From IMG/VR virus record IMGVR_UViG_3300009443_000004, positions 1 to 64,000 of that record: a DNA stretch of 64,000 bases. One strand, given 5' to 3'. The notes below the pieces were generated by a model. It had not been told where the DNA came from, searched no databases, and saw only the letters and a list, made by a program, of their open reading frames with translations. Below are positions 1-64,000 of the stretch, one piece after another (the first letter of the stretch is position 1; every line of letters starts with the position of its first letter). This DNA comes from a virus. The position numbers and the translations under genes were made by a program.

Positions 1-2154
1 ATTATCTAAACCTAAAGCAGGATTGCTAGATATATGAGTAAAAGTCATTGGTTTCTCTGTAACAAAACTACTTGCTCCTTCCATATCAAGCATTTGATCT
101 AAAGCCCTATATGGTCTTTTATATAGTTGAGGTGCTCCTTTTGTTGCTTTTACTACTTTACTACCTCTTGATACAAAAGAAGGTATTACAGGTATAGCAG
201 CCATTGCATCAAACCCAGCAGCTAAATAATTACCTTCTTCAAGATTTTTATCTGCTGATTCTGCATATGCTGCCCATGCAACAGGATTAATCACATCATA
301 AGCCATATCAAAAACATTCCTGTTTTCTGCATTAATTGGAATTCTATCAGGTAAACCCTGACCTCTAACTAAATATCCAAGAGAAGTCATTGGACTTGCT
401 AAATAATCACCTGCTTTTTCATACCAAGCTGGTTCTTTATACTGTGATATGGTAGCTCCTTTTTGAGCTTTAGGTAATGCACCACCATATTGAGCCATTT
501 CAGGTTGATCAGAATTATTTACAGCTATTTCATTAAAATACATTTTCATTTTAGGCAATACTTCTTTTTTCTTTTCATCAAAAGTATTTTGAAGGTTTAT
601 CTTTTTTTCAGTATATCCCTCATTTAATTTATTTTTTACCCCACTATATATTACATCTAAAACTTTAGTGGCTATTTTCTTTTTACGTTTGTTTGTTCCA
701 TTGTAATCTTCTAATAAAGAATTATAATCAGAATACTTTTGTTTATCTTTTAAATCATTTTGACTACTATTAAATATAGTATTAAAAGTATCCATATCCA
801 TAGACGGTTCATATTCTGAATTTATTATATTGTTTATTATAAAATCATTATTACGTGAACCAGGTCTTGCGTAAGCTATTTCATCGTTAAGATCCCCTTG
901 CTCTCTTTTAAGTCTTTTGATACCATATTGTATTCTTTCCAACTCTGAATAACCTAGCTTATCTAAATGCATTCTTGCTGCACTTTCAGGGTTAAATCTT
1001 CTACTGCTTAACATTTTATTTAAATTACCTTCACCAAACTCACCCTTAGTGTTATCCCAAATATTGGCATTTTTAAGACTTTGTTCATTCTCAGATCGTA
1101 CAGAACTTATCTCCCAAGGTTTCATAGCCCAACTACCATATTTTTGTCCTTCTTGAGTAAAATAATCCTCACCAAATAAATTAGACAACCAATTTTTATA
1201 TCTTTTACCAGGTATTCTTTCCCAAGTATTTCCTTTATCTACTACTGTAAAGTCTTCTCCTTCTGGTTCAAACAATGGTGAATTCTCTGTATTATATGAA
1301 TGTGCATATTCATGAACTATAGTACCCTTTTCTTTATCAAAAGGTACTACATCACGGTCACCCATAATATAAGGATCTCTCTTGTCTGCTAACTGAATTA
1401 AATATGAGTACTGATCAAACTCAGGAAAATCTGGAGTGGAACCATCTGGATAATCAATATTAAAATTTTTCTGATACAAACCTCTAGCATTTCTATAGTC
1501 AAGTTCTTGACTACTAGAAAAAGGATAGATAAAAGGGGTTATGCCTCTCTTATAACCTTTGTTTGAACTGTGTGTAACAAAAGGCATCTTTACAGCAAAG
1601 TCTGGACCAGCTGCCGTAAAGTCAATTTGTGAATTTATTCTAGATGTTAATTCTTCATCAGATAAATTTTCTCCACTTATATTAAATATATTTTTTTTAT
1701 ATCTTTCTCTAAAAGCTGGTGTTGACAATTTATATAGAAGATCATCTTTTTGCTTTTGAGTATCTATCTTTTCATATTTGTCTTTAGCAAATTCAAAAAG
1801 CTTACCTTCATCATAACCCTTCCTAGTATTTATTTTACCTGTTCTATCATCTATTTCAAACTCTTCCTGAACTGTCTCATCACCATATTGAGCTTTAGGT
1901 ACTTCAAACACTTGATCACCTGGAAACTGATAGTTCATACCTGGCTGCATCATTTGACTATTACCTAAGTTATCTATACCTATAACTGGAAAGTCTACAT
2001 CCTCCATAGTTATATTGCCTGAGTCAATTATATTAAATGGATTATTTAAATCATCACTATAACGTTTATAACCTTCTACTGATATATATTGTGTTATATC
2101 TTGTAAAAACTCATTTGGTCCACCCGGCAATCCTATGCTTTTTTTCTTTCCCAT
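1..2154 (-). CDS. Large virion-associated protein with zinc-metallopeptidase motif (3' end outside window)
   Basis: An open frame runs from ATG at 2154 to the left edge, at least 718 codons without a stop. It begins MGKKKSIGLPGG, one base after the TAA of the giant tail gene (TAACATG), so the two are co-transcribed. Near residue 280 it carries TIVHEYAHSYNTE, an HExxH zinc-binding motif (HEYAH). Later come repeated Ala-Gln-Tyr-Gly segments such as PKAQYG and EMAQYGGALPKAQKG, which I know from internal or cargo proteins of Bacteroidota phages. Position after the tail genes suggests a virion or ejected protein. Peptidase activity is inferred from the motif only; the C-terminus is not visible. 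Confidence 0.8.
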   Translation of the reverse strand, partial: MGKKKSIGLPGGPNEFLQDITQYISVEGYKRYSDDLNNPFNIIDSGNITMEDVDFPVIGIDNLGNSQMMQPGMNYQFPGDQVFEVPKAQYGDETVQEEFEIDDRTGKINTRKGYDEGKLFEFAKDKYEKIDTQKQKDDLLYKLSTPAFRERYKKNIFNISGENLSDEELTSRINSQIDFTAAGPDFAVKMPFVTHSSNKGYKRGITPFIYPFSSSQELDYRNARGLYQKNFNIDYPDGSTPDFPEFDQYSYLIQLADKRDPYIMGDRDVVPFDKEKGTIVHEYAHSYNTENSPLFEPEGEDFTVVDKGNTWERIPGKRYKNWLSNLFGEDYFTQEGQKYGSWAMKPWEISSVRSENEQSLKNANIWDNTKGEFGEGNLNKMLSSRRFNPESAARMHLDKLGYSELERIQYGIKRLKREQGDLNDEIAYARPGSRNNDFIINNIINSEYEPSMDMDTFNTIFNSSQNDLKDKQKYSDYNSLLEDYNGTNKRKKKIATKVLDVIYSGVKNKLNEGYTEKKINLQNTFDEKKKEVLPKMKMYFNEIAVNNSDQPEMAQYGGALPKAQKGATISQYKEPAWYEKAGDYLASPMTSLGYLVRGQGLPDRIPINAENRNVFDMAYDVINPVAWAAYAESADKNLEEGNYLAAGFDAMAAIPVIPSFVSRGSKVVKATKGAPQLYKRPYRALDQMLDMEGASSFVTEKPMTFTHISSNPALGLDN

Positions 2155-2155
2155 G

Positions 2156-5100
2156 TTATCTCTGTGATAATAATAATTTAGTATTCTCTAATCTTAATAG
2201 CATTTTTTTATTTCCTGATACTTGTCTTCTAAGTAAAACATGATTAGAATAATGTCTAAACTTTTTTCTTTGAGTTTCAGGTTTAAAGTAATTAAGATTT
2301 GTTTGGTTTAGTGGTCTAGTATACCCATTGCATTGAGTGTTAAAGACAGATTGCTCTGCATTAGTAAACTCACCTCTATCATTAGTAATATCCCAGAATT
2401 GGTTTATTCTAAATTTATGTTCTACTTTAGATGCTAACACTGTCATATCATTAGCAGTTACTATGGGGTATGTTAATTCACCCCATGGATTATTAAATGG
2501 CTGTGAAGTAATATTTAATAAACCTGATACCTGATCATTATTATAAATAATAGCTTTATCAAAGTTAAATAGTAAATCTTCATATTTATCACCACCACAC
2601 ATATTATACTCTGGCTCACCTTTGTATATATATGTTTCTAATTGATATTCTATACTTCTTATAGTATTTACTTGCTGACCAGTGTTGTTAATTAATTCTA
2701 CTTCCCAAGCATAATTATCACCATAATAATTTGCAAATAAATCACATCTAACATTATGTCTCCAAAATGACCCTACTTTATAGTTAGCTTGTACAAAATC
2801 AGCATAGTAGTAATTACATTCTGGCGGAGTTGGATCAACCCAATTAGGATCACCTATTAAACCTAATTCAGGAAATGTATCTGGACAAGTTCCAAGTGTA
2901 GTTGTTGTTGTGCCTACGGGTCCTGGAGGACAATCCTCACACTCTACCTTTCTACAAACAGGTGGATTTATATCATCACATGTTCCTGTAGCATCCGTAT
3001 AGAATCCATTAGTAGCATTAGGATATACTAGTGTATAGCCTGCTGGGCAATCACAACTAAATGGAATAGTACAAACTTGATTTGCTATTTGTTGTGCTGT
3101 AGCCTGCAATGATGCTGGAACACTTGCATTCATTATAAATTGATTTGGTCCAGGTGTTATTGGAGGACCTGGATTATAGTATGCATTAGCAGGACCTGCA
3201 CCAGCACCAACTGTTATTTGATCAATAATAGTTGCATTACCTGGACCATTTGCATTTGGACTTACAAACACAGACATCAACTCTTGGTTAACTGGGCCAC
3301 CTGCTCCAGGTATAACATTTGCACTTTGCAAAGAATTAAAACTTTGTGGAGTTAATATGTTGTTACCCGAAGTAATTGCATTACCATCTGTTACTACAAT
3401 TAAAATTTGTCTAAAGAAAGGATCAGCACTTCTTGCTGGATAATTAGCAGCATAAGCTGATCCAGCTTTATTATTAAGCTGTGTTAATCCATTGTTTCTT
3501 GCAAGTTGTGCATTGGTCTGACCACCTATACCATTTTGACTTGTCCAGTTATTTTGAAACCATGTTCTTGCTTGAGCTCCAGTAACAGCTCCTAACATAG
3601 ACTCTCCTGTACCAGTTGGATTTGCTTGAGCTGAACCAGTTGCCCAAGCTAAAAACCCTATCTGCATAGTATTTGCAGTTAATGCTGCTTGTATAGCAGG
3701 ATCATCTATAAAAGCCACCAACCATGTTAATTCTCCATCTGCTAAACTGTTTTGACCAGGGTTTGGATTACCTGTACTACCAGATGCATCTATAGCAATT
3801 ACAATATCTAATAAACAATTTTGTGGACCACCTGTAACTGTTGCAGGTATATCTTCTACTGTCACTGTTTGTGGCTCAGTAATATTTATAATGTTTTCAC
3901 ATTGACCTGTTGTAGAATTAAATGTATATCCTGGAGGGCAAATAGGTACTTCACTATCAATTGTTTTAGTAGTAAAGAAATGATTAATACTTGGTAATGC
4001 AAACTCAGGATGCCAGTCGTGGAATGATATCCATGCGTTAGCTTTAATGTCATAACTTATAGTCCAAGAACAATCATTAAAATAAATTGGATCACCTATA
4101 GCTACAGGTATATCCTTTACTTGCCAAGGTACATCAATCCTTACTGGTAAACTTAAATCATCAGAAAATGTTGCTTTATTAGCCCACTCAGATTTTAATG
4201 AAAAATCTTTCTTCATAAAATAGACTATATCATCATTAGGATCATACATAACTTGACAACCTACTCCTACTACAGGATTGTCAACCCATTCTGTACCTTC
4301 TGATTGTGGAAATTGTTTTATAAACCTTGATGGTAAATATTTATTAAACCACCATTTCATACCTTGATTAGATATAGCATTTAATCCTTTACCAGGTGTA
4401 AATTGGAATATCTTACCTTGAGCTTGAGAAATATAAAATAATCCAGCTGGTGTATTTATAATACCTCTCTGACTTTCCAATGATCCATATTCATTGCTTA
4501 AATCAGAATTAACTATATTCATTAACTTCTGTTTAAACAATGCCCCGTCTCCTACTGATACTAATGTATTTACATCTGTTTTTAATTGGAAAGATCCATC
4601 AAACATTTGAGGTGATTGATATGGAAAAAATATTACTGCCCCATTTTTATTAAATGGTTTTATAACTGAAACTATATTTTTAAAATCTTTATAGTTAGCA
4701 AATAAATATTGTCTCCAATAATCTTTTCTATCTTCTTCATTAGCTTGTAAAGAATAGATTAATCTCTTTGGGTAAGCTGTATAACAAGTTTCTGCAACCA
4801 AAGGGTTATAGTCTCTTGGTTGTATCTCAGCAAAGTTTGTGTTTTGTGTTATAAACTTTGATGGGCTAAGTGATTCATCATACTTATAAAAATTATCAAA
4901 CTTCTGTATCTCAGCATGAAATAAATCTCCTAAATCATTATATTCATATGTATCATAAAACCTTCTTTCTTTAGGTTCTTCCCAATCTCTATAAGCTATA
5001 TTAATTTCTGTCTCAACATAAAAATCATTTATACCATTCACATGAGTATACATGTATGCATGATTCATTGCAAAAGTATAATTTAAATTATCCGTATTAA

Positions 5101-7786
5101 AAAGAGTTAAAGGAAAAAAGTCCCATCCACAAGTAGCACCTCTATCTAAATAGTAATAGTCATTTGGTAAATCATTACTATTTGGATTAAATATACCACT
5201 TAAACCAAATGTAGATACCAACTCTGCTAATGATCCTAAATCATACTTTCTACTATTAACCCAATATCTTGGATAAGGAATATTATATCTTAAAAAATAA
5301 TCAAATGGATAACCATCATATTGCCCTATTAAAAAATCTGTAAATAAAGGCATTATACATTTCTCAGTATATCTACCAATAAATACATCACCACTAAATA
5401 CAGGTGAGCTGGTATACTTAAAGTCTACAGGATTTGTTTGATCAAGATTATTAACACAACCTCTCATTTGAACTTGCTTAATACCATCAAGTTGACCATA
5501 TTGATTATCCATATTAAATTTAAGTGCACCGTAAAGTGCAGATATATTTGATCCCCATGGACCTTCTGGATTTAATAATCTGTTTTCTACATCTAGCCAA
5601 TTGACTCCTGAAGCAGCATTTGTGTTAGATGGACAATATCCACCTAATGTAAATCTTGAATTATCTTGAACTGCATAAAGGCTAGAATCAATAGGATCTA
5701 CTGTAGATACTGCAACTGTGTTTGGTCTAAATAAATTATTTATTTTATATTGATTTTGATCAAATGTTTGAAATGATGAACCAATATAGTTTGCAGCTTC
5801 ATTTAAAGTTCTATATGTGGTATTTATTGAACCAGCACTAAAGTTACTATAAAATCCATGTGAGTTGTATTTTAAAGTGTGTTCTTCAAAACTAGTTAAA
5901 TTATAAATAAGATCAATAATTTCTTGTCCTCCAACAGCAATGTTTTTCTGTAGCATTGTAGTAGACATTGCTATTCTAAATACTCTTGATAAGTTTGACT
6001 CTGAGCTGTCTAAAGTAACACCTTGCTGAGCACCACCACCCATAAGACCCATACCATTCTGTGGCCCTTGTGTAGTTGCTTCAATATTGTCTATTGCTTG
6101 TTCTTCTAATCTATCTTTTAATGTATTATCAACACCTAGACCTTGTAATAAGTTATCTACTCCATCACCAAATAATTCTCCAAGAAAATTTAATATATTA
6201 AATGGTCCTCCACCAGAAGTTTGTGTATTAACATAATTATTAATTGCATCATGTGCACCAGTTTCTGCATCAGGACCTTTTTGATTATTAGTATTATTTT
6301 GCCCAGTATTATCTGTACCACCACCACTAGCATTAAAACTATCTGTTGAAGTACCACCACCACCTGGTGTAACTACTGTTGCAGTTAAAAATTCAGTGAT
6401 GTTAAGATTTTTAAATTTAAGCAACCATTCAGGAAATGCATTATTAATAGCCTGAGTAGGTAAAGCTTTAGTATCTGGTGTACCATTAATATTTCTAAAG
6501 GCATAACCAATACCTATAATAGCAGATAAATATGATGTAATATTTCTAAGTAGTTTTTGCTGTGGATGTTTTTCAGAAGGTATAAAACCACCTTGTGCTT
6601 TACCATTTATCTGACCATAGAATACAGTTTCATATGCATTTAAATATGGTTTAGTAAACATTAAATCAGGTGAGTGGAATGTAAATACATCTTCAGTAAA
6701 ACCACATAATGCATTGTACTCTTGAACTGATGCTTGTACACCAGGATCACATCCTTCTGTTCTTCTATGTGTAGTATGATATACATCACACCTTAAATCA
6801 TTATATGGGTAATTAGGATACAAACCTTGTGCATTACCTAATAAATTTTGATCAGCTGGTACATCATACTTACGCATGTTTTTAAACATACCTTTTGCAA
6901 GAACAGTTTTGTTTCCTAACCTTGAACCTCTTAATACTTCATAACCCTGAATATTTAAAATTGGTGTGCCATCATTATATAATGGTCTTTTTATATTTGA
7001 AAACTCCACCCCTAAAATACGTATACCACTATCATTATTATCAGATATAGTTAATAGAGGATCTATCATTTCACTAGGCATTTTGTGATGCCTAATAAAC
7101 TCACCACATAATTCAGCACTAGGATCAAACTCATTTGACCAAGTGTGTGAACTTGAATTCCAAATTTCTGGAGTTTTATCAGGATATCTTTCTGTTGATT
7201 CCCAATAACCCATTTGACCCCTAGCTATAATATTACTACCATCAGGCTGAGGTTCTATTGGTACAGCACCACCTGAAGCTGTATTATAAACTTTAAATAC
7301 TGGGTCACCTGCTGGATCTAATACATTAGTACCATATATAATTTCTCTTTCATTTTCATCTACCCCATTAGGCAAAGTATAATCCTGAGGACCTCTGCCT
7401 GGTATGTGATAGGATGAAGATCTTTCTCCAGTATTATATATCCATCTTATAAAAAAGGCATATTGCTCATCACGCATAAACCCAATCTTGTTGCCGGCAT
7501 TTATATAATAATCTTGAGTAACTTCATTTATAACCCAGTTTGTTCTAATGTTATTAGCCAAAGGCTGATAATTAAAATCAAACTGCTCAGTTGGTCCTTG
7601 TCTAATTAAATAATCATTTACCACATACATGGCTTCTGATTTTTCATACAAAGGAGATTGTCTAAATAAATCTTCAAATGAAATAGATATTAATGCTTGA
7701 TCAATATAATCTATATTAATACTAGCAACTTCAGTACTGTAGTTACCTATTCTTTTTGTATATATTTGACCTTGTTGTCTTATCAA
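2156..7786 (-). CDS. Giant tail (muzzle/stabilisation-like) protein, C-terminal 1,876 aa, with VWA domain
   Basis: This is the main part of a tail protein whose first 218 codons lie at 7958-8614 in the same frame. The first possible start after the intervening TAA is the TTG at 7786, but the frame is open and protein-like from 7957 (NGAYQAYIAYTEND), so 7786 is probably not a true start. A von Willebrand A domain with MIDAS motif DASGS lies near residue 1,330 of this part, in a Pro/Gly-rich insert flanked by cysteine motifs (CPPGYTF, CPAGYTL). The C-terminus is Tyr/Asn-rich. By position and N-terminal sequence it matches the long tail muzzle/stabilisation proteins of crAss-like phages; that assignment is inference. 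Confidence 0.75.
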   Translation of the reverse strand: MIRQQGQIYTKRIGNYSTEVASINIDYIDQALISISFEDLFRQSPLYEKSEAMYVVNDYLIRQGPTEQFDFNYQPLANNIRTNWVINEVTQDYYINAGNKIGFMRDEQYAFFIRWIYNTGERSSSYHIPGRGPQDYTLPNGVDENEREIIYGTNVLDPAGDPVFKVYNTASGGAVPIEPQPDGSNIIARGQMGYWESTERYPDKTPEIWNSSSHTWSNEFDPSAELCGEFIRHHKMPSEMIDPLLTISDNNDSGIRILGVEFSNIKRPLYNDGTPILNIQGYEVLRGSRLGNKTVLAKGMFKNMRKYDVPADQNLLGNAQGLYPNYPYNDLRCDVYHTTHRRTEGCDPGVQASVQEYNALCGFTEDVFTFHSPDLMFTKPYLNAYETVFYGQINGKAQGGFIPSEKHPQQKLLRNITSYLSAIIGIGYAFRNINGTPDTKALPTQAINNAFPEWLLKFKNLNITEFLTATVVTPGGGGTSTDSFNASGGGTDNTGQNNTNNQKGPDAETGAHDAINNYVNTQTSGGGPFNILNFLGELFGDGVDNLLQGLGVDNTLKDRLEEQAIDNIEATTQGPQNGMGLMGGGAQQGVTLDSSESNLSRVFRIAMSTTMLQKNIAVGGQEIIDLIYNLTSFEEHTLKYNSHGFYSNFSAGSINTTYRTLNEAANYIGSSFQTFDQNQYKINNLFRPNTVAVSTVDPIDSSLYAVQDNSRFTLGGYCPSNTNAASGVNWLDVENRLLNPEGPWGSNISALYGALKFNMDNQYGQLDGIKQVQMRGCVNNLDQTNPVDFKYTSSPVFSGDVFIGRYTEKCIMPLFTDFLIGQYDGYPFDYFLRYNIPYPRYWVNSRKYDLGSLAELVSTFGLSGIFNPNSNDLPNDYYYLDRGATCGWDFFPLTLFNTDNLNYTFAMNHAYMYTHVNGINDFYVETEINIAYRDWEEPKERRFYDTYEYNDLGDLFHAEIQKFDNFYKYDESLSPSKFITQNTNFAEIQPRDYNPLVAETCYTAYPKRLIYSLQANEEDRKDYWRQYLFANYKDFKNIVSVIKPFNKNGAVIFFPYQSPQMFDGSFQLKTDVNTLVSVGDGALFKQKLMNIVNSDLSNEYGSLESQRGIINTPAGLFYISQAQGKIFQFTPGKGLNAISNQGMKWWFNKYLPSRFIKQFPQSEGTEWVDNPVVGVGCQVMYDPNDDIVYFMKKDFSLKSEWANKATFSDDLSLPVRIDVPWQVKDIPVAIGDPIYFNDCSWTISYDIKANAWISFHDWHPEFALPSINHFFTTKTIDSEVPICPPGYTFNSTTGQCENIINITEPQTVTVEDIPATVTGGPQNCLLDIVIAIDASGSTGNPNPGQNSLADGELTWLVAFIDDPAIQAALTANTMQIGFLAWATGSAQANPTGTGESMLGAVTGAQARTWFQNNWTSQNGIGGQTNAQLARNNGLTQLNNKAGSAYAANYPARSADPFFRQILIVVTDGNAITSGNNILTPQSFNSLQSANVIPGAGGPVNQELMSVFVSPNANGPGNATIIDQITVGAGAGPANAYYNPGPPITPGPNQFIMNASVPASLQATAQQIANQVCTIPFSCDCPAGYTLVYPNATNGFYTDATGTCDDINPPVCRKVECEDCPPGPVGTTTTTLGTCPDTFPELGLIGDPNWVDPTPPECNYYYADFVQANYKVGSFWRHNVRCDLFANYYGDNYAWEVELINNTGQQVNTIRSIEYQLETYIYKGEPEYNMCGGDKYEDLLFNFDKAIIYNNDQVSGLLNITSQPFNNPWGELTYPIVTANDMTVLASKVEHKFRINQFWDITNDRGEFTNAEQSVFNTQCNGYTRPLNQTNLNYFKPETQRKKFRHYSNHVLLRRQVSGNKKMLLRLENTKLLLSQR

Positions 7787-7957
7787 AAGAACTAAATCAA
7801 AATAAAAATAATCTTTGTCTAAATTGCTTAATGCAATATCTAATGAACCACCACTACCTCTATGTGACCATAAAGTCTGGATATTAGATATACCTATATA
7901 GTCTGATATAACCTGATCATTTTCTGTATAAGCTATATAAGCTTGATATGCTCCATT

Positions 7958-7960
7958 TTA
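7958..7960 (-). other. In-frame TAA stop inside the tail gene
   Basis: Reading on the minus strand gives GGT ACT TTA TAA AAT GGA GCA TAT. Both sides are open in this frame (8614 down to 7961, and 7957 down to 2159), with no other stop. One substitution (for example AAA, CAA or GAA to TAA) would explain it. The nearby ATG at 7956 is out of frame and stops after seven codons, so it is not a restart. Confidence 0.85.
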
Positions 7961-8614
7961 TAAAGTACCTCCATCAGTAGCTTTTGTAAGTTGTAGACAT
8001 GGAGTATCAACTAAAGGATGTAACCTTATCTTTTCACAATCTAAAAAAGTTGTGTCCTCATATATAACACAAGGTTCACCATCAAGATCAGGTCCTGAAA
8101 CAAGTTCTTGAATATAAGGTACATTGTCAATATTCATTGAGCGTGATGGATTAAGACCATCATCCCAATATACTTGCCAGGTACAATCAAAATTTTCTTT
8201 TGCTGCCCCTGTAATTAAATGTTTCTTTTTAAAATTTAAACATGGGTCATTTACTATAACTTCATATTTACATTCACTATCATCAAATCTTCCTATCTCA
8301 CTACTAATACCATCAGTTGAATATACAACCCATTCATCTGCATATCTATGTATTGCACCTATAATTGTATAAGGTATTACTCCGCATTGTAAATTAGCTG
8401 GCTCATTACCAATAACACCTATGTCACCATCACTACTATTATTTGCAGCATTTATTGCATGATACCAAGAATTATTAGGCTCAAATGAGGGCGTAATATC
8501 CTTGTTCATTCCTTTTGAGAATGTGTTTGTTGAAACAGAGGAGCTATTTTTCCTTTGAGGTGCTTTCCTTTGTGTTGGTGCTTTTGATTTAGATGTTGCC
8601 TTCTTTTTTGCCAT
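7958..8614 (-). CDS. N-terminal fragment of the giant tail protein, ends at in-frame TAA (218 aa)
   Basis: It starts at ATG 8614 (MAKKKATSKSKAP); a TTG two codons upstream is less likely. A lysine-rich leader precedes NTFSKGMNKDITP and DGDIGVIGNEPANL, which I recognise as the opening of phage tail stabilisation/muzzle proteins. It ends TKATDGGTL-stop, and the same frame continues as NGAYQAYIAYTEN into the 1,876-aa reading frame. The ends are codon-phased (8614 and 7786 share a frame), so a single TAA splits one gene of about 2,150 codons. As drawn, this is a truncated N-terminal domain. Confidence 0.75.
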   Translation of the reverse strand: MAKKKATSKSKAPTQRKAPQRKNSSSVSTNTFSKGMNKDITPSFEPNNSWYHAINAANNSSDGDIGVIGNEPANLQCGVIPYTIIGAIHRYADEWVVYSTDGISSEIGRFDDSECKYEVIVNDPCLNFKKKHLITGAAKENFDCTWQVYWDDGLNPSRSMNIDNVPYIQELVSGPDLDGEPCVIYEDTTFLDCEKIRLHPLVDTPCLQLTKATDGGTL

Positions 8615-8633
8615 TACCAATAAATGTTGTTAA

Positions 8634-9593
8634 TTAATTACAAGTTGATGTAGAAGTAGTTGATGAAGTACCATCACTACTAACAACAGCTGGACCGGCT
8701 AACCTTGGATTAACAGGAGCATAGCTTAAGAACATATTATAATAATTATGATATTGTGCTCTTCTATTAACCTCCCACATTTTTCTCATCTCTCTAAAGT
8801 CTGGTGTATTAACAAAACTCAAAGCATTATTTCTAGCAGCTCTTAATCTTTGTTCTACTAAACCTAATTGCTGAGAAACATTTTCTCCTTGCCAAACCAT
8901 ATTTTCTAATATTCTTTGTTTTAAAGCATATTCATAATATTCATTACAATATGGTTGATCCAATACTAATAAATCTCCATCAGCATTTTCCATAGAGCCC
9001 TGGTAACTTATATATACTTTCCCAGTTTTAAATGTAGTTATCAAAAATCCGTCTTTTATTTCTGCTATGTCTAATGCTTGAGCACCTAGACCAGGACAAA
9101 AACATGTTGGATCATTTACATTACTTATCCTCAATTGTGTCCAACTACTAAACTGTCTGTATTGACTAGGACCAACTCTTTGTACTAATTGATAGCTATC
9201 AGTATCATTACATGTTTTAATAACACAAACATCTTTACATGTGTCGTCTGTACTACATGGTGCTTTCTCTGAAGGTGCTGGTACATAAGGCACATCATTA
9301 AATGTTTCTACATGTGTTCCAGATGGCATAGAATTATTTACTGTATATGATCCACATCTAAATGCATAATTTATATATGCAAAATCCATAGGTAATTGTG
9401 CTTTACCATGTTCTACATCTATGACTGTTTGCTTTGTTCTATGTATTTTTAATCCTAAATCATAATTAACCCGTGTTGCAACTTTAATGAGTTGTTGAGG
9501 TTCTATCATGCCTTCTAATGCATAATTAGAAAAATCAATGGAAACATCTTCCATCAATTGACTGAATGTTCTATATTTATTTGATACTCCCAT
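8634..9593 (-). CDS. Conserved tail adaptor / ring-like protein (319 aa)
   Basis: It begins MGVSNKYRTFSQLMEDVSID and contains the stretch EPQQLIKVATRVNYDLG, which I recognise from the conserved ring/adaptor proteins between neck and tail of crAss-like and related podoviruses. The centre is cysteine-rich (CSTDDTCKDVC) and the C-terminus is Ser/Thr-rich. Its ATG overlaps the stop of the 224-aa gene (both at 9593), so the two are translationally linked, and it lies 20 bases before the giant tail protein. Structural role from synteny; the exact ring position cannot be told. Confidence 0.7.
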   Translation of the reverse strand: MGVSNKYRTFSQLMEDVSIDFSNYALEGMIEPQQLIKVATRVNYDLGLKIHRTKQTVIDVEHGKAQLPMDFAYINYAFRCGSYTVNNSMPSGTHVETFNDVPYVPAPSEKAPCSTDDTCKDVCVIKTCNDTDSYQLVQRVGPSQYRQFSSWTQLRISNVNDPTCFCPGLGAQALDIAEIKDGFLITTFKTGKVYISYQGSMENADGDLLVLDQPYCNEYYEYALKQRILENMVWQGENVSQQLGLVEQRLRAARNNALSFVNTPDFREMRKMWEVNRRAQYHNYYNMFLSYAPVNPRLAGPAVVSSDGTSSTTSTSTCN

Positions 9594-10267
9594 TATTGTC
9601 TATTTATATTACGTTTGTTGTCTGAATCCTCAGAAGGGATTTGCATTGTGCCCATCATAGTTTGAATAACTGATGCTTCTATTTCAGCAAATAATGCTTC
9701 TGGAATATAAATAGGTTGTTCATATCTTGGCGTACAGTCATCTTCAGTATCACAGTTCCATCTGGTTATATCAGAATTAAAAACTCCTTCTACTTTTAAT
9801 GCATCCCATGCAATATTAGGAGAATATATATAACCATCTAACCACCAGAAATATAATGTCTTATTATATCTAAAGCTTGTTGTCTTTGTCATTGATGTGT
9901 ATGTTCCAGGCTGAGTTGCCTGTAACTCTTGTGATCCATCTATAGAACTAATAGTACGGATCAATGGACCCCAGTAACCTTCTATCATATCAGGAAGTCT
10001 ATGTTTTGTACGTTTTATAGTACATCCACTTTGAATTCCACTACATCCTGCTTCAACTTTATCTACTTCTATTAATTCTACATAAGGTAATGTTTTCCAA
10101 ACAGAATTAAACTTCATTAGCTTGTTTGCATAGTCTTGCCTTCTCATTAAAACTTGAGCAAACTTTTCAACCAAACTATAAATATATCTATCTGTAATAA
10201 ATGCATCCTGTACCTCGGCTTTAACCTGACCTCTTATTCTTGATACTACTTCTGCTATTGTTGACAT
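9593..10267 (-). CDS. Conserved tail/neck structural protein (224 aa)
   Basis: It begins MSTIAEVVSRIRGQVKAEVQD, followed by a helical segment (DRYIYSLVEKFAQVLMRRQD). It matches a family that directly precedes the ring-like protein in crAss-like phages, where it forms part of the neck or tail tube assembly. It lies five bases after the 188-aa gene and overlaps the next start by one base. No enzymatic motif is seen. Assignment is from pattern and neighbours. Confidence 0.65.
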   Translation of the reverse strand: MSTIAEVVSRIRGQVKAEVQDAFITDRYIYSLVEKFAQVLMRRQDYANKLMKFNSVWKTLPYVELIEVDKVEAGCSGIQSGCTIKRTKHRLPDMIEGYWGPLIRTISSIDGSQELQATQPGTYTSMTKTTSFRYNKTLYFWWLDGYIYSPNIAWDALKVEGVFNSDITRWNCDTEDDCTPRYEQPIYIPEALFAEIEASVIQTMMGTMQIPSEDSDNKRNINRQ

Positions 10268-10272
10268 GTTAT

Positions 10273-10839
10273 TTATATTTCAAATTCATTATACTTTTTT
10301 AGAGCATGTTTGGTTTTTTCTGCTTGCTCATCATAAAGATGTGCTACTCTATATTTATTTTTCATAACCACATACTTTGTCCAATTTAAAGGGTAATGTT
10401 TAGCAACTGATCTTTTAAAATTTCTACAAGCTTTAAATCTCCATAAATCTCTATTCTTAAATCTATATTTTGCAGACCAGTTTGTATAAAATATTTTACC
10501 TATATTACCATCCGTTTCCCAATTTTTATTCTGTAAGACCTTGCCATATTTTTTTGACAGAGCATAATCAGTATTAACAGATTGTGAATTAGGACATGTT
10601 CCAATAAACAAATACCCCAATGAATCTGGTAATTCTACTCCGTCTCTATTAGATATTGCTGCCTTCCATAAATTTTCATTATATGTTTTAATTATTAACT
10701 TTAATTTCTTATTATCTATCTCAGAGTATAAAGGTTTCTTATCTTTAAACTCTCTATATGTTTCTTCATTTAATATACCTAATCTTTTTTGCCTATATCT
10801 TGGAGCATTTAAATTAGGTTTTTTAAAATTATTTATCAT
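10273..10839 (-). CDS. Conserved basic phage protein of unknown role (188 aa)
   Basis: It is Lys/Arg/Tyr-rich and starts MINNFKKPNLNAPRYRQKR. It contains a conserved-looking core (LPDSLGYLFIGTCP, NWTKYVVMKNKYRVAHLYDE). I recall homologues at this place in Bacteroidota phage tail modules, with no known function. It is the first gene after the terminator at 10860-10895 and is preceded by a candidate late promoter motif at 10842-10860. Confidence 0.65.
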   Translation of the reverse strand: MINNFKKPNLNAPRYRQKRLGILNEETYREFKDKKPLYSEIDNKKLKLIIKTYNENLWKAAISNRDGVELPDSLGYLFIGTCPNSQSVNTDYALSKKYGKVLQNKNWETDGNIGKIFYTNWSAKYRFKNRDLWRFKACRNFKRSVAKHYPLNWTKYVVMKNKYRVAHLYDEQAEKTKHALKKYNEFEI

Positions 10840-10841
10840 AC

Positions 10842-10860
10842 GGTTACATTTATAATTTAC
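10842..10860 (-). promoter_or_regulatory. Candidate late promoter motif
   Basis: The minus strand reads GTAAATTATAAATGTAACC right after the T-tract of the preceding terminator and just before the ATG at 10839. It resembles GTATATTATTAATGTATAG at 15096-15114. The similarity is visual and the DNA is AT-rich. Confidence 0.35.
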
Positions 10861-10895
10861 AAAAAAAACCCCACTTAATGAAATTAAAAGTGGAG
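10860..10895 (-). terminator. Intrinsic terminator after the metallophosphoesterase gene
   Basis: On the minus strand a 9-bp stem ACTCCACTT/AAGTGGGGT (one G-U pair) with an 11-base loop is followed by eight T. It lies just after the stop of the 407-aa gene at 10899. Confidence 0.85.
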
Positions 10896-10898
10896 TCT

Positions 10899-12122
10899 TT
10901 ACAAAGCTTGGTAGGTTAATTCACATATATTTCCCATTGTAGGATGTTGAATCTCTAATTTACCTGATCTCCTATTACCTACATATTTATTACTATAGTG
11001 ATAATAATCAGTCTTACCTAAACTAGGAAGAGTCTTTTCTATGAACCCGGCTGTCTCATTAGAAGTCATATATTCCACCTTCCTATCTGTATGTATATGA
11101 CCTTTAAACAGTGTTCTATTAATAGTAGTACCCCATTCTCTTGGATACTCTGTAGCATATATTAGAGGATTGTTTTTACTTCTTTTATCTCCATGCTCAA
11201 ATGCATTAAAATTATTATGCCATACATGAACTTTTCTTTCTTCATACTTAGTATCCCAAGTTATTTCATCACTATCAATTGATTTAGATAGTGCATGAAC
11301 TAAATGAAAAGATGATAACCTATCATGATTACCTGGTACATATACTACTACTAAATCTTTACAAAATGCTTTTATATAATTGATAGCCCAATGCATAGCA
11401 TCAAATGCTTGCACATAAGCCTCTGTAGCTGTCATACAGTTGTCTAAACCTGTTCCGCTAGTAGTAGTGCCCTCAAAGGTATCCATGTTGATTAAATCAC
11501 CTCCTACAACAAAGTACATTCTTTCCATATAATGCACTGGTGCAGCCTTACCTATCAAATATTTAATGGTATCTTCAAAATCTTTATCTATTGTATCATT
11601 ACCTTCTTTACCAAAATGTATATCCTGTAATGATATAACACCACATACAGGATCCAAATTATTACGTGATTTTAAATTAAACTTTGGAAGCTTGTGTTTT
11701 TTAGGTTCCCAAACATCCAATAAATTTTTAAAAAGATTTTCTTCTTGATCTTTTAGTTTAGTAACCAATGCAGATACTCTCCAGTGATCACCCATTTGTT
11801 TATTCCAATACTGTGATAACTTCCACTTATCTGTATCAATTTTAAGTAGTTGTATAATTTCTTCTGCACTTTTAGGTTCATGATCAAATGTACCTGATAT
11901 CTTTCCTTCTCCTTTATCTAAATCTATTGATTCTACAAGCTGTGAGTTATCAGCAGCTTTATGAAAGAACTTACTTCTTTTTCTATCTTTTTTTCTTTCA
12001 TGTAATACTTCCTTTTTAATTCTTATATAATCATCTTCATCCATGTCACAACGTTCAGCAGATATACTACTATTCTTTTTCCATTTCAGTGAGTTGATTA
12101 CTTTCTGTTTTAGAATGTCCAT
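10899..12122 (-). CDS. Calcineurin-like metallophosphoesterase (407 aa)
   Basis: All motifs of the binuclear metallophosphatase fold are visible in order: DIH (about 167-169), GGDL (207-210), GNHD (264-267), HGD (310-312) and GHIH (341-344). The first 150 residues are a charged, helical extension lacking these motifs. Substrate is unknown: DNA nuclease of SbcD/Mre11 type, phosphatase or phosphodiesterase are all possible. It sits as its own unit between two terminators inside the virion block, so it may be carried in the particle or simply expressed late. Confidence 0.85.
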   Translation of the reverse strand: MDILKQKVINSLKWKKNSSISAERCDMDEDDYIRIKKEVLHERKKDRKRSKFFHKAADNSQLVESIDLDKGEGKISGTFDHEPKSAEEIIQLLKIDTDKWKLSQYWNKQMGDHWRVSALVTKLKDQEENLFKNLLDVWEPKKHKLPKFNLKSRNNLDPVCGVISLQDIHFGKEGNDTIDKDFEDTIKYLIGKAAPVHYMERMYFVVGGDLINMDTFEGTTTSGTGLDNCMTATEAYVQAFDAMHWAINYIKAFCKDLVVVYVPGNHDRLSSFHLVHALSKSIDSDEITWDTKYEERKVHVWHNNFNAFEHGDKRSKNNPLIYATEYPREWGTTINRTLFKGHIHTDRKVEYMTSNETAGFIEKTLPSLGKTDYYHYSNKYVGNRRSGKLEIQHPTMGNICELTYQAL

Positions 12123-12150
12123 ATGCTAATTTATTTTTGTATAAAGATAT

Positions 12151-12185
12151 AAAAAAAAAAGAGACTGGGGTAATACCCAGCCTCT
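12151..12185 (-). terminator. Intrinsic terminator after the 186-aa gene
   Basis: Minus strand: 10-bp stem AGAGGCTGGG/CCCAGTCTCT (one G-U pair), short loop, then ten T. Confidence 0.9.
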
Positions 12186-12234
12186 CCCAACGTTTGCAGT
12201 AGAAAACCAACAAACCACTACAGTTGTTTTTTTG

Positions 12235-12795
12235 TTATACAGCCAGTGTAGAAAATAATATTTCTATTGGTTTACATCCTGACCCTATGCTACTATCTAC
12301 TACTTTAACTTTATAAGCAGTACTAGCTACTAAATTTGTTATAGTGTAATTTGTAATTGTTGTTACAATAGGTGTGCTATTTGCTAATGTCCATCCTGTT
12401 GGAGCAACCTGAGTATCATAATAAATATTAATACCCGTGCTGTTAGCCCATATACCGTTCCATAATATGTTAGCTGTTGAACTTGTAACTTCACCAGCAA
12501 ATACATTATATGGATCATGTGCCACATCTTCTGAAGTACAAGTACCTAATCCGTTTGCAAATATTAATGCAAACTTTTGAATTATAGCATCAAGTCTATC
12601 ACCAGATTTAATCATTATTTGTGCACTTGGATCACCTATCTGAAAAGTAGTACCACAATAACTTACACATGCTGCACACTGAATGTCATCACATCTTTCA
12701 CTTCCTATACTACAATCAGTGTAAGAACATGGATTAGTTAATGCTGTGTCAGCACAGCTACATTTACTACTACATTTTGTACAATTACATGCCAT
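12235..12795 (-). CDS. Cysteine-rich virion protein with FN3-like domain (186 aa)
   Basis: The first 60 residues are very cysteine-rich (CNCTKCSSKCSC, CDDIQCAACVSYC), and the C-terminal half reads like a fibronectin type III domain (STANILWNGIW, then NLVASTAYKVKVVD). It shares this FN3 character with the 747-aa VWA protein just upstream, 15 bases away, with which it is co-transcribed. Likely an appendage or adhesin subunit; the cysteines could bind metal or form disulphides outside the cell. Confidence 0.6.
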   Translation of the reverse strand: MACNCTKCSSKCSCADTALTNPCSYTDCSIGSERCDDIQCAACVSYCGTTFQIGDPSAQIMIKSGDRLDAIIQKFALIFANGLGTCTSEDVAHDPYNVFAGEVTSSTANILWNGIWANSTGINIYYDTQVAPTGWTLANSTPIVTTITNYTITNLVASTAYKVKVVDSSIGSGCKPIEILFSTLAV

Positions 12796-12810
12796 TTCTT
12801 TTATTTTTTA

Positions 12811-15054
12811 TTATGAACAACCTGCTATTATCTCAGAAGAAATCACTGATGGATCAGAACTTAAATTCCAATTTCCTCCAGTCTGTATTGATAATTCTTT
12901 CCAAGGGAATATTTGTGTCCCATTTATGTTTCCGCTCATACCAGCTCCTGATCCGCAAACAAAGTATTTTACTCCATTAGTATTTGCATCAGCAATCATT
13001 TGTTGTATTCCTGACCATACAGGTGGTACAAAGCTATCATATTGACCTCCTGGTAAATTATCAGTTATTATAATCACATATTTAGCAACATTAGCTCTAA
13101 GTACTCCAGATAAATTTGAAGATCCAACTATCAATTGAGCTGCATAATCTGTTGGCTCAGGAACGTTCATACCTTGTCCAAGATTTACACATGTTCCATC
13201 TACACCACCATCAAGTTTATTTAATTGAGTAGTAAAGCTTGTTCCATTATTTGTAGCAAACTGTTGCCAAGAAGTAATATATTGATATGTTCCTGATGGA
13301 CTAGCAGATATTACTTTTTGTGCAGAAGGTAAACCTGAATAATCTGCACATCCACTATATACTGGTTGTGGTTGTAGATACTCATCTGCAGTAACTAACG
13401 CTAATCTATAATCATTTGCACCTGATGCGGTATCTATAGTATTTACTAAACTTGAAACACCAGCTTTAATAGCACTAATTTGACCGCCCATAGAGCTTGT
13501 GTAGTCTATTATAAATGCTACATCCATCCCATCTGTACATGGAGCACTTGCAGTAGTAGTAGTAAATAATGTGTCAATACAATTTGTATTAGTTTGACCA
13601 TCTATTTCTATATCTATTTCTACTTTGTATTCTGTGCTTGCAGCTAATCCAGTTACTGGCTGCGTTATTGAAACTCCAGGATTATTAACTGTATAAGTTT
13701 GTGTTGTAACGCCAGTTGAAACATTTACTACTCTTATTGTATAAGTAGCTGTTGTTCCTAATGCGTTTGAAATATTTATTGATGCTTCTGTTTGTGTCAC
13801 TGCCGTTATTAATACTGAAGTTGGACAAGGAATAATCCCTGTTATTGTTGAACCAATTCTATCCTCACATGTGTTAGTACCATCTGTTACTGAAAAATCA
13901 ATTAAAATAGATAAATCTCCAAATGTATTTAATGTTGGAATAGCAAAGTTAAATCCTCCTGGAGAACTTTGTAATGCAGGTACATCTACTGTAGCAGTAA
14001 CTGATACATTATCATCATCAGTAATAGTGATCACACTAGCACCCACTGAACTGTTAAAAGTTCCTGGAATACTTGAAGCATTAAAGTCAAAATTAATTGA
14101 TGCAATTATGCCTGCTGCATTTAACGTAGAAGTTGCTGTATATGCAAAAGTTACTGAATCACATCCTGAAGGACAACAGTTATCTTGTATTGCTGAAATA
14201 GCACTATACATATCATCTATTACTACCCAAGCATTTTGCATGGATTGTGCTAATGTAGATGGAGCATTATTCCAACCTGTAAAACTTCCATAAGAAGTAT
14301 TAGGTAAAGTTAATGATGCTGACGTTCCTTGTATTGTTGTTTGTGATATTGCTGAATTAATAGCAGCTGGTAATCCTACTGCTGTCTCTAAAGCACAAAA
14401 TCTAGCTTCAAGGGCTAGAAGTAATACAGAAACATCTGTCAAGTTTCCTACATTAATTATACAAGTTGGTATAACTTGTTTCTCTGCAACTACACCAGAA
14501 CATGGTAAAACACATGCTTCTAAAGTAGATATTCTAGTATCATAACTAGTAAGAGTTGTATTTATAAGTTGAATACTTTGTAGGTTAGTACATACCTGTT
14601 GAGCTATTAGAGTAGCAAACTCATCCAAACGTAGTTCAGTAACAGGATTTCCATTAGCATCATTGTATTGTAAACAAGCAGGTAACACCATCATTGGTAG
14701 ATTACTTTCTACTTGTGATTCTGAACTCAACCTAGATGTTGGTTGAGGCACTTGACCTGTACCAGTATTATCACATATTTGAGTAACCATTGCCTGTAAA
14801 ACAGGAACTAATGTAGTAGGTGTAGTACCTTGTATATTAAGACATGTCAAATCTAATCCTGATAAATTTGGATTAGCATCAACACCATTGGTAATCATAT
14901 CACATACCTTTGTAGCTAATTTTGCTGTTACGTCACTAATAGAATCACCATTGCATAAATCTATGCAGCTGATATCTGGCCCTTGCCATATAACGCAATT
15001 AGATGATATATTATTACATCCGTTTGTTGTGGCACTTGAATTTGTTGGAATCAT
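12811..15054 (-). CDS. Adhesin-like virion protein with FN3 and von Willebrand A domains (747 aa)
   Basis: A Thr/Ser/Asn-rich N-terminal half is followed by an FN3-like module (near residues 415-500, ending AASTEYKVEIDIE) and a C-terminal VWA domain. The VWA MIDAS-like motif DYTSSMGG lies near residue 515, with later IIITD matching the second acidic strand. It is the first gene after a terminator and a candidate late promoter. VWA and FN3 domains bind ligands, so a host-surface adhesin on the tail or head is the best guess. Confidence 0.7.
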   Translation of the reverse strand: MIPTNSSATTNGCNNISSNCVIWQGPDISCIDLCNGDSISDVTAKLATKVCDMITNGVDANPNLSGLDLTCLNIQGTTPTTLVPVLQAMVTQICDNTGTGQVPQPTSRLSSESQVESNLPMMVLPACLQYNDANGNPVTELRLDEFATLIAQQVCTNLQSIQLINTTLTSYDTRISTLEACVLPCSGVVAEKQVIPTCIINVGNLTDVSVLLLALEARFCALETAVGLPAAINSAISQTTIQGTSASLTLPNTSYGSFTGWNNAPSTLAQSMQNAWVVIDDMYSAISAIQDNCCPSGCDSVTFAYTATSTLNAAGIIASINFDFNASSIPGTFNSSVGASVITITDDDNVSVTATVDVPALQSSPGGFNFAIPTLNTFGDLSILIDFSVTDGTNTCEDRIGSTITGIIPCPTSVLITAVTQTEASINISNALGTTATYTIRVVNVSTGVTTQTYTVNNPGVSITQPVTGLAASTEYKVEIDIEIDGQTNTNCIDTLFTTTTASAPCTDGMDVAFIIDYTSSMGGQISAIKAGVSSLVNTIDTASGANDYRLALVTADEYLQPQPVYSGCADYSGLPSAQKVISASPSGTYQYITSWQQFATNNGTSFTTQLNKLDGGVDGTCVNLGQGMNVPEPTDYAAQLIVGSSNLSGVLRANVAKYVIIITDNLPGGQYDSFVPPVWSGIQQMIADANTNGVKYFVCGSGAGMSGNINGTQIFPWKELSIQTGGNWNLSSDPSVISSEIIAGCS

Positions 15055-15095
15055 AGATACTTATTTTTTACTCTAATGCAATGTCTGGTTATAAA

Positions 15096-15114
15096 CTATA
15101 CATTAATAATATAC
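15096..15114 (-). promoter_or_regulatory. Candidate late promoter motif
   Basis: Minus strand reads GTATATTATTAATGTATAG, directly after the T-tract of the terminator at 15115-15160 and about 40 bases before the ATG at 15054. Compare 31517-31536 (same TATATTAT-N2-ATGTATAG core) and 42292-42310. Confidence 0.4.
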
Positions 15115-15160
15115 AAAAAATTTTAAAACCAAACAAACAATGCTCGGTTTTAAAATTTTT
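15115..15160 (-). terminator. Long A/T-rich hairpin terminator
   Basis: Perfect 15-bp inverted repeat (AAAAATTTTAAAACC and its complement) with a 15-base loop. Each arm ends in a T-run on its own strand, so it could act in both directions. It separates the 86-aa gene from the VWA gene. Confidence 0.8.
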
Positions 15161-15185
15161 AAATAAGTAAATATGTAAGGAAGTA

Positions 15186-15446
15186 TTAGGCTACTACTTC
15201 TGCATTTTCTTCTACTTCAGATAATGTACCGTCTTCTAAACTAATATTAACAGATCCATATTTATCCTCCAATGCAGTTGTAGTATCTTTCCATTCTGCT
15301 TGAAGCTCAGTATGTCTTGCACACAATGTATTTTTTACTAATTCAGCATTACCTATATTCATCAACAACGTGTTGATTTTTTGTTGAAGATCTTTTACAT
15401 CTTCTAGCTCTTTCTTAGTGAGCTTTTTTGCTTTTGATTTTGCCAT
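15186..15446 (-). CDS. Small coiled-coil protein (86 aa)
   Basis: Basic start (MAKSKAKKLTKKELEDVKDL) leading into a heptad-like helical segment (LQQKINTLLMNIGNAEL) and an acidic tail (LSEVEENAEVVA). I recognise this type as a common small phage protein next to fibre genes, possibly a trimerisation or assembly factor. It lies 52 bases after the 173-aa gene. Function unknown. Confidence 0.65.
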   Translation of the reverse strand: MAKSKAKKLTKKELEDVKDLQQKINTLLMNIGNAELVKNTLCARHTELQAEWKDTTTALEDKYGSVNISLEDGTLSEVEENAEVVA

Positions 15447-15498
15447 TTGACTTTGGTTTTAAATATATTAATATAATTCAAAGATAATTAAATTTTAT

Positions 15499-16020
15499 TT
15501 ATTTCCAAGGAAGATCTTCAATTATTTTTACATCAGGAAATAATTCATCCTCAATCATTTGTGAAAGGTGCTTTAAATAACCCTCTCTTATATTCTTTTT
15601 CAAAAAAGCAATTACTTCTGATTTAGTTAATTGATTATAGTCTTTTAATAAAATTGGATCTTCAACATCTTTAGGTATGATAAATGATCCACTAACAATG
15701 TAATTTCCAGGCTTAATATCTTTCTTTAAACTTTTTGGAATAACTAATGTACCCTTGTAATCAAAGAACACTTCCAATAATATATTATTTTTATTAGCAA
15801 TAAACTTTGTTATCTCAATACTATATCTAATAAATGGCTTTTCAATTTTTTTAGCAAAAGGTTTTTCAATAACTTTAGTAACTTTAGGTTTTCTCTTAAT
15901 TGCTTTCTTTAACACAGGTTTCTTTACTTCAGGTTTCTTTGCCACAAGTTTTTTAACAGCTGGTTTTTTACTAACCACTTTTTTCTTAACCACTTTGTTT
16001 TTTACCTTTTTCTTTGCCAT
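15499..16020 (-). CDS. Protein with histone H1-like lysine-rich tail (173 aa)
   Basis: Residues 1-65 are almost pure KK/KKP/VKK repeats (MAKKKVKNKVVKKKVVSKKP), like a histone H1 or HU C-terminal tail. The rest is a compact alpha/beta region (ITKFIANKNNILLEVFFDYK, then SEVIAFLKKNIREG). The tail would bind DNA or another polyanion. It sits among fibre genes, 19 bases after the 141-aa gene. I do not recognise the C-terminal domain. Confidence 0.65.
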   Translation of the reverse strand: MAKKKVKNKVVKKKVVSKKPAVKKLVAKKPEVKKPVLKKAIKRKPKVTKVIEKPFAKKIEKPFIRYSIEITKFIANKNNILLEVFFDYKGTLVIPKSLKKDIKPGNYIVSGSFIIPKDVEDPILLKDYNQLTKSEVIAFLKKNIREGYLKHLSQMIEDELFPDVKIIEDLPWK

Positions 16021-16039
16021 TGTTTATTGATTTAATCTA

Positions 16040-16465
16040 TTATTTCCTACATAGAGCCGTAGCAGATACTTGACTTGAACTATCTATTTGTATCCAGTAC
16101 CCATTACCTATTTTACAATATCCCTCAGATAAACCTGTTGAACAACCTGAATTACTATATACATAATCTCCTGTAGTTGGAAAAGCACTACTACCATCAT
16201 GATAGTATGTTTGATTTACTGTTCCAGAACATGCAAGAGCTTCAGTACTTGCTACTGCAGTACTACTATACATCGTACATGTACCTGCAGATGCCCCATA
16301 AAAATCACTCATCTGAATAGCACCAGATGCAACACCTGCTAAATTTCTAAAACTAGTTTGACCTAAACTAGAATTAGCATTCTGTGCTAAACCAAGTTCT
16401 ACGTTAATAGATCTGTTAGTAGATGTACCACCTATAGACATTGTTCCACTACTTGCTAAGGCCAT
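16040..16465 (-). CDS. Small fibre-associated structural protein (141 aa)
   Basis: It opens MALASSGTMSIGGTSTNRSI and contains NLAGVASGAIQMSDFYGAS. This SIGG...SINVELG...LSDFYG signature is common in short structural proteins encoded beside phage tail fibres. The C-terminal half is cysteine-containing and Tyr/Gly/Ser-rich, typical of an exposed tip domain. It overlaps the end of the 1,451-aa fibre gene by 17 bases. Confidence 0.65.
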   Translation of the reverse strand: MALASSGTMSIGGTSTNRSINVELGLAQNANSSLGQTSFRNLAGVASGAIQMSDFYGASAGTCTMYSSTAVASTEALACSGTVNQTYYHDGSSAFPTTGDYVYSNSGCSTGLSEGYCKIGNGYWIQIDSSSQVSATALCRK

Positions 16466-19400
16466 CTAATTGTAATTTAAGTTCATCTATTTGTTTCTGT
16501 TGGTCTTTTACTGCTTCTATAAGATACCCTACTAGGTTACCGTATGCTACAGATTTCATGCCATCCTCTTTCTCATTAGTCATTACTAATTCAGGTGCAA
16601 CTTTTTCTATTTCTTGTGCAATAACACCAGAACCAGCCTTACCATCTTTAGTGTATGAGACACCTCTCATATCTAAAACTTTAGAACCATCTAAAGTTTC
16701 TATATTATCTTTTAATCTTTCATCAGAGAATGCAGTAATATTACCAGTAGCAGTAAAGGTTCCATTATCCGCATCAAAAGTAAATCTTGTTGCATTACCA
16801 CTATTCCCATCTCTTATCTTAAAGTCTTCACCATTGTTTATATCCATAAACATATCAGTGCCACTAAAGAACATTTCTACATCATCACCAGTTCCAAAAC
16901 GTAATATATCATTATCAGCTAAATCAATGACTCCTCTAACATTCAGTGTACTGAGAACAGTCCAGTTTGTAACTGAGGTATTATCCCTATTCATAAATGG
17001 CAAATCTGCCAATGCAAAAGCTCTTGTTTCACCACTACCAGAAGAATCTAAACCAATCATTACTAAATCATCAATTTCTGCTTCTCCACTACCACCAGGA
17101 CAATCTGCTATAATACCACTACTACCATAGTCTACATTTAAAGTAACTCCTCCACTACTTCCACCACCTGCTAATCCACTACCGGCAGTTACTCCTGTAA
17201 TGTCTCCTACATTAGTTGTATAACCAGCTCCGTTAGTTAATTGATTATTATTAGTAATAGTACAGTTCAATGTTACAGTACCGCTTGTACCACCCCCACT
17301 CATTCCTGTTCCTGCAGTTACTCCTGTAATATCTCCTAAATTATTAGTAAAAGGAAGATTACTCATAGTTGTTTCAAACACATTACCAACAGAATTTGCA
17401 ATAAGTAAAAAATCTCCTGTTCCAACTGCACCAGAAGCAGTTGGTGCTGCTTTTATTATACTATCACTTCCTAAATAATCAACACTAAGAGTAGGTGTAC
17501 CTGATGTACCTCCCCCTGATAAACCTGCTCCTGCACTAACACCGACTATATCTCCAGTAGCTCCTAAATTAACAGCTGTTACTCTACCATAATCATCAAG
17601 AGTGATTGTATCAATTTTAGTACTGTTAGATGTAGAGCCGTAACTTCCAGCTCCTGCTCCCCCAGTAGCCATGTTTAACGTAACACTTCCAGATGTCCCA
17701 CCACCAGATAAATTTGTACCAGCTACAACAGCTGTAATATCACCTTGTGGAATATTTGGAAAAGAAGCTAAGTTTCCGTCACCTCTTACATACTGTGCAG
17801 AATCTCCTGCCATTGTAATAGCAAGAGTACCTGATGAAGTTACTGCTGAACCTACTTCAAACGCATTTCCTCCATGAGATATACCTACGCTTGTAACTGT
17901 ACCTGTTGTTGAACTTGTACCTGCTCCTATAAAGGCTCTAATAGCAGAAGGACTACTACAGTATCTTGTATAATTGTCTGTACTGTTATTAACCCTAAAA
18001 GCAATTGCTCCAGATATAGTACTTTGATTTGTATAATTAGCTCTAAGCAATCTAACATTAAGATCTGCAGATGAATCTCTATAAGCAATAGTAGAAGCTG
18101 TTGCAGCAGTTGTTGCGTTAGATGTTACTGTAAATGTACTATTGCCACTTTGATTTGCAGTTGCACTCATTGAACCGCTTAATCCATTACCACTTGTAGC
18201 ACCATTAATTTGACCATTACCAACAGATGGTATAGAAGATGATGTTATAAATCCAGCATCATTGCTAAATATACTTAACCCTATTTCGTTAGCTGCTTTT
18301 CTACGTTCTGCACCAGAATCTAAAACTATAAATTCATCAGTTCCAACCATAGTTTGAGTCATGTCAACAAGCTCTGATAAATCTAAAGTAATTGTACCTG
18401 ATGTTGTAAATGAACCATCTAATCCAGTTCCAGTTCCTACAGATGTTACAGTTCCTTGTGGATTACTAAATGATGTAGTTAAAGTACCACCATCTTGTTG
18501 TGTAAGTGTTAGTGTTATTGTAGAAGAACCTGAATCACTAAATTCAGTAATCATGTTATCATATGCAGAATTAGATTCCGCAGAACCACCACCACTCCAA
18601 GTAACTGCACCACTAACAGTTAAAGCATTTGATGATGTATTAAATGTCAGACCACTATCACTTGTAATATTTGATGCACTGTTCCATACTGCAATTCTAC
18701 CAGATGAACCACTACCTGTTACATTACCAACTTGGGTATTGTCTATCTTTTGCCAAGCATCTGTTACTTGATCAGAGAATACTGCCCAATCTCCAACTTT
18801 CCAGTCTGTGATGCCATCTAAATTTGTATTACCAGCAACTGAAACTATGTAGTATTCTCCTACTGTTCCTGATCCACCTGTTAATGTTGGTGTGTTTGTA
18901 TTTGCGTTCCATACTCCATCATACTTTAAAACTCCTGTTACAGCTGTATCAATAGCTGTTTGAATTTGTGCCCCAGTTGCTAATTTAGTTGATGAAGAAC
19001 TTACCGTCCCTGTGTTTGGTGTTAATTGTACAGATGTAGTACCACTCGTAGTTAGTGTGTTTGTATTACCTGAACTAATTAAATTTACTTGTCCTGTTGC
19101 ACCTGTTGTTACTGCTGTTACTCTTCCATATGCATCTACTGTAATATTATCTATCTTATTGCTATTTGATGTAGAACCGTAAGTTCCAGAGCCTATACCA
19201 CCAGTTGCCATGTTGATAGTAATTGTTTCATCAATACCTTGATTAGTTGTAAAAGTACCACCAGTAGTTAAATTTGTACCTGCTTCTATAGTTATAGCTG
19301 CATTGTTTACTGTAGGTAAAGATGCAGAAGTTATATAATTAGCAGTGTTAGAAAATATACTGTTACCTATTTCACCTGCAGCTTTTCTACGTTCTGCCCC

Positions 19401-20804
19401 TGAATCTAATACTATAAACTCGTCTGTAGGAGTCATACCCGCTGTCATGTCTGTAAATTCAGATAAATCTAAACTAAGTGAAGTAGCTCCTGCATCTAAA
19501 CCAGCACTTAATGTAATTTCAGTTAGATCTAATGAAACAGTAAACGTTGAAGTTCCAGATTGATTAGCTGTAAATGAAGCACTGCCGTCAAGACCTGTGC
19601 TTGTTCCCATGTTAAGTGTTCCATTATTAACTGTAGGTATAGTTGGAAAAGTAGTTAATATACCTTCTCCGTTTATATAATCTGTAGAAGCACCTGTAAA
19701 TTCTAAATCAAATGTTCCGCTTGTTGTAATTGTTTGTGTAGATCCTTCACTTATTGTAATAGCATCACCATCAATCATTGTAGTTACACTTGTAACAGTA
19801 CCTTGCGGTACACCTGCAACAGCAGTATCAACATATGTTTTTGTAGCTGCATCTTGAGCAGAGGTAGGATTTACTACATCTGTTATTTTACAGTTTACAT
19901 CTAAAGCACTTGCGTTGTTGATTCTTAATATACTATCTGTTGCGTCATCAACTGTAAATAAACTAACATTTGTAGTTCCTTGAAAAACAATCCCTTCTCC
20001 TGGGTCATTAATATTAAGTTGATTAACCCCTGTTATATTATAATTACTACCTGTAATACCGCCATTAGCATTTGTTAATCCATCTATACCTGCATCTGCA
20101 CCTATTTTACCACTAAAACTTTTAACTCCAGCTATACTTTGATTACCTGTAGTTCTTACAACTGTACTATCTACTTGAATAGTTCCTGTTGCTGTTATTG
20201 TACCACCTGTAATACCGTTTGAAGTAGCTATAGAAGTAACACCTGAGCTTGTAACATATCTACCATCTAAATCCACAGTTAAAGATGATAGTCCTCCATT
20301 TCTAGTTGCTGTTAAAATACCATTATTAGTAGTATTGAAACTTAATCCTGTAACATAATAGTTATCATTATTATCTGTAGAATTTATAGTAATTGTATCA
20401 CCACTTCTAGATGTAGTAGTTCCACCTGTTCCAGTAATAGTTAATGTATCATTATTACTATTTGCTGTAGCTGTACCACTTTGTGTAGCAATATTTTTAT
20501 ATATAGCTTGGCTTGAACCTTTATCAGAGTTTGTTAAAGTAATAGTACCAGAAGAAGTAACTGTACCACTACCACTTAGTCCTGATGAACCTTGTACTGT
20601 AACTGAAGTTACTGTACCAAGATTACCTGTAGCACCAATATCATTAAGTATCTGAGCTTTTGTTCTATATTTAAGAACTCCACCATCCCATACCATAATA
20701 CCTGTATAAGTACTATTATCAGCTGTAATACTACTAACTGATAATGTACCAGTTATTTCACTGTTTCCTGTTACAGATAAGCCTGATATAAATTGTATAG
20801 CCAT
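16449..20804 (-). CDS. Tail fibre with C-terminal S74 intramolecular chaperone (1,451 aa)
   Basis: The shaft is made of repeated beta-rich modules: GTVTSVGTGTGLDGS-like units, two FIVLDSGAERRKAA segments and two YGSTSNS.KID.IT.D.YGRVTAV segments. The last 92 residues are a peptidase S74 chaperone starting SDERLKDNIE near residue 1,360, with GVIAQEIEKVAPELV and a C-terminal coiled coil (AVKDQQKQIDELKLQLDGL). In this family the chaperone drives trimerisation and is cleaved off before the Ser. It starts at ATG 20804 and shares MAIQF(I/L).G with the adjacent 807-aa fibre. Confidence 0.9.
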   Translation of the reverse strand: MAIQFISGLSVTGNSEITGTLSVSSITADNSTYTGIMVWDGGVLKYRTKAQILNDIGATGNLGTVTSVTVQGSSGLSGSGTVTSSGTITLTNSDKGSSQAIYKNIATQSGTATANSNNDTLTITGTGGTTTSRSGDTITINSTDNNDNYYVTGLSFNTTNNGILTATRNGGLSSLTVDLDGRYVTSSGVTSIATSNGITGGTITATGTIQVDSTVVRTTGNQSIAGVKSFSGKIGADAGIDGLTNANGGITGSNYNITGVNQLNINDPGEGIVFQGTTNVSLFTVDDATDSILRINNASALDVNCKITDVVNPTSAQDAATKTYVDTAVAGVPQGTVTSVTTMIDGDAITISEGSTQTITTSGTFDLEFTGASTDYINGEGILTTFPTIPTVNNGTLNMGTSTGLDGSASFTANQSGTSTFTVSLDLTEITLSAGLDAGATSLSLDLSEFTDMTAGMTPTDEFIVLDSGAERRKAAGEIGNSIFSNTANYITSASLPTVNNAAITIEAGTNLTTGGTFTTNQGIDETITINMATGGIGSGTYGSTSNSNKIDNITVDAYGRVTAVTTGATGQVNLISSGNTNTLTTSGTTSVQLTPNTGTVSSSSTKLATGAQIQTAIDTAVTGVLKYDGVWNANTNTPTLTGGSGTVGEYYIVSVAGNTNLDGITDWKVGDWAVFSDQVTDAWQKIDNTQVGNVTGSGSSGRIAVWNSASNITSDSGLTFNTSSNALTVSGAVTWSGGGSAESNSAYDNMITEFSDSGSSTITLTLTQQDGGTLTTSFSNPQGTVTSVGTGTGLDGSFTTSGTITLDLSELVDMTQTMVGTDEFIVLDSGAERRKAANEIGLSIFSNDAGFITSSSIPSVGNGQINGATSGNGLSGSMSATANQSGNSTFTVTSNATTAATASTIAYRDSSADLNVRLLRANYTNQSTISGAIAFRVNNSTDNYTRYCSSPSAIRAFIGAGTSSTTGTVTSVGISHGGNAFEVGSAVTSSGTLAITMAGDSAQYVRGDGNLASFPNIPQGDITAVVAGTNLSGGGTSGSVTLNMATGGAGAGSYGSTSNSTKIDTITLDDYGRVTAVNLGATGDIVGVSAGAGLSGGGTSGTPTLSVDYLGSDSIIKAAPTASGAVGTGDFLLIANSVGNVFETTMSNLPFTNNLGDITGVTAGTGMSGGGTSGTVTLNCTITNNNQLTNGAGYTTNVGDITGVTAGSGLAGGGSSGGVTLNVDYGSSGIIADCPGGSGEAEIDDLVMIGLDSSGSGETRAFALADLPFMNRDNTSVTNWTVLSTLNVRGVIDLADNDILRFGTGDDVEMFFSGTDMFMDINNGEDFKIRDGNSGNATRFTFDADNGTFTATGNITAFSDERLKDNIETLDGSKVLDMRGVSYTKDGKAGSGVIAQEIEKVAPELVMTNEKEDGMKSVAYGNLVGYLIEAVKDQQKQIDELKLQLDGLSK

Positions 20805-20833
20805 GTTCTTTTTTTTGCTAAGATACTAAATTT

Positions 20834-20877
20834 AAAAAAAAGGGAAAAGCTTAAATTGATATATCTAAGCTTTCCCC
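20834..20877 (-). terminator. Intrinsic terminator between the two fibre genes
   Basis: Minus strand: 12-bp stem GGGGAAAGCTTA/TAAGCTTTTCCC with one G-U pair, followed by eight T. It closes the 807-aa fibre gene. Confidence 0.9.
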
Positions 20878-20893
20878 AATTTAATAATTGTTA

Positions 20894-23317
20894 TTATACT
20901 ACCTTCATTATTATAAATTTCAGGCTATTTGCAGTAATATTATTTGTCCAACTAAAATCAACATTACCACTAGTAGTGTTATATTCTGTTTGAACTTTTA
21001 CTTCAAAACCACCTGCATTGTATACTTGCGTAATAAATGGTCCTGTACCCAACCCGTGTGTTCCTGCTGTTACTGTAAAAGAACTAGTTGCCGTTGCTGG
21101 TCCACTAGCCACATAAGTTCTTTTTTCAAGATGAACTTTTAAAGTAGCTGGTGATACAAACAACTGTTGTCCTGCTGTACCCGCATCTACTTCTGATTGA
21201 GTTGCTGTTTCAGCTACACCTCGTGCACCATAAGTTGAATCAGGTAACGTTCTTGTAGAATTAGCTGTAATAACACCATCAGTCATTGTTAATGTATCAA
21301 TTACATCAACACCTGAAGTATCTATATCTGAGTCAGTACCAATAATTTTATTAAATGTACTTGCTAACTGAGCATCACTAATACCACCTGCTTTAATTGT
21401 AATAAAACCATTAACTGTTCCAGCAAAAGAAGCATTACTAAATCCAGCAACACCTTTTTCAGTTGCCCCATCTGTTGCACCTACACCAGCAATATTTTGA
21501 TCTTGAATTACTACCGTATAGTCACTTAATGAAGGTGAAGAACTTCCTGCTATATCTGAATTTGCAAATATTAAGTCTCCTACTTCAAGTGATTCTGTAA
21601 AGAAGGTTCCGTCTTGTGTTACAACATAAAAGTCACCTTGTGTTAATGCCACATTGTTTGCTCCTGTTAATACAGGATTGTTTGTTGATGCATTATATCC
21701 ACCTTGGAATACACCTACTCCAGCTACTGCAGATTGCATTTGTGCTAAATTAACAGCATCTGTTCCAGCTGTACCAGTTGCAAGGCCAGTAATTTTATTA
21801 TTTCCTAACGCTATATTATTATTTGGTACACCTAATACGTCAAGTGGTATATCAACTATAGCAGCCTTTTTAACAGCTCCTGCTGCACTATCATCACCAA
21901 TTAAAATTAGATCATCTGCCTCTGCAAAGCCTGACATTCCACCAGCATCACCAATAATACCTGTTGCAGAATAATCTACTGCAAGTGATCCTGTACTTGT
22001 TATAGTACCACCTGTAAGACCTAAACCACTTCCTACACTTGTTACACCATCTACTGGTAAAGTAGCAAGTGTTAAGTTACCTAAGATTACTTGTGAGGCA
22101 GTACCTGCTCCAGCAATGTTTATATTTCCATCTGCTATAAGAGGTGAATTTGTAATTGTAAGAGCATTACCAGTTTCTGTAATACCAACACTTGTTAATC
22201 CTGTGTTTGTATCTGTAGCCCATGCTGGAAGACCATTACTATCTACTTTTAATACTTTACCTGTTGATCCTATAGCTATTTTAGCTAATGTTGATGTACC
22301 AGAAGCATATAGTAAGTCTCCTGCTGTATAACTAGTTAATCCAGTACCACCATTATCTACGTCTAATGTACCTGACATTGTCATAGTACCACTAGAAGTA
22401 ATTGGAGAGTTATTAAAGGACATTCCAGTACTACCACCACTTACACCTACTGAAGTTACAGAACCTGCACCCGCATTAATATAAGTTGCTACTTGAGATA
22501 AGTTTGCAAATTTAGCATTGCTATCTGAAGCATCAGAAAATATTACTTTATCAGTTCCTGCTAATGTAACAGATGTTCCATCTGCTGCCGCTAATACAAC
22601 GTTATCTGTACCTGCATAATCTACTGCTAATGTTCCTGAAGAAACAATTGTACCACCTGTTAAACCAGCTCCAGTTCCTATAGAAGTAACTGTACCGTCT
22701 TTACCAAAACCAGGCATATTAGAAATAAGTGATTTTCTTAATGTATTACTATCACTTACATCTGAGAACCAAACATAATCAGTTCCTACTGGATCTGCAG
22801 CAGTTAATACTTCAATTGCATTATCTGTACCTACAGTATCAATATTAACTGTTGGTGTTGTAGAAGGAGAACCTGTAATTGTTATACCAGTTCCTCCTGT
22901 TAAAGAAGTAACTGTACCAACATTATTTGTAGCATTTGTTGTAACTGTAAGAGTATTTGATGATCTGGTTACGGTTAAGGATGCTGATGCTGTACCATTA
23001 CCTTGTATTATTACATTATCAGCTACACCATCGTTATCTATTAATTGGATGCCTGCTGTTCCATTAGCACCACCTACACCAAATAGTTCATAAGTTGTAT
23101 TAGAATCTGATCCAGTTGTAAAATCTACCCATGCTCCATTTGCACGGAGTCTCATTTTGTCTGTGCTAGAATTGTAATAAATCTGACCATCTCCTAGCAA
23201 GCTAGCACCAGTTGGATCTGCAGTTTCATTTTGAATTCTGGCGTTCTTGAACGTACCCTGGTTGATAAGCGTGATATGCCCATCAACTTGAATACCTGCT
23301 AAAAATTGTATTGCCAT
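20894..23317 (-). CDS. Tail fibre/spike protein (807 aa)
   Basis: It starts MAIQFLAGIQVDGHITLINQ, like its neighbour. A short motif (DGQIYYNSSTDKMRLRANGA) typical of phage fibre N-terminal regions is followed by many TVTSVGxGxGLTGGTIxSxGTL repeats that predict a beta-stranded shaft. The C-terminal 75 residues (FTVTAGTHGLGTGPFITQVY to LKFIIMKVV) look like a receptor-binding tip. No S74 domain is present. The shared N-terminus suggests both fibres attach to the same site or form a heteromeric fibre. Confidence 0.8.
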   Translation of the reverse strand: MAIQFLAGIQVDGHITLINQGTFKNARIQNETADPTGASLLGDGQIYYNSSTDKMRLRANGAWVDFTTGSDSNTTYELFGVGGANGTAGIQLIDNDGVADNVIIQGNGTASASLTVTRSSNTLTVTTNATNNVGTVTSLTGGTGITITGSPSTTPTVNIDTVGTDNAIEVLTAADPVGTDYVWFSDVSDSNTLRKSLISNMPGFGKDGTVTSIGTGAGLTGGTIVSSGTLAVDYAGTDNVVLAAADGTSVTLAGTDKVIFSDASDSNAKFANLSQVATYINAGAGSVTSVGVSGGSTGMSFNNSPITSSGTMTMSGTLDVDNGGTGLTSYTAGDLLYASGTSTLAKIAIGSTGKVLKVDSNGLPAWATDTNTGLTSVGITETGNALTITNSPLIADGNINIAGAGTASQVILGNLTLATLPVDGVTSVGSGLGLTGGTITSTGSLAVDYSATGIIGDAGGMSGFAEADDLILIGDDSAAGAVKKAAIVDIPLDVLGVPNNNIALGNNKITGLATGTAGTDAVNLAQMQSAVAGVGVFQGGYNASTNNPVLTGANNVALTQGDFYVVTQDGTFFTESLEVGDLIFANSDIAGSSSPSLSDYTVVIQDQNIAGVGATDGATEKGVAGFSNASFAGTVNGFITIKAGGISDAQLASTFNKIIGTDSDIDTSGVDVIDTLTMTDGVITANSTRTLPDSTYGARGVAETATQSEVDAGTAGQQLFVSPATLKVHLEKRTYVASGPATATSSFTVTAGTHGLGTGPFITQVYNAGGFEVKVQTEYNTTSGNVDFSWTNNITANSLKFIIMKVV

Positions 23318-23362
23318 TTTATTTATTTTTAATTGTTATTATTATTGTTTAATTGTTATTTT

Positions 23363-23902
23363 TTAATTTAAAAAAGCACACCCTGCAAATGAATTACTAA
23401 ATGATACTCTTATTTGGTTAGTAGATAAATAATCTATATCACCTATCACTACATTATTATCTAAGTCAGCTATTGTTACTGATGGATACTCCCCTAAATT
23501 ATGTGTTATTGTCCATACCGCAGCAGCTATCTCAAAACACTGTACAAACGTTGCTTCATTTGCAAGTATATCTGCTAAATCTAATACTGTACATACATTA
23601 GTAGGAACAGCCGGACAAGATACACTTGCCTTTACATTTATTTTTGCCAATGGCTCAACAAATACACCTTTATCTTCTGTTGCAACAACAACCTTATCTG
23701 ATTTTTTATCTAACCAATCACATAATTCTTTTTGTAATACTGCATTAGCAAAATCAGTATAACAACATGCTTCAATACCAAACTTAACTTCTTTAAAGTT
23801 TGCATATGCTTGGTTAGCAAAAGTCTGTTCTACTCTTATTCTTTTTTCAAGAGCCACATGCTTTACTTGATTTGCATTTGATATTTCTCTAGGTTTACCC
23901 AT
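23363..23902 (-). CDS. Structural protein with fibre-tip-like C-terminal module (179 aa)
   Basis: The N-terminal 60 residues are helical (EKRIRVEQTFANQAYANFKE). The last 50 read WTITHNLGEYPSVTIADLDN and end in FSNSFAGCAFLN, the compact beta module (W-x-HNLG-x-xPSV) found at the ends of many phage fibres and baseplate proteins. It starts eight bases inside the end of the 62-aa Zn-ribbon gene and precedes the 807-aa fibre by 45 bases. Confidence 0.65.
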   Translation of the reverse strand: MGKPREISNANQVKHVALEKRIRVEQTFANQAYANFKEVKFGIEACCYTDFANAVLQKELCDWLDKKSDKVVVATEDKGVFVEPLAKINVKASVSCPAVPTNVCTVLDLADILANEATFVQCFEIAAAVWTITHNLGEYPSVTIADLDNNVVIGDIDYLSTNQIRVSFSNSFAGCAFLN

Positions 23903-24083
23903 TTTTTAAATTCACTATTTGTTGTTTAGCAAGTTCTAAAGATAAATTTCTACTACCCTCTGTAGCTTGTTGTTTAGCTTTAGATGAGTTTTTACATCCT
24001 TTGCAAATTACATTTCCATTTTCATCATGTGTCTTTTGACATCCACACGTAAATTTTTTTCCACATACTGAACAGTTATTCAT
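23895..24083 (-). CDS. Small zinc-ribbon protein (62 aa)
   Basis: Two CxxC pairs plus a CxC are seen: CSVCGKKFTCGC then CKGC. That is enough ligands for one Zn site, perhaps two. The C-terminal half is helical. It overlaps the 179-aa gene by eight bases. I recall similar small Zn-ribbon proteins in the same place in related phages, role unknown; it may bridge structural proteins. Confidence 0.6.
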   Translation of the reverse strand: MNNCSVCGKKFTCGCQKTHDENGNVICKGCKNSSKAKQQATEGSRNLSLELAKQQIVNLKNG

Positions 24084-24095
24084 AATTCTTTGGTT

Positions 24096-24677
24096 TTATA
24101 CGTAATACATTCCTCTCTTTGCTGATCCACAATTTCCAGTTGGACAAGTAATCTTATTTAATCTGGCTTTTGCATAATTATATATTTGCATAGCTTGAGT
24201 TGTAGATTGACAATATTCTGCATTTGAAACGGCAGCATCAATCATTGTTTTTATATAACTCATTTCAGCTAATAATTCTTGTTTCTCAGAATCAGGTTGA
24301 CAGGGTTGTACATCTAGATCACACAATACTTCATAGTATTGTCCAAGTAATTGTGTAACTCTTAGATGATTGTATTCTACGTATACCTTTGAATTAGGTG
24401 ATACACTGTATCTTATGATATATATACCATCAGGTATATTTTCTTGTTTTGTACCACAATCCGTGGTTTGCAAAGCAAGTGTACATGCCGTTAAACACAT
24501 GTCAAAATCTTTATCAACCTTAATTAAAACAGGTACAGAATAGCCAGGTAAAGTAATTAATAACTCTTCACAATCAACTGCTAAATCCTTTGAATATTGA
24601 CTTGTATCTTTTATGCAAAGTAAATTACAGTTAGATACTGTAGGTATTTCTAAACTTAATATATGTCTGTCTGCCAT
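24096..24677 (-). CDS. Conserved structural protein, tail module (193 aa)
   Basis: It begins MADRHILSLEIPTVSNCNLL and contains DGIYIIRYSVSPNSKVYVEY, a beta-sandwich-like segment conserved among Bacteroidota phages as I remember them. A helical C-terminal third with five cysteines follows. It is first in the unit after the strong terminator at 24735-24772 and is preceded by a candidate late promoter at 24701-24718. Confidence 0.6.
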   Translation of the reverse strand: MADRHILSLEIPTVSNCNLLCIKDTSQYSKDLAVDCEELLITLPGYSVPVLIKVDKDFDMCLTACTLALQTTDCGTKQENIPDGIYIIRYSVSPNSKVYVEYNHLRVTQLLGQYYEVLCDLDVQPCQPDSEKQELLAEMSYIKTMIDAAVSNAEYCQSTTQAMQIYNYAKARLNKITCPTGNCGSAKRGMYYV

Positions 24678-24700
24678 TTTGTATTCTATTAATAAATGAT

Positions 24701-24718
24701 ACTATATAGATAATATAC
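24701..24718 (-). promoter_or_regulatory. Candidate late promoter motif
   Basis: Minus strand reads GTATATTATCTATATAGT a few bases after a terminator T-tract and about 25 bases before the ATG at 24677. It is the same GTATATTAT...TATAGT pattern as at 15096 but with a three-base spacer. Confidence 0.35.
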
Positions 24719-24734
24719 AAAAAAAATAGAACAT

Positions 24735-24772
24735 ATAAAAAATAAAAGAGCAGGAGATTTCTCCCCTGCTCT
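24735..24772 (-). terminator. Strong intrinsic terminator after the 490-aa structural gene
   Basis: Minus strand: 11-bp stem AGAGCAGGGGA/TCTCCTGCTCT (one G-U pair), GAAA tetraloop, then TTTTATTTTTT. Its strength fits an abundantly transcribed structural gene upstream. Confidence 0.92.
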
Positions 24773-24798
24773 AATATCTTGGTTGATAATTTTAATTA

Positions 24799-26271
24799 TT
24801 ACCAAACAGCATTTTGCTCAATAGGTAAGTTATTCCCATTGTCTTTAGCCCATGCTTGTAATCCTTCAAGGAAATCCTCCATAGCATTTTGTGCTGCTGT
24901 ATCACTACATTTAACATAGATCTTATACTGATACTGGTCATTATCAAACACTCCTGATGGATTGTTGAATCTTGGCACAGAATGTTGTACGTAATAAGCT
25001 CTGTATGTTGATGTTCTATCAACTGCAGCTAAAAGCTCATCAGATAATTCAATCTCTCTGATTCTAGCACTATCAGCATTTCCTTGGTTATAAGGAGACT
25101 GACGGTATCTCTCAGACATAATTAATTCTCTAATTACTTCTTCACCTTGTGTTTGTTGCATTGAACCTGGTGTAGCTGAAGCAACACCACAGTCATTACA
25201 TGGATTACCTGTTTCATCTAATAAAGATACAATGATCTCTACAGGCTCAGCATTGAAATGATCTCTAGTGTCAAAAGAACAGTTACCAAATACAGTGTCA
25301 ACGTATGCACCTTTGAATTCTACACATGCAGAAACCTTAGTAGCTCCGTTTGGATCTGTTGAAGCAACATATGTTCCATCAACTACTTCAGCAATACTAT
25401 AAACTGCTTGAGTAGATACGCCACCTGTAGTAGTTGTTACAATAACACCACCTTCAGAAACTGAATCTACTAAAATAGCACCATCTGTACCACCAGCTAC
25501 AACTAATACATCTCCAACTGCATAACCTGATCCTGCAGTAGCAATAGAGTAAGTAGCAATAGCATCACTAACACCTAAACTTACAATGTTAATAGTTGCA
25601 CCTGAACCTGTAGAACTACCAGAAGTAGCTTGAGTTGATACTGTATAACCATTACCACCAGCTGATAATGTACTAGCATCAACACCGTCTACATCAGCTT
25701 CAGCAACAAATGGTTTGATAAGTGGATCACCTAAAGCCATTTTAGCCATATTAGCAATGATTAAAGCCGGGTCAATATATTCTTGCCCTTCAACACAACA
25801 TACATTTGCTGAGTCAGCAATTGCATATGCATTGTGATTTAAAAATCTAAGTGCAGGAGAACCTTTTACATCAATTCTCATAAACTGTGTTTTACCACAA
25901 GGAGCACAATCAGATGCTAAACATAATTTAGCAGTTGCTTGTGATGCAGTAAGACAGTTTGCTGCCCACATTCTAGTAAGATATCTTGGGTTAATCCCTT
26001 TAGATTTTACTGATTCTTTGTAACCCCCATGTCCTGGGTTGTTACCAATTGTATCTTTAGTATAAAATGAACCTTGTACAATGTACGCTAGTTCACCAGC
26101 AGTTAATGCAGCTGGAGCAGCAGCACCACCTGGGATAGCAACTGACTTCCAGTCACTTCCACCAACTAATGCTAATTCACCAGCAGCTAAAGCACTAGTA
26201 GCAGTACCTGCTGTTTGCTCTACTGAAGACACAACAAACGTTTTATTAAACGCATGATTAAAATAAGCCAT
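24799..26271 (-). CDS. Abundant structural protein, tail sheath/tube or second capsid-type protein (490 aa)
   Basis: It begins MAYFNHAFNKTFVVSSVEQT and is Ala/Gly-rich for the first 80 residues. A Gly/Ser/Val-rich insert (SGYAVGDVLVVAGGTDGA near 250) recalls domains inserted in phage sheath and tube proteins. The C-terminal 100 residues are charged and well folded (EVIRELIMSERYRQSPYNQG). A unique leader with hairpins, a candidate promoter and a strong terminator isolate it as a one-gene unit, which suggests high copy number. Sheath, tube or capsid-shell roles are all possible. Confidence 0.6.
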   Translation of the reverse strand: MAYFNHAFNKTFVVSSVEQTAGTATSALAAGELALVGGSDWKSVAIPGGAAAPAALTAGELAYIVQGSFYTKDTIGNNPGHGGYKESVKSKGINPRYLTRMWAANCLTASQATAKLCLASDCAPCGKTQFMRIDVKGSPALRFLNHNAYAIADSANVCCVEGQEYIDPALIIANMAKMALGDPLIKPFVAEADVDGVDASTLSAGGNGYTVSTQATSGSSTGSGATINIVSLGVSDAIATYSIATAGSGYAVGDVLVVAGGTDGAILVDSVSEGGVIVTTTTGGVSTQAVYSIAEVVDGTYVASTDPNGATKVSACVEFKGAYVDTVFGNCSFDTRDHFNAEPVEIIVSLLDETGNPCNDCGVASATPGSMQQTQGEEVIRELIMSERYRQSPYNQGNADSARIREIELSDELLAAVDRTSTYRAYYVQHSVPRFNNPSGVFDNDQYQYKIYVKCSDTAAQNAMEDFLEGLQAWAKDNGNNLPIEQNAVW

Positions 26272-26286
26272 AATTTGTTGTTTTGT

Positions 26287-26306
26287 GTGAGGACCATTAC
26301 CCTCAC
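26287..26306 (-). other. Leader hairpin before the 490-aa gene
   Basis: GTGAGG and CCTCAC arms (6 bp, 8-base loop) lie 15 bases upstream of the ATG on the minus strand, so this is in the mRNA leader. It may stabilise the 5' end of an abundant mRNA. Confidence 0.45.
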
Positions 26307-26343
26307 TGGTTATAAAAAAAGATTTAAACAGTTTACTCTGCTT

Positions 26344-26372
26344 GTAACATCAGTGTTACTATAATAATATAA
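26344..26372 (-). promoter_or_regulatory. Candidate late promoter with adjoining inverted repeat
   Basis: Minus strand reads TTATATTATTATAGT (26358-26372), a shortened form of the late motif. It is followed by GTAACACTGATGTTAC, a 6-bp inverted repeat at 26344-26359. About 85 bases of leader remain before the ATG. Confidence 0.3.
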
Positions 26373-26398
26373 TGATTTTCTATCAGATAAACAATATA

Positions 26399-27100
26399 TT
26401 AATTATTTCTTTCAGCAGCCTGCAATCCTCTTTGTTGCTGATACATATTTTCTATATCACCTGCAATCAATGCTGCAGTATCATCAAGGATTACTTCTAC
26501 TAAATCATCTTTAAACTCACATATAACATTATTCAAGCTAATATTACCAGTGTATGGATCTGTACAGCCTTGTACTTGTATCAATGTAGGTTGTCTATAA
26601 TAAGTTAATACAGGATTTACTATATCAAAATTTCTTTTGTATATTCTTATCTTGTTATCAAGCATAGTACAAAAAGTTTCTCCCCATTCAAAATCTGGAT
26701 TCTTTAGGGGATCTCTCATAATTAAATTAACATTAGCTTCTTCAGCTAAATATACAGTCATTGATCTTGGAGTACAACAGTCATCTTTTGCCTGTGTAGT
26801 AACTTTCTTAAATTCTAAATAAGTTTCCTCAGGAAAATTGTCTGTCTCAAAATAATCTGGAAAAACATTACCTGTAAGGGATAATTCAATTAGGAGAGGT
26901 TGCAAGTCATCCACTCTTCTTTTGGATAACTCATCACCTTCCTGATACATATTTCCCCCATGTAAGTTTCTTCTACACCACTCAACTTGTGATTTGTTAA
27001 AAGCCTCAACAAACTGCCAACATTCTATATTATCATAGTCTTGGCTATCAAGCTTATTCAGCCTTTGCTTAAGTTTTATAAGTAATGTATTATTTTCCAT
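26399..27100 (-). CDS. Head-tail connector / adaptor-like protein (233 aa)
   Basis: It begins MENNTLLIKLKQRLNKLDSQDYDN, is mostly helical with a central RRVDDLQPLLIELSLTG segment, and ends NMYQQQRGLQAAERNN. Size, helical content and location two genes after the capsid gene fit a neck adaptor protein of crAss-like phages. It lies 12 bases after the 338-aa gene. The assignment is by position rather than a diagnostic motif. Confidence 0.55.
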   Translation of the reverse strand: MENNTLLIKLKQRLNKLDSQDYDNIECWQFVEAFNKSQVEWCRRNLHGGNMYQEGDELSKRRVDDLQPLLIELSLTGNVFPDYFETDNFPEETYLEFKKVTTQAKDDCCTPRSMTVYLAEEANVNLIMRDPLKNPDFEWGETFCTMLDNKIRIYKRNFDIVNPVLTYYRQPTLIQVQGCTDPYTGNISLNNVICEFKDDLVEVILDDTAALIAGDIENMYQQQRGLQAAERNN

Positions 27101-27112
27101 TTTTAATTATTT

Positions 27113-28129
27113 TTAAGCATTCCAATATGGTTCAACTTTATCCATTAGAGATAATAAACTTTCTTCATTTTTAGGATCCATTAAAAAATCTAAACATTCA
27201 GACGGTCTTTTACCCATTCTAATACCACTATCCATTGGCTCAATCCATCCCCCTGCTTTAGTCAGTAAGAATCTATAAAATAAACAGTCTTTAACAAGTG
27301 CTCTTATTTTTATTTCCTCCATACTTAATGTAGAAACATCTAAAAAGTTTTGTGCTGCTTTTTTCTTATTACCTTCAGATCCATGACCTTGAATATAGTC
27401 ATCCATATTTTCATACATAACATCATTAGGAGTAGACTTACTATACTGTGTGCTATTTGAATCACAGATTTTAGCTACATACATAAGCTTTGTTGCATTG
27501 CCATCATACATTTTTTGTAATTCTACTAATGCTCTATTTCTTATTTTACTAAGTTCAGTTCTAGTAGTTAACGTTTCTTCTAACGTATCTAAATAAAACT
27601 TAACTCCTTTAGAGTTTACTTTAGCATCTTTTAATGACTTTGCTACTATAGAAAAGCCACCTGCTTTAATGGCATATAGTTTAATTCTATCATATGGATC
27701 TAATTCTGGATCTAAGAATACTGGATCATTACCACATCTTAAACTAATCTTGTCCCAAAATTTATCATTATTAGGACTCATAATAGTTAAGTTGTTCCAA
27801 AAATCTTTGTCTTCTGGATCAACTACATTAGCTGCAAGAGATGCTTCTAATTCTGCAACTACAGTTCTAATTTCTTTAATCTTTGCTTTTTTCTCCTTAG
27901 GTGCTAACATTTTTACTTCAGGTGCAAATTCATTTAAACCAGTAACATATCTTTTTACTCCATTCATCTCTAGACATGCTAATGATTCTTCATGGTATAC
28001 TCCATCATGTAATGCCAATCCATATTGTTCCAATCCCATATTTTCTTTATTAGGATTAAAAAATGGACGCACTGCAACAGATTGTTTTTTTTCCTGCTGA
28101 TACTTTTCTACAATAGTGTACTCACTCAT
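27113..28129 (-). CDS. Virion structural protein of unknown role (338 aa)
   Basis: It opens MSEYTIVEKYQQEKKQSVAV and is Lys/Glu-rich and helical in the middle (KEKKAKIKEIRTVVAELEAS). The last 60 residues (LLTKAGGWIEPMDSGIRMGK...) look folded. I do not recognise a named domain. Position between capsid and connector genes makes a head or neck component likely. The leader contains the hairpin at 28210-28229. Confidence 0.6.
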   Translation of the reverse strand: MSEYTIVEKYQQEKKQSVAVRPFFNPNKENMGLEQYGLALHDGVYHEESLACLEMNGVKRYVTGLNEFAPEVKMLAPKEKKAKIKEIRTVVAELEASLAANVVDPEDKDFWNNLTIMSPNNDKFWDKISLRCGNDPVFLDPELDPYDRIKLYAIKAGGFSIVAKSLKDAKVNSKGVKFYLDTLEETLTTRTELSKIRNRALVELQKMYDGNATKLMYVAKICDSNSTQYSKSTPNDVMYENMDDYIQGHGSEGNKKKAAQNFLDVSTLSMEEIKIRALVKDCLFYRFLLTKAGGWIEPMDSGIRMGKRPSECLDFLMDPKNEESLLSLMDKVEPYWNA

Positions 28130-28209
28130 TTTTTTTGGTTTTAAATTAATAATTATTATTCACAGTCAAAAGTACATAATTATGTACATTTATTATTACT
28201 AATTTCTAA

Positions 28210-28229
28210 AGCAAGGTTTTACCCTTGCT
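28210..28229 (-). terminator. Possible weak terminator or mRNA hairpin
   Basis: Perfect 7-bp inverted repeat AGCAAGG/CCTTGCT with a 6-base loop, downstream of the 64-aa gene. On the minus strand only a short mixed TTAGAAATT follows, so termination would be partial. Confidence 0.4.
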
Positions 28230-28244
28230 AAAGTTTTTTGACTT

Positions 28245-28439
28245 TTAAACAACTATTTTCAAAGCTCCTGTAGTGTGATATATATCACCTTTTGCTAAAC
28301 CTGCAGCTATTGCTGCTGCATTATCTGCATGGTCTCTAGCTAAGATGTCTTTACCAACAGCTTTAGAAGCAAGTATTTTTGAAACACTTGAATTTGAAAA
28401 CTCATATGTTTTATTTTGTCTTTTAATATCTAGTGCCAT
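28245..28439 (-). CDS. Small head-fibre/capsid-decoration-like protein (64 aa)
   Basis: It ends GDIYHTTGALKIVV, the (G-D-x-Y-x-T-x-G-x-LKIV) signature that I know from head-fibre and capsid-decoration proteins of Bacteroidota and other phages. The N-terminus is basic and helical (SKILASKAVGKDILARDHAD). It follows the capsid gene after a G/C-rich terminator, which fits a decoration protein made separately from the shell. Confidence 0.6.
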   Translation of the reverse strand: MALDIKRQNKTYEFSNSSVSKILASKAVGKDILARDHADNAAAIAAGLAKGDIYHTTGALKIVV

Positions 28440-28461
28440 GATTAGTTATATTTTAAAGGTT

Positions 28462-28500
28462 AAAAATAAAAAGGGAGGAGGTATTAGCCCCTCCCCTTTA
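28462..28500 (-). terminator. Intrinsic terminator after the capsid gene
   Basis: Minus strand: AAAGGGGAGGGG and CCTCCTCCCTTT arms with small imperfections, then TTTATTTTTAA. It lies ten bases after the capsid stop. Confidence 0.85.
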
Positions 28501-28510
28501 ATTATAGTTC

Positions 28511-30130
28511 TTAGAATGAGCCTCCTGTTACAGGGTTTCTCATTACAATTTTAAGAACTTTGGTTGGATCCTTAACCCATATAGCCGGCATGGTCTGAGT
28601 CATATATACTCTATATCCATTAAACTGACCAGTAGAAGCAAATCCTTGAGTTCTTCCCATGTAGTCCATAGTACCATTTTGGTAGAACCACTTAAGTTGA
28701 TTATCCCAAGAAAGTTTCAACAAGTGAATGTTGTCATTTCCTTCATCAGTTACATCAAAGATAATAAAGCTGTATGAACTTAGAGGTCTACCATCAATTA
28801 ATGGATTCTCTATATCATTTGTGTTTAAGTTATCAAATGCTGGATTCAATACAAACTTAACGTTAGCTAAGAATGGAATAGTAAAGCTTGTGTAAGCAAA
28901 ACCATAATCTAAATCCATACCAGAACCTTTAACAGCTCCAATATCAGTTGCATTTTGTACTAAACCTGAACCATACACTTCATCAGCAATTGCTTTGTTG
29001 ATTAGTTGCATACCACCAATACCTGTTTGTACAACAAGTGATCTTTGTGGGTCTGGCCCTTTAAATTCAACTTTACCTTGGTAGAAGTTATAAAGTTCAG
29101 ACTTAAACATGTCAAGAGTAAATGATGACTTGTTATATACTCTTTTGAAAGAGTTATCTAACTGTGACCATAAACCTACAGATAATCTAATATCATCCGG
29201 TCCGTCTTGCTTAATTCTACCACCTTTACCCCACATTAGGTAAGTTTCAATATCCGTAGCAATTTTAGATAAATGTGCTGCTTCCATATTTGTAATGAAA
29301 GTTCTTGTAAGAGTTCCGTTTTCAAACGCTTCTCTTGCACCTGCTTTACCCATGTTAGCTACTAGTCCTTCAATACTAGGTACTGATGGATTGTTTGGAT
29401 CATTGTCAAAGTTTCTCCAAATCTCAGTTACTGGTACAGTACCATCAGCATTCAAACCACCTTTGATCATAAGATCAGCACGGCTTGAAATAGAATAGTG
29501 TACGTGTGCTTCTGCTCCTCCTACAAAGTTGTAGAATTCACGGAATCCAGATCCTGTTTCAATGTCAGAAAATCTTTCACCATATTCACCTCTTGCAGAA
29601 CCTTTTCTAAAGAATTTTGTTCCTTTAGCTAGATACTTATTATCTAAGACTGCTGCATTGTTGTTGTTAACTAATTGAACAGTGTAAACATATCCATCAC
29701 CTGCAGGGATAATATCATCTGCTGTAATGTAAAGTTCAAGTCCATTATACTTATCATAAGTAATAATGTCACCATGTCCAAAAGTTCTTTTGTTGATCTT
29801 GATCTTAAATAGAGTTCCATCTACACCTTTAGCATCATTTGCTGGTTCAATGTCTGCCACTATGTAAGGAAGATCTTGTGCAATAGGAGTTTGCCACTTG
29901 TACTCACCTCTAGCATTATCCACCATGATTGTATTCTTTCCACCAAAAGAAGCCATTTGATATAAAGGCATTTCTACCTTTTGGGTCATTGCCCATAAAT
30001 CAATTGGTCCCATATCCATAGGCTCGGAGTTACCAAGCATTTGGGTAAGGTGATAAGAATCAACATGAGAACTAGCTTTGTAGCTTGTATCACGTAGGAA
30101 AATCCCATTATTTAAAACTGGAGTTGCCAT
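28511..30130 (-). CDS. Probable major capsid protein (539 aa)
   Basis: It begins MATPVLNNGIFLRDTSYKAS. Low lysine clustering, many aromatic and Gly residues, and segments such as FFRKGSARGEYGERFSDIET and GGRIKQDGPDDIRLSVGLWS suggest a large beta-rich shell protein. The call rests on order: TerL, portal, acidic coiled-coil scaffold-like protein, then this gene, closed by a strong terminator. The HK97 fold itself cannot be shown from sequence. The 490-aa protein is the only rival. Confidence 0.7.
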   Translation of the reverse strand: MATPVLNNGIFLRDTSYKASSHVDSYHLTQMLGNSEPMDMGPIDLWAMTQKVEMPLYQMASFGGKNTIMVDNARGEYKWQTPIAQDLPYIVADIEPANDAKGVDGTLFKIKINKRTFGHGDIITYDKYNGLELYITADDIIPAGDGYVYTVQLVNNNNAAVLDNKYLAKGTKFFRKGSARGEYGERFSDIETGSGFREFYNFVGGAEAHVHYSISSRADLMIKGGLNADGTVPVTEIWRNFDNDPNNPSVPSIEGLVANMGKAGAREAFENGTLTRTFITNMEAAHLSKIATDIETYLMWGKGGRIKQDGPDDIRLSVGLWSQLDNSFKRVYNKSSFTLDMFKSELYNFYQGKVEFKGPDPQRSLVVQTGIGGMQLINKAIADEVYGSGLVQNATDIGAVKGSGMDLDYGFAYTSFTIPFLANVKFVLNPAFDNLNTNDIENPLIDGRPLSSYSFIIFDVTDEGNDNIHLLKLSWDNQLKWFYQNGTMDYMGRTQGFASTGQFNGYRVYMTQTMPAIWVKDPTKVLKIVMRNPVTGGSF

Positions 30131-30181
30131 AATTTTGATTGTTTTTGATTAATAATTATTGTTTATATATTTAATACTTGA

Positions 30182-31486
30182 TTAAATTCTTTTAAAAATG
30201 TTGTTAGCTCTTGGTATTTTTCTTTTAGCAGTTCTTTTAGCAGTTGGTTCTTTATCCTTAACTCCTAAAGATGTAGACCCTCCACTATTAGATTGTTCTG
30301 TTTTAAGTTTTCTTACCGTTTTCTCTATAGTTTTTTGAGCACCCTTATCCATTATTTTTGCTTTGTATCCTTCTGGATCTTGTAGCAACCATAATGCTTC
30401 AGATATCAAACCATAGTTTGGCTCAACAAATTGATACTTTTCAAGGAGATGTCCAAGTAAGTTAGTATTCTTACCACTAACTGATGGATAAGCGGGTTGT
30501 ACCAAACCATTATAAAGCATAGCTTGTGTCTTCTTATCTATCTTAACATCATTTATAGAACCCCCTTTCAAAGTCTCATATACGTTTTTCATATATTGCT
30601 GTGATGCTTGTTCTTGTTGTTTCTTTTTAAGCTCTTGTTCTTCTAGCTTTCTTGCAACAACCTTTTCTTGCATCTTATCTAATTTTGGTTTAAACTTCAT
30701 TGCTTGTTGTTCAAGCTTACCTAAGTCTTTCCAAATTTCTATTTCCTCAGCAATTTCTTCAGTAGTACCATATCCTGTTGCAGATAAATACTCTGTGATA
30801 ATTCTTTCTTGATCATTTGACTTCTTAACATCTAATGATCTATTTTCTTCTACTTGTGATAACGTAGCAAACATTCCTTTTAAATCTTGACCACCATCTG
30901 CTACATAACGTGCAGCAATTTGTAATTCTTGTGGTAAGCTTTCAAAAAACTTTTTAGGAGTTTCTCTTCTTACTTCATTAGCTTTTTCTTCTAAGTTAGC
31001 TTGAATTAATTCTTCCCAGTCTTTAGCAGAATAATCTTCTAATTCTTTGTCATCATCAAAAGGAACAATCTTATCTTCTTTAATAAGCTTACTAAATACA
31101 TCACTTATTCCAGAAATCTTTTTCCTTCCTCTTTTTTCTATTTTCTCTTCTTCAGAGTCTTCTTCATCAATACTGCTGATTACATCATCAATATTAACTT
31201 CTTCTTTAACTTCCTCAGCTTTTACTTCTGGTTCAGCTACTTCTTTTTCTGTGCTAGATTCTTCTTTAGAATCAGCTTTTACATTTAAATCATCTTTGTC
31301 ATCTACATCTGGATCAGCAAAAGACATGTCTGTTTTTGACCCTGTACCTGAAAAAATGTTCTTGTTTGGTTTTTCTTCCTGTGGCAAAGTAACATCAGCT
31401 GCACTAGGTGCTGCATCAAAGATCTCATCTAAGTTTATGTCTAATGTTTCTACTTTACTATTCACAGATTCAGTTTTAGTACTCAT
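30182..31486 (-). CDS. Probable scaffolding protein (434 aa)
   Basis: The first 130 residues are very acidic and disordered (EVAEPEVKAEEVKEEVNIDD), followed by Lys/Glu/Gln-rich coiled coils (LEEQELKKKQQEQASQQYM) and a basic C-terminus ending RKIPRANNIFKRI. This layout is typical of capsid scaffolds, which bind the shell through a basic C-terminal helix. The place between portal and capsid genes agrees. No protease motif is evident. Confidence 0.65.
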   Translation of the reverse strand: MSTKTESVNSKVETLDINLDEIFDAAPSAADVTLPQEEKPNKNIFSGTGSKTDMSFADPDVDDKDDLNVKADSKEESSTEKEVAEPEVKAEEVKEEVNIDDVISSIDEEDSEEEKIEKRGRKKISGISDVFSKLIKEDKIVPFDDDKELEDYSAKDWEELIQANLEEKANEVRRETPKKFFESLPQELQIAARYVADGGQDLKGMFATLSQVEENRSLDVKKSNDQERIITEYLSATGYGTTEEIAEEIEIWKDLGKLEQQAMKFKPKLDKMQEKVVARKLEEQELKKKQQEQASQQYMKNVYETLKGGSINDVKIDKKTQAMLYNGLVQPAYPSVSGKNTNLLGHLLEKYQFVEPNYGLISEALWLLQDPEGYKAKIMDKGAQKTIEKTVRKLKTEQSNSGGSTSLGVKDKEPTAKRTAKRKIPRANNIFKRI

Positions 31487-31516
31487 AATATTTGTTGGTT
31501 TTAATATTAGTAATCT

Positions 31517-31536
31517 CTATACATATATAATATAAG
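31517..31536 (-). promoter_or_regulatory. Candidate late promoter motif
   Basis: Minus strand reads TTATATTATATATGTATAG, sharing TATATTAT-N2-ATGTATAG exactly with 15096-15114. It sits in the 120-base gap between portal and scaffold genes, about 30 bases before the ATG at 31486. Confidence 0.4.
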
Positions 31537-31606
31537 AATAATCTTTCTAATTAAACTTATATAATTTGAAATAAATTAAAAGTTTTTAGCAGTATATAGC
31601 TAACAC

Positions 31607-34366
31607 TTATTTTTTATCTTTATTTTCTTTGGATTTAGGAGCATCATACTTGTTTTTATTTTCTCTAGCTATGTCCAATTTTGTCTGTGCAATCTCTTTC
31701 TGAGCATTTATTTTTTGTCTTTCAACATCTAATCTACTATTCTCCATAGTCATCTTAGTAGTGTTTTTCTCTCTCTCCATGCTAAGTTGTTGATTGTATC
31801 TTGTAGACTCTTTAATTTCTTCCATAGCATCCTGATAATCAGACTGTTTGTTTTCATTAATGTCTACCATTGAACCGTATCCAGCAGATTTTATTTCAGC
31901 TAACAGTATATTGTTTTGTCTGTCTTTCTCATTTTCATCTATTTCAACTTGAAGTTTCATTTGTTCTTCTTGTTGCTTAGCTTGAATTTGTTGCTGTTGC
32001 ATTTGCTGTTGTTGTTGCATATCTTGCTGACGTTGCATTTGTTGTCTGTTTTCAGAATCTTTTAAGATATCTGTTACTTCAGCAATTGAATCTGCTTTTA
32101 CAATGTTACCTAATTCAAAGATACTTGCACCTGTAGTATTATTTGTAAGAGCCATCTGCTTAAGATTTTCTAGAATAGCTCTGTGATTTGTTTTTGTTGT
32201 AGCAAAAATATTAAAATCTCTTAGTAATAAATCTGTACCATTAATTGTAAAATTAACCTTTTCTGCTTCAGAAGATATATATGATAATCTAACACTTGGG
32301 TTAGTACTATAGTAATATTGTGCTAAATCAGTTCTCATCTGATGTACTCTTGGCATCAACTGGTCTGAATGCTGTACAAAATACATCTCTGTTTGAGCGT
32401 AAGACTGTTGCATAGCTTGTACTACCCCTGTTGCCGTTTGAGCTGATACAGCCCCTCCTAGACGTTGTGGATTAACCCCTATTGCATCAAAGCATTGTTG
32501 CTTAAAATAATTAGCAAGTTGAATTCTAGACATTAATCTACTAGTCTGCTCCATGTTTAGAGTTTGATAGTGATTAAAGTTAGTAGCATTCTCAGTATTA
32601 GTAATAGATGTATCAAGAGGTAACATTTGAAAATCTTTCATTGCTACCCATGCTTTTGAATAATTATTTTTTCCCCAATCCTCACCCATTGAGTGACGTG
32701 GTAAAGCATTTTGATCAAACATAATTACTGTTCCTAATTCATCTATTAGAATGTCAGCAATTTGGTTATTAACCATATTGTATCCAACTTGATATGCTTT
32801 CATTAAATCTACCAATGAAGTAGATCTAGTATTTCTATCAGAAAATACTCTCCCTTCTACAGGAAGTTTACATCCATAAAGTGTATTGTTACCTTTAAAT
32901 TGAAAAGGTAATCTTCCAGGTTTAGTTCTATTAATACCTACATATATTGGGTTTATATTATCTCCCATTGTAGATCTCCACATTGCTGGTAAGTTTGGTC
33001 CTACTTTAACACCACCCCATACTTCATTGATCCATATCCAATCTATATGTTCTCCTTGTAATAAATTTTCTTTTGTTCTGTTCTTAAATATAGAGGTATC
33101 ATATACAGCTTTTTCTGTAATTTTAAAAGTCTCATCAATGATCTCTTGAGTTACACTACCATTTAATTCTATCTTAGTTAAATGACCAACTCTCCTCTGT
33201 GTCTTCCAATAAATTGTAGATACTCTCATTAAGTTACCTTCATCTAAAGGTGTCATGTCTTCTGAGTTATCTAATATCTCACTTAAAATATCACCACCTA
33301 CTCCAGGATTATTCCAATAGTTACTTGTATATTGTCTATACGCTAAACCTGGCATATTAGTATTCCACTCATGTGATCTAGTTGCATCATAGTATGCACC
33401 ATCATTTTGATAGCCATTTACTTGATACTGTGCAGATCTTGCAGGATATATTTTTTGTAAAGATTTTAATTGCTTCTCATCCATTAAATAACCGTATCTG
33501 TCAATAACATCTGACACAGTCATTAAGTCCATCTTACCTACATAGTTAGAATCAGAAATGTATCTCTGATCTGGAGATTTTTGATAGAAAGTTAAAACTG
33601 GATTCCATAGCTCTACATCATAATCATCTTCCAACATTCTAAAATGCCAAAATTCTCTATCTGATATAAGCATATCACGGAAGCCTCTTTCTTCAAGTTC
33701 TTGCATATGAAATCTTTCTTCATCTACTGCAAGTTGGTGTGATGCCCATTCTTCAACCATACTTCTATAATCCTTAGAAAAGAAGTCTTCTATTTCTGGT
33801 AAAGATTTTAATCCCTCTGGTGATAATTGTTGTTGTGCTTCTTCAGATCCTGGGTCCATACCCATCTCAATCATTTTCATTACTAGATTTGCCTCAGCCT
33901 CTGCTAATAATGATTCTTCAATCTGTAATCTTTTTTGCTCTAACATCTCATTATAAGATGTATCATCAACAGCTCTAAATTGCACTTTAGAATATCTCTT
34001 TGCAAATTCACCTGTCAATACATTAATTACATTAGGTATGATAGGATAAAATTTTAATTCAAGTGCTGAATCATTCTCAGCTGTAAGAGTATCCATTAAG
34101 TCTTTGTAGTCATTATCTGGTTCAACTATGTAATCAGATTTATCTATAACTCCTTTTGCTAACTTATAATTCTTTAATAATCTTCTTGAATTAATACGTA
34201 AAAATTCTATACCTTGTAACTCTAACCAATCTAGATTCCAAGCCGCCCAATCATCAGTCTTTTTTGAGTAAGGTAAAAACTGTGTTGGTTGTGTTAAGCT
34301 AGAAAATGTTGGCCCGCTTTCAGCTTTGGCCCCATTTTTCATTTGCATTGCATTTAATACTCTCAT
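31607..34366 (-). CDS. Portal protein (919 aa)
   Basis: The long portal of crAss-like type forms the dodecameric ring at the DNA-entry vertex. Residues 1-700 carry the portal core, with the stretch VNPQRLGGAVSAQTATGVVQ near 650, where phages of this kind have a conserved lineage-wide motif. The last 200 residues are a Gln-rich segment (MQRQQDMQQQQQMQQQQIQ) and a Lys/Glu coiled coil, probably the barrel inside the head. It follows TerL by 15 bases. Confidence 0.85.
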   Translation of the reverse strand: MRVLNAMQMKNGAKAESGPTFSSLTQPTQFLPYSKKTDDWAAWNLDWLELQGIEFLRINSRRLLKNYKLAKGVIDKSDYIVEPDNDYKDLMDTLTAENDSALELKFYPIIPNVINVLTGEFAKRYSKVQFRAVDDTSYNEMLEQKRLQIEESLLAEAEANLVMKMIEMGMDPGSEEAQQQLSPEGLKSLPEIEDFFSKDYRSMVEEWASHQLAVDEERFHMQELEERGFRDMLISDREFWHFRMLEDDYDVELWNPVLTFYQKSPDQRYISDSNYVGKMDLMTVSDVIDRYGYLMDEKQLKSLQKIYPARSAQYQVNGYQNDGAYYDATRSHEWNTNMPGLAYRQYTSNYWNNPGVGGDILSEILDNSEDMTPLDEGNLMRVSTIYWKTQRRVGHLTKIELNGSVTQEIIDETFKITEKAVYDTSIFKNRTKENLLQGEHIDWIWINEVWGGVKVGPNLPAMWRSTMGDNINPIYVGINRTKPGRLPFQFKGNNTLYGCKLPVEGRVFSDRNTRSTSLVDLMKAYQVGYNMVNNQIADILIDELGTVIMFDQNALPRHSMGEDWGKNNYSKAWVAMKDFQMLPLDTSITNTENATNFNHYQTLNMEQTSRLMSRIQLANYFKQQCFDAIGVNPQRLGGAVSAQTATGVVQAMQQSYAQTEMYFVQHSDQLMPRVHQMRTDLAQYYYSTNPSVRLSYISSEAEKVNFTINGTDLLLRDFNIFATTKTNHRAILENLKQMALTNNTTGASIFELGNIVKADSIAEVTDILKDSENRQQMQRQQDMQQQQQMQQQQIQAKQQEEQMKLQVEIDENEKDRQNNILLAEIKSAGYGSMVDINENKQSDYQDAMEEIKESTRYNQQLSMEREKNTTKMTMENSRLDVERQKINAQKEIAQTKLDIARENKNKYDAPKSKENKDKK

Positions 34367-34381
34367 CTAGATTATTTTTGG

Positions 34382-36574
34382 CTATTTAATATTTTTAAAA
34401 CCAGACCTTCTTATTTTCTGACCACCTAATGTTCTCCTACGGCCTATATTTTTAAACGCACTGGTATACTTTAATTTACTTATTTTTTCTGAATTTACCA
34501 AAGAATCACCTTCTGATTCACGCCTTTTGGCATAACCTCTATTAGATTGTTGTATTTTGACAAAAGCAACCAACGCTCCAAACGTAACTAACCTATCCAC
34601 GTTAAGACCTGGATAATATGCTAACATTTCTTTTATAAGCATTGGATCTGGTATTCTTTCAACACCTAATGTTTGTGACATAACATTACCTTCATCATCT
34701 AATTTTTCATCTATTGCTTCTCTTATAAATTCTATAGCATAAGAAATTAAATGGCTCTTAAATAACGTTCCTGTATTTTTCCAACCGTATTCTTGATATA
34801 CTGTTCTGTTAGATCCTAAATCTTTTAAGAAAAGTATTTGTTGCTTTGGCACTAAATATCTTTGTTTTTTTCTTGCTATCATATGTTGAATAAATAATGA
34901 TATATTATTCTCAACAATAGTCCAAGCATTATACCACTCTATAATTAATTCAAGTCTTTCATGTGTTTTATTAATATCATCAAACCTTCCACACCAAGCA
35001 GCTACTATCTTATCTCCTTCTACAAATACCTCAGTATCACCTGATACGGTTGTTCTAGTTACCTCAGTAGCATTTTTATATATGAATATACTACACAAAG
35101 AATCAGATGTAGTTGTTTTACCTTCTGATACAGGGTCAATAGAACCATAGTATTGGCCAAATTCCGGACGTTTACTAGCAGGTCTTTCCCACACTACTAT
35201 AGTTCCAGTTTTATCTGTCATTTTTTTATTTACGGGGAATTCAGTAATTGGTGCCTTGTTAGTTCTTTTAGCCACTATACCTTCTTGATCTCTATCTAAT
35301 TCAATTAGCTCATATGCATATTCTTTTTCTTCTATCTTTTTCATTTGTTTAGATAAAATACCTTGTGGAAATACAGAAGCTTTTCTATATGCAAATGCTT
35401 CTGCTATGTTTAAAGGTTTCTGAGATATTCTTAATTGATATTGTTCAGGTCCTAATTCTGCTTTCCATCTTTCTCTTTCTCTTACAATAGCCTCTATAGC
35501 TTCCTCAATTTGTGAATTACCCCAGCTATCAATGTATGGTGGCATTGACCATTGCTCAGGAATAAATAATCCAGCCATTCCTATAGTGCCTTCTGCATCT
35601 ATAAGGTTAGTTTCTACTGCATATATATCATTGGCAGTAGGATTCATTATCATTTCTTTTAATGGGTTACATTGTTCTAAATCACCCACAGATCCTGCAG
35701 CAATAAACATACCTGTTGTCATCATACCTGAAGACATTGCAGGACGCAAGTACTCATACGTTTGCATCATCTTAGGGGCAATACCTGCTTCCTCATGAAA
35801 GAAATAAGTAGTAGGTCCACCTACACCAGATGTAGCATTCTTTTCAAATGATGCACCTTGTATCTTTGACTTTAATCCTCTAGATGTTTTTCTATTACCT
35901 ACTTTAACTTCTATTTGCTGTTGCCATAAAAGAACTTTCTCAGGATTACTTGGCCTATACCAAGCTGTATGTTCATTAAGAAAAGTTTTATATTCATCTA
36001 AAAACTTCCAAGAACCTTTATCATTTATATAATCTTTTAATGATGCACCAATCTTACATGTACTACCTTCTTCAAACCAATAGGTATTTATAATCTTTCC
36101 CATATGAAAATATGAAGAAGCTATCTGACGTTTTTTAAGTATAGCTGAATGCTGATTGTTTAACTCTGCAAGTATTTCATACAATGCCATGTGATATTGT
36201 GCATCACGTACTTTGGCAAACCCATATTTTTTTTCTTCTTTATCAAAGATTGGTAAAAAATTTAACCACATATAATAGTCTCTGGTAAGATACCAAATCT
36301 TATTATTATTTTTATATATTACCCCTTCTCTACATTTATTTTTTTGGTCATCCCAGTATGCCATAAAATCCTTTGATCTAAAAGGAGAACTACAATACAA
36401 ACCTTCTTTATTAAATCTCCTTGCTTCAGCATTAAATATTAAACTTGTTTCATCAAATTCATACTTGCCAGGTTCTTTAAATATCTCAAAAATAAACTCA
36501 TGAAAATCTTCATCATTAGAAAATTCTGTAGATGTCCAATTATCATTTTCATATGTAGGTATAATCCTACTCAT
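34382..36574 (-). CDS. terL: Terminase large subunit (730 aa)
   Basis: This is the ATP-driven packaging motor and headful nuclease. The degenerate Walker A region is KKRQIASS (147-154), usual in crAss-like TerL. Walker B is FFHEEAG (258-264). The RNase H-like nuclease begins at YYGSID (475-480) with later acidic segments. Its ATG overlaps the GroES stop by eight bases and the portal follows at 15 bases. At 730 aa it is long but within the range of this group. Confidence 0.9.
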   Translation of the reverse strand: MSRIIPTYENDNWTSTEFSNDEDFHEFIFEIFKEPGKYEFDETSLIFNAEARRFNKEGLYCSSPFRSKDFMAYWDDQKNKCREGVIYKNNNKIWYLTRDYYMWLNFLPIFDKEEKKYGFAKVRDAQYHMALYEILAELNNQHSAILKKRQIASSYFHMGKIINTYWFEEGSTCKIGASLKDYINDKGSWKFLDEYKTFLNEHTAWYRPSNPEKVLLWQQQIEVKVGNRKTSRGLKSKIQGASFEKNATSGVGGPTTYFFHEEAGIAPKMMQTYEYLRPAMSSGMMTTGMFIAAGSVGDLEQCNPLKEMIMNPTANDIYAVETNLIDAEGTIGMAGLFIPEQWSMPPYIDSWGNSQIEEAIEAIVRERERWKAELGPEQYQLRISQKPLNIAEAFAYRKASVFPQGILSKQMKKIEEKEYAYELIELDRDQEGIVAKRTNKAPITEFPVNKKMTDKTGTIVVWERPASKRPEFGQYYGSIDPVSEGKTTTSDSLCSIFIYKNATEVTRTTVSGDTEVFVEGDKIVAAWCGRFDDINKTHERLELIIEWYNAWTIVENNISLFIQHMIARKKQRYLVPKQQILFLKDLGSNRTVYQEYGWKNTGTLFKSHLISYAIEFIREAIDEKLDDEGNVMSQTLGVERIPDPMLIKEMLAYYPGLNVDRLVTFGALVAFVKIQQSNRGYAKRRESEGDSLVNSEKISKLKYTSAFKNIGRRRTLGGQKIRRSGFKNIK

Positions 36575-36845
36575 CTCTTATGATGGCATATACATCACCA
36601 AACTGTAACAACAAATGCTCTTCACCATTATGAGGCATTGGTGTTGGCATAGCATGATCTGCATAATGCACTACATCTCCTATTTGTATTTCTTCTACTT
36701 GATCTCCTTTACCTACAACAACCCCTTGAAATGTCTTTTTCTGAGCCATTTCTGGTAAATATAATCCTGATGCTGTCTTAGTCTCAGGTTTAATTTCTTT
36801 AATTAACAGTTTTTTTCCAACTGGTATAATTACTTTGTTTTTCAT
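36567..36845 (-). CDS. groES: GroES-like co-chaperonin (92 aa)
   Basis: It shows the complete GroES fold: VIIPVGKKLLIKEI at the N-terminus, the mobile loop KTASGLYLPE near residues 23-32 that would contact GroEL, then GVVVGKGD and GDVVHYADHA. Length matches bacterial GroES (about 95 aa). It overlaps terL, so it is made with the head genes. By analogy with T4 gp31, it probably redirects host GroEL to fold the capsid or another large virion protein. Confidence 0.9.
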   Translation of the reverse strand: MKNKVIIPVGKKLLIKEIKPETKTASGLYLPEMAQKKTFQGVVVGKGDQVEEIQIGDVVHYADHAMPTPMPHNGEEHLLLQFGDVYAIIRDE

Positions 36846-36864
36846 TTAATTAAATTTTATTGAT

Positions 36865-37383
36865 TTATAATTGATCATATGCCAATCCTGCACCACCACG
36901 CACAGAACTCTCTTGTTCTTGTTGCATGTCTGTATATGCACCTTTGTATGATTGTCTAATTTGTTCAAACTTTGCAGCAGCATTTATCATAGAGTTCATA
37001 TTACCGTCTCTACCATGCTCAATAGGGGTTACCTCCATATACTGTGCTAATCTGTCTAACATGGCTTTAATGCCTACGTATGCCCTATATGTAGGAGTTT
37101 CATACATCTTCTTGCACATATCTAATGCATATCTTATTTTACCATCTTCAGGAGATTCTTCTAATCCTATTTCTTCTATTATAATATCTTCCTTCTCATG
37201 TTCAGGCAAATTAAAAAACGGATTTAAATCAGGGTTAGGGCAAGACATATAAAAAATATATTGATATACCTGCATATTAGTATCAGGATATTCCGTCATT
37301 ATATTTTTTAAAAATGGTAATGAGTAACAATGTTCTGTTAATACTAATTTACTATTCTGTATATCAAATAATTTTACTATCAT
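36865..37383 (-). CDS. Conserved phage protein upstream of GroES/TerL (172 aa)
   Basis: It begins MIVKLFDIQNSKLVLTEHCY and includes the acidic segment EHEKEDIIIEEIGLEESPED, then a helical C-terminal half (IKAMLDRLAQYMEVTPIEHG). I recall similar proteins just upstream of TerL in related phages and suspect a packaging or head-assembly accessory, perhaps small-terminase-like, but no DNA-binding motif is seen. It overlaps the 84-aa gene by four bases (ATGA). Confidence 0.6.
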   Translation of the reverse strand: MIVKLFDIQNSKLVLTEHCYSLPFLKNIMTEYPDTNMQVYQYIFYMSCPNPDLNPFFNLPEHEKEDIIIEEIGLEESPEDGKIRYALDMCKKMYETPTYRAYVGIKAMLDRLAQYMEVTPIEHGRDGNMNSMINAAAKFEQIRQSYKGAYTDMQQEQESSVRGGAGLAYDQL

Positions 37384-37634
37384 GCTTTTTTAGGTTTAGT
37401 TATTTCTTTCTTTAATTGATCATATGCCACTACAAGTATAATTGGTTTGCTTTGTCCAAACAATAATACTTCAGTATGTGTATTTTGAAACTTATCTGTT
37501 GCTACATGAAAGTATTCTTTAAACCATACTACTTTATCTAGATCTATACATATTTTTGTTTCTTCAAATCTAAAGTCTGTAGGTACTTTTGACTTTAATG
37601 ATTGTATTTCTACTGCTGCTATATATTCTTTCAT
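37380..37634 (-). CDS. Small conserved protein (84 aa)
   Basis: Beta-rich small protein: YIAAVEIQSLKSKVPTDFRF, then VLLFGQSKPIILVVAYDQLK, with a basic C-terminus (KKEITKPKKA). It is linked by one- and four-base overlaps to the nuclease gene before and the 172-aa gene after. No family recognised. Confidence 0.6.
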   Translation of the reverse strand: MKEYIAAVEIQSLKSKVPTDFRFEETKICIDLDKVVWFKEYFHVATDKFQNTHTEVLLFGQSKPIILVVAYDQLKKEITKPKKA

Positions 37635-38446
37635 TATTGATTATCTTTTAGCCACATTATTAAAGATCTAACTTCATCTTTTAAATATGGTAATTCATAC
37701 ATTTTTATTGTATCTAATACTGGTTCACCATCAACATGTTCATTGATTGGATATCCATTTTTATCCTCACCTACTTGTTTAAACTTAACATGTTGTATAA
37801 TTAGTTTTCCAATCTTTAATTTAGGGTTATGCTTCTTAATAATATACGCATAAATACTCAATTGTAAGTTATAATGATTAAGGTTACAATCATCTAAATG
37901 ATTTACAGGCCTAAACATTTTATTAGTTATTCCTTCCCAATTAGTGAATCCTTTATCTTTAATTTCTTTATTTGTTTTGTAATCAGTTATGTTTATATAA
38001 CCATTTACAACTTCCACTAAATCAGCTTGACCACAAATAGCAGCAGACTTAAGATATACTAAATGTTCTGGATATACTCCTTCTTCTAATTTCTGCTCTG
38101 GTGCAATTTTTACTCCAGAGGTATCTACCAATGGTTTTATAATAGGCACTTCTGTTCCATACTTTTGAATTGTTTCAAACTCAAGTATATCTGCTTCTCT
38201 TTGATTATGATAAAAATTACCTAGCTTGATTGCTCTATCTGTCTCCCCATCCCATGCAGCTATTATTTCTTTGGGTGTCATACCATACCATTTTGATCTT
38301 TTGTTCTTAGATGATTTAACTGCCTGACCATCTCTGTCAAACTTGGGTTTAAATTTTCCAACTAAAGAAGTAACACTTAACCAATCTATTTTATCTTGAT
38401 CAATGCTTTCATATACGTGTCCTTCTTCTTTAAATAATATTGCCAT
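37634..38446 (-). CDS. PD-(D/E)XK nuclease, RecB/Cas4-like (270 aa)
   Basis: The nuclease core is visible: a conserved His in LGNFYHNQ (near 80), the acidic motif GQADLVE (139-145) and the catalytic D-x-K of INITDYKTNK (D155, K157). This order matches RecB-family exonuclease domains. Located between the HU-like gene and TerL, it may process DNA for packaging or recombination. It overlaps genes on both sides by one base. A second PD-(D/E)XK gene lies at 62307-63302. Confidence 0.8.
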   Translation of the reverse strand: MAILFKEEGHVYESIDQDKIDWLSVTSLVGKFKPKFDRDGQAVKSSKNKRSKWYGMTPKEIIAAWDGETDRAIKLGNFYHNQREADILEFETIQKYGTEVPIIKPLVDTSGVKIAPEQKLEEGVYPEHLVYLKSAAICGQADLVEVVNGYINITDYKTNKEIKDKGFTNWEGITNKMFRPVNHLDDCNLNHYNLQLSIYAYIIKKHNPKLKIGKLIIQHVKFKQVGEDKNGYPINEHVDGEPVLDTIKMYELPYLKDEVRSLIMWLKDNQ

Positions 38447-38637
38447 TAGTCTGTAATATTAGTAGTCCACATATTCCCATAAGGCATAGGTGTATGCACT
38501 TCCTGTTCAGGTACATGAACGTTATAGATTATTGTTTTAGCAGGCTCCAACAATGTTATTGCTTCTTCTGCAGTTATTTGTTCTTCAGCTAGTAGTTCAC
38601 CTACTATTTGAGCTTTAGTTAGTTTGTCCATTTTCAA
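38446..38637 (-). CDS. Small protein, unknown (63 aa)
   Basis: Starts MKMDKLTKAQIVGELLAEEQ, a short helical hairpin (LLAEEQITAEEAITLLEP) followed by a flexible tail. The helical part resembles small SHOCT-like or UBA-like hairpins, only by eye. It overlaps the upstream gene by 23 bases and the nuclease by one. Confidence 0.55.
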   Translation of the reverse strand: MKMDKLTKAQIVGELLAEEQITAEEAITLLEPAKTIIYNVHVPEQEVHTPMPYGNMWTTNITD

Positions 38638-38944
38638 TTTGTTTATTAATTAATTCTTCTTGCTCTTCTGATGTTATTGCATGCCATTTTCCCTTTGGAC
38701 AATCAGAAGATAATGATCTTACTTTAAATGCTAAACTACACCCACAATCTGAACAACAAGGTTGTGTTCCAGGTGCCATACATTTATCACCTCCTGCGTC
38801 AAATAAAATACAATTTAAACATGTCTGGAATCTTTTATCAGCTATTGCTTCAATATGCTCTTTCTTAAATATATTGTTTTTAATACCTTCTGCAATTTTA
38901 TCTGCATTTTTAAAAACATCTAAATACTTTTTCCAGTTAGCCAT
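38615..38944 (-). CDS. Cysteine-rich zinc-binding phage protein (109 aa)
   Basis: The centre carries CLNCILFDAGGDKC, PCCSDCGC and DCPKGKW, giving eight to nine cysteines, enough for two Zn sites. The N-terminal helix (WKKYLDVFKNADKIAEGIKN) is basic. This family is widespread in Bacteroidota phages near packaging genes, as I recall; role unknown, DNA or protein binding likely. Confidence 0.65.
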   Translation of the reverse strand: MANWKKYLDVFKNADKIAEGIKNNIFKKEHIEAIADKRFQTCLNCILFDAGGDKCMAPGTQPCCSDCGCSLAFKVRSLSSDCPKGKWHAITSEEQEELINKQIENGQTN

Positions 38945-39293
38945 TTTTTTTAAAATTTTCTTTTTTTAGCATATCATCATGGATTTGTTTCATTGCACTT
39001 TCCATCTGCTCAATATTGGTTTTTATATCCTCACTTTTTGCATAACCATTGTAAGTTCTTTTAGCAATATTACCTAATAGACTTTTATTCTTTTTTATTG
39101 CCTTGTTTAACTTAGATTTTCTTAACTCAAATGTTCCTAATCCCTCTACATAAACTCTTGGGAAACTTAAATCAGAAAGTTTTCTTCTTAACTTTGCATA
39201 ATAAAAAGTTATAAAATCTTCTACTACTTGAGGATGTACTTCAACTTCCTCAGCTATATTCTTTCTAAACTCCTTGTGTGACTTGGGATGCAT
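38937..39293 (-). CDS. HU/IHF-like DNA-binding protein (118 aa)
   Basis: The HU/IHF pattern is clear: N-terminal helices (IAEEVEVHPQVVEDFITFYY), then LSDLSFPRVYVEGLGTFELR, where VYVEGLGTF equals the VxIxGFGTF strand of HU. The DNA-clasping arm seems shortened, with a basic helical C-terminus instead. IHF-like subunits are a hallmark of crAss-like genomes. It probably bends or packages phage DNA. It overlaps the previous gene by 29 bases. Confidence 0.75.
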   Translation of the reverse strand: MHPKSHKEFRKNIAEEVEVHPQVVEDFITFYYAKLRRKLSDLSFPRVYVEGLGTFELRKSKLNKAIKKNKSLLGNIAKRTYNGYAKSEDIKTNIEQMESAMKQIHDDMLKKENFKKNG

Positions 39294-39645
39294 TGCCTAA
39301 AATTTTATAATCAAGTAATACTAATCCTTCTGTCTGAATATTAATAGCTGGTTTAATGGTAATTGTTTTTTTATTATTCCCTTTTTTACTAAGCAAACCT
39401 TTTCTTTCTGCCTTTGTTATTGCATTTCTAGCAGACTGAGGACTCTTAAAAATATTCATATTAACTAATGTTAAACAAAACTTAGTTAATTCAATACTTG
39501 GAGTTTTAGATAGTTCACATAAAAACTTTAAATCAGAATTAGTTACTAATATATCATTAAAGAAACAATAAGTAAGTATCTGATACTTTATTGATTCATC
39601 AATATTAACTTTTAATTTTAAATCTACTTTTTTTACTATTGCCAT
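39265..39645 (-). CDS. Possible winged-helix protein (126 aa)
   Basis: Helical N-terminal half, then SPQSARNAITKAERKGLLSK followed by a beta pair (NNKKTITIKPAINI), an arrangement like a winged helix-turn-helix (recognition helix plus wing). It overlaps the HU-like gene by 29 bases, so the two may act together on DNA. I would not exclude a structural role. Confidence 0.55.
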   Translation of the reverse strand: MAIVKKVDLKLKVNIDESIKYQILTYCFFNDILVTNSDLKFLCELSKTPSIELTKFCLTLVNMNIFKSPQSARNAITKAERKGLLSKKGNNKKTITIKPAINIQTEGLVLLDYKILGNASQVTQGV

Positions 39646-39646
39646 T

Positions 39647-40570
39647 TTATAAACTCATTATCATATCAACCATATCTGGATGTGGATATATATCTGACTT
39701 ACCTGTTCTCACATTACCGTGAGTTAATAAACCTCTTACCTTTCCATAATATGCATCCTCTTGAAAATCAAAACCTTTAGATGGACCATATTTCTTGATA
39801 TATTGTTTTAAACCTAATCTTATATCTACACCATCTCTTTCACCTACCCACTTGATCCACTTTTCTGTGGCTTTGATTTGTTCTTCTGTGTAGTTATGCC
39901 AGTGTAGTTTATCCTTAAAATGTTCAGGTAGCTCACATACTTGTTCTTCCTGACATACTGAACCTACATATGTTTTCATTGTTTTACTATCTAAGTATCC
40001 CATGTTACATATTTCAATTCCTACTGAATGCCTGTTCATATATCCTGATCCAGTCTTACCTAAATGAAATCCTTGTGCTCCTGTAGGAAATGCTTGTACC
40101 ATGACACCATTATATTCATCATTACCATTCCTGTGATTGATACCTCCTAATACAAATTCAGTTGCAATGCGTCCCCTGCTATCTCTTCCCCAGTGATCAA
40201 TGCATCTATAAGGATTAGCATTACCTGCAGTATGATGTAAAAAGATATAATGATTACTAACGGGTCCTTCTACATATTCCCCTTTAGGTAAATAATGCTT
40301 ATGTATAATTTGATCATAAGGTGTCTCAAACATTTGACCTTGTGTATCAGTATCTTCATCTATTGCTATGGTTAACGCACTTGGTAACTGTAATAAAAGA
40401 GTCCATGTCTCTGCACCTACTATACCATCAGCAGATAAATTATGCATAAGTTGAAACCTTATAACATGTTTTTCTGTTTGTCTTCCAAATATTCCGTCAG
40501 GTTTAATTAAAAGATTTTGTTGTAATGTCTTTACTTCTTGGCCTCTATCACCTTTTTTTAGCATCTTCAT
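39647..40570 (-). CDS. Endolysin: peptidoglycan-binding domain plus N-acetylmuramoyl-L-alanine amidase (307 aa)
   Basis: Residues 1-62 are a PG_binding_1 repeat (GDRGQEVKTLQQNLLIKPDG, DGIVGAETW). Residues 105-300 are an Amidase_2 domain: LHHTAGNA (112-117) gives the first Zn ligand, HSVGIEICN the conserved core, and LTHGNVRTGKSDIYPHP (282-298) the remaining Zn and catalytic residues (H284, K291, D293). It cuts the amide bond between MurNAc and L-Ala. No signal peptide or membrane segment is seen, so it needs a holin or acts as a virion lysin. Confidence 0.92.
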   Translation of the reverse strand: MKMLKKGDRGQEVKTLQQNLLIKPDGIFGRQTEKHVIRFQLMHNLSADGIVGAETWTLLLQLPSALTIAIDEDTDTQGQMFETPYDQIIHKHYLPKGEYVEGPVSNHYIFLHHTAGNANPYRCIDHWGRDSRGRIATEFVLGGINHRNGNDEYNGVMVQAFPTGAQGFHLGKTGSGYMNRHSVGIEICNMGYLDSKTMKTYVGSVCQEEQVCELPEHFKDKLHWHNYTEEQIKATEKWIKWVGERDGVDIRLGLKQYIKKYGPSKGFDFQEDAYYGKVRGLLTHGNVRTGKSDIYPHPDMVDMIMSL

Positions 40571-40572
40571 AA

Positions 40573-40866
40573 TTACTCTGCACCTGCTGCCGCTTTTTCC
40601 ATAGCTTCTTTAAAAGCTTTCTCATCTTCACTAGCCTCTCCTGCATTATCTTGTTGTGCTGCGGTTTGTGCCATAAACATTTGAGCTTGCAGTCTTTCAG
40701 CTCTTGCTTTGTCAATAGTAGCTAATAAATCCTCATATTCTGCTTGAACAGTAAGATGTGGAATATTATCTTTATAAAACTGTGTGATTTCTTCTCTACG
40801 CTTAGTAAGTTCTTCTTTACTTAGCTGAGGATCCTTGTTAGGATCTAAATTTTTTACGTCTGCCAT
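40573..40866 (-). CDS. Small helical protein next to the endolysin (97 aa)
   Basis: Almost wholly helical and charged (YEDLLATIDKARAERLQAQM) with an acidic Ala/Glu-rich end. There is no membrane segment, so it is not an obvious holin. It lies two bases before the amidase start. Function unknown; assembly factor or lysis partner possible. Confidence 0.6.
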   Translation of the reverse strand: MADVKNLDPNKDPQLSKEELTKRREEITQFYKDNIPHLTVQAEYEDLLATIDKARAERLQAQMFMAQTAAQQDNAGEASEDEKAFKEAMEKAAAGAE

Positions 40867-40944
40867 TTTATTTGGTTTTAAAAATTAAACATATATGCAA
40901 ACATACATAAATAGTTTAACTTAAAAAAGTTTAATGGCTTTTTT

Positions 40945-41199
40945 TTATTCCGTTGGAGGAAATAACGGATTATTTTCTAGTAAAGTAATCATTTCTACTA
41001 CATCCGATTTGATATATGTTTTAAAATTGACGGCATAGTTTTCTACTGGCCAATTATCATCAGTAATAGTGTCACTGGCTGGTGTAATAAAAGGGGAACT
41101 ATTACCTACCAGTTTATAGAACGTATATATTTGAGGATCACAGCATGGATCCTGTACTTGTTTAGTAAAACCTAATTCTATTAAATCTGCTTCTGTCAT
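40945..41199 (-). CDS. Small conserved protein (84 aa)
   Basis: Starts MTEADLIELGFTKQVQDPCC. The LIELGF opening followed by a Tyr-containing strand and a C-terminal helix (DVVEMITLLENN) is a pattern I have seen in many small aquatic phage proteins of unknown role. It starts three bases after the 96-aa basic protein gene. Confidence 0.55.
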   Translation of the reverse strand: MTEADLIELGFTKQVQDPCCDPQIYTFYKLVGNSSPFITPASDTITDDNWPVENYAVNFKTYIKSDVVEMITLLENNPLFPPTE

Positions 41200-41202
41200 A
41201 AT

Positions 41203-41493
41203 CTACCATTTTACTTTGTCTGCCCAATATGCTGCACTCATTTTACCTTTAGCTATATTTTTACCATGTCTAGCTTTAAAGCTCTTACGTCTAGCCTTTT
41301 GCTTTGCTGACTCACCGGCTTTAGGCTTACCTGCTGTCTTTACACCCTGTTGACCAAATCTAATTGTCTTTACTTTATCTCCCACCTTAGCTACCACTAC
41401 GTGAGACTTCTTTGGGTGTGACGGAGTACGTTTAGGTTTATTATAACCTGATACCCCTGCTTTTGTTAGTCTACTATCTTTCTTTGCTGCCAT
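41203..41493 (-). CDS. Basic phage protein with SRLTKAG...YWADKVKW signature (96 aa)
   Basis: Very Lys-rich, with SRLTKAGVSGYNKPKRTPSH, VVAKVGDKVKTIRFGQQG and FKARHGKNIAKGKMSAAYWA. This whole-length signature is a widespread family in phages and some large viruses (a DUF, name not certain). The HxKN...AAYW end recalls small nucleic-acid-binding proteins. It overlaps the next basic gene by one base. DNA compaction or virion packaging is a guess. Confidence 0.65.
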   Translation of the reverse strand: MAAKKDSRLTKAGVSGYNKPKRTPSHPKKSHVVVAKVGDKVKTIRFGQQGVKTAGKPKAGESAKQKARRKSFKARHGKNIAKGKMSAAYWADKVKW

Positions 41494-41735
41494 TATCTTT
41501 TCTTTCCTTTATGCAATCCGTGAGATGCGTGTTGTTTACCTTTTTTAGTTGCAGCACGCTTCTTTTTATTAGCTGCAGCTAGCTTAGCCTTACCCTTTTT
41601 AGTGCTCTTTAACTTATCAATAGTTTTCTTTGGTGCATATACCTCACCTGTTTCAGAACTTTTCTTTCCTGATGCAGTTGTCCATTTCTGTTTGGTCCAT
41701 CTAGTAAGACTTTTTTGTTGTTTTGTTTTTGCCAT
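41493..41735 (-). CDS. Basic phage protein, SLTRWTKQKW type (80 aa)
   Basis: Begins MAKTKQQKSLTRWTKQKWTT and continues with SGKKSSETGEVYAPKKTIDK and a Lys/Ala-rich end (AAANKKKRAATKKGKQ). I know this L-x-x-WTKQ-x-W...SGK pattern as a small DUF (possibly DUF5872) seen in phages and giant viruses. Strong positive charge suggests DNA binding. Confidence 0.65.
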   Translation of the reverse strand: MAKTKQQKSLTRWTKQKWTTASGKKSSETGEVYAPKKTIDKLKSTKKGKAKLAAANKKKRAATKKGKQHASHGLHKGKKR

Positions 41736-41746
41736 TATCTTGCAAA

Positions 41747-41944
41747 TTACTTTTTACTTTTATATCCGCCTCCGTTTGCTTTATACCTTTTTGCAAGCAT
41801 TTGAGCTTTACGTGCTGACCACTGTCCCGGTGCTCCTCCTTTACCTCCAGCCTTGATGGAATTAAATAACCTTTTACGCATTCCCGGTTTAGTATAGTTT
41901 CCAGAACTATTTACTGTGCTTTTCTTTTTTTTCTTTACTGCCAT
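41747..41944 (-). CDS. Basic phage protein, PGQWSARKAQ type (65 aa)
   Basis: Lysine tail (MAVKKKKKSTVN) then KPGMRKRLFNSIKAGGKGGA and PGQWSARKAQMLAKRYKANG. This short domain is common in environmental phages and also found in large eukaryotic viruses. It is third in a tandem of three highly basic proteins. Function unknown. Confidence 0.65.
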   Translation of the reverse strand: MAVKKKKKSTVNSSGNYTKPGMRKRLFNSIKAGGKGGAPGQWSARKAQMLAKRYKANGGGYKSKK

Positions 41945-41946
41945 AA

Positions 41947-42267
41947 CTAATTATTTATACATTCTGGATACGCCCTATTCATTATGTCTCTAATTTTAGC
42001 ACACCTTTCATACTCTTCAATTTCTATATAGTACGCTAACATATTTTCAAATTCGGTTAGTTCAGGACCATTGTCAGGATCAAACGCCAGTACGGCCTCA
42101 TGACCCTTCTTAAACTTCTTAATCATTAACTCTTCAAATGTTATCTGATTAGTTAATACTAGAAAAGAGTTCTCATATGCTGTCTCAAGTAGTATTGCAT
42201 CTAATTGCATTTGTTCTATTTCACTCAGCCCGTGATCTTCTCCATTATTGTCATCCCATTGTCCCAT
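41947..42267 (-). CDS. Acidic protein with UVR-like helical motif, first gene of the virion block (106 aa)
   Basis: Acidic (MGQWDDNNGEDHGLSEIEQM), with a C-terminal helix pair IEIEEYERCAKIRDIM that resembles the UVR protein-interaction motif of UvrB/UvrC. It is the promoter-proximal gene of the leftward block, two bases before the first basic protein. Its acidity opposite three basic neighbours could mean it binds them. That is inference. Confidence 0.6.
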   Translation of the reverse strand: MGQWDDNNGEDHGLSEIEQMQLDAILLETAYENSFLVLTNQITFEELMIKKFKKGHEAVLAFDPDNGPELTEFENMLAYYIEIEEYERCAKIRDIMNRAYPECINN

Positions 42268-42291
42268 ATTCTATTATTTAAGTTACACTGC

Positions 42292-42310
42292 GTCTATAAG
42301 AACAATATAC
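42292..42310 (-). promoter_or_regulatory. Candidate promoter for the virion block
   Basis: Minus strand reads GTATATTGTTCTTATAGAC, close to the GTATATTAT...TATAG motif seen before other minus-strand units, about 25 bases before ATG 42267. Confidence 0.35.
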
Positions 42311-42436
42311 TAAATTCCCCCAACCTATAAAAACTTTTGACTCAGAACATAGCCCCCACCTGATTAAAAAAATTTTATATCCCCCCACCGGTCCTGGCAA
42401 AATTATGTATTTGGCATAGGTGAGACCCTATATAAA

Positions 42437-42454
42437 ACTGCTCCCCGCCTAATG
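42437..42454 (+). promoter_or_regulatory. Degenerate copy of early promoter motif
   Basis: Reads ACTGCTCCCCGCC then TAATG. The 13-base core matches 11 positions of ACTGCTCCCTTCC, but the five-base spacer is missing. It lies 64 bases before the first early gene. Confidence 0.4.
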
Positions 42455-42517
42455 TTTGTGGTTGGGTCACCCCCCGTAATTATCCACACTTAATTAATTA
42501 ACTTAATACTTTTACAA

Positions 42518-42847
42518 ATGGTTTACTTTAGAAAACTAAACATCAATGAGTCTACTGGCTCAGCAACAATCATTGTGAGCTCTGCTCCAATGTCACAGAA
42601 ACAAACTACACTTGCTGGTTTGTCTGTGGGAACAAGAACTCAAGGAAACATCTCCTTTGGTGTTCTTTCACTAATAGACCCTGAAACTAATCAGGTGATG
42701 CGTAGTGACCACCCTACAATCAAACAGCTTGGAGCTAAGTTGAATGTAGGTGATGAGCTACCTAACTTCAAACTGTCTGACCAAAAGGTTGTCAACCTAC
42801 AGACTGGTGAGGAGAATGAGAACCTCTTCTGGGTTGAACAAGCCTAG
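42518..42847 (+). CDS. Early protein A, paralogue of the 112-aa protein (109 aa)
   Basis: First plus-strand gene. It shares about 70% of residues with the product of 43404-43742 over its whole length (YFRKLNINESTGSATII, FGVLSLIDPET.QVMRSDHP, FW at the end). Mostly beta-strands, small and soluble, no catalytic motif. Codons look richer in G and C than those of its paralogue and neighbours, a sign of high expression or different origin. It has its own terminator. A strongly expressed early protein (DNA- or host-enzyme-binding) is a guess. Confidence 0.75.
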   Translation: MVYFRKLNINESTGSATIIVSSAPMSQKQTTLAGLSVGTRTQGNISFGVLSLIDPETNQVMRSDHPTIKQLGAKLNVGDELPNFKLSDQKVVNLQTGEENENLFWVEQA

Positions 42848-42856
42848 ATGAAGTAC

Positions 42857-42889
42857 AGGGGTGTGTGTAACAGCACACCTCTTTTTTTT
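42857..42889 (+). terminator. Intrinsic terminator after early protein A
   Basis: 9-bp stem AGGGGTGTG/CACACCTCT (one G-U pair), 8-base loop TGTAACAG, then eight T. Confidence 0.92.
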
Positions 42890-42921
42890 AACTAAAAGCT
42901 GGAGAGCGTACTCACTAAATT

Positions 42922-43140
42922 ATGGAAAACAGATTGTACAAAATGCATCACAAGATAAAACTACAACTTGATGCTATCTGCCAAGAGGCAGGAGATATGA
43001 ATGTAGAAGAGTTTATGAAAGTGTATGAATCACTTAAACAAAAGGCTACTAAACCTAAACTAACAGGCATTGACCGTAGATTTCAAGAAGATATGATTGA
43101 TGCAGAGTTTAGTGAGATGGATATGATGGATGAATGGTAG
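42922..43140 (+). CDS. Small helical early protein (72 aa)
   Basis: Helical, with basic N-terminal and acidic Met-rich C-terminal halves (MENRLYKMHHKIKLQLDAIC; FSEMDMMDEW). It lies between two intrinsic terminators with no motif copy directly upstream, so it may depend on read-through. Function unknown. Confidence 0.6.
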   Translation: MENRLYKMHHKIKLQLDAICQEAGDMNVEEFMKVYESLKQKATKPKLTGIDRRFQEDMIDAEFSEMDMMDEW

Positions 43141-43147
43141 TAAATAA

Positions 43148-43175
43148 AGGTGTGTGTAAAAGCACATCTTTTTTT
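43148..43175 (+). terminator. Intrinsic terminator after the 72-aa gene
   Basis: 7-bp stem AGGTGTG/CACATCT (one G-U pair) with loop TGTAAAAG, then seven T. Stem and loop resemble the terminator at 42857. Confidence 0.88.
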
Positions 43176-43180
43176 AAACA

Positions 43181-43202
43181 ACTGCTCCCTTCCCATAATA
43201 TG
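43181..43202 (+). promoter_or_regulatory. Early promoter motif copy driving the structured RNA
   Basis: ACTGCTCCCTTCC-CATAA-TATG. It lies between the terminator of the previous gene and the structured RNA, whose closing stem starts at the final G of TATG. This fixes the likely transcription start near TATG. Confidence 0.7.
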
Positions 43203-43297
43203 TACTGGGAATGCATCCTGGGGAAGCAAGGCCTGCGGAGGCTACTGCTTAATACACCTACCAGAGGAGGTTCTACGGATGCACCAGTACTTTTTTT
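43200..43297 (+). ncRNA. Candidate small structured RNA with its own terminator
   Basis: Closing stem P1: GTACTGG (43202-43208) pairs with CCAGTAC (43284-43290), and after a three-base bulge TGCATCC (43212-43218) pairs with GGATGCA (43277-43283): 14 pairs, then T7 (43291-43297). Inside, P2 pairs AAGCA with TGCTT and GGCCT with AGGCT (43224-43250), capped by GCGG. P3 pairs ACCT with AGGT (43256-43271). The G/C content is far above the surroundings. No known RNA family is recognised. A 34-codon frame from ATG 43200 exists but looks incidental. Confidence 0.7.
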
Positions 43298-43346
43298 ACT
43301 TTAACTGCTACTGCTCATACAATCTTATACCATCCATATAACTTTC

Positions 43347-43368
43347 ACTGCTCCCTTCCTTTCTTATG
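43347..43368 (+). promoter_or_regulatory. Early promoter motif copy before early protein B
   Basis: ACTGCTCCCTTCC-TTTCT-TATG, ending 35 bases before ATG 43404. It lies downstream of the RNA gene's terminator. Confidence 0.7.
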
Positions 43369-43403
43369 CAAATATTTATTAATCATTAATTATAATTAAA
43401 ATT

Positions 43404-43742
43404 ATGGAAACAAATTCAGTTTATTTTAGAAAGCTCAATATCAATGAGTCAACAGGAAGTGCAACTATTATTGCATCAGATGTACCATTGATACAAAAAG
43501 CTACTACATTAGCAGGCGTTAATGTAGCAACAAGAACACAGAACAACATCACATTTGGCGTATTAAGCCTAATAGATCCAGAGACTGGACAAGTAATGCG
43601 TTCTGATCATCCAGTCATCAAACAGTTAAGTGCTAAACTTAATAGAGGTGATGAGATGAAAGGCTTCAAGCTATCTGATAATCCTGTGTTAAACCTAACA
43701 ACAGGAGAAGAATCAGGTATGTTTTGGATAGAAGCAGTGTAA
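43404..43742 (+). CDS. Early protein B, paralogue of the 109-aa protein (112 aa)
   Basis: Aligns end to end with early protein A, with three extra N-terminal residues (METNSVYFRKLNINESTGSA). Conserved blocks include TLAG, TRTQ.NI.FGVLSLIDPET and the C-terminal FW. It has a full unit of its own: motif copy, 35-base leader, gene and a strong terminator. Codons are A/T-richer than in paralogue A. Function unknown. Confidence 0.75.
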   Translation: METNSVYFRKLNINESTGSATIIASDVPLIQKATTLAGVNVATRTQNNITFGVLSLIDPETGQVMRSDHPVIKQLSAKLNRGDEMKGFKLSDNPVLNLTTGEESGMFWIEAV

Positions 43743-43765
43743 ACCTGCAGTAAAAGGTAAAAACT

Positions 43766-43808
43766 CTACAGATCTGGTGTAACAACCAGGTTTGTAGTTG
43801 TTTTTTTT
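43766..43808 (+). terminator. Very strong intrinsic terminator
   Basis: 13-bp stem CTACAGATCTGGT/ACCAGGTTTGTAG (two G-U pairs), loop GTAACA, then TTG and eight T. The loop resembles that of the terminator at 42857. Confidence 0.93.
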
Positions 43809-43909
43809 ATTTAAATGTGTATAGCATTATAAATGTGAGGTCTCATACCCACAATATACCACCTTTTACCACTATCATAACTATCATAGCACATTAATAT
43901 ATTAATATA

Positions 43910-44008
43910 GCTAACATAAGAGCATAAACATTAAATTGGGTATGGTACGGAGATTGACAATTGATTTGCAAGTCATGCGTCCACGTTTATCATCACTCTT
44001 ATGCTAGC
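43910..44008 (+). ncRNA. Inverted-repeat-bounded region, possible structured RNA
   Basis: GCTAACATAAG (43910-43920) and CTTATGCTAGC (43998-44008) pair at 10 of 11 positions. A second, perfect 7-bp pair AGCATAA/TTATGCT (43921-43927 and 43999-44005) competes with it. The 70-odd enclosed bases are G/C-richer and contain TTTGCAAG as in a tRNA anticodon loop, but no cloverleaf can be drawn. It lies in a 393-base gap without a credible gene. Confidence 0.4.
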
Positions 44009-44049
44009 TTATATTACAAGAGTAACTATTACACTCAACAATACTACAT

Positions 44050-44095
44050 GGGTAATGTCTGTCTCTTCCTCTATAGGATAATAGACATAGTACCC
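44050..44095 (+). other. Long hairpin upstream of the 63-aa gene
   Basis: GGGTA-ATGTCT (44050-44060) pairs with AGACAT-AG-TACCC (44083-44095): 11 pairs with a two-base bulge. The loop includes CTGTCTCTTCC, a loose likeness of the early motif. No T-tract follows, so it is not a plain terminator. Confidence 0.45.
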
Positions 44096-44135
44096 GGAAT
44101 CTTATTAATCAAATGTCTAAATTAAATAAACAATT

Positions 44136-44327
44136 ATGAAAATTTCATCAGTAAAGGTTTTAAGATCAGCAGCTGGATATTACATAGGTCGTACAGAGAA
44201 TGGTATGCCTTATGATAGACAGTCACGTTATCATAAAACTAAGCAAGAAGCAGAACACACATTAAAAGTAATCAAACATAACCAGGAGAGAGAATATATA
44301 TCGTATTGTAATCTCCATAATAATTAA
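44136..44327 (+). CDS. Small early protein (63 aa)
   Basis: Basic, with AAGYYIGRTENGMPYDRQSR and a C-terminal helix (KQEAEHTLKVIKHNQERE). I have seen this (A/S)AGYYIG...MPYDR(Q/E)S type in other phages as a short orphan protein. The start follows AATAAACAATT, a typical A-rich Bacteroidota leader. Function unknown. Confidence 0.65.
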   Translation: MKISSVKVLRSAAGYYIGRTENGMPYDRQSRYHKTKQEAEHTLKVIKHNQEREYISYCNLHNN

Positions 44328-44331
44328 TCTT

Positions 44332-44763
44332 ATGAAATATATATCAATATTCTTTCTCTTAGTATCTATAATGAGCTGTGAAAAAGAGCCTCTTGAAATA
44401 GTAGAGGTACAACAACCGCCTGTTGATACACTCACAGTGTATGCTGTGAATGTGGAATCATATGTATGGGATAGTGTTAATAATACTACAATCATAAATT
44501 ATAAGTATTATGCATGGGATAGCTTTGATATGCCAGTATATATGCTAGCATGGTTTGCAACAAACCCACCAACTGATACACAAAGTGATTGGTTAGAGTG
44601 GGCTATGGACACATCAAATACAAATCCGGATTACTTTATATATACTACATCAAATTACTATATGAGTCTATATGATGTATCATATTGGAATGGAGACTAT
44701 GAGTATAATCAGTTAGACTTATCAGATCTAATAATCAACGGTGATTCAATCGTACCATTATAA
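44332..44763 (+). CDS. Phage-encoded lipoprotein (143 aa)
   Basis: Signal peptide MKYISIFFLLVSIMSC with lipobox S-I-M-S|C, so Cys16 would be lipidated after cleavage by signal peptidase II. The mature part is acidic, Trp/Tyr/Thr-rich (DSFDMPVYMLAWFATNPP) and beta-like. It would sit on the outer membrane or in the periplasm. Phage lipoproteins often block receptors to stop superinfection; that role is inference. It lies four bases after the 63-aa gene. Confidence 0.75.
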   Translation: MKYISIFFLLVSIMSCEKEPLEIVEVQQPPVDTLTVYAVNVESYVWDSVNNTTIINYKYYAWDSFDMPVYMLAWFATNPPTDTQSDWLEWAMDTSNTNPDYFIYTTSNYYMSLYDVSYWNGDYEYNQLDLSDLIINGDSIVPL

Positions 44764-44798
44764 AAACAAATTAATTAATCAATAAACAATTAGAAATT

Positions 44799-45128
44799 AT
44801 GAAACATTTATTCAGGTCATTATTAAAATTATTATTCGTAGTAGTACTACCTATATTATTTATAGTAGGAGCATACATGATACTAACCATGTATGAGACA
44901 TCCGCAGTTATACTTATAACTTTACTGTTAGTAGGCATAGCAATAGTAGCTAACTCTGTTGTGTATTTAGTCTTTATGTCCAAGGTAAGAATGTTACCTA
45001 AAGCATCTATAGAAATAGTACCAATATTTGGATTTGCATTTGGTGTAGATCCTCATCACAAGATTGATGAAATCTCTTGGTTGATGCTATTACCGTTTGT
45101 ATCAATAGAATTTACATCAAAAAAGTGA
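44799..45128 (+). CDS. Small membrane protein with two transmembrane helices (109 aa)
   Basis: Two hydrophobic segments (about 10-30, LLFVVVLPILFIVGAYMILT, and 37-58, ILITLLLVGIAIVANSVVYL), a basic linker, and a third weaker hydrophobic stretch near 70-80. Together with the lipoprotein just upstream it suggests an envelope-modifying pair (superinfection exclusion). A holin is possible but its early location argues against it. Confidence 0.65.
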   Translation: MKHLFRSLLKLLFVVVLPILFIVGAYMILTMYETSAVILITLLLVGIAIVANSVVYLVFMSKVRMLPKASIEIVPIFGFAFGVDPHHKIDEISWLMLLPFVSIEFTSKK

Positions 45129-45151
45129 ACCACAGTTCATACAAACAGTAC

Positions 45152-45183
45152 CAGTAGTTAGTTATATATAATATATACTACTG
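45152..45183 (+). other. Inverted repeat after the membrane protein gene
   Basis: CAGTAGT and ACTACTG arms (7 bp, perfect) enclose an AT-only stretch that can pair further. No T-tract, so a terminator is doubtful. Confidence 0.35.
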
Positions 45184-45224
45184 TAGTTAGGCCTTGTAGA
45201 ATAAAATAATGAGTGGTGGGCAAA

Positions 45225-45278
45225 ATGGATAGTAATAATACCTTTTATATAATTGTTTAGGGTTGCGTTACTATCCAT
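45225..45278 (+). other. Perfect 11-bp inverted repeat upstream of promoter motif
   Basis: ATGGATAGTAA (45225-45235) and TTACTATCCAT (45268-45278) with a 32-base loop, 13 bases before the motif copy at 45292. It could mark the 3' end of the upstream transcript or bind a regulator. Confidence 0.45.
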
Positions 45279-45291
45279 ACTTGTTACTCTA

Positions 45292-45313
45292 ACTGCTCCC
45301 TTCCTCACTTATG
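45292..45313 (+). promoter_or_regulatory. Early promoter motif copy before the 175-aa gene
   Basis: ACTGCTCCCTTCC-TCACT-TATG, ending 33 bases before ATG 45347. Confidence 0.7.
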
Positions 45314-45346
45314 GAATAAATTAAATAATAATCAATTAAAATAATC

Positions 45347-45874
45347 ATGGCAAATCAATTTAAGATCAATGAGATCATAGTAAATAACATATTAAAAAAT
45401 GTTTTAATACCAAACACACCGTGTAATAATGAACATATATTCAATATTATAATGAGAGAGTTACCAGATCATGCTAAAGAGATTATATTACATCTAAGTT
45501 TATCTAAAGATGAGTATAATACTGTTAGTATAGGTGATTTTGTAACATTAGAACCATTAAGTTACCACCCAGGATCAGAGTTTGAATGGGATATACTTGA
45601 AGATATGGGCCTAAGCCCAGGTAATGGAAGAGTATATGGTAAAGTCACAGGTGATTCATCATGGGGTAATGATAAGTTTAACCCATTTTATAGCTCTATC
45701 AAAGTAGATTTATTCTATCATGATAAACAAAAGAAGCTAAAAACATATGATCATCAAGTAAATCCATTAGATTTGACCAAGGTTAATGAGTCTGATATAA
45801 AATATTTTGATATATTAGATACAGACGTAGTTATAAATCAAGAGGAATTATTTCCAGAAGATAAAACAGATTAA
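45347..45874 (+). CDS. Early protein of unknown function (175 aa)
   Basis: Begins MANQFKINEIIVNNILKNVL. Beta-rich middle (SIGDFVTLEPLSYHPGSEFE, RVYGKVTGDSSWGNDKFNPF) and acidic C-terminus (VVINQEELFPEDKTD). The VSIGDFVxLEP...GRVYGKVTGDSSW segment resembles small barrel domains, but I recognise no family. It leads a unit of at least three genes, spaced one base from the next. Confidence 0.65.
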   Translation: MANQFKINEIIVNNILKNVLIPNTPCNNEHIFNIIMRELPDHAKEIILHLSLSKDEYNTVSIGDFVTLEPLSYHPGSEFEWDILEDMGLSPGNGRVYGKVTGDSSWGNDKFNPFYSSIKVDLFYHDKQKKLKTYDHQVNPLDLTKVNESDIKYFDILDTDVVINQEELFPEDKTD

Positions 45875-45875
45875 A

Positions 45876-46088
45876 ATGGCAGATATATCAATGGAGTTAC
45901 TACAAAGTGAACAAAAAGCATGGCGTGCATTAGATAATGCATTAAACCGTGTAGATGGAAAGAATATGTCTTTTGGGAGATATATGAATAATAAGTATAA
46001 TATGGGTAATGACACACTTGCTAATGAAGAAAGTGAGTCTTTGGCCGTACTTATACTATTAAAGGACCATGTCAAAGAAATCAGATAG
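45876..46088 (+). CDS. Small helical early protein (70 aa)
   Basis: Acidic, helical: MADISMELLQSEQKAWRALD, then ESLAVLILLKDHVKEIR. It overlaps the following HTH gene by 20 bases. Function unknown. Confidence 0.6.
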   Translation: MADISMELLQSEQKAWRALDNALNRVDGKNMSFGRYMNNKYNMGNDTLANEESESLAVLILLKDHVKEIR

Positions 46089-46320
46089 ATTTGGCATAGT
46101 TAAGTATAAAGTCTTGTCAGATCCCAATTTATCTATTCAAGCAAAAGGGTTATATAGTCTCATAGCATGTTATGCAGATAAAAACCGTGAAGCATATCCG
46201 TCTGCTTCAACACTTGCTGACTCAATGGATGTATCACAAAGATATGTCTTTAAGCTCTTAAAAGAGTTGAGACAGCATAATTACATAAAAAGAGTAAAAG
46301 GCAAACTAGTTATTATTTAA
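46069..46320 (+). CDS. Helix-turn-helix DNA-binding protein (83 aa)
   Basis: Matches the HTH_36/replication-initiator winged-helix pattern: RFGIVKYKVLSDPNLSIQAK, then LIACYADKNREAYPSASTLA and SQRYVFKLLKELRQHNYIKR. This AKGLYSLIACYAD...YPS.STLA form is usual for phage and plasmid transcription or initiation factors. At 83 aa it is just the DNA-binding domain. A regulator of early transcription is likely. Confidence 0.8.
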   Translation: MSKKSDRFGIVKYKVLSDPNLSIQAKGLYSLIACYADKNREAYPSASTLADSMDVSQRYVFKLLKELRQHNYIKRVKGKLVII

Positions 46321-46419
46321 GTGATAGCTATATAAGTGCAGTTTATTTTTGAATTTAACTAATAATTTCTTATAATTAGTGAGCCAAGGTAAGTTATATT
46401 TATATCTTTGTTAATAGAT

Positions 46420-46686
46420 ATGATAGTACAACTACCCAATGGCCGTATAATTGAGTGCTCAGTAGAGCAATACCTCTCGTTAACTGATGATGAGGTAAAA
46501 GATCTTAATGGCTTAAGTTCAGCATACACAAAAGAAGTGGTTAATCCCTTTTATAATGCTTTCTCAGGTAAAACAGTAGTAGTAGACTATGAACTAGAGT
46601 TCATAGATGAAAATGAACCTGCATTAGATGAGATAGAAGCATATGAAAAGCTTGATGACCCATATTTTCATTCAGATGACGTGTAG
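46420..46686 (+). CDS. Small conserved acidic phage protein (88 aa)
   Basis: I choose ATG 46420 (MIVQLPNGRIIECSVEQYLS) over the upstream TTG 46408. The QLPNGRIIE...YLSLTDDE opening is one I know from crAss-like and other Bacteroidota phages. The protein is acidic towards the end (DENEPALDEIEAYEKLDD). A TATCTTTG sequence at 46403-46410 matches the host -7 element, but no -33 TTG is present. Role unknown. Confidence 0.65.
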   Translation: MIVQLPNGRIIECSVEQYLSLTDDEVKDLNGLSSAYTKEVVNPFYNAFSGKTVVVDYELEFIDENEPALDEIEAYEKLDDPYFHSDDV

Positions 46687-46727
46687 TCATCACAAAATCA
46701 ATTATTAATTTTTTAAAATCAAAAAAA

Positions 46728-47345
46728 ATGCAAAGCAAAGTCAATGTATGTGCAGATGACATGGGTAATGTTATCAATCAATCAAAAAACAATTCAGAGT
46801 ATGGTTATGTAAGACTGCAACAAGTTAGAGTTACATTTGGTAACAATGGCTGGGTTAAAAAGTCTAATGTATCAACGTTACTACAGGGTAAGGTAGAAGA
46901 CTTACAATCCCTAAACTTTAAAGCAGGTGATGAAATAGCTGGTAAGATTGTTATCAAAGAACAATTAGATCCATTTAATTCTAATGATCCTGAAAGAGAT
47001 TATAAATATGCAGGTGATACTGGTATAGTATGCTGTGTTGATGGTCAACCTATATATAGGAAAGCAATGTTTACAGCTGATACAACAGCTCAAGACGTGC
47101 TAATAGCTCACACTAATGGGCAAGACATCAAAGATGCTAATGGTACTAGCAGTGCAAAATCTAATTCTATAAGTGTACCTGCAGCTAGTGTAGAAGAAGC
47201 ATTTGATATTAAAACAGAAGGTTTTGATAATTCTACAGTAGATGATGTAGATGATTTAGAAGAAAGCAATGATACTGAGACAGAAGAAGTTACTGATAAA
47301 GTAGAAGAACTTGTAGAAGAAGAGGCTGAAACCTTTGAACTATAA
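46728..47345 (+). CDS. Early protein with acidic tail, possibly ssDNA- or host-protein-binding (205 aa)
   Basis: The N-terminal 125 residues are beta-rich (GYVRLQQVRVTFGNNGWVKK, YAGDTGIVCCVDGQPIYRKA), and the last 45 are strongly acidic (VDDLEESNDTETEEVTDKVE) ending in TFEL. A folded domain plus acidic tail is the layout of SSB-type and DNA-mimic proteins. A 41-base spacer separates it from the 88-aa gene. Assignment open. Confidence 0.6.
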   Translation: MQSKVNVCADDMGNVINQSKNNSEYGYVRLQQVRVTFGNNGWVKKSNVSTLLQGKVEDLQSLNFKAGDEIAGKIVIKEQLDPFNSNDPERDYKYAGDTGIVCCVDGQPIYRKAMFTADTTAQDVLIAHTNGQDIKDANGTSSAKSNSISVPAASVEEAFDIKTEGFDNSTVDDVDDLEESNDTETEEVTDKVEELVEEEAETFEL

Positions 47346-47377
47346 GAGTAGTTATTAATAATTTGTTTGGTTAAAAG

Positions 47378-47415
47378 GGGTTGTGTAAGTTTTTTAAGTA
47401 ATTCTTATACAACCC
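47378..47415 (+). terminator. 12-bp hairpin after the acidic-tail gene
   Basis: GGGTTGTGTAAG (47378-47389) pairs with CTTATACAACCC (47404-47415) with one G-U; the loop is T-rich. No T-tract follows the stem. It lies 12 bases before the next motif copy, like the repeat at 45225. Confidence 0.5.
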
Positions 47416-47427
47416 TAATTAACTTTA

Positions 47428-47449
47428 ACTACTCCCTTCCTCAAATATG
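47428..47449 (+). promoter_or_regulatory. Early promoter motif copy before the 178-aa gene
   Basis: ACTACTCCCTTCC-TCAAA-TATG (one change, G to A), ending 38 bases before ATG 47488. Confidence 0.65.
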
Positions 47450-47487
47450 AGGACAACCTTTTACTAATCAATAACAACTAAACAATT

Positions 47488-48024
47488 ATGCTATCTCAGG
47501 AACAATTAGAACAACTTCAACAACAACAACAACTAGACAATCTTTCCAGAAGGGAAGAACGTTACAGCTACTTTGGTATATTAGCTGAATATCAGCTTCA
47601 TCCGCCATCATTAGTAAACTCTTTAAGTTACACCAAGCTAAATCCGTATCAACATTTTTTGTTTAAACGTGTACTTCATGGCCTTAAGGTTTATAAACCT
47701 GAAGAAGTTAGGAAGCTACATTGGGACAAGAAACGTAGAATAACTAAGGTTTGGAAACGTGGACAGAGAGAGATAAATGCTTGGAAGCAAACTATTTGTA
47801 ATAAGCGTGTAAATGCTTATCTTAGCAATACATTCAAGCATTCTCCATTAGCACAGTATATTGCAAATATACCAGCTAGTGAAGTATTAGATGATTACAC
47901 TAACACTATGAGTTTCAAAGAGTTAGGTATGACTTATGAGGATGTAATATTAAAATTTATGTCTTTGGGATTACTCCCTAAAAACTATTTAGAACTAAAA
48001 AATGAGCATCAAAAAAGTGTCTAA
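47488..48024 (+). CDS. Phage protein of unknown function (178 aa)
   Basis: Gln-rich start (MLSQEQLEQLQQQQQLDNLS), then a basic central region (RKLHWDKKRRITKVWKRGQR) and a C-terminal part with ELGMTYEDVILKFMSLGLLP. The basic Trp/Arg/Lys segment suggests nucleic-acid binding. It overlaps the HNH-like gene by 23 bases, so they are co-translated. Confidence 0.65.
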   Translation: MLSQEQLEQLQQQQQLDNLSRREERYSYFGILAEYQLHPPSLVNSLSYTKLNPYQHFLFKRVLHGLKVYKPEEVRKLHWDKKRRITKVWKRGQREINAWKQTICNKRVNAYLSNTFKHSPLAQYIANIPASEVLDDYTNTMSFKELGMTYEDVILKFMSLGLLPKNYLELKNEHQKSV

Positions 48025-48271
48025 AAAAATGTCTAAATTAAATACTGCCTATTCTAAAAAGCGTAGGCAGTATTTAACGGACAAACCAATGTGTCATGCA
48101 AAGATCCATAAGTGTTCTTTGCAGGCTACTGATGTACATCATAAACATGGACGTGGCGTATACTACTTGGATACATCTACATGGTTACCAGTTTGCAGAA
48201 ACTGTCACATGTGGATAGAAGAACACCCAGCTGAAGCCTATGAATTAGGTTTCTCAGGCTCAAGATCATAA
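48002..48271 (+). CDS. Small HNH-like zinc protein (89 aa)
   Basis: Zn ligands C..C in PMCHAKIHKC, catalytic-type TDVHHKHGRG, and CRNCHMWIEEHPAEA near the end fit the compact HNH fold (C-x(n)-C, HH, N/H, CxxCH). Such proteins nick or cut DNA; in phages some aid packaging, others are homing enzymes. It lies upstream of the tRNA cluster. ATG 48029 is a second possible start. Confidence 0.75.
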   Translation: MSIKKVSKKMSKLNTAYSKKRRQYLTDKPMCHAKIHKCSLQATDVHHKHGRGVYYLDTSTWLPVCRNCHMWIEEHPAEAYELGFSGSRS

Positions 48272-48277
48272 CTTTAT

Positions 48278-48354
48278 GGTCCTATAGCTCAACTGGATAG
48301 AGCAACAGCCTTCTAAGCTGTAGGTTCTAGGTTCAAATCCTAGTGGGATCACCA
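48278..48354 (+). tRNA. tRNA-Arg (anticodon TCT)
   Basis: Seven acceptor pairs (GGTCCTA/TGGGATC), D arm with GCTCAACTGGATAGAGC, anticodon arm ACAGC-CTTCTAA-GCTGT and T arm CTAGG-TTCAAAT-CCTAG, with encoded ACCA. It reads AGA, the favoured Arg codon of this AT-rich genome. Confidence 0.95.
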
Positions 48355-48443
48355 GGCCGGATGATGGAATTGGTAGACATGACAGACTTAAAATCTGTTG
48401 AACTGGATAGTTCGTGTGGGTTCAAGTCCCACTCCGGCTACCA
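48355..48443 (+). tRNA. tRNA-Leu (anticodon TAA)
   Basis: Acceptor GGCCGGA/TCCGGCT, anticodon arm ACAGA-CTTAAAA-TCTGT, long variable arm typical of Leu, T arm GTGGG-TTCAAGT-CCCAC, encoded CCA. It reads UUA. It starts on the base after the previous tRNA, so both are processed from one transcript. Confidence 0.95.
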
Positions 48444-48517
48444 GGACTCTTAGCTCAGTTGGTCAGAGCACTCCGCTCATAACGGATAGGTCATAGGTTC
48501 AAGTCCTATAGGGTCCA
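48444..48517 (+). tRNA. tRNA with anticodon CAT (Met or Ile2)
   Basis: Acceptor GGACTCT/AGGGTCC, D arm GCTCAGTTGGTCAGAGC, anticodon loop CTCATAA, T arm ATAGG-TTCAAGT-CCTAT. The 3' sequence is ACCT, so CCA is not fully encoded. Elongator Met and lysidine-modified Ile2 (AUA) cannot be told apart by eye; Ile2 would fit AUA-rich genes. Confidence 0.92.
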
Positions 48518-48533
48518 CCTTAAATGTAACATT

Positions 48534-48629
48534 ATGAAAAACAAATTAATTAGAATACTAACCTGGACATTAGTTCTGGCAACAACAATTATTATATGGC
48601 AAAAAATATTCAGTTGGATTACTCTGTAA
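48534..48629 (+). CDS. Possible small membrane peptide (31 aa)
   Basis: ATG 48534 opens MKNKLIRILTWTLVLATTII and ends at TAA 48629, a single hydrophobic helix with a basic N-terminus. It overlaps the first 34 bases of the helicase gene. Its coding nature is plausible but unproven. Confidence 0.4.
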   Translation: MKNKLIRILTWTLVLATTIIIWQKIFSWITL

Positions 48630-49726
48630 ATAATAGACATGTAGTTCAACTAGAAGCATTAAATATAGCAGCTCAGCATAAAAGATGTGGTCTGGGCATT
48701 TCTATGGGTGTTGGTAAAACACGTATAGCTATACAACACCTTCAAAGGAACTTTAATCCTTTTGTACAGGCTTTAGTAGTAATACCTAAACATTCAGTAT
48801 CTCAATCATGGATAGATGAATTAGGTAAGATGAAAGTTGAAAAGTTAGTTAAGCATATAACGTTTACTACTTATCTATCATTAAAAAAACACAATCCAAA
48901 TGACTATGATATAGTTTATTTAGATGAGTGTCACTCATTACTACCAGGTCATGAAATATTCTTATCACAGTTTCAAGGTAAAATATTAGGTTTAACAGGT
49001 ACACCACCAAGAGATAAGAAGTCTGTAAAAGGCATGCTTGTAAACAAGTATTGTCCAATCAGATATACCTTTGATGTAGATGATGCAACAGAAAGTAATA
49101 TACTTAATGATTATAAGATAATTATACATGAGTTAGAGCTATCTGGTTTGCCTACATTGAAAAAGAAAAATAAAAATGGTGGGCACTGGTTTACTAATGA
49201 GAAGAAAGATTATGATTATTGTAATGGTAGAGTGGCAGAGGCACAGTCTCCTAAACAAATGCAATTTGCAAGGATCATGAGAATGAGAGCTTTGATGGAT
49301 TATCCAACTAAAGAATCATATGTAAAATCTATGGTTAAGAATATAGAGGATAAGTGTATAGTATTTGCTAATACACAAAAGCAGGCAGACCGTATCAGTA
49401 AGCATAGTTATCATTCAGGTAACCCTAAGTCAGAAGAAAATTTAGAATTATTTTCAGATGGAAGGATACACACTCTATCATGTGTGTTACAGTTATCAGA
49501 AGGTGTTACAATACCAAGGTTAAAACAAGGTATTATTATGCATGCATATGGTAATGAAAAGAAAACAGCACAAAGGATAGGTAGATTACTTAGATTAAAT
49601 CCAACTGAGACAGCAATATGTCATATATTGTGTTACAAAAATACTCAAGATGTAAACTGGGTGTCATCTGCACTTAAATCCTTTGATCAATCTAAAATTA
49701 AACGTTATAACCCTTTAAACAGATAA
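48596..49726 (+). CDS. SF2 DNA/RNA helicase, DEAD/SNF2-type (376 aa)
   Basis: Walker A GVGKT (38-42), DECH box (110-113), motif III-like LTGTPPRD (133-140) and motif VI QRIGRLLRLNP near residue 335. At 376 aa it is a minimal two-RecA-domain helicase, like T4 UvsW or phage SNF2-type proteins. Likely roles are branch migration, replication restart or R-loop removal. A leading ATGG overlaps the 31-aa frame. Confidence 0.9.
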   Translation: MAKNIQLDYSVNNRHVVQLEALNIAAQHKRCGLGISMGVGKTRIAIQHLQRNFNPFVQALVVIPKHSVSQSWIDELGKMKVEKLVKHITFTTYLSLKKHNPNDYDIVYLDECHSLLPGHEIFLSQFQGKILGLTGTPPRDKKSVKGMLVNKYCPIRYTFDVDDATESNILNDYKIIIHELELSGLPTLKKKNKNGGHWFTNEKKDYDYCNGRVAEAQSPKQMQFARIMRMRALMDYPTKESYVKSMVKNIEDKCIVFANTQKQADRISKHSYHSGNPKSEENLELFSDGRIHTLSCVLQLSEGVTIPRLKQGIIMHAYGNEKKTAQRIGRLLRLNPTETAICHILCYKNTQDVNWVSSALKSFDQSKIKRYNPLNR

Positions 49727-49730
49727 AATT

Positions 49731-49970
49731 ATGGGAAGAATGAAAGAGCTCTTTATTGAGCAACAAGAAGAATTAGAGTACCGTGGTACGCATGATGCAA
49801 TGATACACGGACTATCAAGAAAAGCAATTGAAGAGTATATAGATACCCATGATGAAACTCCATGCCCAAACTGTGGTGACCCAGCATTAATCAGAAATGA
49901 ATCTAATGCTAAGTGCACAGAGTGTGCTCAGGAGTTTGTTTATGTTGGAGATGCCTTAAGATTTTTGTGA
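49731..49970 (+). CDS. Small zinc-ribbon protein (79 aa)
   Basis: CPNCGDPALIRNESNAKCTEC gives a four-Cys Zn ribbon (CxxC...CxxC) after a helical N-terminus (MGRMKELFIEQQEELEYRGT). Its TGA overlaps the next ATG (TGATG). Zn ribbons of this form bind nucleic acid or RNA polymerase. It lies four bases after the helicase. Confidence 0.7.
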   Translation: MGRMKELFIEQQEELEYRGTHDAMIHGLSRKAIEEYIDTHDETPCPNCGDPALIRNESNAKCTECAQEFVYVGDALRFL

Positions 49971-50218
49971 TGAGTGAAATAGATTTAATAACAGACTCAG
50001 GAGAAACTGTATGTATACAGTATTCTTATGATCCAGGAGAACCAGACCAATGGTATGATTCTAATGGAGATCCTGGAACACCTGGATATGGGCCATCTGT
50101 AGAGGTACATCACGTATGGTATATTACTAAAGATAGAGTGGGTAACCTTGTATCTGTAGACGTGCAAGATTTATTAGAAGAAGACTTTGAAGAAAGAATA
50201 TTAGAAACACATGAATAA
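49970..50218 (+). CDS. Acidic small protein (82 aa)
   Basis: ATG 49970 in the TGATG overlap is the natural start (MSEIDLITDSGETVCIQYSY), rather than the upstream in-frame ATG 49913. Acidic throughout, with a DPGEPDQWYDSNGDPGTPGY turn region. No family recognised. Confidence 0.6.
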   Translation: MSEIDLITDSGETVCIQYSYDPGEPDQWYDSNGDPGTPGYGPSVEVHHVWYITKDRVGNLVSVDVQDLLEEDFEERILETHE

Positions 50219-50351
50219 TATAATTATAAAGGATATAATTAATCTATTAGATAATGTAGATACTTTACCAGGTTCCTCAAGAAGGAACTTGGAAGTAGCT
50301 ATTGAGATATTAGAAGCACAACTAAAAAAAAATACAAATGAAAGATCTTAA
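50211..50351 (+). CDS. Small helical protein (46 aa)
   Basis: Frame MNNIIIKDIINLLDNVDTLP to ...EAQLKKNTNERS, overlapping the ends of both neighbours (eight bases before, 14 after). The tight overlap and helical composition support a real gene. Function unknown. Confidence 0.5.
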   Translation: MNNIIIKDIINLLDNVDTLPGSSRRNLEVAIEILEAQLKKNTNERS

Positions 50352-50493
50352 AAAAATACATGATGGATTAAAGCATCATAACCAAGGTAGAACACGTGAA
50401 AAGATGGAACAAACCTACAAAATTATAGAATATGTAGCCTGGATGTTTGTTATAGGTATTGCAGTACTAATTGTACATAACTTAATAAAATGA
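50338..50493 (+). CDS. Small single-pass membrane protein (51 aa)
   Basis: Starts MKDLKKIHDGLKHHNQGRTR, then a transmembrane helix AWMFVIGIAVLIVHNLI at the C-terminus. Its TGA overlaps the next ATG (ATGA). A tail-anchored topology with the basic part in the cytoplasm is likely. Confidence 0.6.
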   Translation: MKDLKKIHDGLKHHNQGRTREKMEQTYKIIEYVAWMFVIGIAVLIVHNLIK

Positions 50494-50873
50494 AAGATCA
50501 GTTATTTATAGAAGGTACAGTAAAAGATGGAAAGTTACATTTTCCTATAAAAGCATTCAAGAATAAATATGAAGGCTTCTTCAAGGACCATAAGGATGGT
50601 GCAAGAGTAGAGATATTTATTGGTATACAAGATGGTAAAGGTAGTAATCCACAGTTAGCTAGAGTACACGCAATGATACGTGAGATAGCAAATGAACTTG
50701 GTTATACCTTTGAAGAGGTAAAGTTACAAGTAAAAAGAAAAGCAGGCTTATGCTTTATGAAAAACAATAAAGAATATTGTAAATCATTTGCTAAGTGTGA
50801 TAAAGAAGAATTGAATCTTGCTATACAAGCAGCTTTAGAAATAGGTGACTTTGCAGGTATGCAATTAAGATGA
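50490..50873 (+). CDS. Possible NinB-like recombination protein (127 aa)
   Basis: ARVHAMIREIANELGYTFEE followed by VKLQVKRKAGLC resembles the helical core of NinB/Orf-type recombination mediators, which bind ssDNA. The N-terminal part is a short beta region (FIEGTVKDGKLHFPI). The likeness is weak. It ends nine bases into the convergent minus-strand gene. Confidence 0.5.
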   Translation: MKDQLFIEGTVKDGKLHFPIKAFKNKYEGFFKDHKDGARVEIFIGIQDGKGSNPQLARVHAMIREIANELGYTFEEVKLQVKRKAGLCFMKNNKEYCKSFAKCDKEELNLAIQAALEIGDFAGMQLR

Positions 50874-51287
50874 TTTCATTTCATCTAGCTTAACAGCTAA
50901 TTTTTGTAGCATCTCCGTTGGGTTGTTAGTCTCTTCTTTAAGATCAGACACAACTTTAGCAAAGTCATTTTCAGTTACTTTAAGGTCTTCATACTGTTCA
51001 AGCCCTTGCTCTTTTGCAAAAGCCTTGAATATATTAATGATAGAATATAAAGTATATAGTTCACTCTCAATTGGAGTAAACTGTCTATTTTTGAGCTTGG
51101 CTTTTTCAGGCTCCATAATTGTTTCATTGAAGTCTTGTATAAGTATACCAAATTTGCTAGCATCTGGATAGAATTCAAGAAGGTATCTACCATATATTGC
51201 TTGTAGTCCTGAGATAAAAGCAGGATTAATATCTGCTACTAAGTTTTTAGTAGTATCATAAGTGATGAATTGTTTTTTATCTGACAT
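50865..51287 (-). CDS. Lone minus-strand gene in the early block (140 aa)
   Basis: Begins MSDKKQFITYDTTKNLVADI; helical and acidic, with KLKNRQFTPIESELYTLYSI in the middle. It faces left between two plus-strand genes, overlapping the first by nine bases. Its own host-type -7 sequence (TATCTTTG) is 20 bases upstream. Composition is protein-like along the whole length. I do not recognise it. Confidence 0.65.
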   Translation of the reverse strand: MSDKKQFITYDTTKNLVADINPAFISGLQAIYGRYLLEFYPDASKFGILIQDFNETIMEPEKAKLKNRQFTPIESELYTLYSIINIFKAFAKEQGLEQYEDLKVTENDFAKVVSDLKEETNNPTEMLQKLAVKLDEMKSS

Positions 51288-51306
51288 AGTAACTGTATTA
51301 ATTAAT

Positions 51307-51314
51307 CAAAGATA
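51307..51314 (-). promoter_or_regulatory. Host-type -7 element for the lone minus-strand gene
   Basis: Minus strand TATCTTTG matches TAnnTTTG, about 20 bases upstream of ATG 51287. A -33 TTG at the right spacing is not seen. Confidence 0.4.
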
Positions 51315-51331
51315 CAAAAAAGAAATAGAAT

Positions 51332-52021
51332 ATGAATAATAACTTAATAGAAATTGACATAGAACAATTAAGAAATGATGTCAATAATAAATTAGAAGAT
51401 TCAGGATGGGCACCTATGCTCTCACCATTTATAAATGGACTTGAGTTTGATATGATCATGAATAAACTAGTAGAATGTGTAAATGCAGAGAAAAGATTTA
51501 CACCAAGATTTAAAGATATATTTAATGCATTCTTAGAATGTCCATATGATGAACTTAAATGTATAATCATAGGGCAAGATCCATATCCTCAGCTTGGAGT
51601 TGCAGATGGTATAGCTTTTAGCTGTAGCAGAAAAGGTAAAGCAGAAAAGTCTTTACAATACATAAACAAAGCAATTGGTACAGACCACACTGATCTAAGG
51701 TGTTGGGCTAACCAGGGTGTATTATTAATTAATACAGCTTTTACAGTAGAGATAAATTCTATAGGGTCACATTATTCTATATGGAAACCATTTACAGAAT
51801 ACTTGTTTGAAAATATAAATAGACACAATAAACAAGTACCATCTATATTAATGGGTAAGAAAGCAGAAGCATGGCAACTACTATTAGATAGACAAAAAAT
51901 ATTTAAGGTAGCACACCCGGCATCAGCTGCATATAGAGGTGGTGAATGGGACTGTAAAGATGTCTTTAACAAAGTTAATACAGAACTAGAAAATCAAGAT
52001 AAACCTTGCATAGATTGGTAA
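51332..52021 (+). CDS. ung: Uracil-DNA glycosylase, family 1 (229 aa)
   Basis: Removes uracil from DNA to start base-excision repair. Motif A GQDPYP (81-86) holds the catalytic Asp. LLINTAFTVE (131-140) matches the LLN-x-x-x-TV strand. Motif B is HPASAAY (195-201), with Ala where HPSPLS is usual. Length is that of bacterial Ung. A phage with its own Ung presumably uses thymine DNA. The next gene follows after a host-type promoter. Confidence 0.95.
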   Translation: MNNNLIEIDIEQLRNDVNNKLEDSGWAPMLSPFINGLEFDMIMNKLVECVNAEKRFTPRFKDIFNAFLECPYDELKCIIIGQDPYPQLGVADGIAFSCSRKGKAEKSLQYINKAIGTDHTDLRCWANQGVLLINTAFTVEINSIGSHYSIWKPFTEYLFENINRHNKQVPSILMGKKAEAWQLLLDRQKIFKVAHPASAAYRGGEWDCKDVFNKVNTELENQDKPCIDW

Positions 52022-52036
52022 ATTTTACTATCTTTG
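52006..52036 (+). promoter_or_regulatory. Bacteroidota-type promoter
   Basis: TTG (52006-52008), 20-base spacer, TATCTTTG (52029-52036), an exact TAnnTTTG -7 box. Start of transcription would fall near 52042, about 17 bases before ATG 52059. Confidence 0.65.
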
Positions 52037-52058
52037 ATAACCTTTAATTATAATATAA

Positions 52059-52574
52059 ATGTCTGATAATCAAGAACTTAACCAGAAGAAACAAATTTCA
52101 GAATTTAAGAAGTCTTTTTATTTAAGTCATGGGATTAAATTGTATATTTACACCCCTCAAGATCAAAACAAAAAGATCCCATTAGGTATATTTCATGACA
52201 GTGCTTTACTTGCATTACATGAAAATCATCCTAAGTTTCAGAGTATCAAAACTCTACAACACAGGACTAGATTGAGGGAGTTTCTTGTATACGTTCAAGT
52301 TATGTCATACTTGGCTCATAAAGAAGGGCATACTAAAACAAGTATAGGTAGATTTTTAAAACGCAATCATGCAACCATCATTAATTCATGTAAAATGATT
52401 GAGAATGGATTTTTTACTAATGATGAATCTGTAATGAATGCATATAATAACACTTTAATAAAAATAAAAGAATATGTGGGAACTATTTCAGAAAATACTG
52501 ATGATGAAGATAACACCAAACCAAGCCCTAATACTGTTTGGGATGAAGCAAGGCGTATCCTTACCAAATGTTAA
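52059..52574 (+). CDS. DnaA domain IV-like DNA-binding protein (171 aa)
   Basis: KTSIGRFLKRNHATIINSCK (about 107-126) follows the DnaA signature (IGxxFxxRDHxTVxHxCxKI), where the helix-turn-helix reads DnaA boxes. No AAA+ domain is present, so it is only the DNA-binding part. The N-terminus contains LSHGIKLYIYTPQDQ; the C-terminus is acidic. Position just before the helicase genes suggests origin recognition or interference with host DnaA sites. Confidence 0.75.
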   Translation: MSDNQELNQKKQISEFKKSFYLSHGIKLYIYTPQDQNKKIPLGIFHDSALLALHENHPKFQSIKTLQHRTRLREFLVYVQVMSYLAHKEGHTKTSIGRFLKRNHATIINSCKMIENGFFTNDESVMNAYNNTLIKIKEYVGTISENTDDEDNTKPSPNTVWDEARRILTKC

Positions 52575-53064
52575 GTCTGAAGATAAAGAAAAGTTAATTG
52601 AAAAAGGTTTATTAATAAAAGAAGAAAACCAATATAAAATGACTGCTGAAGCTAAAGCATTTTGTGCTAGGCTTGATAACTATTTTGTTAAAGCAAAGAA
52701 AAAAACTGATATACAACTCATGGGTAAGGACTTTAATGATAAGATCCACACATACAGAGAGATATTTCCAGCAAGGAAACTACCAAGCGGTAAGCCAGCT
52801 AGAAATAATATCAAAGCTTTAGGAGAAAACTTTAGATGGTTTTTTGAAACATATGACTATGGTTGGGATGAGATAATCAAAGCAACTAAGATGTATGTCA
52901 ATGAATATAGAGATACAGAATATATGTATATGCAGACAAGTCAATACTTTATATCAAAGCAAGACAAGCATAGGGTTAAACACTCTACATTAGCTGACTA
53001 TTGTGATATGATTATTGATGGGGTAGAAACAGAAAAAGAACACTTTAAAGAAAACGTTGTATGA
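52501..53064 (+). CDS. Conserved replication-module protein, possible helicase loader (187 aa)
   Basis: I place the start at ATG 52501 (MMKITPNQALILFGMKQGVS); the in-frame ATG 52474 lies deeper in the previous gene. The N-terminal 60 residues look like a winged helix; the rest includes LPSGKPARNNIKALGENFRW and MYMQTSQYFISKQDKH. It directly precedes the DnaB-type helicase with overlapping ATGA, as seen in related phages. A loader or primosome role is inference. Confidence 0.6.
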   Translation: MMKITPNQALILFGMKQGVSLPNVKSEDKEKLIEKGLLIKEENQYKMTAEAKAFCARLDNYFVKAKKKTDIQLMGKDFNDKIHTYREIFPARKLPSGKPARNNIKALGENFRWFFETYDYGWDEIIKATKMYVNEYRDTEYMYMQTSQYFISKQDKHRVKHSTLADYCDMIIDGVETEKEHFKENVV

Positions 53065-54014
53065 AAAATAAACCATCATGGATTGGGCAATATGCTGCAT
53101 TTAATGATGCACTTAAATATATGTATGCTAGGTCAACAGGAGAAGAGAAATCAATCTATACTCCGTGGCCTAAGTTTAATGATGCTGCCACTGATGGTAT
53201 AGAATGGAATACTTTGACAGTAATTGGTGGTAGACCTGGTTCAGGTAAGACACTGATTAAGGATCAAATCATTAGAGAATCATTTGCTTTAAATCCAAAT
53301 GATAAGTTTAGAGTATTAGAATTTCAGTTTGAGATGGTAGGCAGAACCTCAGCTATCAGAGAATTTAGTTCTATAACTGGTAAAACATACAAAGAATTAT
53401 GTAGTGCAGGATCAATATTAAATACAGATACATTAAATAAATGCCATTTATATGCTAAAGAAAGAGTAAAGCACCCGGTTGATATAATTAGTACACCTAT
53501 GACTGTTAATCAGATGCGTGAGCAAATTGATCAGTATATGACACAGCATAAAGGAGTAAATACAATGATAACACTTGATCATACAATGTTAGTCAAGAGA
53601 GCACCATACCAGAATAACACATTAGATATGTTATTTGAGTTAGGTGAATTCTTTACACAGTGTAAGAGAGATTATCCTTGTTTGTTTATTGCTTTATCAC
53701 AACTAAATAGGAACATAGATAATCCGGACAGGGCTATAGATGGTAAGTATGGTAACTATATACTTGAGTCAGATATATTTGGCTCAGATGCAATGCTACA
53801 GCATGCAGATATGTTAATAGGTATCAACCGCCCAGCTAAACAAAAGATTAGATATTATGGACCAGATAGATATATAATAGAAAATGATAGAACATTGGTT
53901 TTACATTTTCTTAAAGCAAGAAATGGTGATGCACGTATGTCATTTTTCAAAGCTAAGTTTGAACAAATGCAAATAGAAGAAATGGCAACACCTCAACAAC
54001 AAGAACGCAGATGA
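53061..54014 (+). CDS. DnaB-like replicative helicase (317 aa)
   Basis: Walker A GGRPGSGKT (56-64), Walker B-like MITLDHTM (near 170) and LFIALSQLNRNIDN, the SF4 signature strand with Gln sensor. It has only the C-terminal RecA-type motor, lacking the N-terminal DnaB domain, as in several Bacteroidota phages. It unwinds DNA ahead of the fork as a hexamer. It ends with overlapping ATGA onto the next gene. Confidence 0.85.
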   Translation: MKNKPSWIGQYAAFNDALKYMYARSTGEEKSIYTPWPKFNDAATDGIEWNTLTVIGGRPGSGKTLIKDQIIRESFALNPNDKFRVLEFQFEMVGRTSAIREFSSITGKTYKELCSAGSILNTDTLNKCHLYAKERVKHPVDIISTPMTVNQMREQIDQYMTQHKGVNTMITLDHTMLVKRAPYQNNTLDMLFELGEFFTQCKRDYPCLFIALSQLNRNIDNPDRAIDGKYGNYILESDIFGSDAMLQHADMLIGINRPAKQKIRYYGPDRYIIENDRTLVLHFLKARNGDARMSFFKAKFEQMQIEEMATPQQQERR

Positions 54015-54565
54015 TAAATACTAAAAACTTAAATAACAAAAAAAAGATGGGACTAACACCGCAAGAAAGAAAGCAGAAGGTTGCATCACTAAGAGAAGAG
54101 CATGAAGATTACTTTCAGACAGAAGGAAAGATTAATGCATTATACATACCTAAGATGGCTTACAGGCCAACTGGAAAGGATGAGCTACATGTAAGCTTTT
54201 TTCCAAGTGAATTTGAAAAAGGAGAAGATATATATACAGAATTTGTATCTATAGATTATGATACAGAAGATCCAAAAAGGACACTATATTATCATAAACA
54301 TAATCCACACTGGCAGGAAGAGTATGAAATCATAACAAGTAATTCAGGATTTCAGAGACACATTATACCTGTTAGTGAACTAAAGGTTATAAATGATGTA
54401 ACAAATAGGGGTAAAGCTATAATAGATTTTGCAAATCCAGATTTGCCTAATCCAGATGAAAGCACTGACACTGCTCCCCTCCTCTCCAATGCAGAGCTGA
54501 TAAACGCATTATCAGAAATAAATGCAACATTAAATAAATTAATTAACGTAATTCAAAAAAAGTAA
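54011..54565 (+). CDS. Conserved replication-module protein (184 aa)
   Basis: ATG 54011 overlaps the helicase stop; ATG 54047 (MGLTPQERKQKVASLREEHE) is a strong alternative. The core (LYIPKMAYRPTGKDELHVSF, PHWQEEYEIITSNSGFQRHI) is beta-rich; the C-terminus is helical. I recall it as a neighbour of DnaB-type helicases, without a known role. A copy of the early promoter motif lies inside its 3' part. Confidence 0.6.
   Translation: MINTKNLNNKKKMGLTPQERKQKVASLREEHEDYFQTEGKINALYIPKMAYRPTGKDELHVSFFPSEFEKGEDIYTEFVSIDYDTEDPKRTLYYHKHNPHWQEEYEIITSNSGFQRHIIPVSELKVINDVTNRGKAIIDFANPDLPNPDESTDTAPLLSNAELINALSEINATLNKLINVIQKK
54470..54491 (+). promoter_or_regulatory. Internal copy of the early promoter motif
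   Basis: ACTGCTCCCCTCC-TCTCC-AATG: 12 of 13 core bases, exact five-base spacer, AATG for TATG. It lies inside the 184-aa gene and 76 bases before the ATPase gene at 54567. Confidence 0.4.
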
Positions 54566-54566
54566 T

Positions 54567-55250
54567 ATGGCAAACAGCGTATTAGTAATTGCTGACTCAG
54601 GTACAGGAAAGTCTACCTCAATCAGAACATTAAATCCTAAAGAGACTTTCATTATAAACATTGCTAACAAACCATTACCGTTCCAGGGATGGAAAAGCAA
54701 ATACACACAAATTAGTAAAGATAACCCAAAAGGTAATCTGACATCAGCTTCATCAAGTGCAGGAATAATAAAAGCAATAAAGCATGTAGATGAAAAAATG
54801 AGCCATATCAAAACATTAGTAGTAGATGATTGGCAGTATATGAGTTCTTTTGAATATTTTGACAGAGCTAATGAGAAAGGTTATGATAAATTCACTCAGA
54901 TTGCAGCTAACTTAGCAATGGTTGCAAAACTTCCTAAAGACTTGAGAGAAGATTTGACTATCATTTTCTTAACTCACTCAGAAGATTCAACTGATATAAA
55001 TGGAAATAGAAAAGTTAAAGCAAAAACTATTGGCAAAATGATTGACAATACACTAACTTTAGAAGGACTATTCTCTATAGTATTATTTGGTAAAGTAAAT
55101 AAAAATGATGATGGTGAACTTGAATATGGTTTTGAAACTCAAAACAATGGAGAGAACACATGTAAATCACCTATGGGTATGTTTGAGGATAAGTTTATTC
55201 CAAATGACCTACAATTTGTAAAAGATTGTATTGAAAAATATAATCAATAA
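54567..55250 (+). CDS. Sak4-like RecA-fold ATPase (227 aa)
   Basis: Walker A ADSGTGKST (9-17), Walker B LVVDDWQYM (near 85-93) and DLTIIFLTHSED (sensor strand), the pattern of AAA_24/Sak4 single-strand-annealing ATPases. These pair with an SSB-like protein encoded next door, which is the case here. Role: recombination of phage DNA. One base separates it from the previous gene. Confidence 0.85.
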   Translation: MANSVLVIADSGTGKSTSIRTLNPKETFIINIANKPLPFQGWKSKYTQISKDNPKGNLTSASSSAGIIKAIKHVDEKMSHIKTLVVDDWQYMSSFEYFDRANEKGYDKFTQIAANLAMVAKLPKDLREDLTIIFLTHSEDSTDINGNRKVKAKTIGKMIDNTLTLEGLFSIVLFGKVNKNDDGELEYGFETQNNGENTCKSPMGMFEDKFIPNDLQFVKDCIEKYNQ

Positions 55251-55275
55251 TTAATAATTAATAAAAAAGTAAATT

Positions 55276-55947
55276 ATGTTAAGTACTAAAGACATGTCTG
55301 CCGGATCAGGTAGCATCAAACCAGTTATTGGAGTGGGTAACCACAAAATCAAAATCAATTCTATTACATTTGACCAAACACCTTATGATTCAGATGCATA
55401 TAATATTACATTACATGTAGAGTCTGAGCCTGTTACTGGAGAATTTAATGGTTTCTTAAAAGATATGAATAATCCTAATGGTGAGCGTTATGCAGGCCAA
55501 GTAGGTAGAGTTAGATTCTCACCATATCCATTTAAAGATGCAACATTAGCAAATGGTAATGAGATTAGCCGTGATACTGAAGTATTAAAAGCTATGGTAT
55601 TTTTATCTGAAGTAGTAGGTAAAAGAAATGAGCTTGATGCTATTGAGGCAAATACAATTGAAGACTTTATGGTTAAGGCTGCTAATGTATGTTCTGAAAC
55701 AGGATATATCAATGCTTGCTTAGGTGCACGTGAGTGGGAAAACAAAGAAGGTTATGTAAATAATGACTTGTTTTTACCTAAGAGAAGTAAAGATGGTATG
55801 CCATTAGAAGAGTTAGATAAAGAAAGCTCTAACCTATTAACATTTGATAGAAATAATACAAATCATTTTAGACCTTATTTAAAGAAAGAAACAACAGCTT
55901 CAAATTTTGAGCCTGCAACAGCTTCTGGAAGTGACTTTGATCTGTAA
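55276..55947 (+). CDS. Probable phage single-stranded DNA-binding protein (223 aa)
   Basis: Beta-barrel-like core (NHKIKINSITFDQTPYDSDA, YNITLHVESEPV) and a C-terminal tip GSDFDL after a disordered stretch, as in SSB proteins whose acidic tip recruits partners. It is encoded just after the Sak4-like ATPase, its usual partner, and closed by a terminator. The fold is inferred. Confidence 0.65.
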   Translation: MLSTKDMSAGSGSIKPVIGVGNHKIKINSITFDQTPYDSDAYNITLHVESEPVTGEFNGFLKDMNNPNGERYAGQVGRVRFSPYPFKDATLANGNEISRDTEVLKAMVFLSEVVGKRNELDAIEANTIEDFMVKAANVCSETGYINACLGAREWENKEGYVNNDLFLPKRSKDGMPLEELDKESSNLLTFDRNNTNHFRPYLKKETTASNFEPATASGSDFDL

Positions 55948-55962
55948 TATAAAACCAAAAGA

Positions 55963-55996
55963 GTGGGCTCAGTATAATGCTGGGCCCATATCTTTT
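55963..55996 (+). terminator. Intrinsic terminator after the SSB-like gene
   Basis: 10-bp stem GTGGGCTCAG/CTGGGCCCAT (two G-U pairs), loop TATAATG, then ATCTTTTT. Confidence 0.85.
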
Positions 55997-56011
55997 TAAT
56001 ATATTTGGATT

Positions 56012-56989
56012 ATGTTCAGCACTAAAAATTTAATATTAGAAGAAACAGACGTACCAAGTTACTGGGTGTTTCAGTATTATCTAGACTTACCTGAACAGCT
56101 AACAGGTCAAGACATTAAGATTAATTCAATATTTAATCCTAATGACAAGACTCCAAGCTTTTGCATATACGTGGATAAAACCATAATGCAATATAAGTTT
56201 AAAGACTTTTCTACAGGTATTGGAGGTAACAAGTCAGACTTAATTAGACACATGTTTAAGTTGGGTTATCCTCAGGCTACAAGAAGAATAATAGAAGATT
56301 ACAATAAGTATATACAGGAAAATGGTAAAGTCAGTGTTGAGTTTGTGCCTCAGGCTAAATGGGAGATTGACTTTATAAAGTATAGAAAATGGAATCAGGA
56401 TGATGCTAATTACTGGCTATCATATAGAATAGGCAAAACATTATTAGATCAGTATAATGTAAAGCCAATAGAATATTTTAATATGATTAAGCAAGATGCA
56501 TTGGAAATAGAATCTTTAAAGATTGGAAGCAAACATTGCTATGGTTACTTTGATAGAAATGGTGAAGTATATAAAATATATCAGCCTCATAGTAAAAAGC
56601 ATAAGTTTCATAAAGTAAAGAACTATATCCAGGGCATAGATCAGCTGCAGTATAAAGAACCTTACTTGGTGATTTGCTCATCTCTTAAAGATGCAATGTG
56701 TTTAAAAGGTATGGGTTATAACCTAGAAGTTATTAGTCCAGACTCTGAGAACACTATGATTAAACCCCATATCATAGCAAATCTTAAGAAAAAGTACAAA
56801 AGTATAATAACGTTGTTTGATAATGATGATGCAGGTAAACATGCAGTTAAAAGATATGCAGATGCATATAATATAAATGGATGTACACCAACTATATGCA
56901 AAGACATATCAGATGCTATGGTAGAAATAGGATTTGATAAGACACATGCTATGCTAAAACCATTATTAAAAACAACATTAAATAAATAA
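56012..56989 (+). CDS. DnaG-like primase, divergent (325 aa)
   Basis: The N-terminal part (FNPNDKTPSFCIYVDKTIMQ, then FKDFSTGIGGNKSDL) corresponds to the CHC2-type domain (P-F-N-x-ExxPSF) but lacks the zinc cysteines. The TOPRIM domain has YLVICSSLKDAMCLKG (218-233), with Ser where catalytic Glu is usual, and LFDNDDAG (268-275) matching DxDxxG. It makes primers with the DnaB-type helicase, or has a changed activity. Confidence 0.8.
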   Translation: MFSTKNLILEETDVPSYWVFQYYLDLPEQLTGQDIKINSIFNPNDKTPSFCIYVDKTIMQYKFKDFSTGIGGNKSDLIRHMFKLGYPQATRRIIEDYNKYIQENGKVSVEFVPQAKWEIDFIKYRKWNQDDANYWLSYRIGKTLLDQYNVKPIEYFNMIKQDALEIESLKIGSKHCYGYFDRNGEVYKIYQPHSKKHKFHKVKNYIQGIDQLQYKEPYLVICSSLKDAMCLKGMGYNLEVISPDSENTMIKPHIIANLKKKYKSIITLFDNDDAGKHAVKRYADAYNINGCTPTICKDISDAMVEIGFDKTHAMLKPLLKTTLNK

Positions 56990-56991
56990 TT

Positions 56992-57396
56992 ATGACAAAA
57001 ATAAGATGGTGGATACCAGGCAATGTTCCCTCAAGTAAAAACGGTAGGCGTTGGACAGGTAAATATTTTATTGCTAGCAAAGCTGTAATGAATTATAGAA
57101 AGGCTACCAAAGATATATATGCTAAGTATGCTGAGGATTTTAAAGCTGAAGTTGCTAAGAATGATCTACCTGTTAAAGTATCATTTGAGTTTATAAGAGG
57201 CAGCCGTCATAAGTTTGATTATATTAATCCTGCACAGACAGTACAAGATGATATGGTTAAACACGGATGGATTGAAGATGATAATGCTGAGTTTATTATA
57301 CCAGCATTTGAACAATATTCTTATGATAAAAAAAACCCCGGTGTATGGATAGAATTAATTGAAAATGGCAAAGAAGAGAATAATAACAATAGATGA
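56992..57396 (+). CDS. RusA-like Holliday junction resolvase (134 aa)
   Basis: Begins with the N-x-x-K core PGNVPSSKNGRRW (8-20), followed by FDYINPAQTVQDDMVKHGWI and EDDN, the RusA pattern of three conserved Asp near D-x-x-N-x-x-K/Q-x-x-x-D. It cuts four-way junctions as a dimer. Length (134 aa) is typical. It lies three bases after the primase. Confidence 0.85.
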   Translation: MTKIRWWIPGNVPSSKNGRRWTGKYFIASKAVMNYRKATKDIYAKYAEDFKAEVAKNDLPVKVSFEFIRGSRHKFDYINPAQTVQDDMVKHGWIEDDNAEFIIPAFEQYSYDKKNPGVWIELIENGKEENNNNR

Positions 57397-57673
57397 GTTT
57401 TTTACATATAAAGAAATGTTTTCAGGATTACTTGAAGATAGAGCTTTAGCTTGTGAAATATATAATAATGCAAACTATAAAGACAAAGACATTATAGATA
57501 AGCTTATGGCTAAAGCATTGCTATTTAAAGATCGTGTAGATTTTTGTATAGCAGTAGAGTATAGCTTTGAGATAGGGTCTTTTAATACAAATAGAGTTTA
57601 TGCATATATAGAAAAAAGCAAAGCAGATAAAGTTTATATGGACATACTTAGAAAAATAAAAGATAATGATTAA
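57365..57673 (+). CDS. Small protein in replication operon (102 aa)
   Basis: ATG 57365 (MAKKRIITIDEFFTYKEMFS) preferred over TTG 57359. Helical, charged, overlapping the resolvase gene by 32 bases and the VWA gene by eight. No motif recognised. Confidence 0.6.
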   Translation: MAKKRIITIDEFFTYKEMFSGLLEDRALACEIYNNANYKDKDIIDKLMAKALLFKDRVDFCIAVEYSFEIGSFNTNRVYAYIEKSKADKVYMDILRKIKDND

Positions 57674-58829
57674 CATACAAGATCAGGTTGCTAGGACAAC
57701 CAAAAGTTTAATATTTGCAGAGCCCTTTTACGGGCTCTTTTTAATTGGTATCAATAAAAAGTATAGCATGCAACTGCCTACTGCAGGAGTAAGCAAACAT
57801 AATATTGGATGTCAATTGACTATAAACCCTGAGTTTTATAATAACCTTAGTGAAGATCATAGATTTGGTTTAATTAAGCATGAGCTATTGCATATTGCAT
57901 TTGGTCATCTTATAACTAGAAGTCTATATTCAGATCATAAATTATTTAATATAGCTGCAGATTTAGAAATCAACCAGTACATACTGGAAAGTAAACTACC
58001 TGAAGGTGGTTTATTACTATCAAGTTTTCCTGAGATAAATTTACCTAGGAAGGCTGGTACGGATAAATACTATGAATTACTTGAACAGGCACACCAAGAT
58101 GGTACTTCACCTTCTTTAGATAATCTTATGGATCAGATGAATGGTGAGTCACAATATTGTCATGGTACATGGGATGATTTTGATTCATTACCTGAAGCTG
58201 ATAAAAAACTAATGCAAAAACAAATTGAGCATCAGTTAAAAGAATCTGCTGAGCAAACAGTAAAGAAACAAGGTAATATACCGGGTGAGTTAGCTGAGCT
58301 TATACATAGGCTGATGCATATAGAACCTCCTAAGTTTGATTGGAAAGCTTATCTAAGAAGATTTGCAGGTAACTCTAGTGTAGTTTATACAAAGAAGCTG
58401 AGACGTAAGTATAATAAACGTTATGCAGCTAACCCAGGTCTTAAGATTAAATTTAAGAATCATATACTTGTTGGTGTTGACACAAGCGGATCTGTAAACA
58501 ATGATGAGCTAAAGGAATTCTTTAGTGAACTTACGCATATGCATAAGACAGGTCATAAGATTACAGTAGCTCAATGTGATACTAAACTAAATAGTGTAAA
58601 AGAGTTTAATCCAAGAAAGGATTGGGAAATACATGGTCGTGGTGGAACAAGCTTCCAACCAGTAATAGACTACTATAATGAAAACAAAGGGCAATATACA
58701 GCTCTTATATATTTAACAGATGGTGAAGCATATGCTCCAGAGAACTGCCCTAATAATACTTTATGGGTTCATAGTTCTAACTGCAGTATAAATGAAGTGT
58801 TACCAGGACAGAAAATTCAACTTAATTAA
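57666..58829 (+). CDS. DUF2201-type putative metallopeptidase with VWA domain (387 aa)
   Basis: N-terminal zinc motif HELLH (72-76) with a further His at 81, as in the DUF2201 N-terminal putative metallopeptidase domain. The C-terminal VWA-like domain has MIDAS DTSGS (271-275), GGTSF (325-329) and DGEA (351-354). Such proteins are usually encoded next to a MoxR-type AAA+ ATPase, as here, ten bases downstream. Together they probably remodel or insert metal into a target complex. Confidence 0.85.
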   Translation: MINIQDQVARTTKSLIFAEPFYGLFLIGINKKYSMQLPTAGVSKHNIGCQLTINPEFYNNLSEDHRFGLIKHELLHIAFGHLITRSLYSDHKLFNIAADLEINQYILESKLPEGGLLLSSFPEINLPRKAGTDKYYELLEQAHQDGTSPSLDNLMDQMNGESQYCHGTWDDFDSLPEADKKLMQKQIEHQLKESAEQTVKKQGNIPGELAELIHRLMHIEPPKFDWKAYLRRFAGNSSVVYTKKLRRKYNKRYAANPGLKIKFKNHILVGVDTSGSVNNDELKEFFSELTHMHKTGHKITVAQCDTKLNSVKEFNPRKDWEIHGRGGTSFQPVIDYYNENKGQYTALIYLTDGEAYAPENCPNNTLWVHSSNCSINEVLPGQKIQLN

Positions 58830-58838
58830 TAAAAGAAA

Positions 58839-60107
58839 ATGGCACAAGTAAATTTAAATGTAACAGAACTAAAAGGATTTGTAAATCACATTATATCTAA
58901 TAACAGATATCTTCAAGATAATGGTAAAGGACCAGTATCAGTGGAAGTTGTGGGTGAATCAGGTATAGGTAAAACTTCTACAATAGTAGAGCTGGCTAAA
59001 GAAAATGATTTAGCATTTGTAAAATTAAACTTAGCACAGATTGAGGAGCTAGGTGATCTTGTAGGTTTCCCTGTAAGACAGTTTCAGATGTATAAAGAAA
59101 AGAAAATAGCAGTAAAGAATAATGACATTGCTATGGTTACAGCAGCACAAAGAGCTGCAGGTGCTAGTCTAGCTAACTTAAATCAAACTGTAACCAAGAA
59201 AGTTGGTCAATGGGTTGATGAACTTGCTGTACAAGAATATCTTAAACAAGGATATAAAATTACTGGTAAAAATAGAATGTCTTATTGTGCACCTGAATGG
59301 ATAGCTGATGCTAAAGAAGGTGGTATACTATTATTAGATGACTGGAATAGAGCTGACACAAGATTTATTCAAGCAGTTATGGAATTGATAGATAGACAGT
59401 CTTATATATCTTGGACACTACCTAAGAACTGGCATATTATATTAACAGCTAACCCGGATAATGGTGACTATATGGTTAACAGTGTAGATAGTGCACAGAA
59501 GACTAGATATGTTACAGCTAATCTTAAGTTTGATGTAAATGTATGGGCTCAGTGGGCAGAAGGTGCAGGTATAGATAGTAGATGTATTAACTTTTTATTA
59601 CTTCATCCTGAATTAGTAACGCAAGAGACTAATGCTAGATCTATAACAACATTCTTTAACTCTATATCAAGCTTTGAATCTTTTGAAGATAACCTCAGCA
59701 TGATTCAGATGATTGGTGAGGGTAGTGTTGGAGATGCATTTGCTTCTATGTTTACTACATTCATTAATAATAAGCTAGATAAACTGGTTACACCTAAAGA
59801 TTTATTGACACATGATGGAGAACAATATATCTTTAATGAGTTAAGATCTTGTATAGGTAAAGATGATACATATCGTGCAGATATTGCATCAACATTAGCT
59901 ACAAGACTTGGTAATTATGCTGTAGTATATTCACAGGATAATACTATTAACCAGAAAGTAACTGATAGGTTGAAGGCTTTATGTACTAAAGATTATTTTA
60001 CTAATGATCTTAAGTATTTAATTGTACGTACCATCTTTAATGGTAATAAAAAGAAGTTTAACAAATTGATGATGATCCCAGAGATTGTCCAAATGACAAT
60101 GAAATAA
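58839..60107 (+). CDS. MoxR-family AAA+ ATPase (422 aa)
   Basis: Walker A GESGIGKT (39-46), Walker B GGILLLDDWNRAD (161-173) and sensor 1 ILTANPDN (201-208) define a MoxR/RavA-type AAA+ protein. The Walker B ends DDWN instead of DE. MoxR proteins act with VWA partners to activate or dismantle complexes. It is flanked by the VWA gene (9-base gap) and the 343-aa partner (one-base gap). Confidence 0.85.
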   Translation: MAQVNLNVTELKGFVNHIISNNRYLQDNGKGPVSVEVVGESGIGKTSTIVELAKENDLAFVKLNLAQIEELGDLVGFPVRQFQMYKEKKIAVKNNDIAMVTAAQRAAGASLANLNQTVTKKVGQWVDELAVQEYLKQGYKITGKNRMSYCAPEWIADAKEGGILLLDDWNRADTRFIQAVMELIDRQSYISWTLPKNWHIILTANPDNGDYMVNSVDSAQKTRYVTANLKFDVNVWAQWAEGAGIDSRCINFLLLHPELVTQETNARSITTFFNSISSFESFEDNLSMIQMIGEGSVGDAFASMFTTFINNKLDKLVTPKDLLTHDGEQYIFNELRSCIGKDDTYRADIASTLATRLGNYAVVYSQDNTINQKVTDRLKALCTKDYFTNDLKYLIVRTIFNGNKKKFNKLMMIPEIVQMTMK

Positions 60108-60108
60108 A

Positions 60109-61140
60109 ATGGCAAATAAATCAGTATATCAAAATTTTGATACTGATGCTTTAGTATACTTTGGACTAGAGACTGACCCTACATATGGGTTAGTTTCTAG
60201 TACAGGTATTAATAAAGTATTATGTACTCAAGATCAGACAACATATGAAAAGATAAACACTATACTATTGGAACCTACAGAGGATGACCAAACTTTTAGA
60301 ACTAAAAAGAAAGCTTTTATACTACCTAGATGTAATGTATCACAAGATAGATTAAAGGCTGCTCTTAAAGAGCATGGTATAACTGTAACAAATGATTATG
60401 AATTAGCAGATCTAATTATAGGTCATGAGGAAATAACTACTCATAAATTAAGTAATGCAGAAAATATTCCTACTACAATAATGATGAATAAGATATGGAA
60501 TTATGAAACTACAAAAGGAGATGTTAATAAACTTGGTGTTCTTAAAAAAATTGCTGATTCAGGCCTAGAATGTATTATTACAGCCAAGGTTACTGATACA
60601 GTAAGATACTATGATATAGACGTAGAAGAAAGCCTATATGATAACTGGATAATTACTGGTATGGCTTTGAATCTGGCTCATATAATTGATACTACAGATG
60701 TTAGTGTTATTGATCCTGAGACAGTACTTCATGCGTCTGCTACTAAAATGACTCTTGATGAACAGCTTCTTAATGATCTTAAGACTCAGTTAAATTCATA
60801 TGGTGATGATAAAGCTTTGGCTCTTAAAATCATTCCTACTATTGACTATAAGAAAAACTATCATTTATTGTGGCAGTTTGCACAAGACTGTAATAGTATA
60901 ACATATGCAGATAATAGAGATAAAGATTTGCAGTATTGGCTAGATGTATCAAACTTTAATGATTTTTACCGTAAGAGTGCACAAGACATGATATTATGGT
61001 TAGAGGAGCAAGATAAGCTTGATAAAGTAACATTTAAGTATCTTGAGCCTATAGTAAGAAGAGAAATAAGCATTCACAATAGAGACCTTTATACGTTTCA
61101 AGTGGCTGTTAAAAAAGAGTATCAAAAATATTTAAAATAA
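60109..61140 (+). CDS. MoxR-operon partner protein 1 (343 aa)
   Basis: N-terminal segment KKAFILPRCNVSQDRLKAAL then ADLIIGHEE resembles BRCT-like or Rossmann-like half-domains in which a strand is followed by a helix and an AD-x-x-I strand. The remainder is helical (VRRE, LYTFQVAVKKEYQKYLK). The same segment recurs in the next gene. One base separates it from MoxR. No known family. Confidence 0.6.
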   Translation: MANKSVYQNFDTDALVYFGLETDPTYGLVSSTGINKVLCTQDQTTYEKINTILLEPTEDDQTFRTKKKAFILPRCNVSQDRLKAALKEHGITVTNDYELADLIIGHEEITTHKLSNAENIPTTIMMNKIWNYETTKGDVNKLGVLKKIADSGLECIITAKVTDTVRYYDIDVEESLYDNWIITGMALNLAHIIDTTDVSVIDPETVLHASATKMTLDEQLLNDLKTQLNSYGDDKALALKIIPTIDYKKNYHLLWQFAQDCNSITYADNRDKDLQYWLDVSNFNDFYRKSAQDMILWLEEQDKLDKVTFKYLEPIVRREISIHNRDLYTFQVAVKKEYQKYLK

Positions 61141-61144
61141 AATT

Positions 61145-62314
61145 ATGAAAAAAAGATTTAAATTAGAATTTAATATGTATCCTGAAGGTACTGGTAATTG
61201 GGATAAAAATCAGTTATCAGGTGTGGCTGTAAAATGGAGTGAACAGGAATGTCAATATTTATATAGCAATTATAAGTATCAAATTGAAGAAGAAGACTTT
61301 AAATTGTTAGGATTGCCTATACCTGATAATGTAGACAATATAGATTTACAAGACAAAAAGATATATAGGTTTCCTAAATTAACTCTACCTAGACAAAAGG
61401 TAGATTTATTAAAGGAAAGATATAACTGCAAGGTTATTAGAGATAATACAAAAGCAGACATATCTATTGTATCCTTAAAATTATTTGATACTCTTTTTGA
61501 AAGAACATGGAATAAATCTATAGCATATAGTGATGCCTATAAGATAATTAAGCATATGAAAGACTTTGATTGGTTTACTGATGAAGCTTTAGATGTACTT
61601 AGAGGTTTTCTTAGTAATGCTACTCCTGCATGTATGATTGAATTTCGTCTGAACCAAGGTTATTATAGTATCAATCATAAAAGTAAAAATATAAGAGAAC
61701 AGATGTATGATGATCTAGTTAAATGGATGAAAAAAGAAGAGCTCAATGATTATGATAGTGGATTTGATTGGATCTTACCAAAGAAAAACTATGTAGCTTT
61801 TAATAATTTATTAAGCTCTTCTAGTCAACTAGTTCTAGATTCATCAATATCAGCTATAATTGATTCTGAGCTAGCCGTAATTGAAAATGATAAGTATGAT
61901 GACATTGAAAAGATGATAACTAGTACAGATATAGATAATAGATCTTTAGCTGTGGAGATGTTGGCTAACTGTAACATAGAAAAATCATTTGATGTGGTAT
62001 CAGGTTTATATTTTTGGCATTATGATTGGTTCAAAAATACTAATAACTGGAATTCAGTCAATGTCAAAGCAATGCGTACTAGATTAAAACATTATGAAGG
62101 TAATCATAACAGTAATGGTATATGGTCATTTAATAGTTATCTGAATACATTAATGAATGATAGAAAATTAACAAGGTTTGCAGTAGACAGAACAAGAGAA
62201 AAACTCATGAATACTCTAATGGACCCTATGGTTGGTAAAAGTGCTCAAGTATTTAAAGTTGACTTAGAAAATTTGTATATTGCAGATAAATTAGAAAAAA
62301 TGATAAATGAATAG
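61145..62314 (+). CDS. MoxR-operon partner protein 2 (389 aa)
   Basis: Residues 72-110 (IYRFPKLTLPRQKVDLLKER, NTKADISIVS) align with residues 68-105 of partner 1, suggesting distant paralogues. The C-terminal half is helical repeat-like (DNRSLAVEMLANCNIEKSFD, FWHYDWFKNTNNWNSV). It overlaps the nuclease gene by eight bases. Role unknown; likely substrate or adaptor of the MoxR/VWA pair. Confidence 0.6.
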   Translation: MKKRFKLEFNMYPEGTGNWDKNQLSGVAVKWSEQECQYLYSNYKYQIEEEDFKLLGLPIPDNVDNIDLQDKKIYRFPKLTLPRQKVDLLKERYNCKVIRDNTKADISIVSLKLFDTLFERTWNKSIAYSDAYKIIKHMKDFDWFTDEALDVLRGFLSNATPACMIEFRLNQGYYSINHKSKNIREQMYDDLVKWMKKEELNDYDSGFDWILPKKNYVAFNNLLSSSSQLVLDSSISAIIDSELAVIENDKYDDIEKMITSTDIDNRSLAVEMLANCNIEKSFDVVSGLYFWHYDWFKNTNNWNSVNVKAMRTRLKHYEGNHNSNGIWSFNSYLNTLMNDRKLTRFAVDRTREKLMNTLMDPMVGKSAQVFKVDLENLYIADKLEKMINE

Positions 62315-63302
62315 AAATTATCAAAAAGAAGAGGAGTTTTATGCAGATAAAGAATTCTGCTTTAGCTACTCTTCTTTAAATAAATTATTATTTTCACCGT
62401 CCCTGTTCTACAAGGACTATATATTAAAAGATAGAGAGGTAAGAACGGATAAACATTTAGTAGAAGGCAAGCTTTTACATTGTTTGTTATTTGAGCCTGA
62501 AAATTTTGAGAGCAAGTTTAACCTTATGCCTGGTAAAATCCCAACAGATTCTGTAAAAAGAGTGCTGAAAGATTTAACACTTCATACAGATGCGGAAACA
62601 CTTGCAGATTGTGAAGACTTTGTTATACTAGACTCGTTAAAGTCAGTCAATCTATATCAGTCTTTGAAAGCTGATGAAGCTAGACTTGCTAAAGTAAGAA
62701 CTGATGACAATGAGTCTTATTGGAAATTCTTAAATAATACTAACAAAGATACAATTGATCAAATGACATTAGATAGGTCAAATGATCAGGTTGATATATT
62801 AAAGGATAAGAAAGATGTAATGGCATTGTTTAGCAATGAGTCAACAGACTTTGAGTTAGATGATTATGAAACACATGCAGAACAATACTTAAGCTGTAAG
62901 TTAAAAGGGATGCCTTTTGGTTTACATGGTTATATAGATTTCTATAGCATAGATCATAAAGAAAAGAGCATTGTTATATCAGACTTAAAGACAACCGGAA
63001 AGACTATATCTGATTTTAAAGAGACTGTTGACTTTTATAACTACTGGTTACAGGCAGCTATATATTGTAAGTTAGTTTGGGACTCTATGGATTCTATAGA
63101 GAACCGTGATGATTATACTATAGAATTTAAATTTGTTGTTATAGACAAATATAACCAAGCTTATGTGTTTGATGTAACTCAGGATACATTAAGTGGATGG
63201 GCGGAAGGATTAGGTGGTGTTTTAAAAGCAGCAGATTACCATTATAAAGAAAGAAACTATGTTTTACCCTATGAATTCTTAGTAAATAAGGTTAACTTAT
63301 AG
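62307..63302 (+). CDS. PD-(D/E)XK exonuclease, RecE/YqaJ-like (331 aa)
   Basis: Opening YSSLNKLLFSPSLFYKDYIL, then VEGKLLHCLLFEP (first motif with His), FGLHGYIDFYSID and the catalytic IVISDLKTTGKT (D-x-K). This order is that of RecE-like exonucleases (DUF3799/PDDEXK group). It would resect DNA ends for the Sak4/SSB recombination pathway encoded upstream. It overlaps partner 2 by eight bases. Confidence 0.85.
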   Translation: MNRNYQKEEEFYADKEFCFSYSSLNKLLFSPSLFYKDYILKDREVRTDKHLVEGKLLHCLLFEPENFESKFNLMPGKIPTDSVKRVLKDLTLHTDAETLADCEDFVILDSLKSVNLYQSLKADEARLAKVRTDDNESYWKFLNNTNKDTIDQMTLDRSNDQVDILKDKKDVMALFSNESTDFELDDYETHAEQYLSCKLKGMPFGLHGYIDFYSIDHKEKSIVISDLKTTGKTISDFKETVDFYNYWLQAAIYCKLVWDSMDSIENRDDYTIEFKFVVIDKYNQAYVFDVTQDTLSGWAEGLGGVLKAADYHYKERNYVLPYEFLVNKVNL

Positions 63303-63303
63303 T

Positions 63304-63891
63304 ATGGGAGTATACACAGATTATTTTCAAAAGAGTAAGGTCTTTCTATATCCATTATTGGAGTTAAGGAAAGGCTTAACACATGTTCCAAAGCAAACTT
63401 ATTCTGCTTGGGAGGATGTGTACTCTGTTGAAGATAGAATGTTTTTATGTTTATATAAAACTCCACTGAATGAAAGCTTTCAGAAATTTATTACTGAAAA
63501 TATACATTCAAATAAATATTATGATCAGCACATAGAACTTGCTGAGGGTAAACATTTATTTGTTTTTGACTTTAGTTCGCTTAAGTTTGATTATGATAAC
63601 TTTATTAAAGGCAGTTATTCAAAATATTCTGTTGATAGTAAAGTTAAAATACTAGATTTCTTTGGTAATGATGATAAAGTATCAGAATATATACATTCAT
63701 TTTTATCACCAGAGGATTCACATGAAGAGTATGCTAAATTTTTAGATGTTAGTGTAGAATCACTAGTAGATGTGTATGAAGTATGCACACCTCCAGATCT
63801 AGAAAAGGAGACTCTTATAGATAATAATTATCTATTAGTTAGGTTATTAGAAGATACTTGTATATCTTTGAACCAAATAAAATCAAAATAA
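63304..63891 (+). CDS. Phage protein of unknown function (195 aa)
   Basis: Begins MGVYTDYFQKSKVFLYPLLE, a form I recall from Bacteroidota phages, with VEDRMFLCLYKTPLNE and YDNFIKGSYSKYSVDSKVKI. Mixed alpha/beta, acidic end. It starts one base after the nuclease stop. Function unknown. Confidence 0.65.
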   Translation: MGVYTDYFQKSKVFLYPLLELRKGLTHVPKQTYSAWEDVYSVEDRMFLCLYKTPLNESFQKFITENIHSNKYYDQHIELAEGKHLFVFDFSSLKFDYDNFIKGSYSKYSVDSKVKILDFFGNDDKVSEYIHSFLSPEDSHEEYAKFLDVSVESLVDVYEVCTPPDLEKETLIDNNYLLVRLLEDTCISLNQIKSK

Positions 63892-63895
63892 AATT

Positions 63896-64000
63896 ATGGC
63901 AACAATAGGACAGAACATGATGTTAGTTAACTCTAGCTTCAGAAATGCAAAATCCTTTACAATGATACCTGTGAGTTTAGACTCACCATATACAGAAGCT
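63896..64000 (+). CDS. Conserved phage protein, 3' end outside window (35 codons seen)
   Basis: Begins MATIGQNMMLVNSSFRNAKS after an A-rich leader (AAAATT). The NMML.NS.FRNAK opening belongs to a family I have seen in related phages without known function. The frame is open to the right edge. Confidence 0.6.
   Translation, partial: MATIGQNMMLVNSSFRNAKSFTMIPVSLDSPYTEA

Follow-up and report, generated by a model that had tools for sequence, protein, structure and literature searches.

A conserved structured RNA with a predicted three-way junction in aquatic crAss-like phages

Small structured RNAs encoded by phages are already known as a kind. Among viral RNAs with a comparable principle, adenovirus VA RNA is a short (~160 nt), highly structured transcript of a eukaryotic virus that has its own promoter and ties up a host enzyme. 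Bacterial Y RNA/YrlA, the partner of Rsr/TROVE proteins, is likewise short and is closed by a bulged stem that joins its 5' and 3' ends. RNA anti-CRISPRs (Racrs) are described as small non-coding phage RNAs that occur as solitary units, mimic CRISPR repeats and act as host-directed decoys (PMC10651486). Grad-seq of the Pseudomonas phage PhiKZ yielded a ~100-nt intergenic RNA (PMC8545117). In the gut, crAss-like phages are both widespread and abundant; the early genes of crAss001 are reported to form one module, and a similar module of a marine relative is reportedly transcribed by a virion RNA polymerase (PMC8375218). Here, we report that positions 43200–43297 of an aquatic crAss-like phage sequence carry what compensatory substitutions in several helices indicate to be a conserved structured RNA.

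The window, meaning the whole 64,000-nucleotide (64-kb) stretch of DNA that was analysed, is part of a 71,640-base IMG/VR virus record (IMGVR_UViG_3300009443_000004). Its terminase matches Crassvirales (e.g. cr1_1 and cr114_1) and Flavobacterium phages (e.g. FpV4) at 22–27% identity, with 60 of 116 records listed, and PHROGs assignments were obtained for the terminase and the major head protein. The two gene arms diverge, the leftward genes ending at 42267 and the small rightward genes starting at 42518. A preliminary description of this DNA had placed the RNA between two early protein genes. The placement holds, since the RNA lies between ORFs of 72 and 112 amino acids (Table 1), and the region is probably "early", a term that reflects position alone. 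Searches of Pfam and PHROGs returned no match for either neighbour. Two similar proteins of ~110 amino acids, encoded at 42518–42847 and 43404–43742, flank the RNA slot, and neither matches Pfam or PHROGs. Three contiguous tRNA genes (Arg-tct, Leu-taa and Met-cat) occupy 48278–48519, and the fetched RNA-bearing stretches of L070, L074 and L075 also carry a tRNA-Arg(tct).

Table 1 Positions of the RNA, its parts and associated elements (coordinates of the window unless another stretch is named).
Feature	Coordinates	Strand	Remarks
Upstream neighbour ORF, 72 aa	42922..43140	+	Function unassigned
Hairpin with U run following the preceding gene, terminator-like	43148..43176	+	Read from the sequence; the consensus scan did not list it
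Promoter-like motif TGCTCCCTTCC	43183..43193	+	Separated from the first P1 pair by 8 bases
Predicted RNA gene, ~96–98 nt	43200..43297	+	5' end at ~43200–43202, 3' end in the U7 run; from fold, covariance model and homologues
P1 outer, 7 bp	43202..43208 with 43284–43290	+	All 7 pairs double-sided; 80.4% of cells paired
GAA bulge	43209..43211	+	GAA or CAA in most homologues; absent or altered in L016, L082 and L118
P1 inner, 7 + 4 pairs	43212..43222 with 43277–43283 and 43272–43275	+	5 of 11 pairs double-sided; 98.6% of cells paired
P2 hairpin	43224..43250 (43224–43228/43246–43250 and 43230–43234/43239–43243, loop 43235–43238)	+	2 of 10 pairs double-sided; 97.9% of cells paired
P3 hairpin, CCU/AGG	43257..43267 (43257–43259/43265–43267, loop 43260–43264)	+	Invariant in 14 of 14 distinct rows
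Proposed L2–L3 loop–loop contact	43237..43238 with 43261–43262	+	One covarying pair, one invariant
U7 run after the 3' strand of P1	43291..43297	+	Resembles the 3' end of an intrinsic terminator
Downstream neighbour ORF, 112 aa	43404..43742	+	Resembles 42518–42847; own promoter-motif copy at 43349
RNA-C copies	L069 5926–6022; L017 3752–3848; L118 2967–3064; L082 189–297	−; +; −; +	

The minimum free energy (MFE) of 43200–43297 is −38.3 kcal/mol (z −3.96), and none of 200 shuffles folds as low. This is the lowest MFE among 1278 hundred-base segments of the + strand; at least 12 other + strand segments show a more extreme z than the RNA, which scores −3.2 in that scan (40 shuffles). The 100-base stretches of the + strand at 48001, 60101, 45201 and 47351 have folding z-scores of −5.4 to −6.7. 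The RNA is G/C-richer than its surroundings, as had been noted: its G+C content is 50%, compared with 33% in the window and 28% in the non-coding flanks next to it. The earlier proposal of a 14-bp closing stem with a 3-base bulge, two inner helices and a T7 tail is recovered as well: P1 comprises 7 bp, the bulge and a further 7 bp (43212–43218/43277–43283), and P2, P3 and the final U run are all present. That proposal had, however, overlooked four additional pairs beyond a single bulged C (C43276). For P3, the single-sequence MFE version (4 + 2 pairs) is not the conserved one; homologues keep CCU/AGG with a five-base loop. Folding is modest in L078 (z −1.8) and L016 (z −2.1), and the shortest homologue, L116, in which inner P1 is missing, does not fold more stably than its shuffles (z 0.55).

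Among the 14 distinct sequences of the final 16-row alignment, which was fitted to the covariance model and hence leans towards the model fold, 15 of 33 pairs show double-sided changes with pairing retained, compared with 0 of 500 shuffles and at most 7 pairs in slid controls; the shuffles ignore relatedness, so these figures are counts and not probabilities. One of the 15 is the proposed loop–loop pair. An 11-row alignment gave 13 double-sided pairs out of 31, a value reached by none of 500 shuffles and followed at a distance by the slid versions (≤5). RNAalifold, run unaided on these 11 rows, returned the same fold minus the three outermost pairs, with 10 of its 28 pairs double-sided. The compensatory changes that the preliminary description had named as confirmation for P1 to P3 are thus seen across homologues in P1 and P2, and covariation supports outer P1, inner P1 and P2. 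P3, being invariant in all distinct rows, provides evidence neither for nor against its pairing. A contact between L2 and L3 is hypothesized from one evolutionary change, since 43237–43262 reads as C-G in 12 rows and as G-C in two (the window and L015); the adjacent 43238–43261 is invariant. The AAU of the P2–P3 junction and most of L2 and L3 are invariant and unpaired.

Coding potential was checked by translating six members. The 34-codon frame that begins at ATG43200 is interrupted twice by stops in L097 and three times in L116; in L070, L068 and L117 it lacks a start within the RNA. A second frame stays open across the core, and in L068 it has no start codon after the stop that lies upstream. 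A one-base deletion in L097 and L098 shifts every downstream frame. Contrary indications come from mechanical ORFs with upstream starts, which cross the RNA in the 34-codon frame in L070 (TTG) and L082 (ATG) and in another frame in L078. Overall, the stops in L097 and L116 agree with the original view that no genuine protein frame is present, and the RNA is apparently non-coding, with no conserved coding frame. These observations, covariation together with a broken coding frame, support the proposed compact RNA gene with a three-way junction.

Pattern scans of IMG/VR located the RNA in 35 contigs, and each of the 35 fetched stretches contains a single copy of the core with P3. Phages of the window's genus carry identical or near-identical copies. 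A pattern for the 3' half returned 36 stretches, nine of them new; L097, L098 and L099 are homologues, and L095, L096 and L100–L103 were dropped because the RNA is absent. The covariance model, built from 11 sequences, matches in 14 of 27 records. Its match in the window spans 43198–43294 (106.8 bits, for a row that is part of the model's own training set), and a second weak match in G003 (13.7 bits) was judged on reading to be chance. The model has no match in any of the seven named records searched (six Crassvirales and FpV4) or in the close relatives G015, G016 and G017, and none in 395 Bacteroidota genomes searched with stricter filters and without a positive control. The RNA was not found in the slot of L010/L011. 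A DNA-similarity search of the named phage collection produced no homologue, only a single chance match of 29 bases (E 4), and a pattern scan of genome_contigs gave five matches, each without the rest of the RNA.

In Rfam 15, three tRNAs are the only matches in the window above the curated threshold. Relaxed searches gave two matches in 42800–44200 (E up to 5), none over 43200–43297, and no match over the RNA at six homologue loci (E up to 1). Searches of open-licence PMC papers returned none that describes a structured RNA family in crAss-like phages. The earlier wording "previously undescribed" is therefore sustained in the sense of having no match in Rfam 15 and open-licence PMC papers, and within that scope 43200–43297 would define an RNA family new to the catalogue and carried by aquatic crAss-like phages.

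The motif reported in front of the RNA, TGCTCCCTTCC, proves to be a genuine repeated element, with 6 matches at ≤1 mismatch in the window against 0.47 expected; at ≤2 mismatches, 5 of 7 matches on the + strand lie 43–85 bases before an ORF. Sigma-70 promoters are no more numerous than in shuffles. In L117 and L119, whose terminases are 66% identical to that of the window, the neighbour genes use a different motif, ACATCTTWTTACTTA, one copy of which ends 4 bases before the RNA; in L119, 10 of 13 loose matches to it precede an ORF by 15–38 bases. Two different promoter-like motifs thus adjoin the gene at one and the same position. An element similar to the hairpin behind the preceding gene occurs behind 42847 and in relatives. 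The terminator consensus scan omits the U7 end of the RNA, as the loop is too large for it. A U run also lies 3' of the stem in L070/L074, L117/L119 and L097, and no such run follows it in L068, L016 and L078. The runs after P1 in the window, L070 and L119 look like terminators. In L069, from the far clade described below, the RNA starts ~25 bases downstream of a lipoprotein-like ORF; neither a promoter nor a U run is obvious there, and the RNA may be processed from a longer transcript.

The distribution of the RNA was compared with a terminase tree of those carriers that have a terminase on the contig (L097, L098, L099, L116 and L082 were not placed). Carriers fall in two deep clades, forcing at least two changes, although some branches are long and some joins uncertain. 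The window's clade includes the carriers G003, G006, G010, G022 and G024, and the far clade includes G002, G004, G005, G007, G008 and G023, whose terminases are 26–27% identical to the window's. Between members of the two clades, the core columns of the RNA are 81–98% identical. The flanking proteins of L016 are 91–96% identical to those of the window, placing it in the window's genus. Its RNA is 85% identical to that of far-clade L118, versus 68–69% to those of the window and L015, and its core is 100% identical to that of L070 and 98% to that of L118; the core is thus as near to L070, from the wider clade of the window, as to far-clade phages. Under vertical descent, the core would have to be almost unchanged across the deep splits yet altered by 15% across a shallow one. 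Replacement of the L016 RNA by transfer is therefore the simpler reading and points to exchange. Strong purifying selection without transfer is a less likely alternative.

Inspection by eye of the slot in 17 printed stretches identified this RNA in three, another structured RNA in five, a small ORF without RNA in four and neither in five. The RNA gene therefore appears to be present, absent or replaced in the manner of an accessory cassette. Other structured RNAs fill the same slot in relatives: L029 2685–2808, L014 2788–2890 and L017 2770–2872 are three dissimilar strong folds behind a promoter-like motif (z −4.6, −2.8 and −4.3, respectively). RNA-C is common to the window's genus (L017) and the far clade; its first hairpin displays double-sided compensatory changes by eye, and its fold alone is modest (z −1.7 in L069). 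It adjoins the present RNA (RNA-A) in L082 and is ~1.5 kb from it in L118, and one further RNA-like stretch lies between RNA-A and RNA-C in L069. A second structured insert of ~100 bases with long complementary ends (z −2.3) is found in the window at 43916–44012. The nearly identical phage L003/L044 has an empty site there, L012 carries a 93% copy elsewhere (3893–3999) and in L016 another RNA-like insert occupies this site; the window's insert is proposed to be mobile. Tentatively, and with clearly less confidence than we place in the function proposed below, these elements could belong to a shared pool of structured RNA genes that serve as RNA counter-defence or host-takeover factors and are swapped between aquatic crAss-like families, always in fixed slots close to where the rightward gene arm begins. 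Such a pool would include RNA-A, RNA-C, the slot RNAs of L029, L014 and L017 and the 43916–44012 insert, and, if real, would be an RNA counterpart of protein anti-defence islands. Separately, in crAss001 (NC_049977.1, ~96.2–96.6 kb, − strand; stretch L142), a tRNA-like RNA and a second tRNA-like stretch adjoin the TROVE (Ro-like) protein Gp96. The first, at L142 16454–16597, has a long insert and matches Rfam tRNA with 46.6 bits over 144 bases, and the second was seen by eye at ~16215–16345; both are candidate phage YrlA-type Y RNAs.

We suggest, giving the idea about even weight, that the locus is a stand-alone RNA gene whose product acts in trans, most likely by binding a conserved factor of the Bacteroidota host as a decoy or inhibitor. 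The RNA would be made early in infection from its own promoter and end in its own terminator, its P2 and P3 hairpins would dock through their loops, and it would bind and divert a conserved Bacteroidota molecule, either a gene-expression component or an enzyme of defence. Two observations make a host molecule the most likely partner: the core is near-constant in phages whose terminases differ at roughly three out of four positions, and the gene comes, goes and is replaced in the way of an accessory cassette. The passage of a covariation-supported RNA across phage lineages with divergent terminases points to a conserved host target, and the ~45-base core offers a ready bait for finding it.

Mimicry of host rRNA was considered and rejected. 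In most members the core includes UACGAGAGG, a segment of the 23S sarcin-ricin loop; in the window, CAGA replaces GAGA. Three members compared with two Bacteroidota rRNA operons gave p 0.26–0.95, i.e. chance level, and comparison with E. coli gave p 0.05–0.65, the value of 0.05 coming from one L068 alignment. When 12 sequences were compared with Bacteroidota rRNA operons, RNA-C of L069 gave p 0.01 and its relative in L017 p 0.36.

The strongest competitor, which we hold to be a real but minority possibility, is an RNA directed at the phage itself, binding a phage protein (the virion or non-virion RNA polymerase, an early regulator or a packaging component) for transcription or assembly. Its position among promoter-motif genes fits such a role. 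However, the RNA is absent by model from G015, G016, G017 and all seven named records, although the polymerase is said to be general; it is also missing from the L010/L011 slot, and its core holds 81–98% identity across phages whose terminases share 26–27%. Binding of the phage polymerase, one of the functions first suggested, is accordingly disfavoured by the near-constant core and by close relatives without the RNA, and the host-factor decoy among those suggestions appears to fit better. Pairing with host or phage mRNAs through the loops or the junction strand is less probable again: the invariant unpaired stretches would suit it, but conserved bases are mostly in helices or short loops, with no long open seed. 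Riboswitches often contain three-way junctions with invariant cores, and this likeness, with the U run after P1, would agree with a riboswitch, attenuator or leader acting in cis on the downstream gene. That reading is improbable, given that the downstream ORF has its own motif copy at 43349 and that the ORFs adjoining homologues vary between lineages.

The remaining alternatives are weaker still. Small size and an invariant junction would be compatible with a self-cleaving ribozyme or processing element, as would hammerhead-ribozyme-like matches below the Rfam threshold near the RNA in L068 (884–946, 27 bits) and L078 (901–952, 25.1 bits), but no Rfam family matches over the RNA, which is its own unit in the window, and we consider this quite unlikely. 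A primer for a replication origin is marginally less credible: cumulative GC skew is lowest at 42–44 kb, where the RNA lies, yet the skew changes sign just where the two gene arms diverge, and close relatives are without the RNA. Least probable is a phage Y RNA partnering a TROVE/Ro protein, for which the end-to-end bulged stem and the TROVE protein among crAss001 early genes (PF05731, 5.5e-13) would speak, but which is largely refuted as regards a phage-encoded partner, since a search of 19 IMG/VR records, among them RNA carriers of 101, 112 and 118 kb, gave no TROVE match, and no Rfam match was obtained. In total, 0 of 25 records, many of them fragments, had the domain; the positive control crAss001 was detected, and PhiCrAssBcn18, of the same genus as crAss001, was also negative. 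A host Ro protein may still be a Y-RNA-type partner.

Relative to the systems introduced above, the decoy reading can be placed as follows. Bacterial Y RNA/YrlA shares with this RNA the bulged end stem, and a TROVE protein occurs in crAss001; it differs in that the searched carriers are without a TROVE domain and in that Rfam finds no match. With adenovirus VA RNA, the likeness is one of principle, in the proposed mechanism only. The PhiKZ RNA (PMC8545117) is alike, by its description, in standing alone between protein genes and in its length of ~100 nt. Another parallel is with the Racrs (PMC10651486): both are small non-coding phage RNAs in solitary units, and in the proposed reading both are host-directed decoys. 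Unlike the repeat-mimicking Racrs, this RNA has a predicted three-way junction and no match to an Rfam CRISPR repeat model; the CRISPR-DR models of Rfam, the sole repeats compared, gave one match, outside the RNA (CRISPR-DR47, E 0.51, 43342–43367, − strand). If this RNA is a decoy, it would add to CRISPR-repeat mimicry another RNA route by which phages disarm their hosts.
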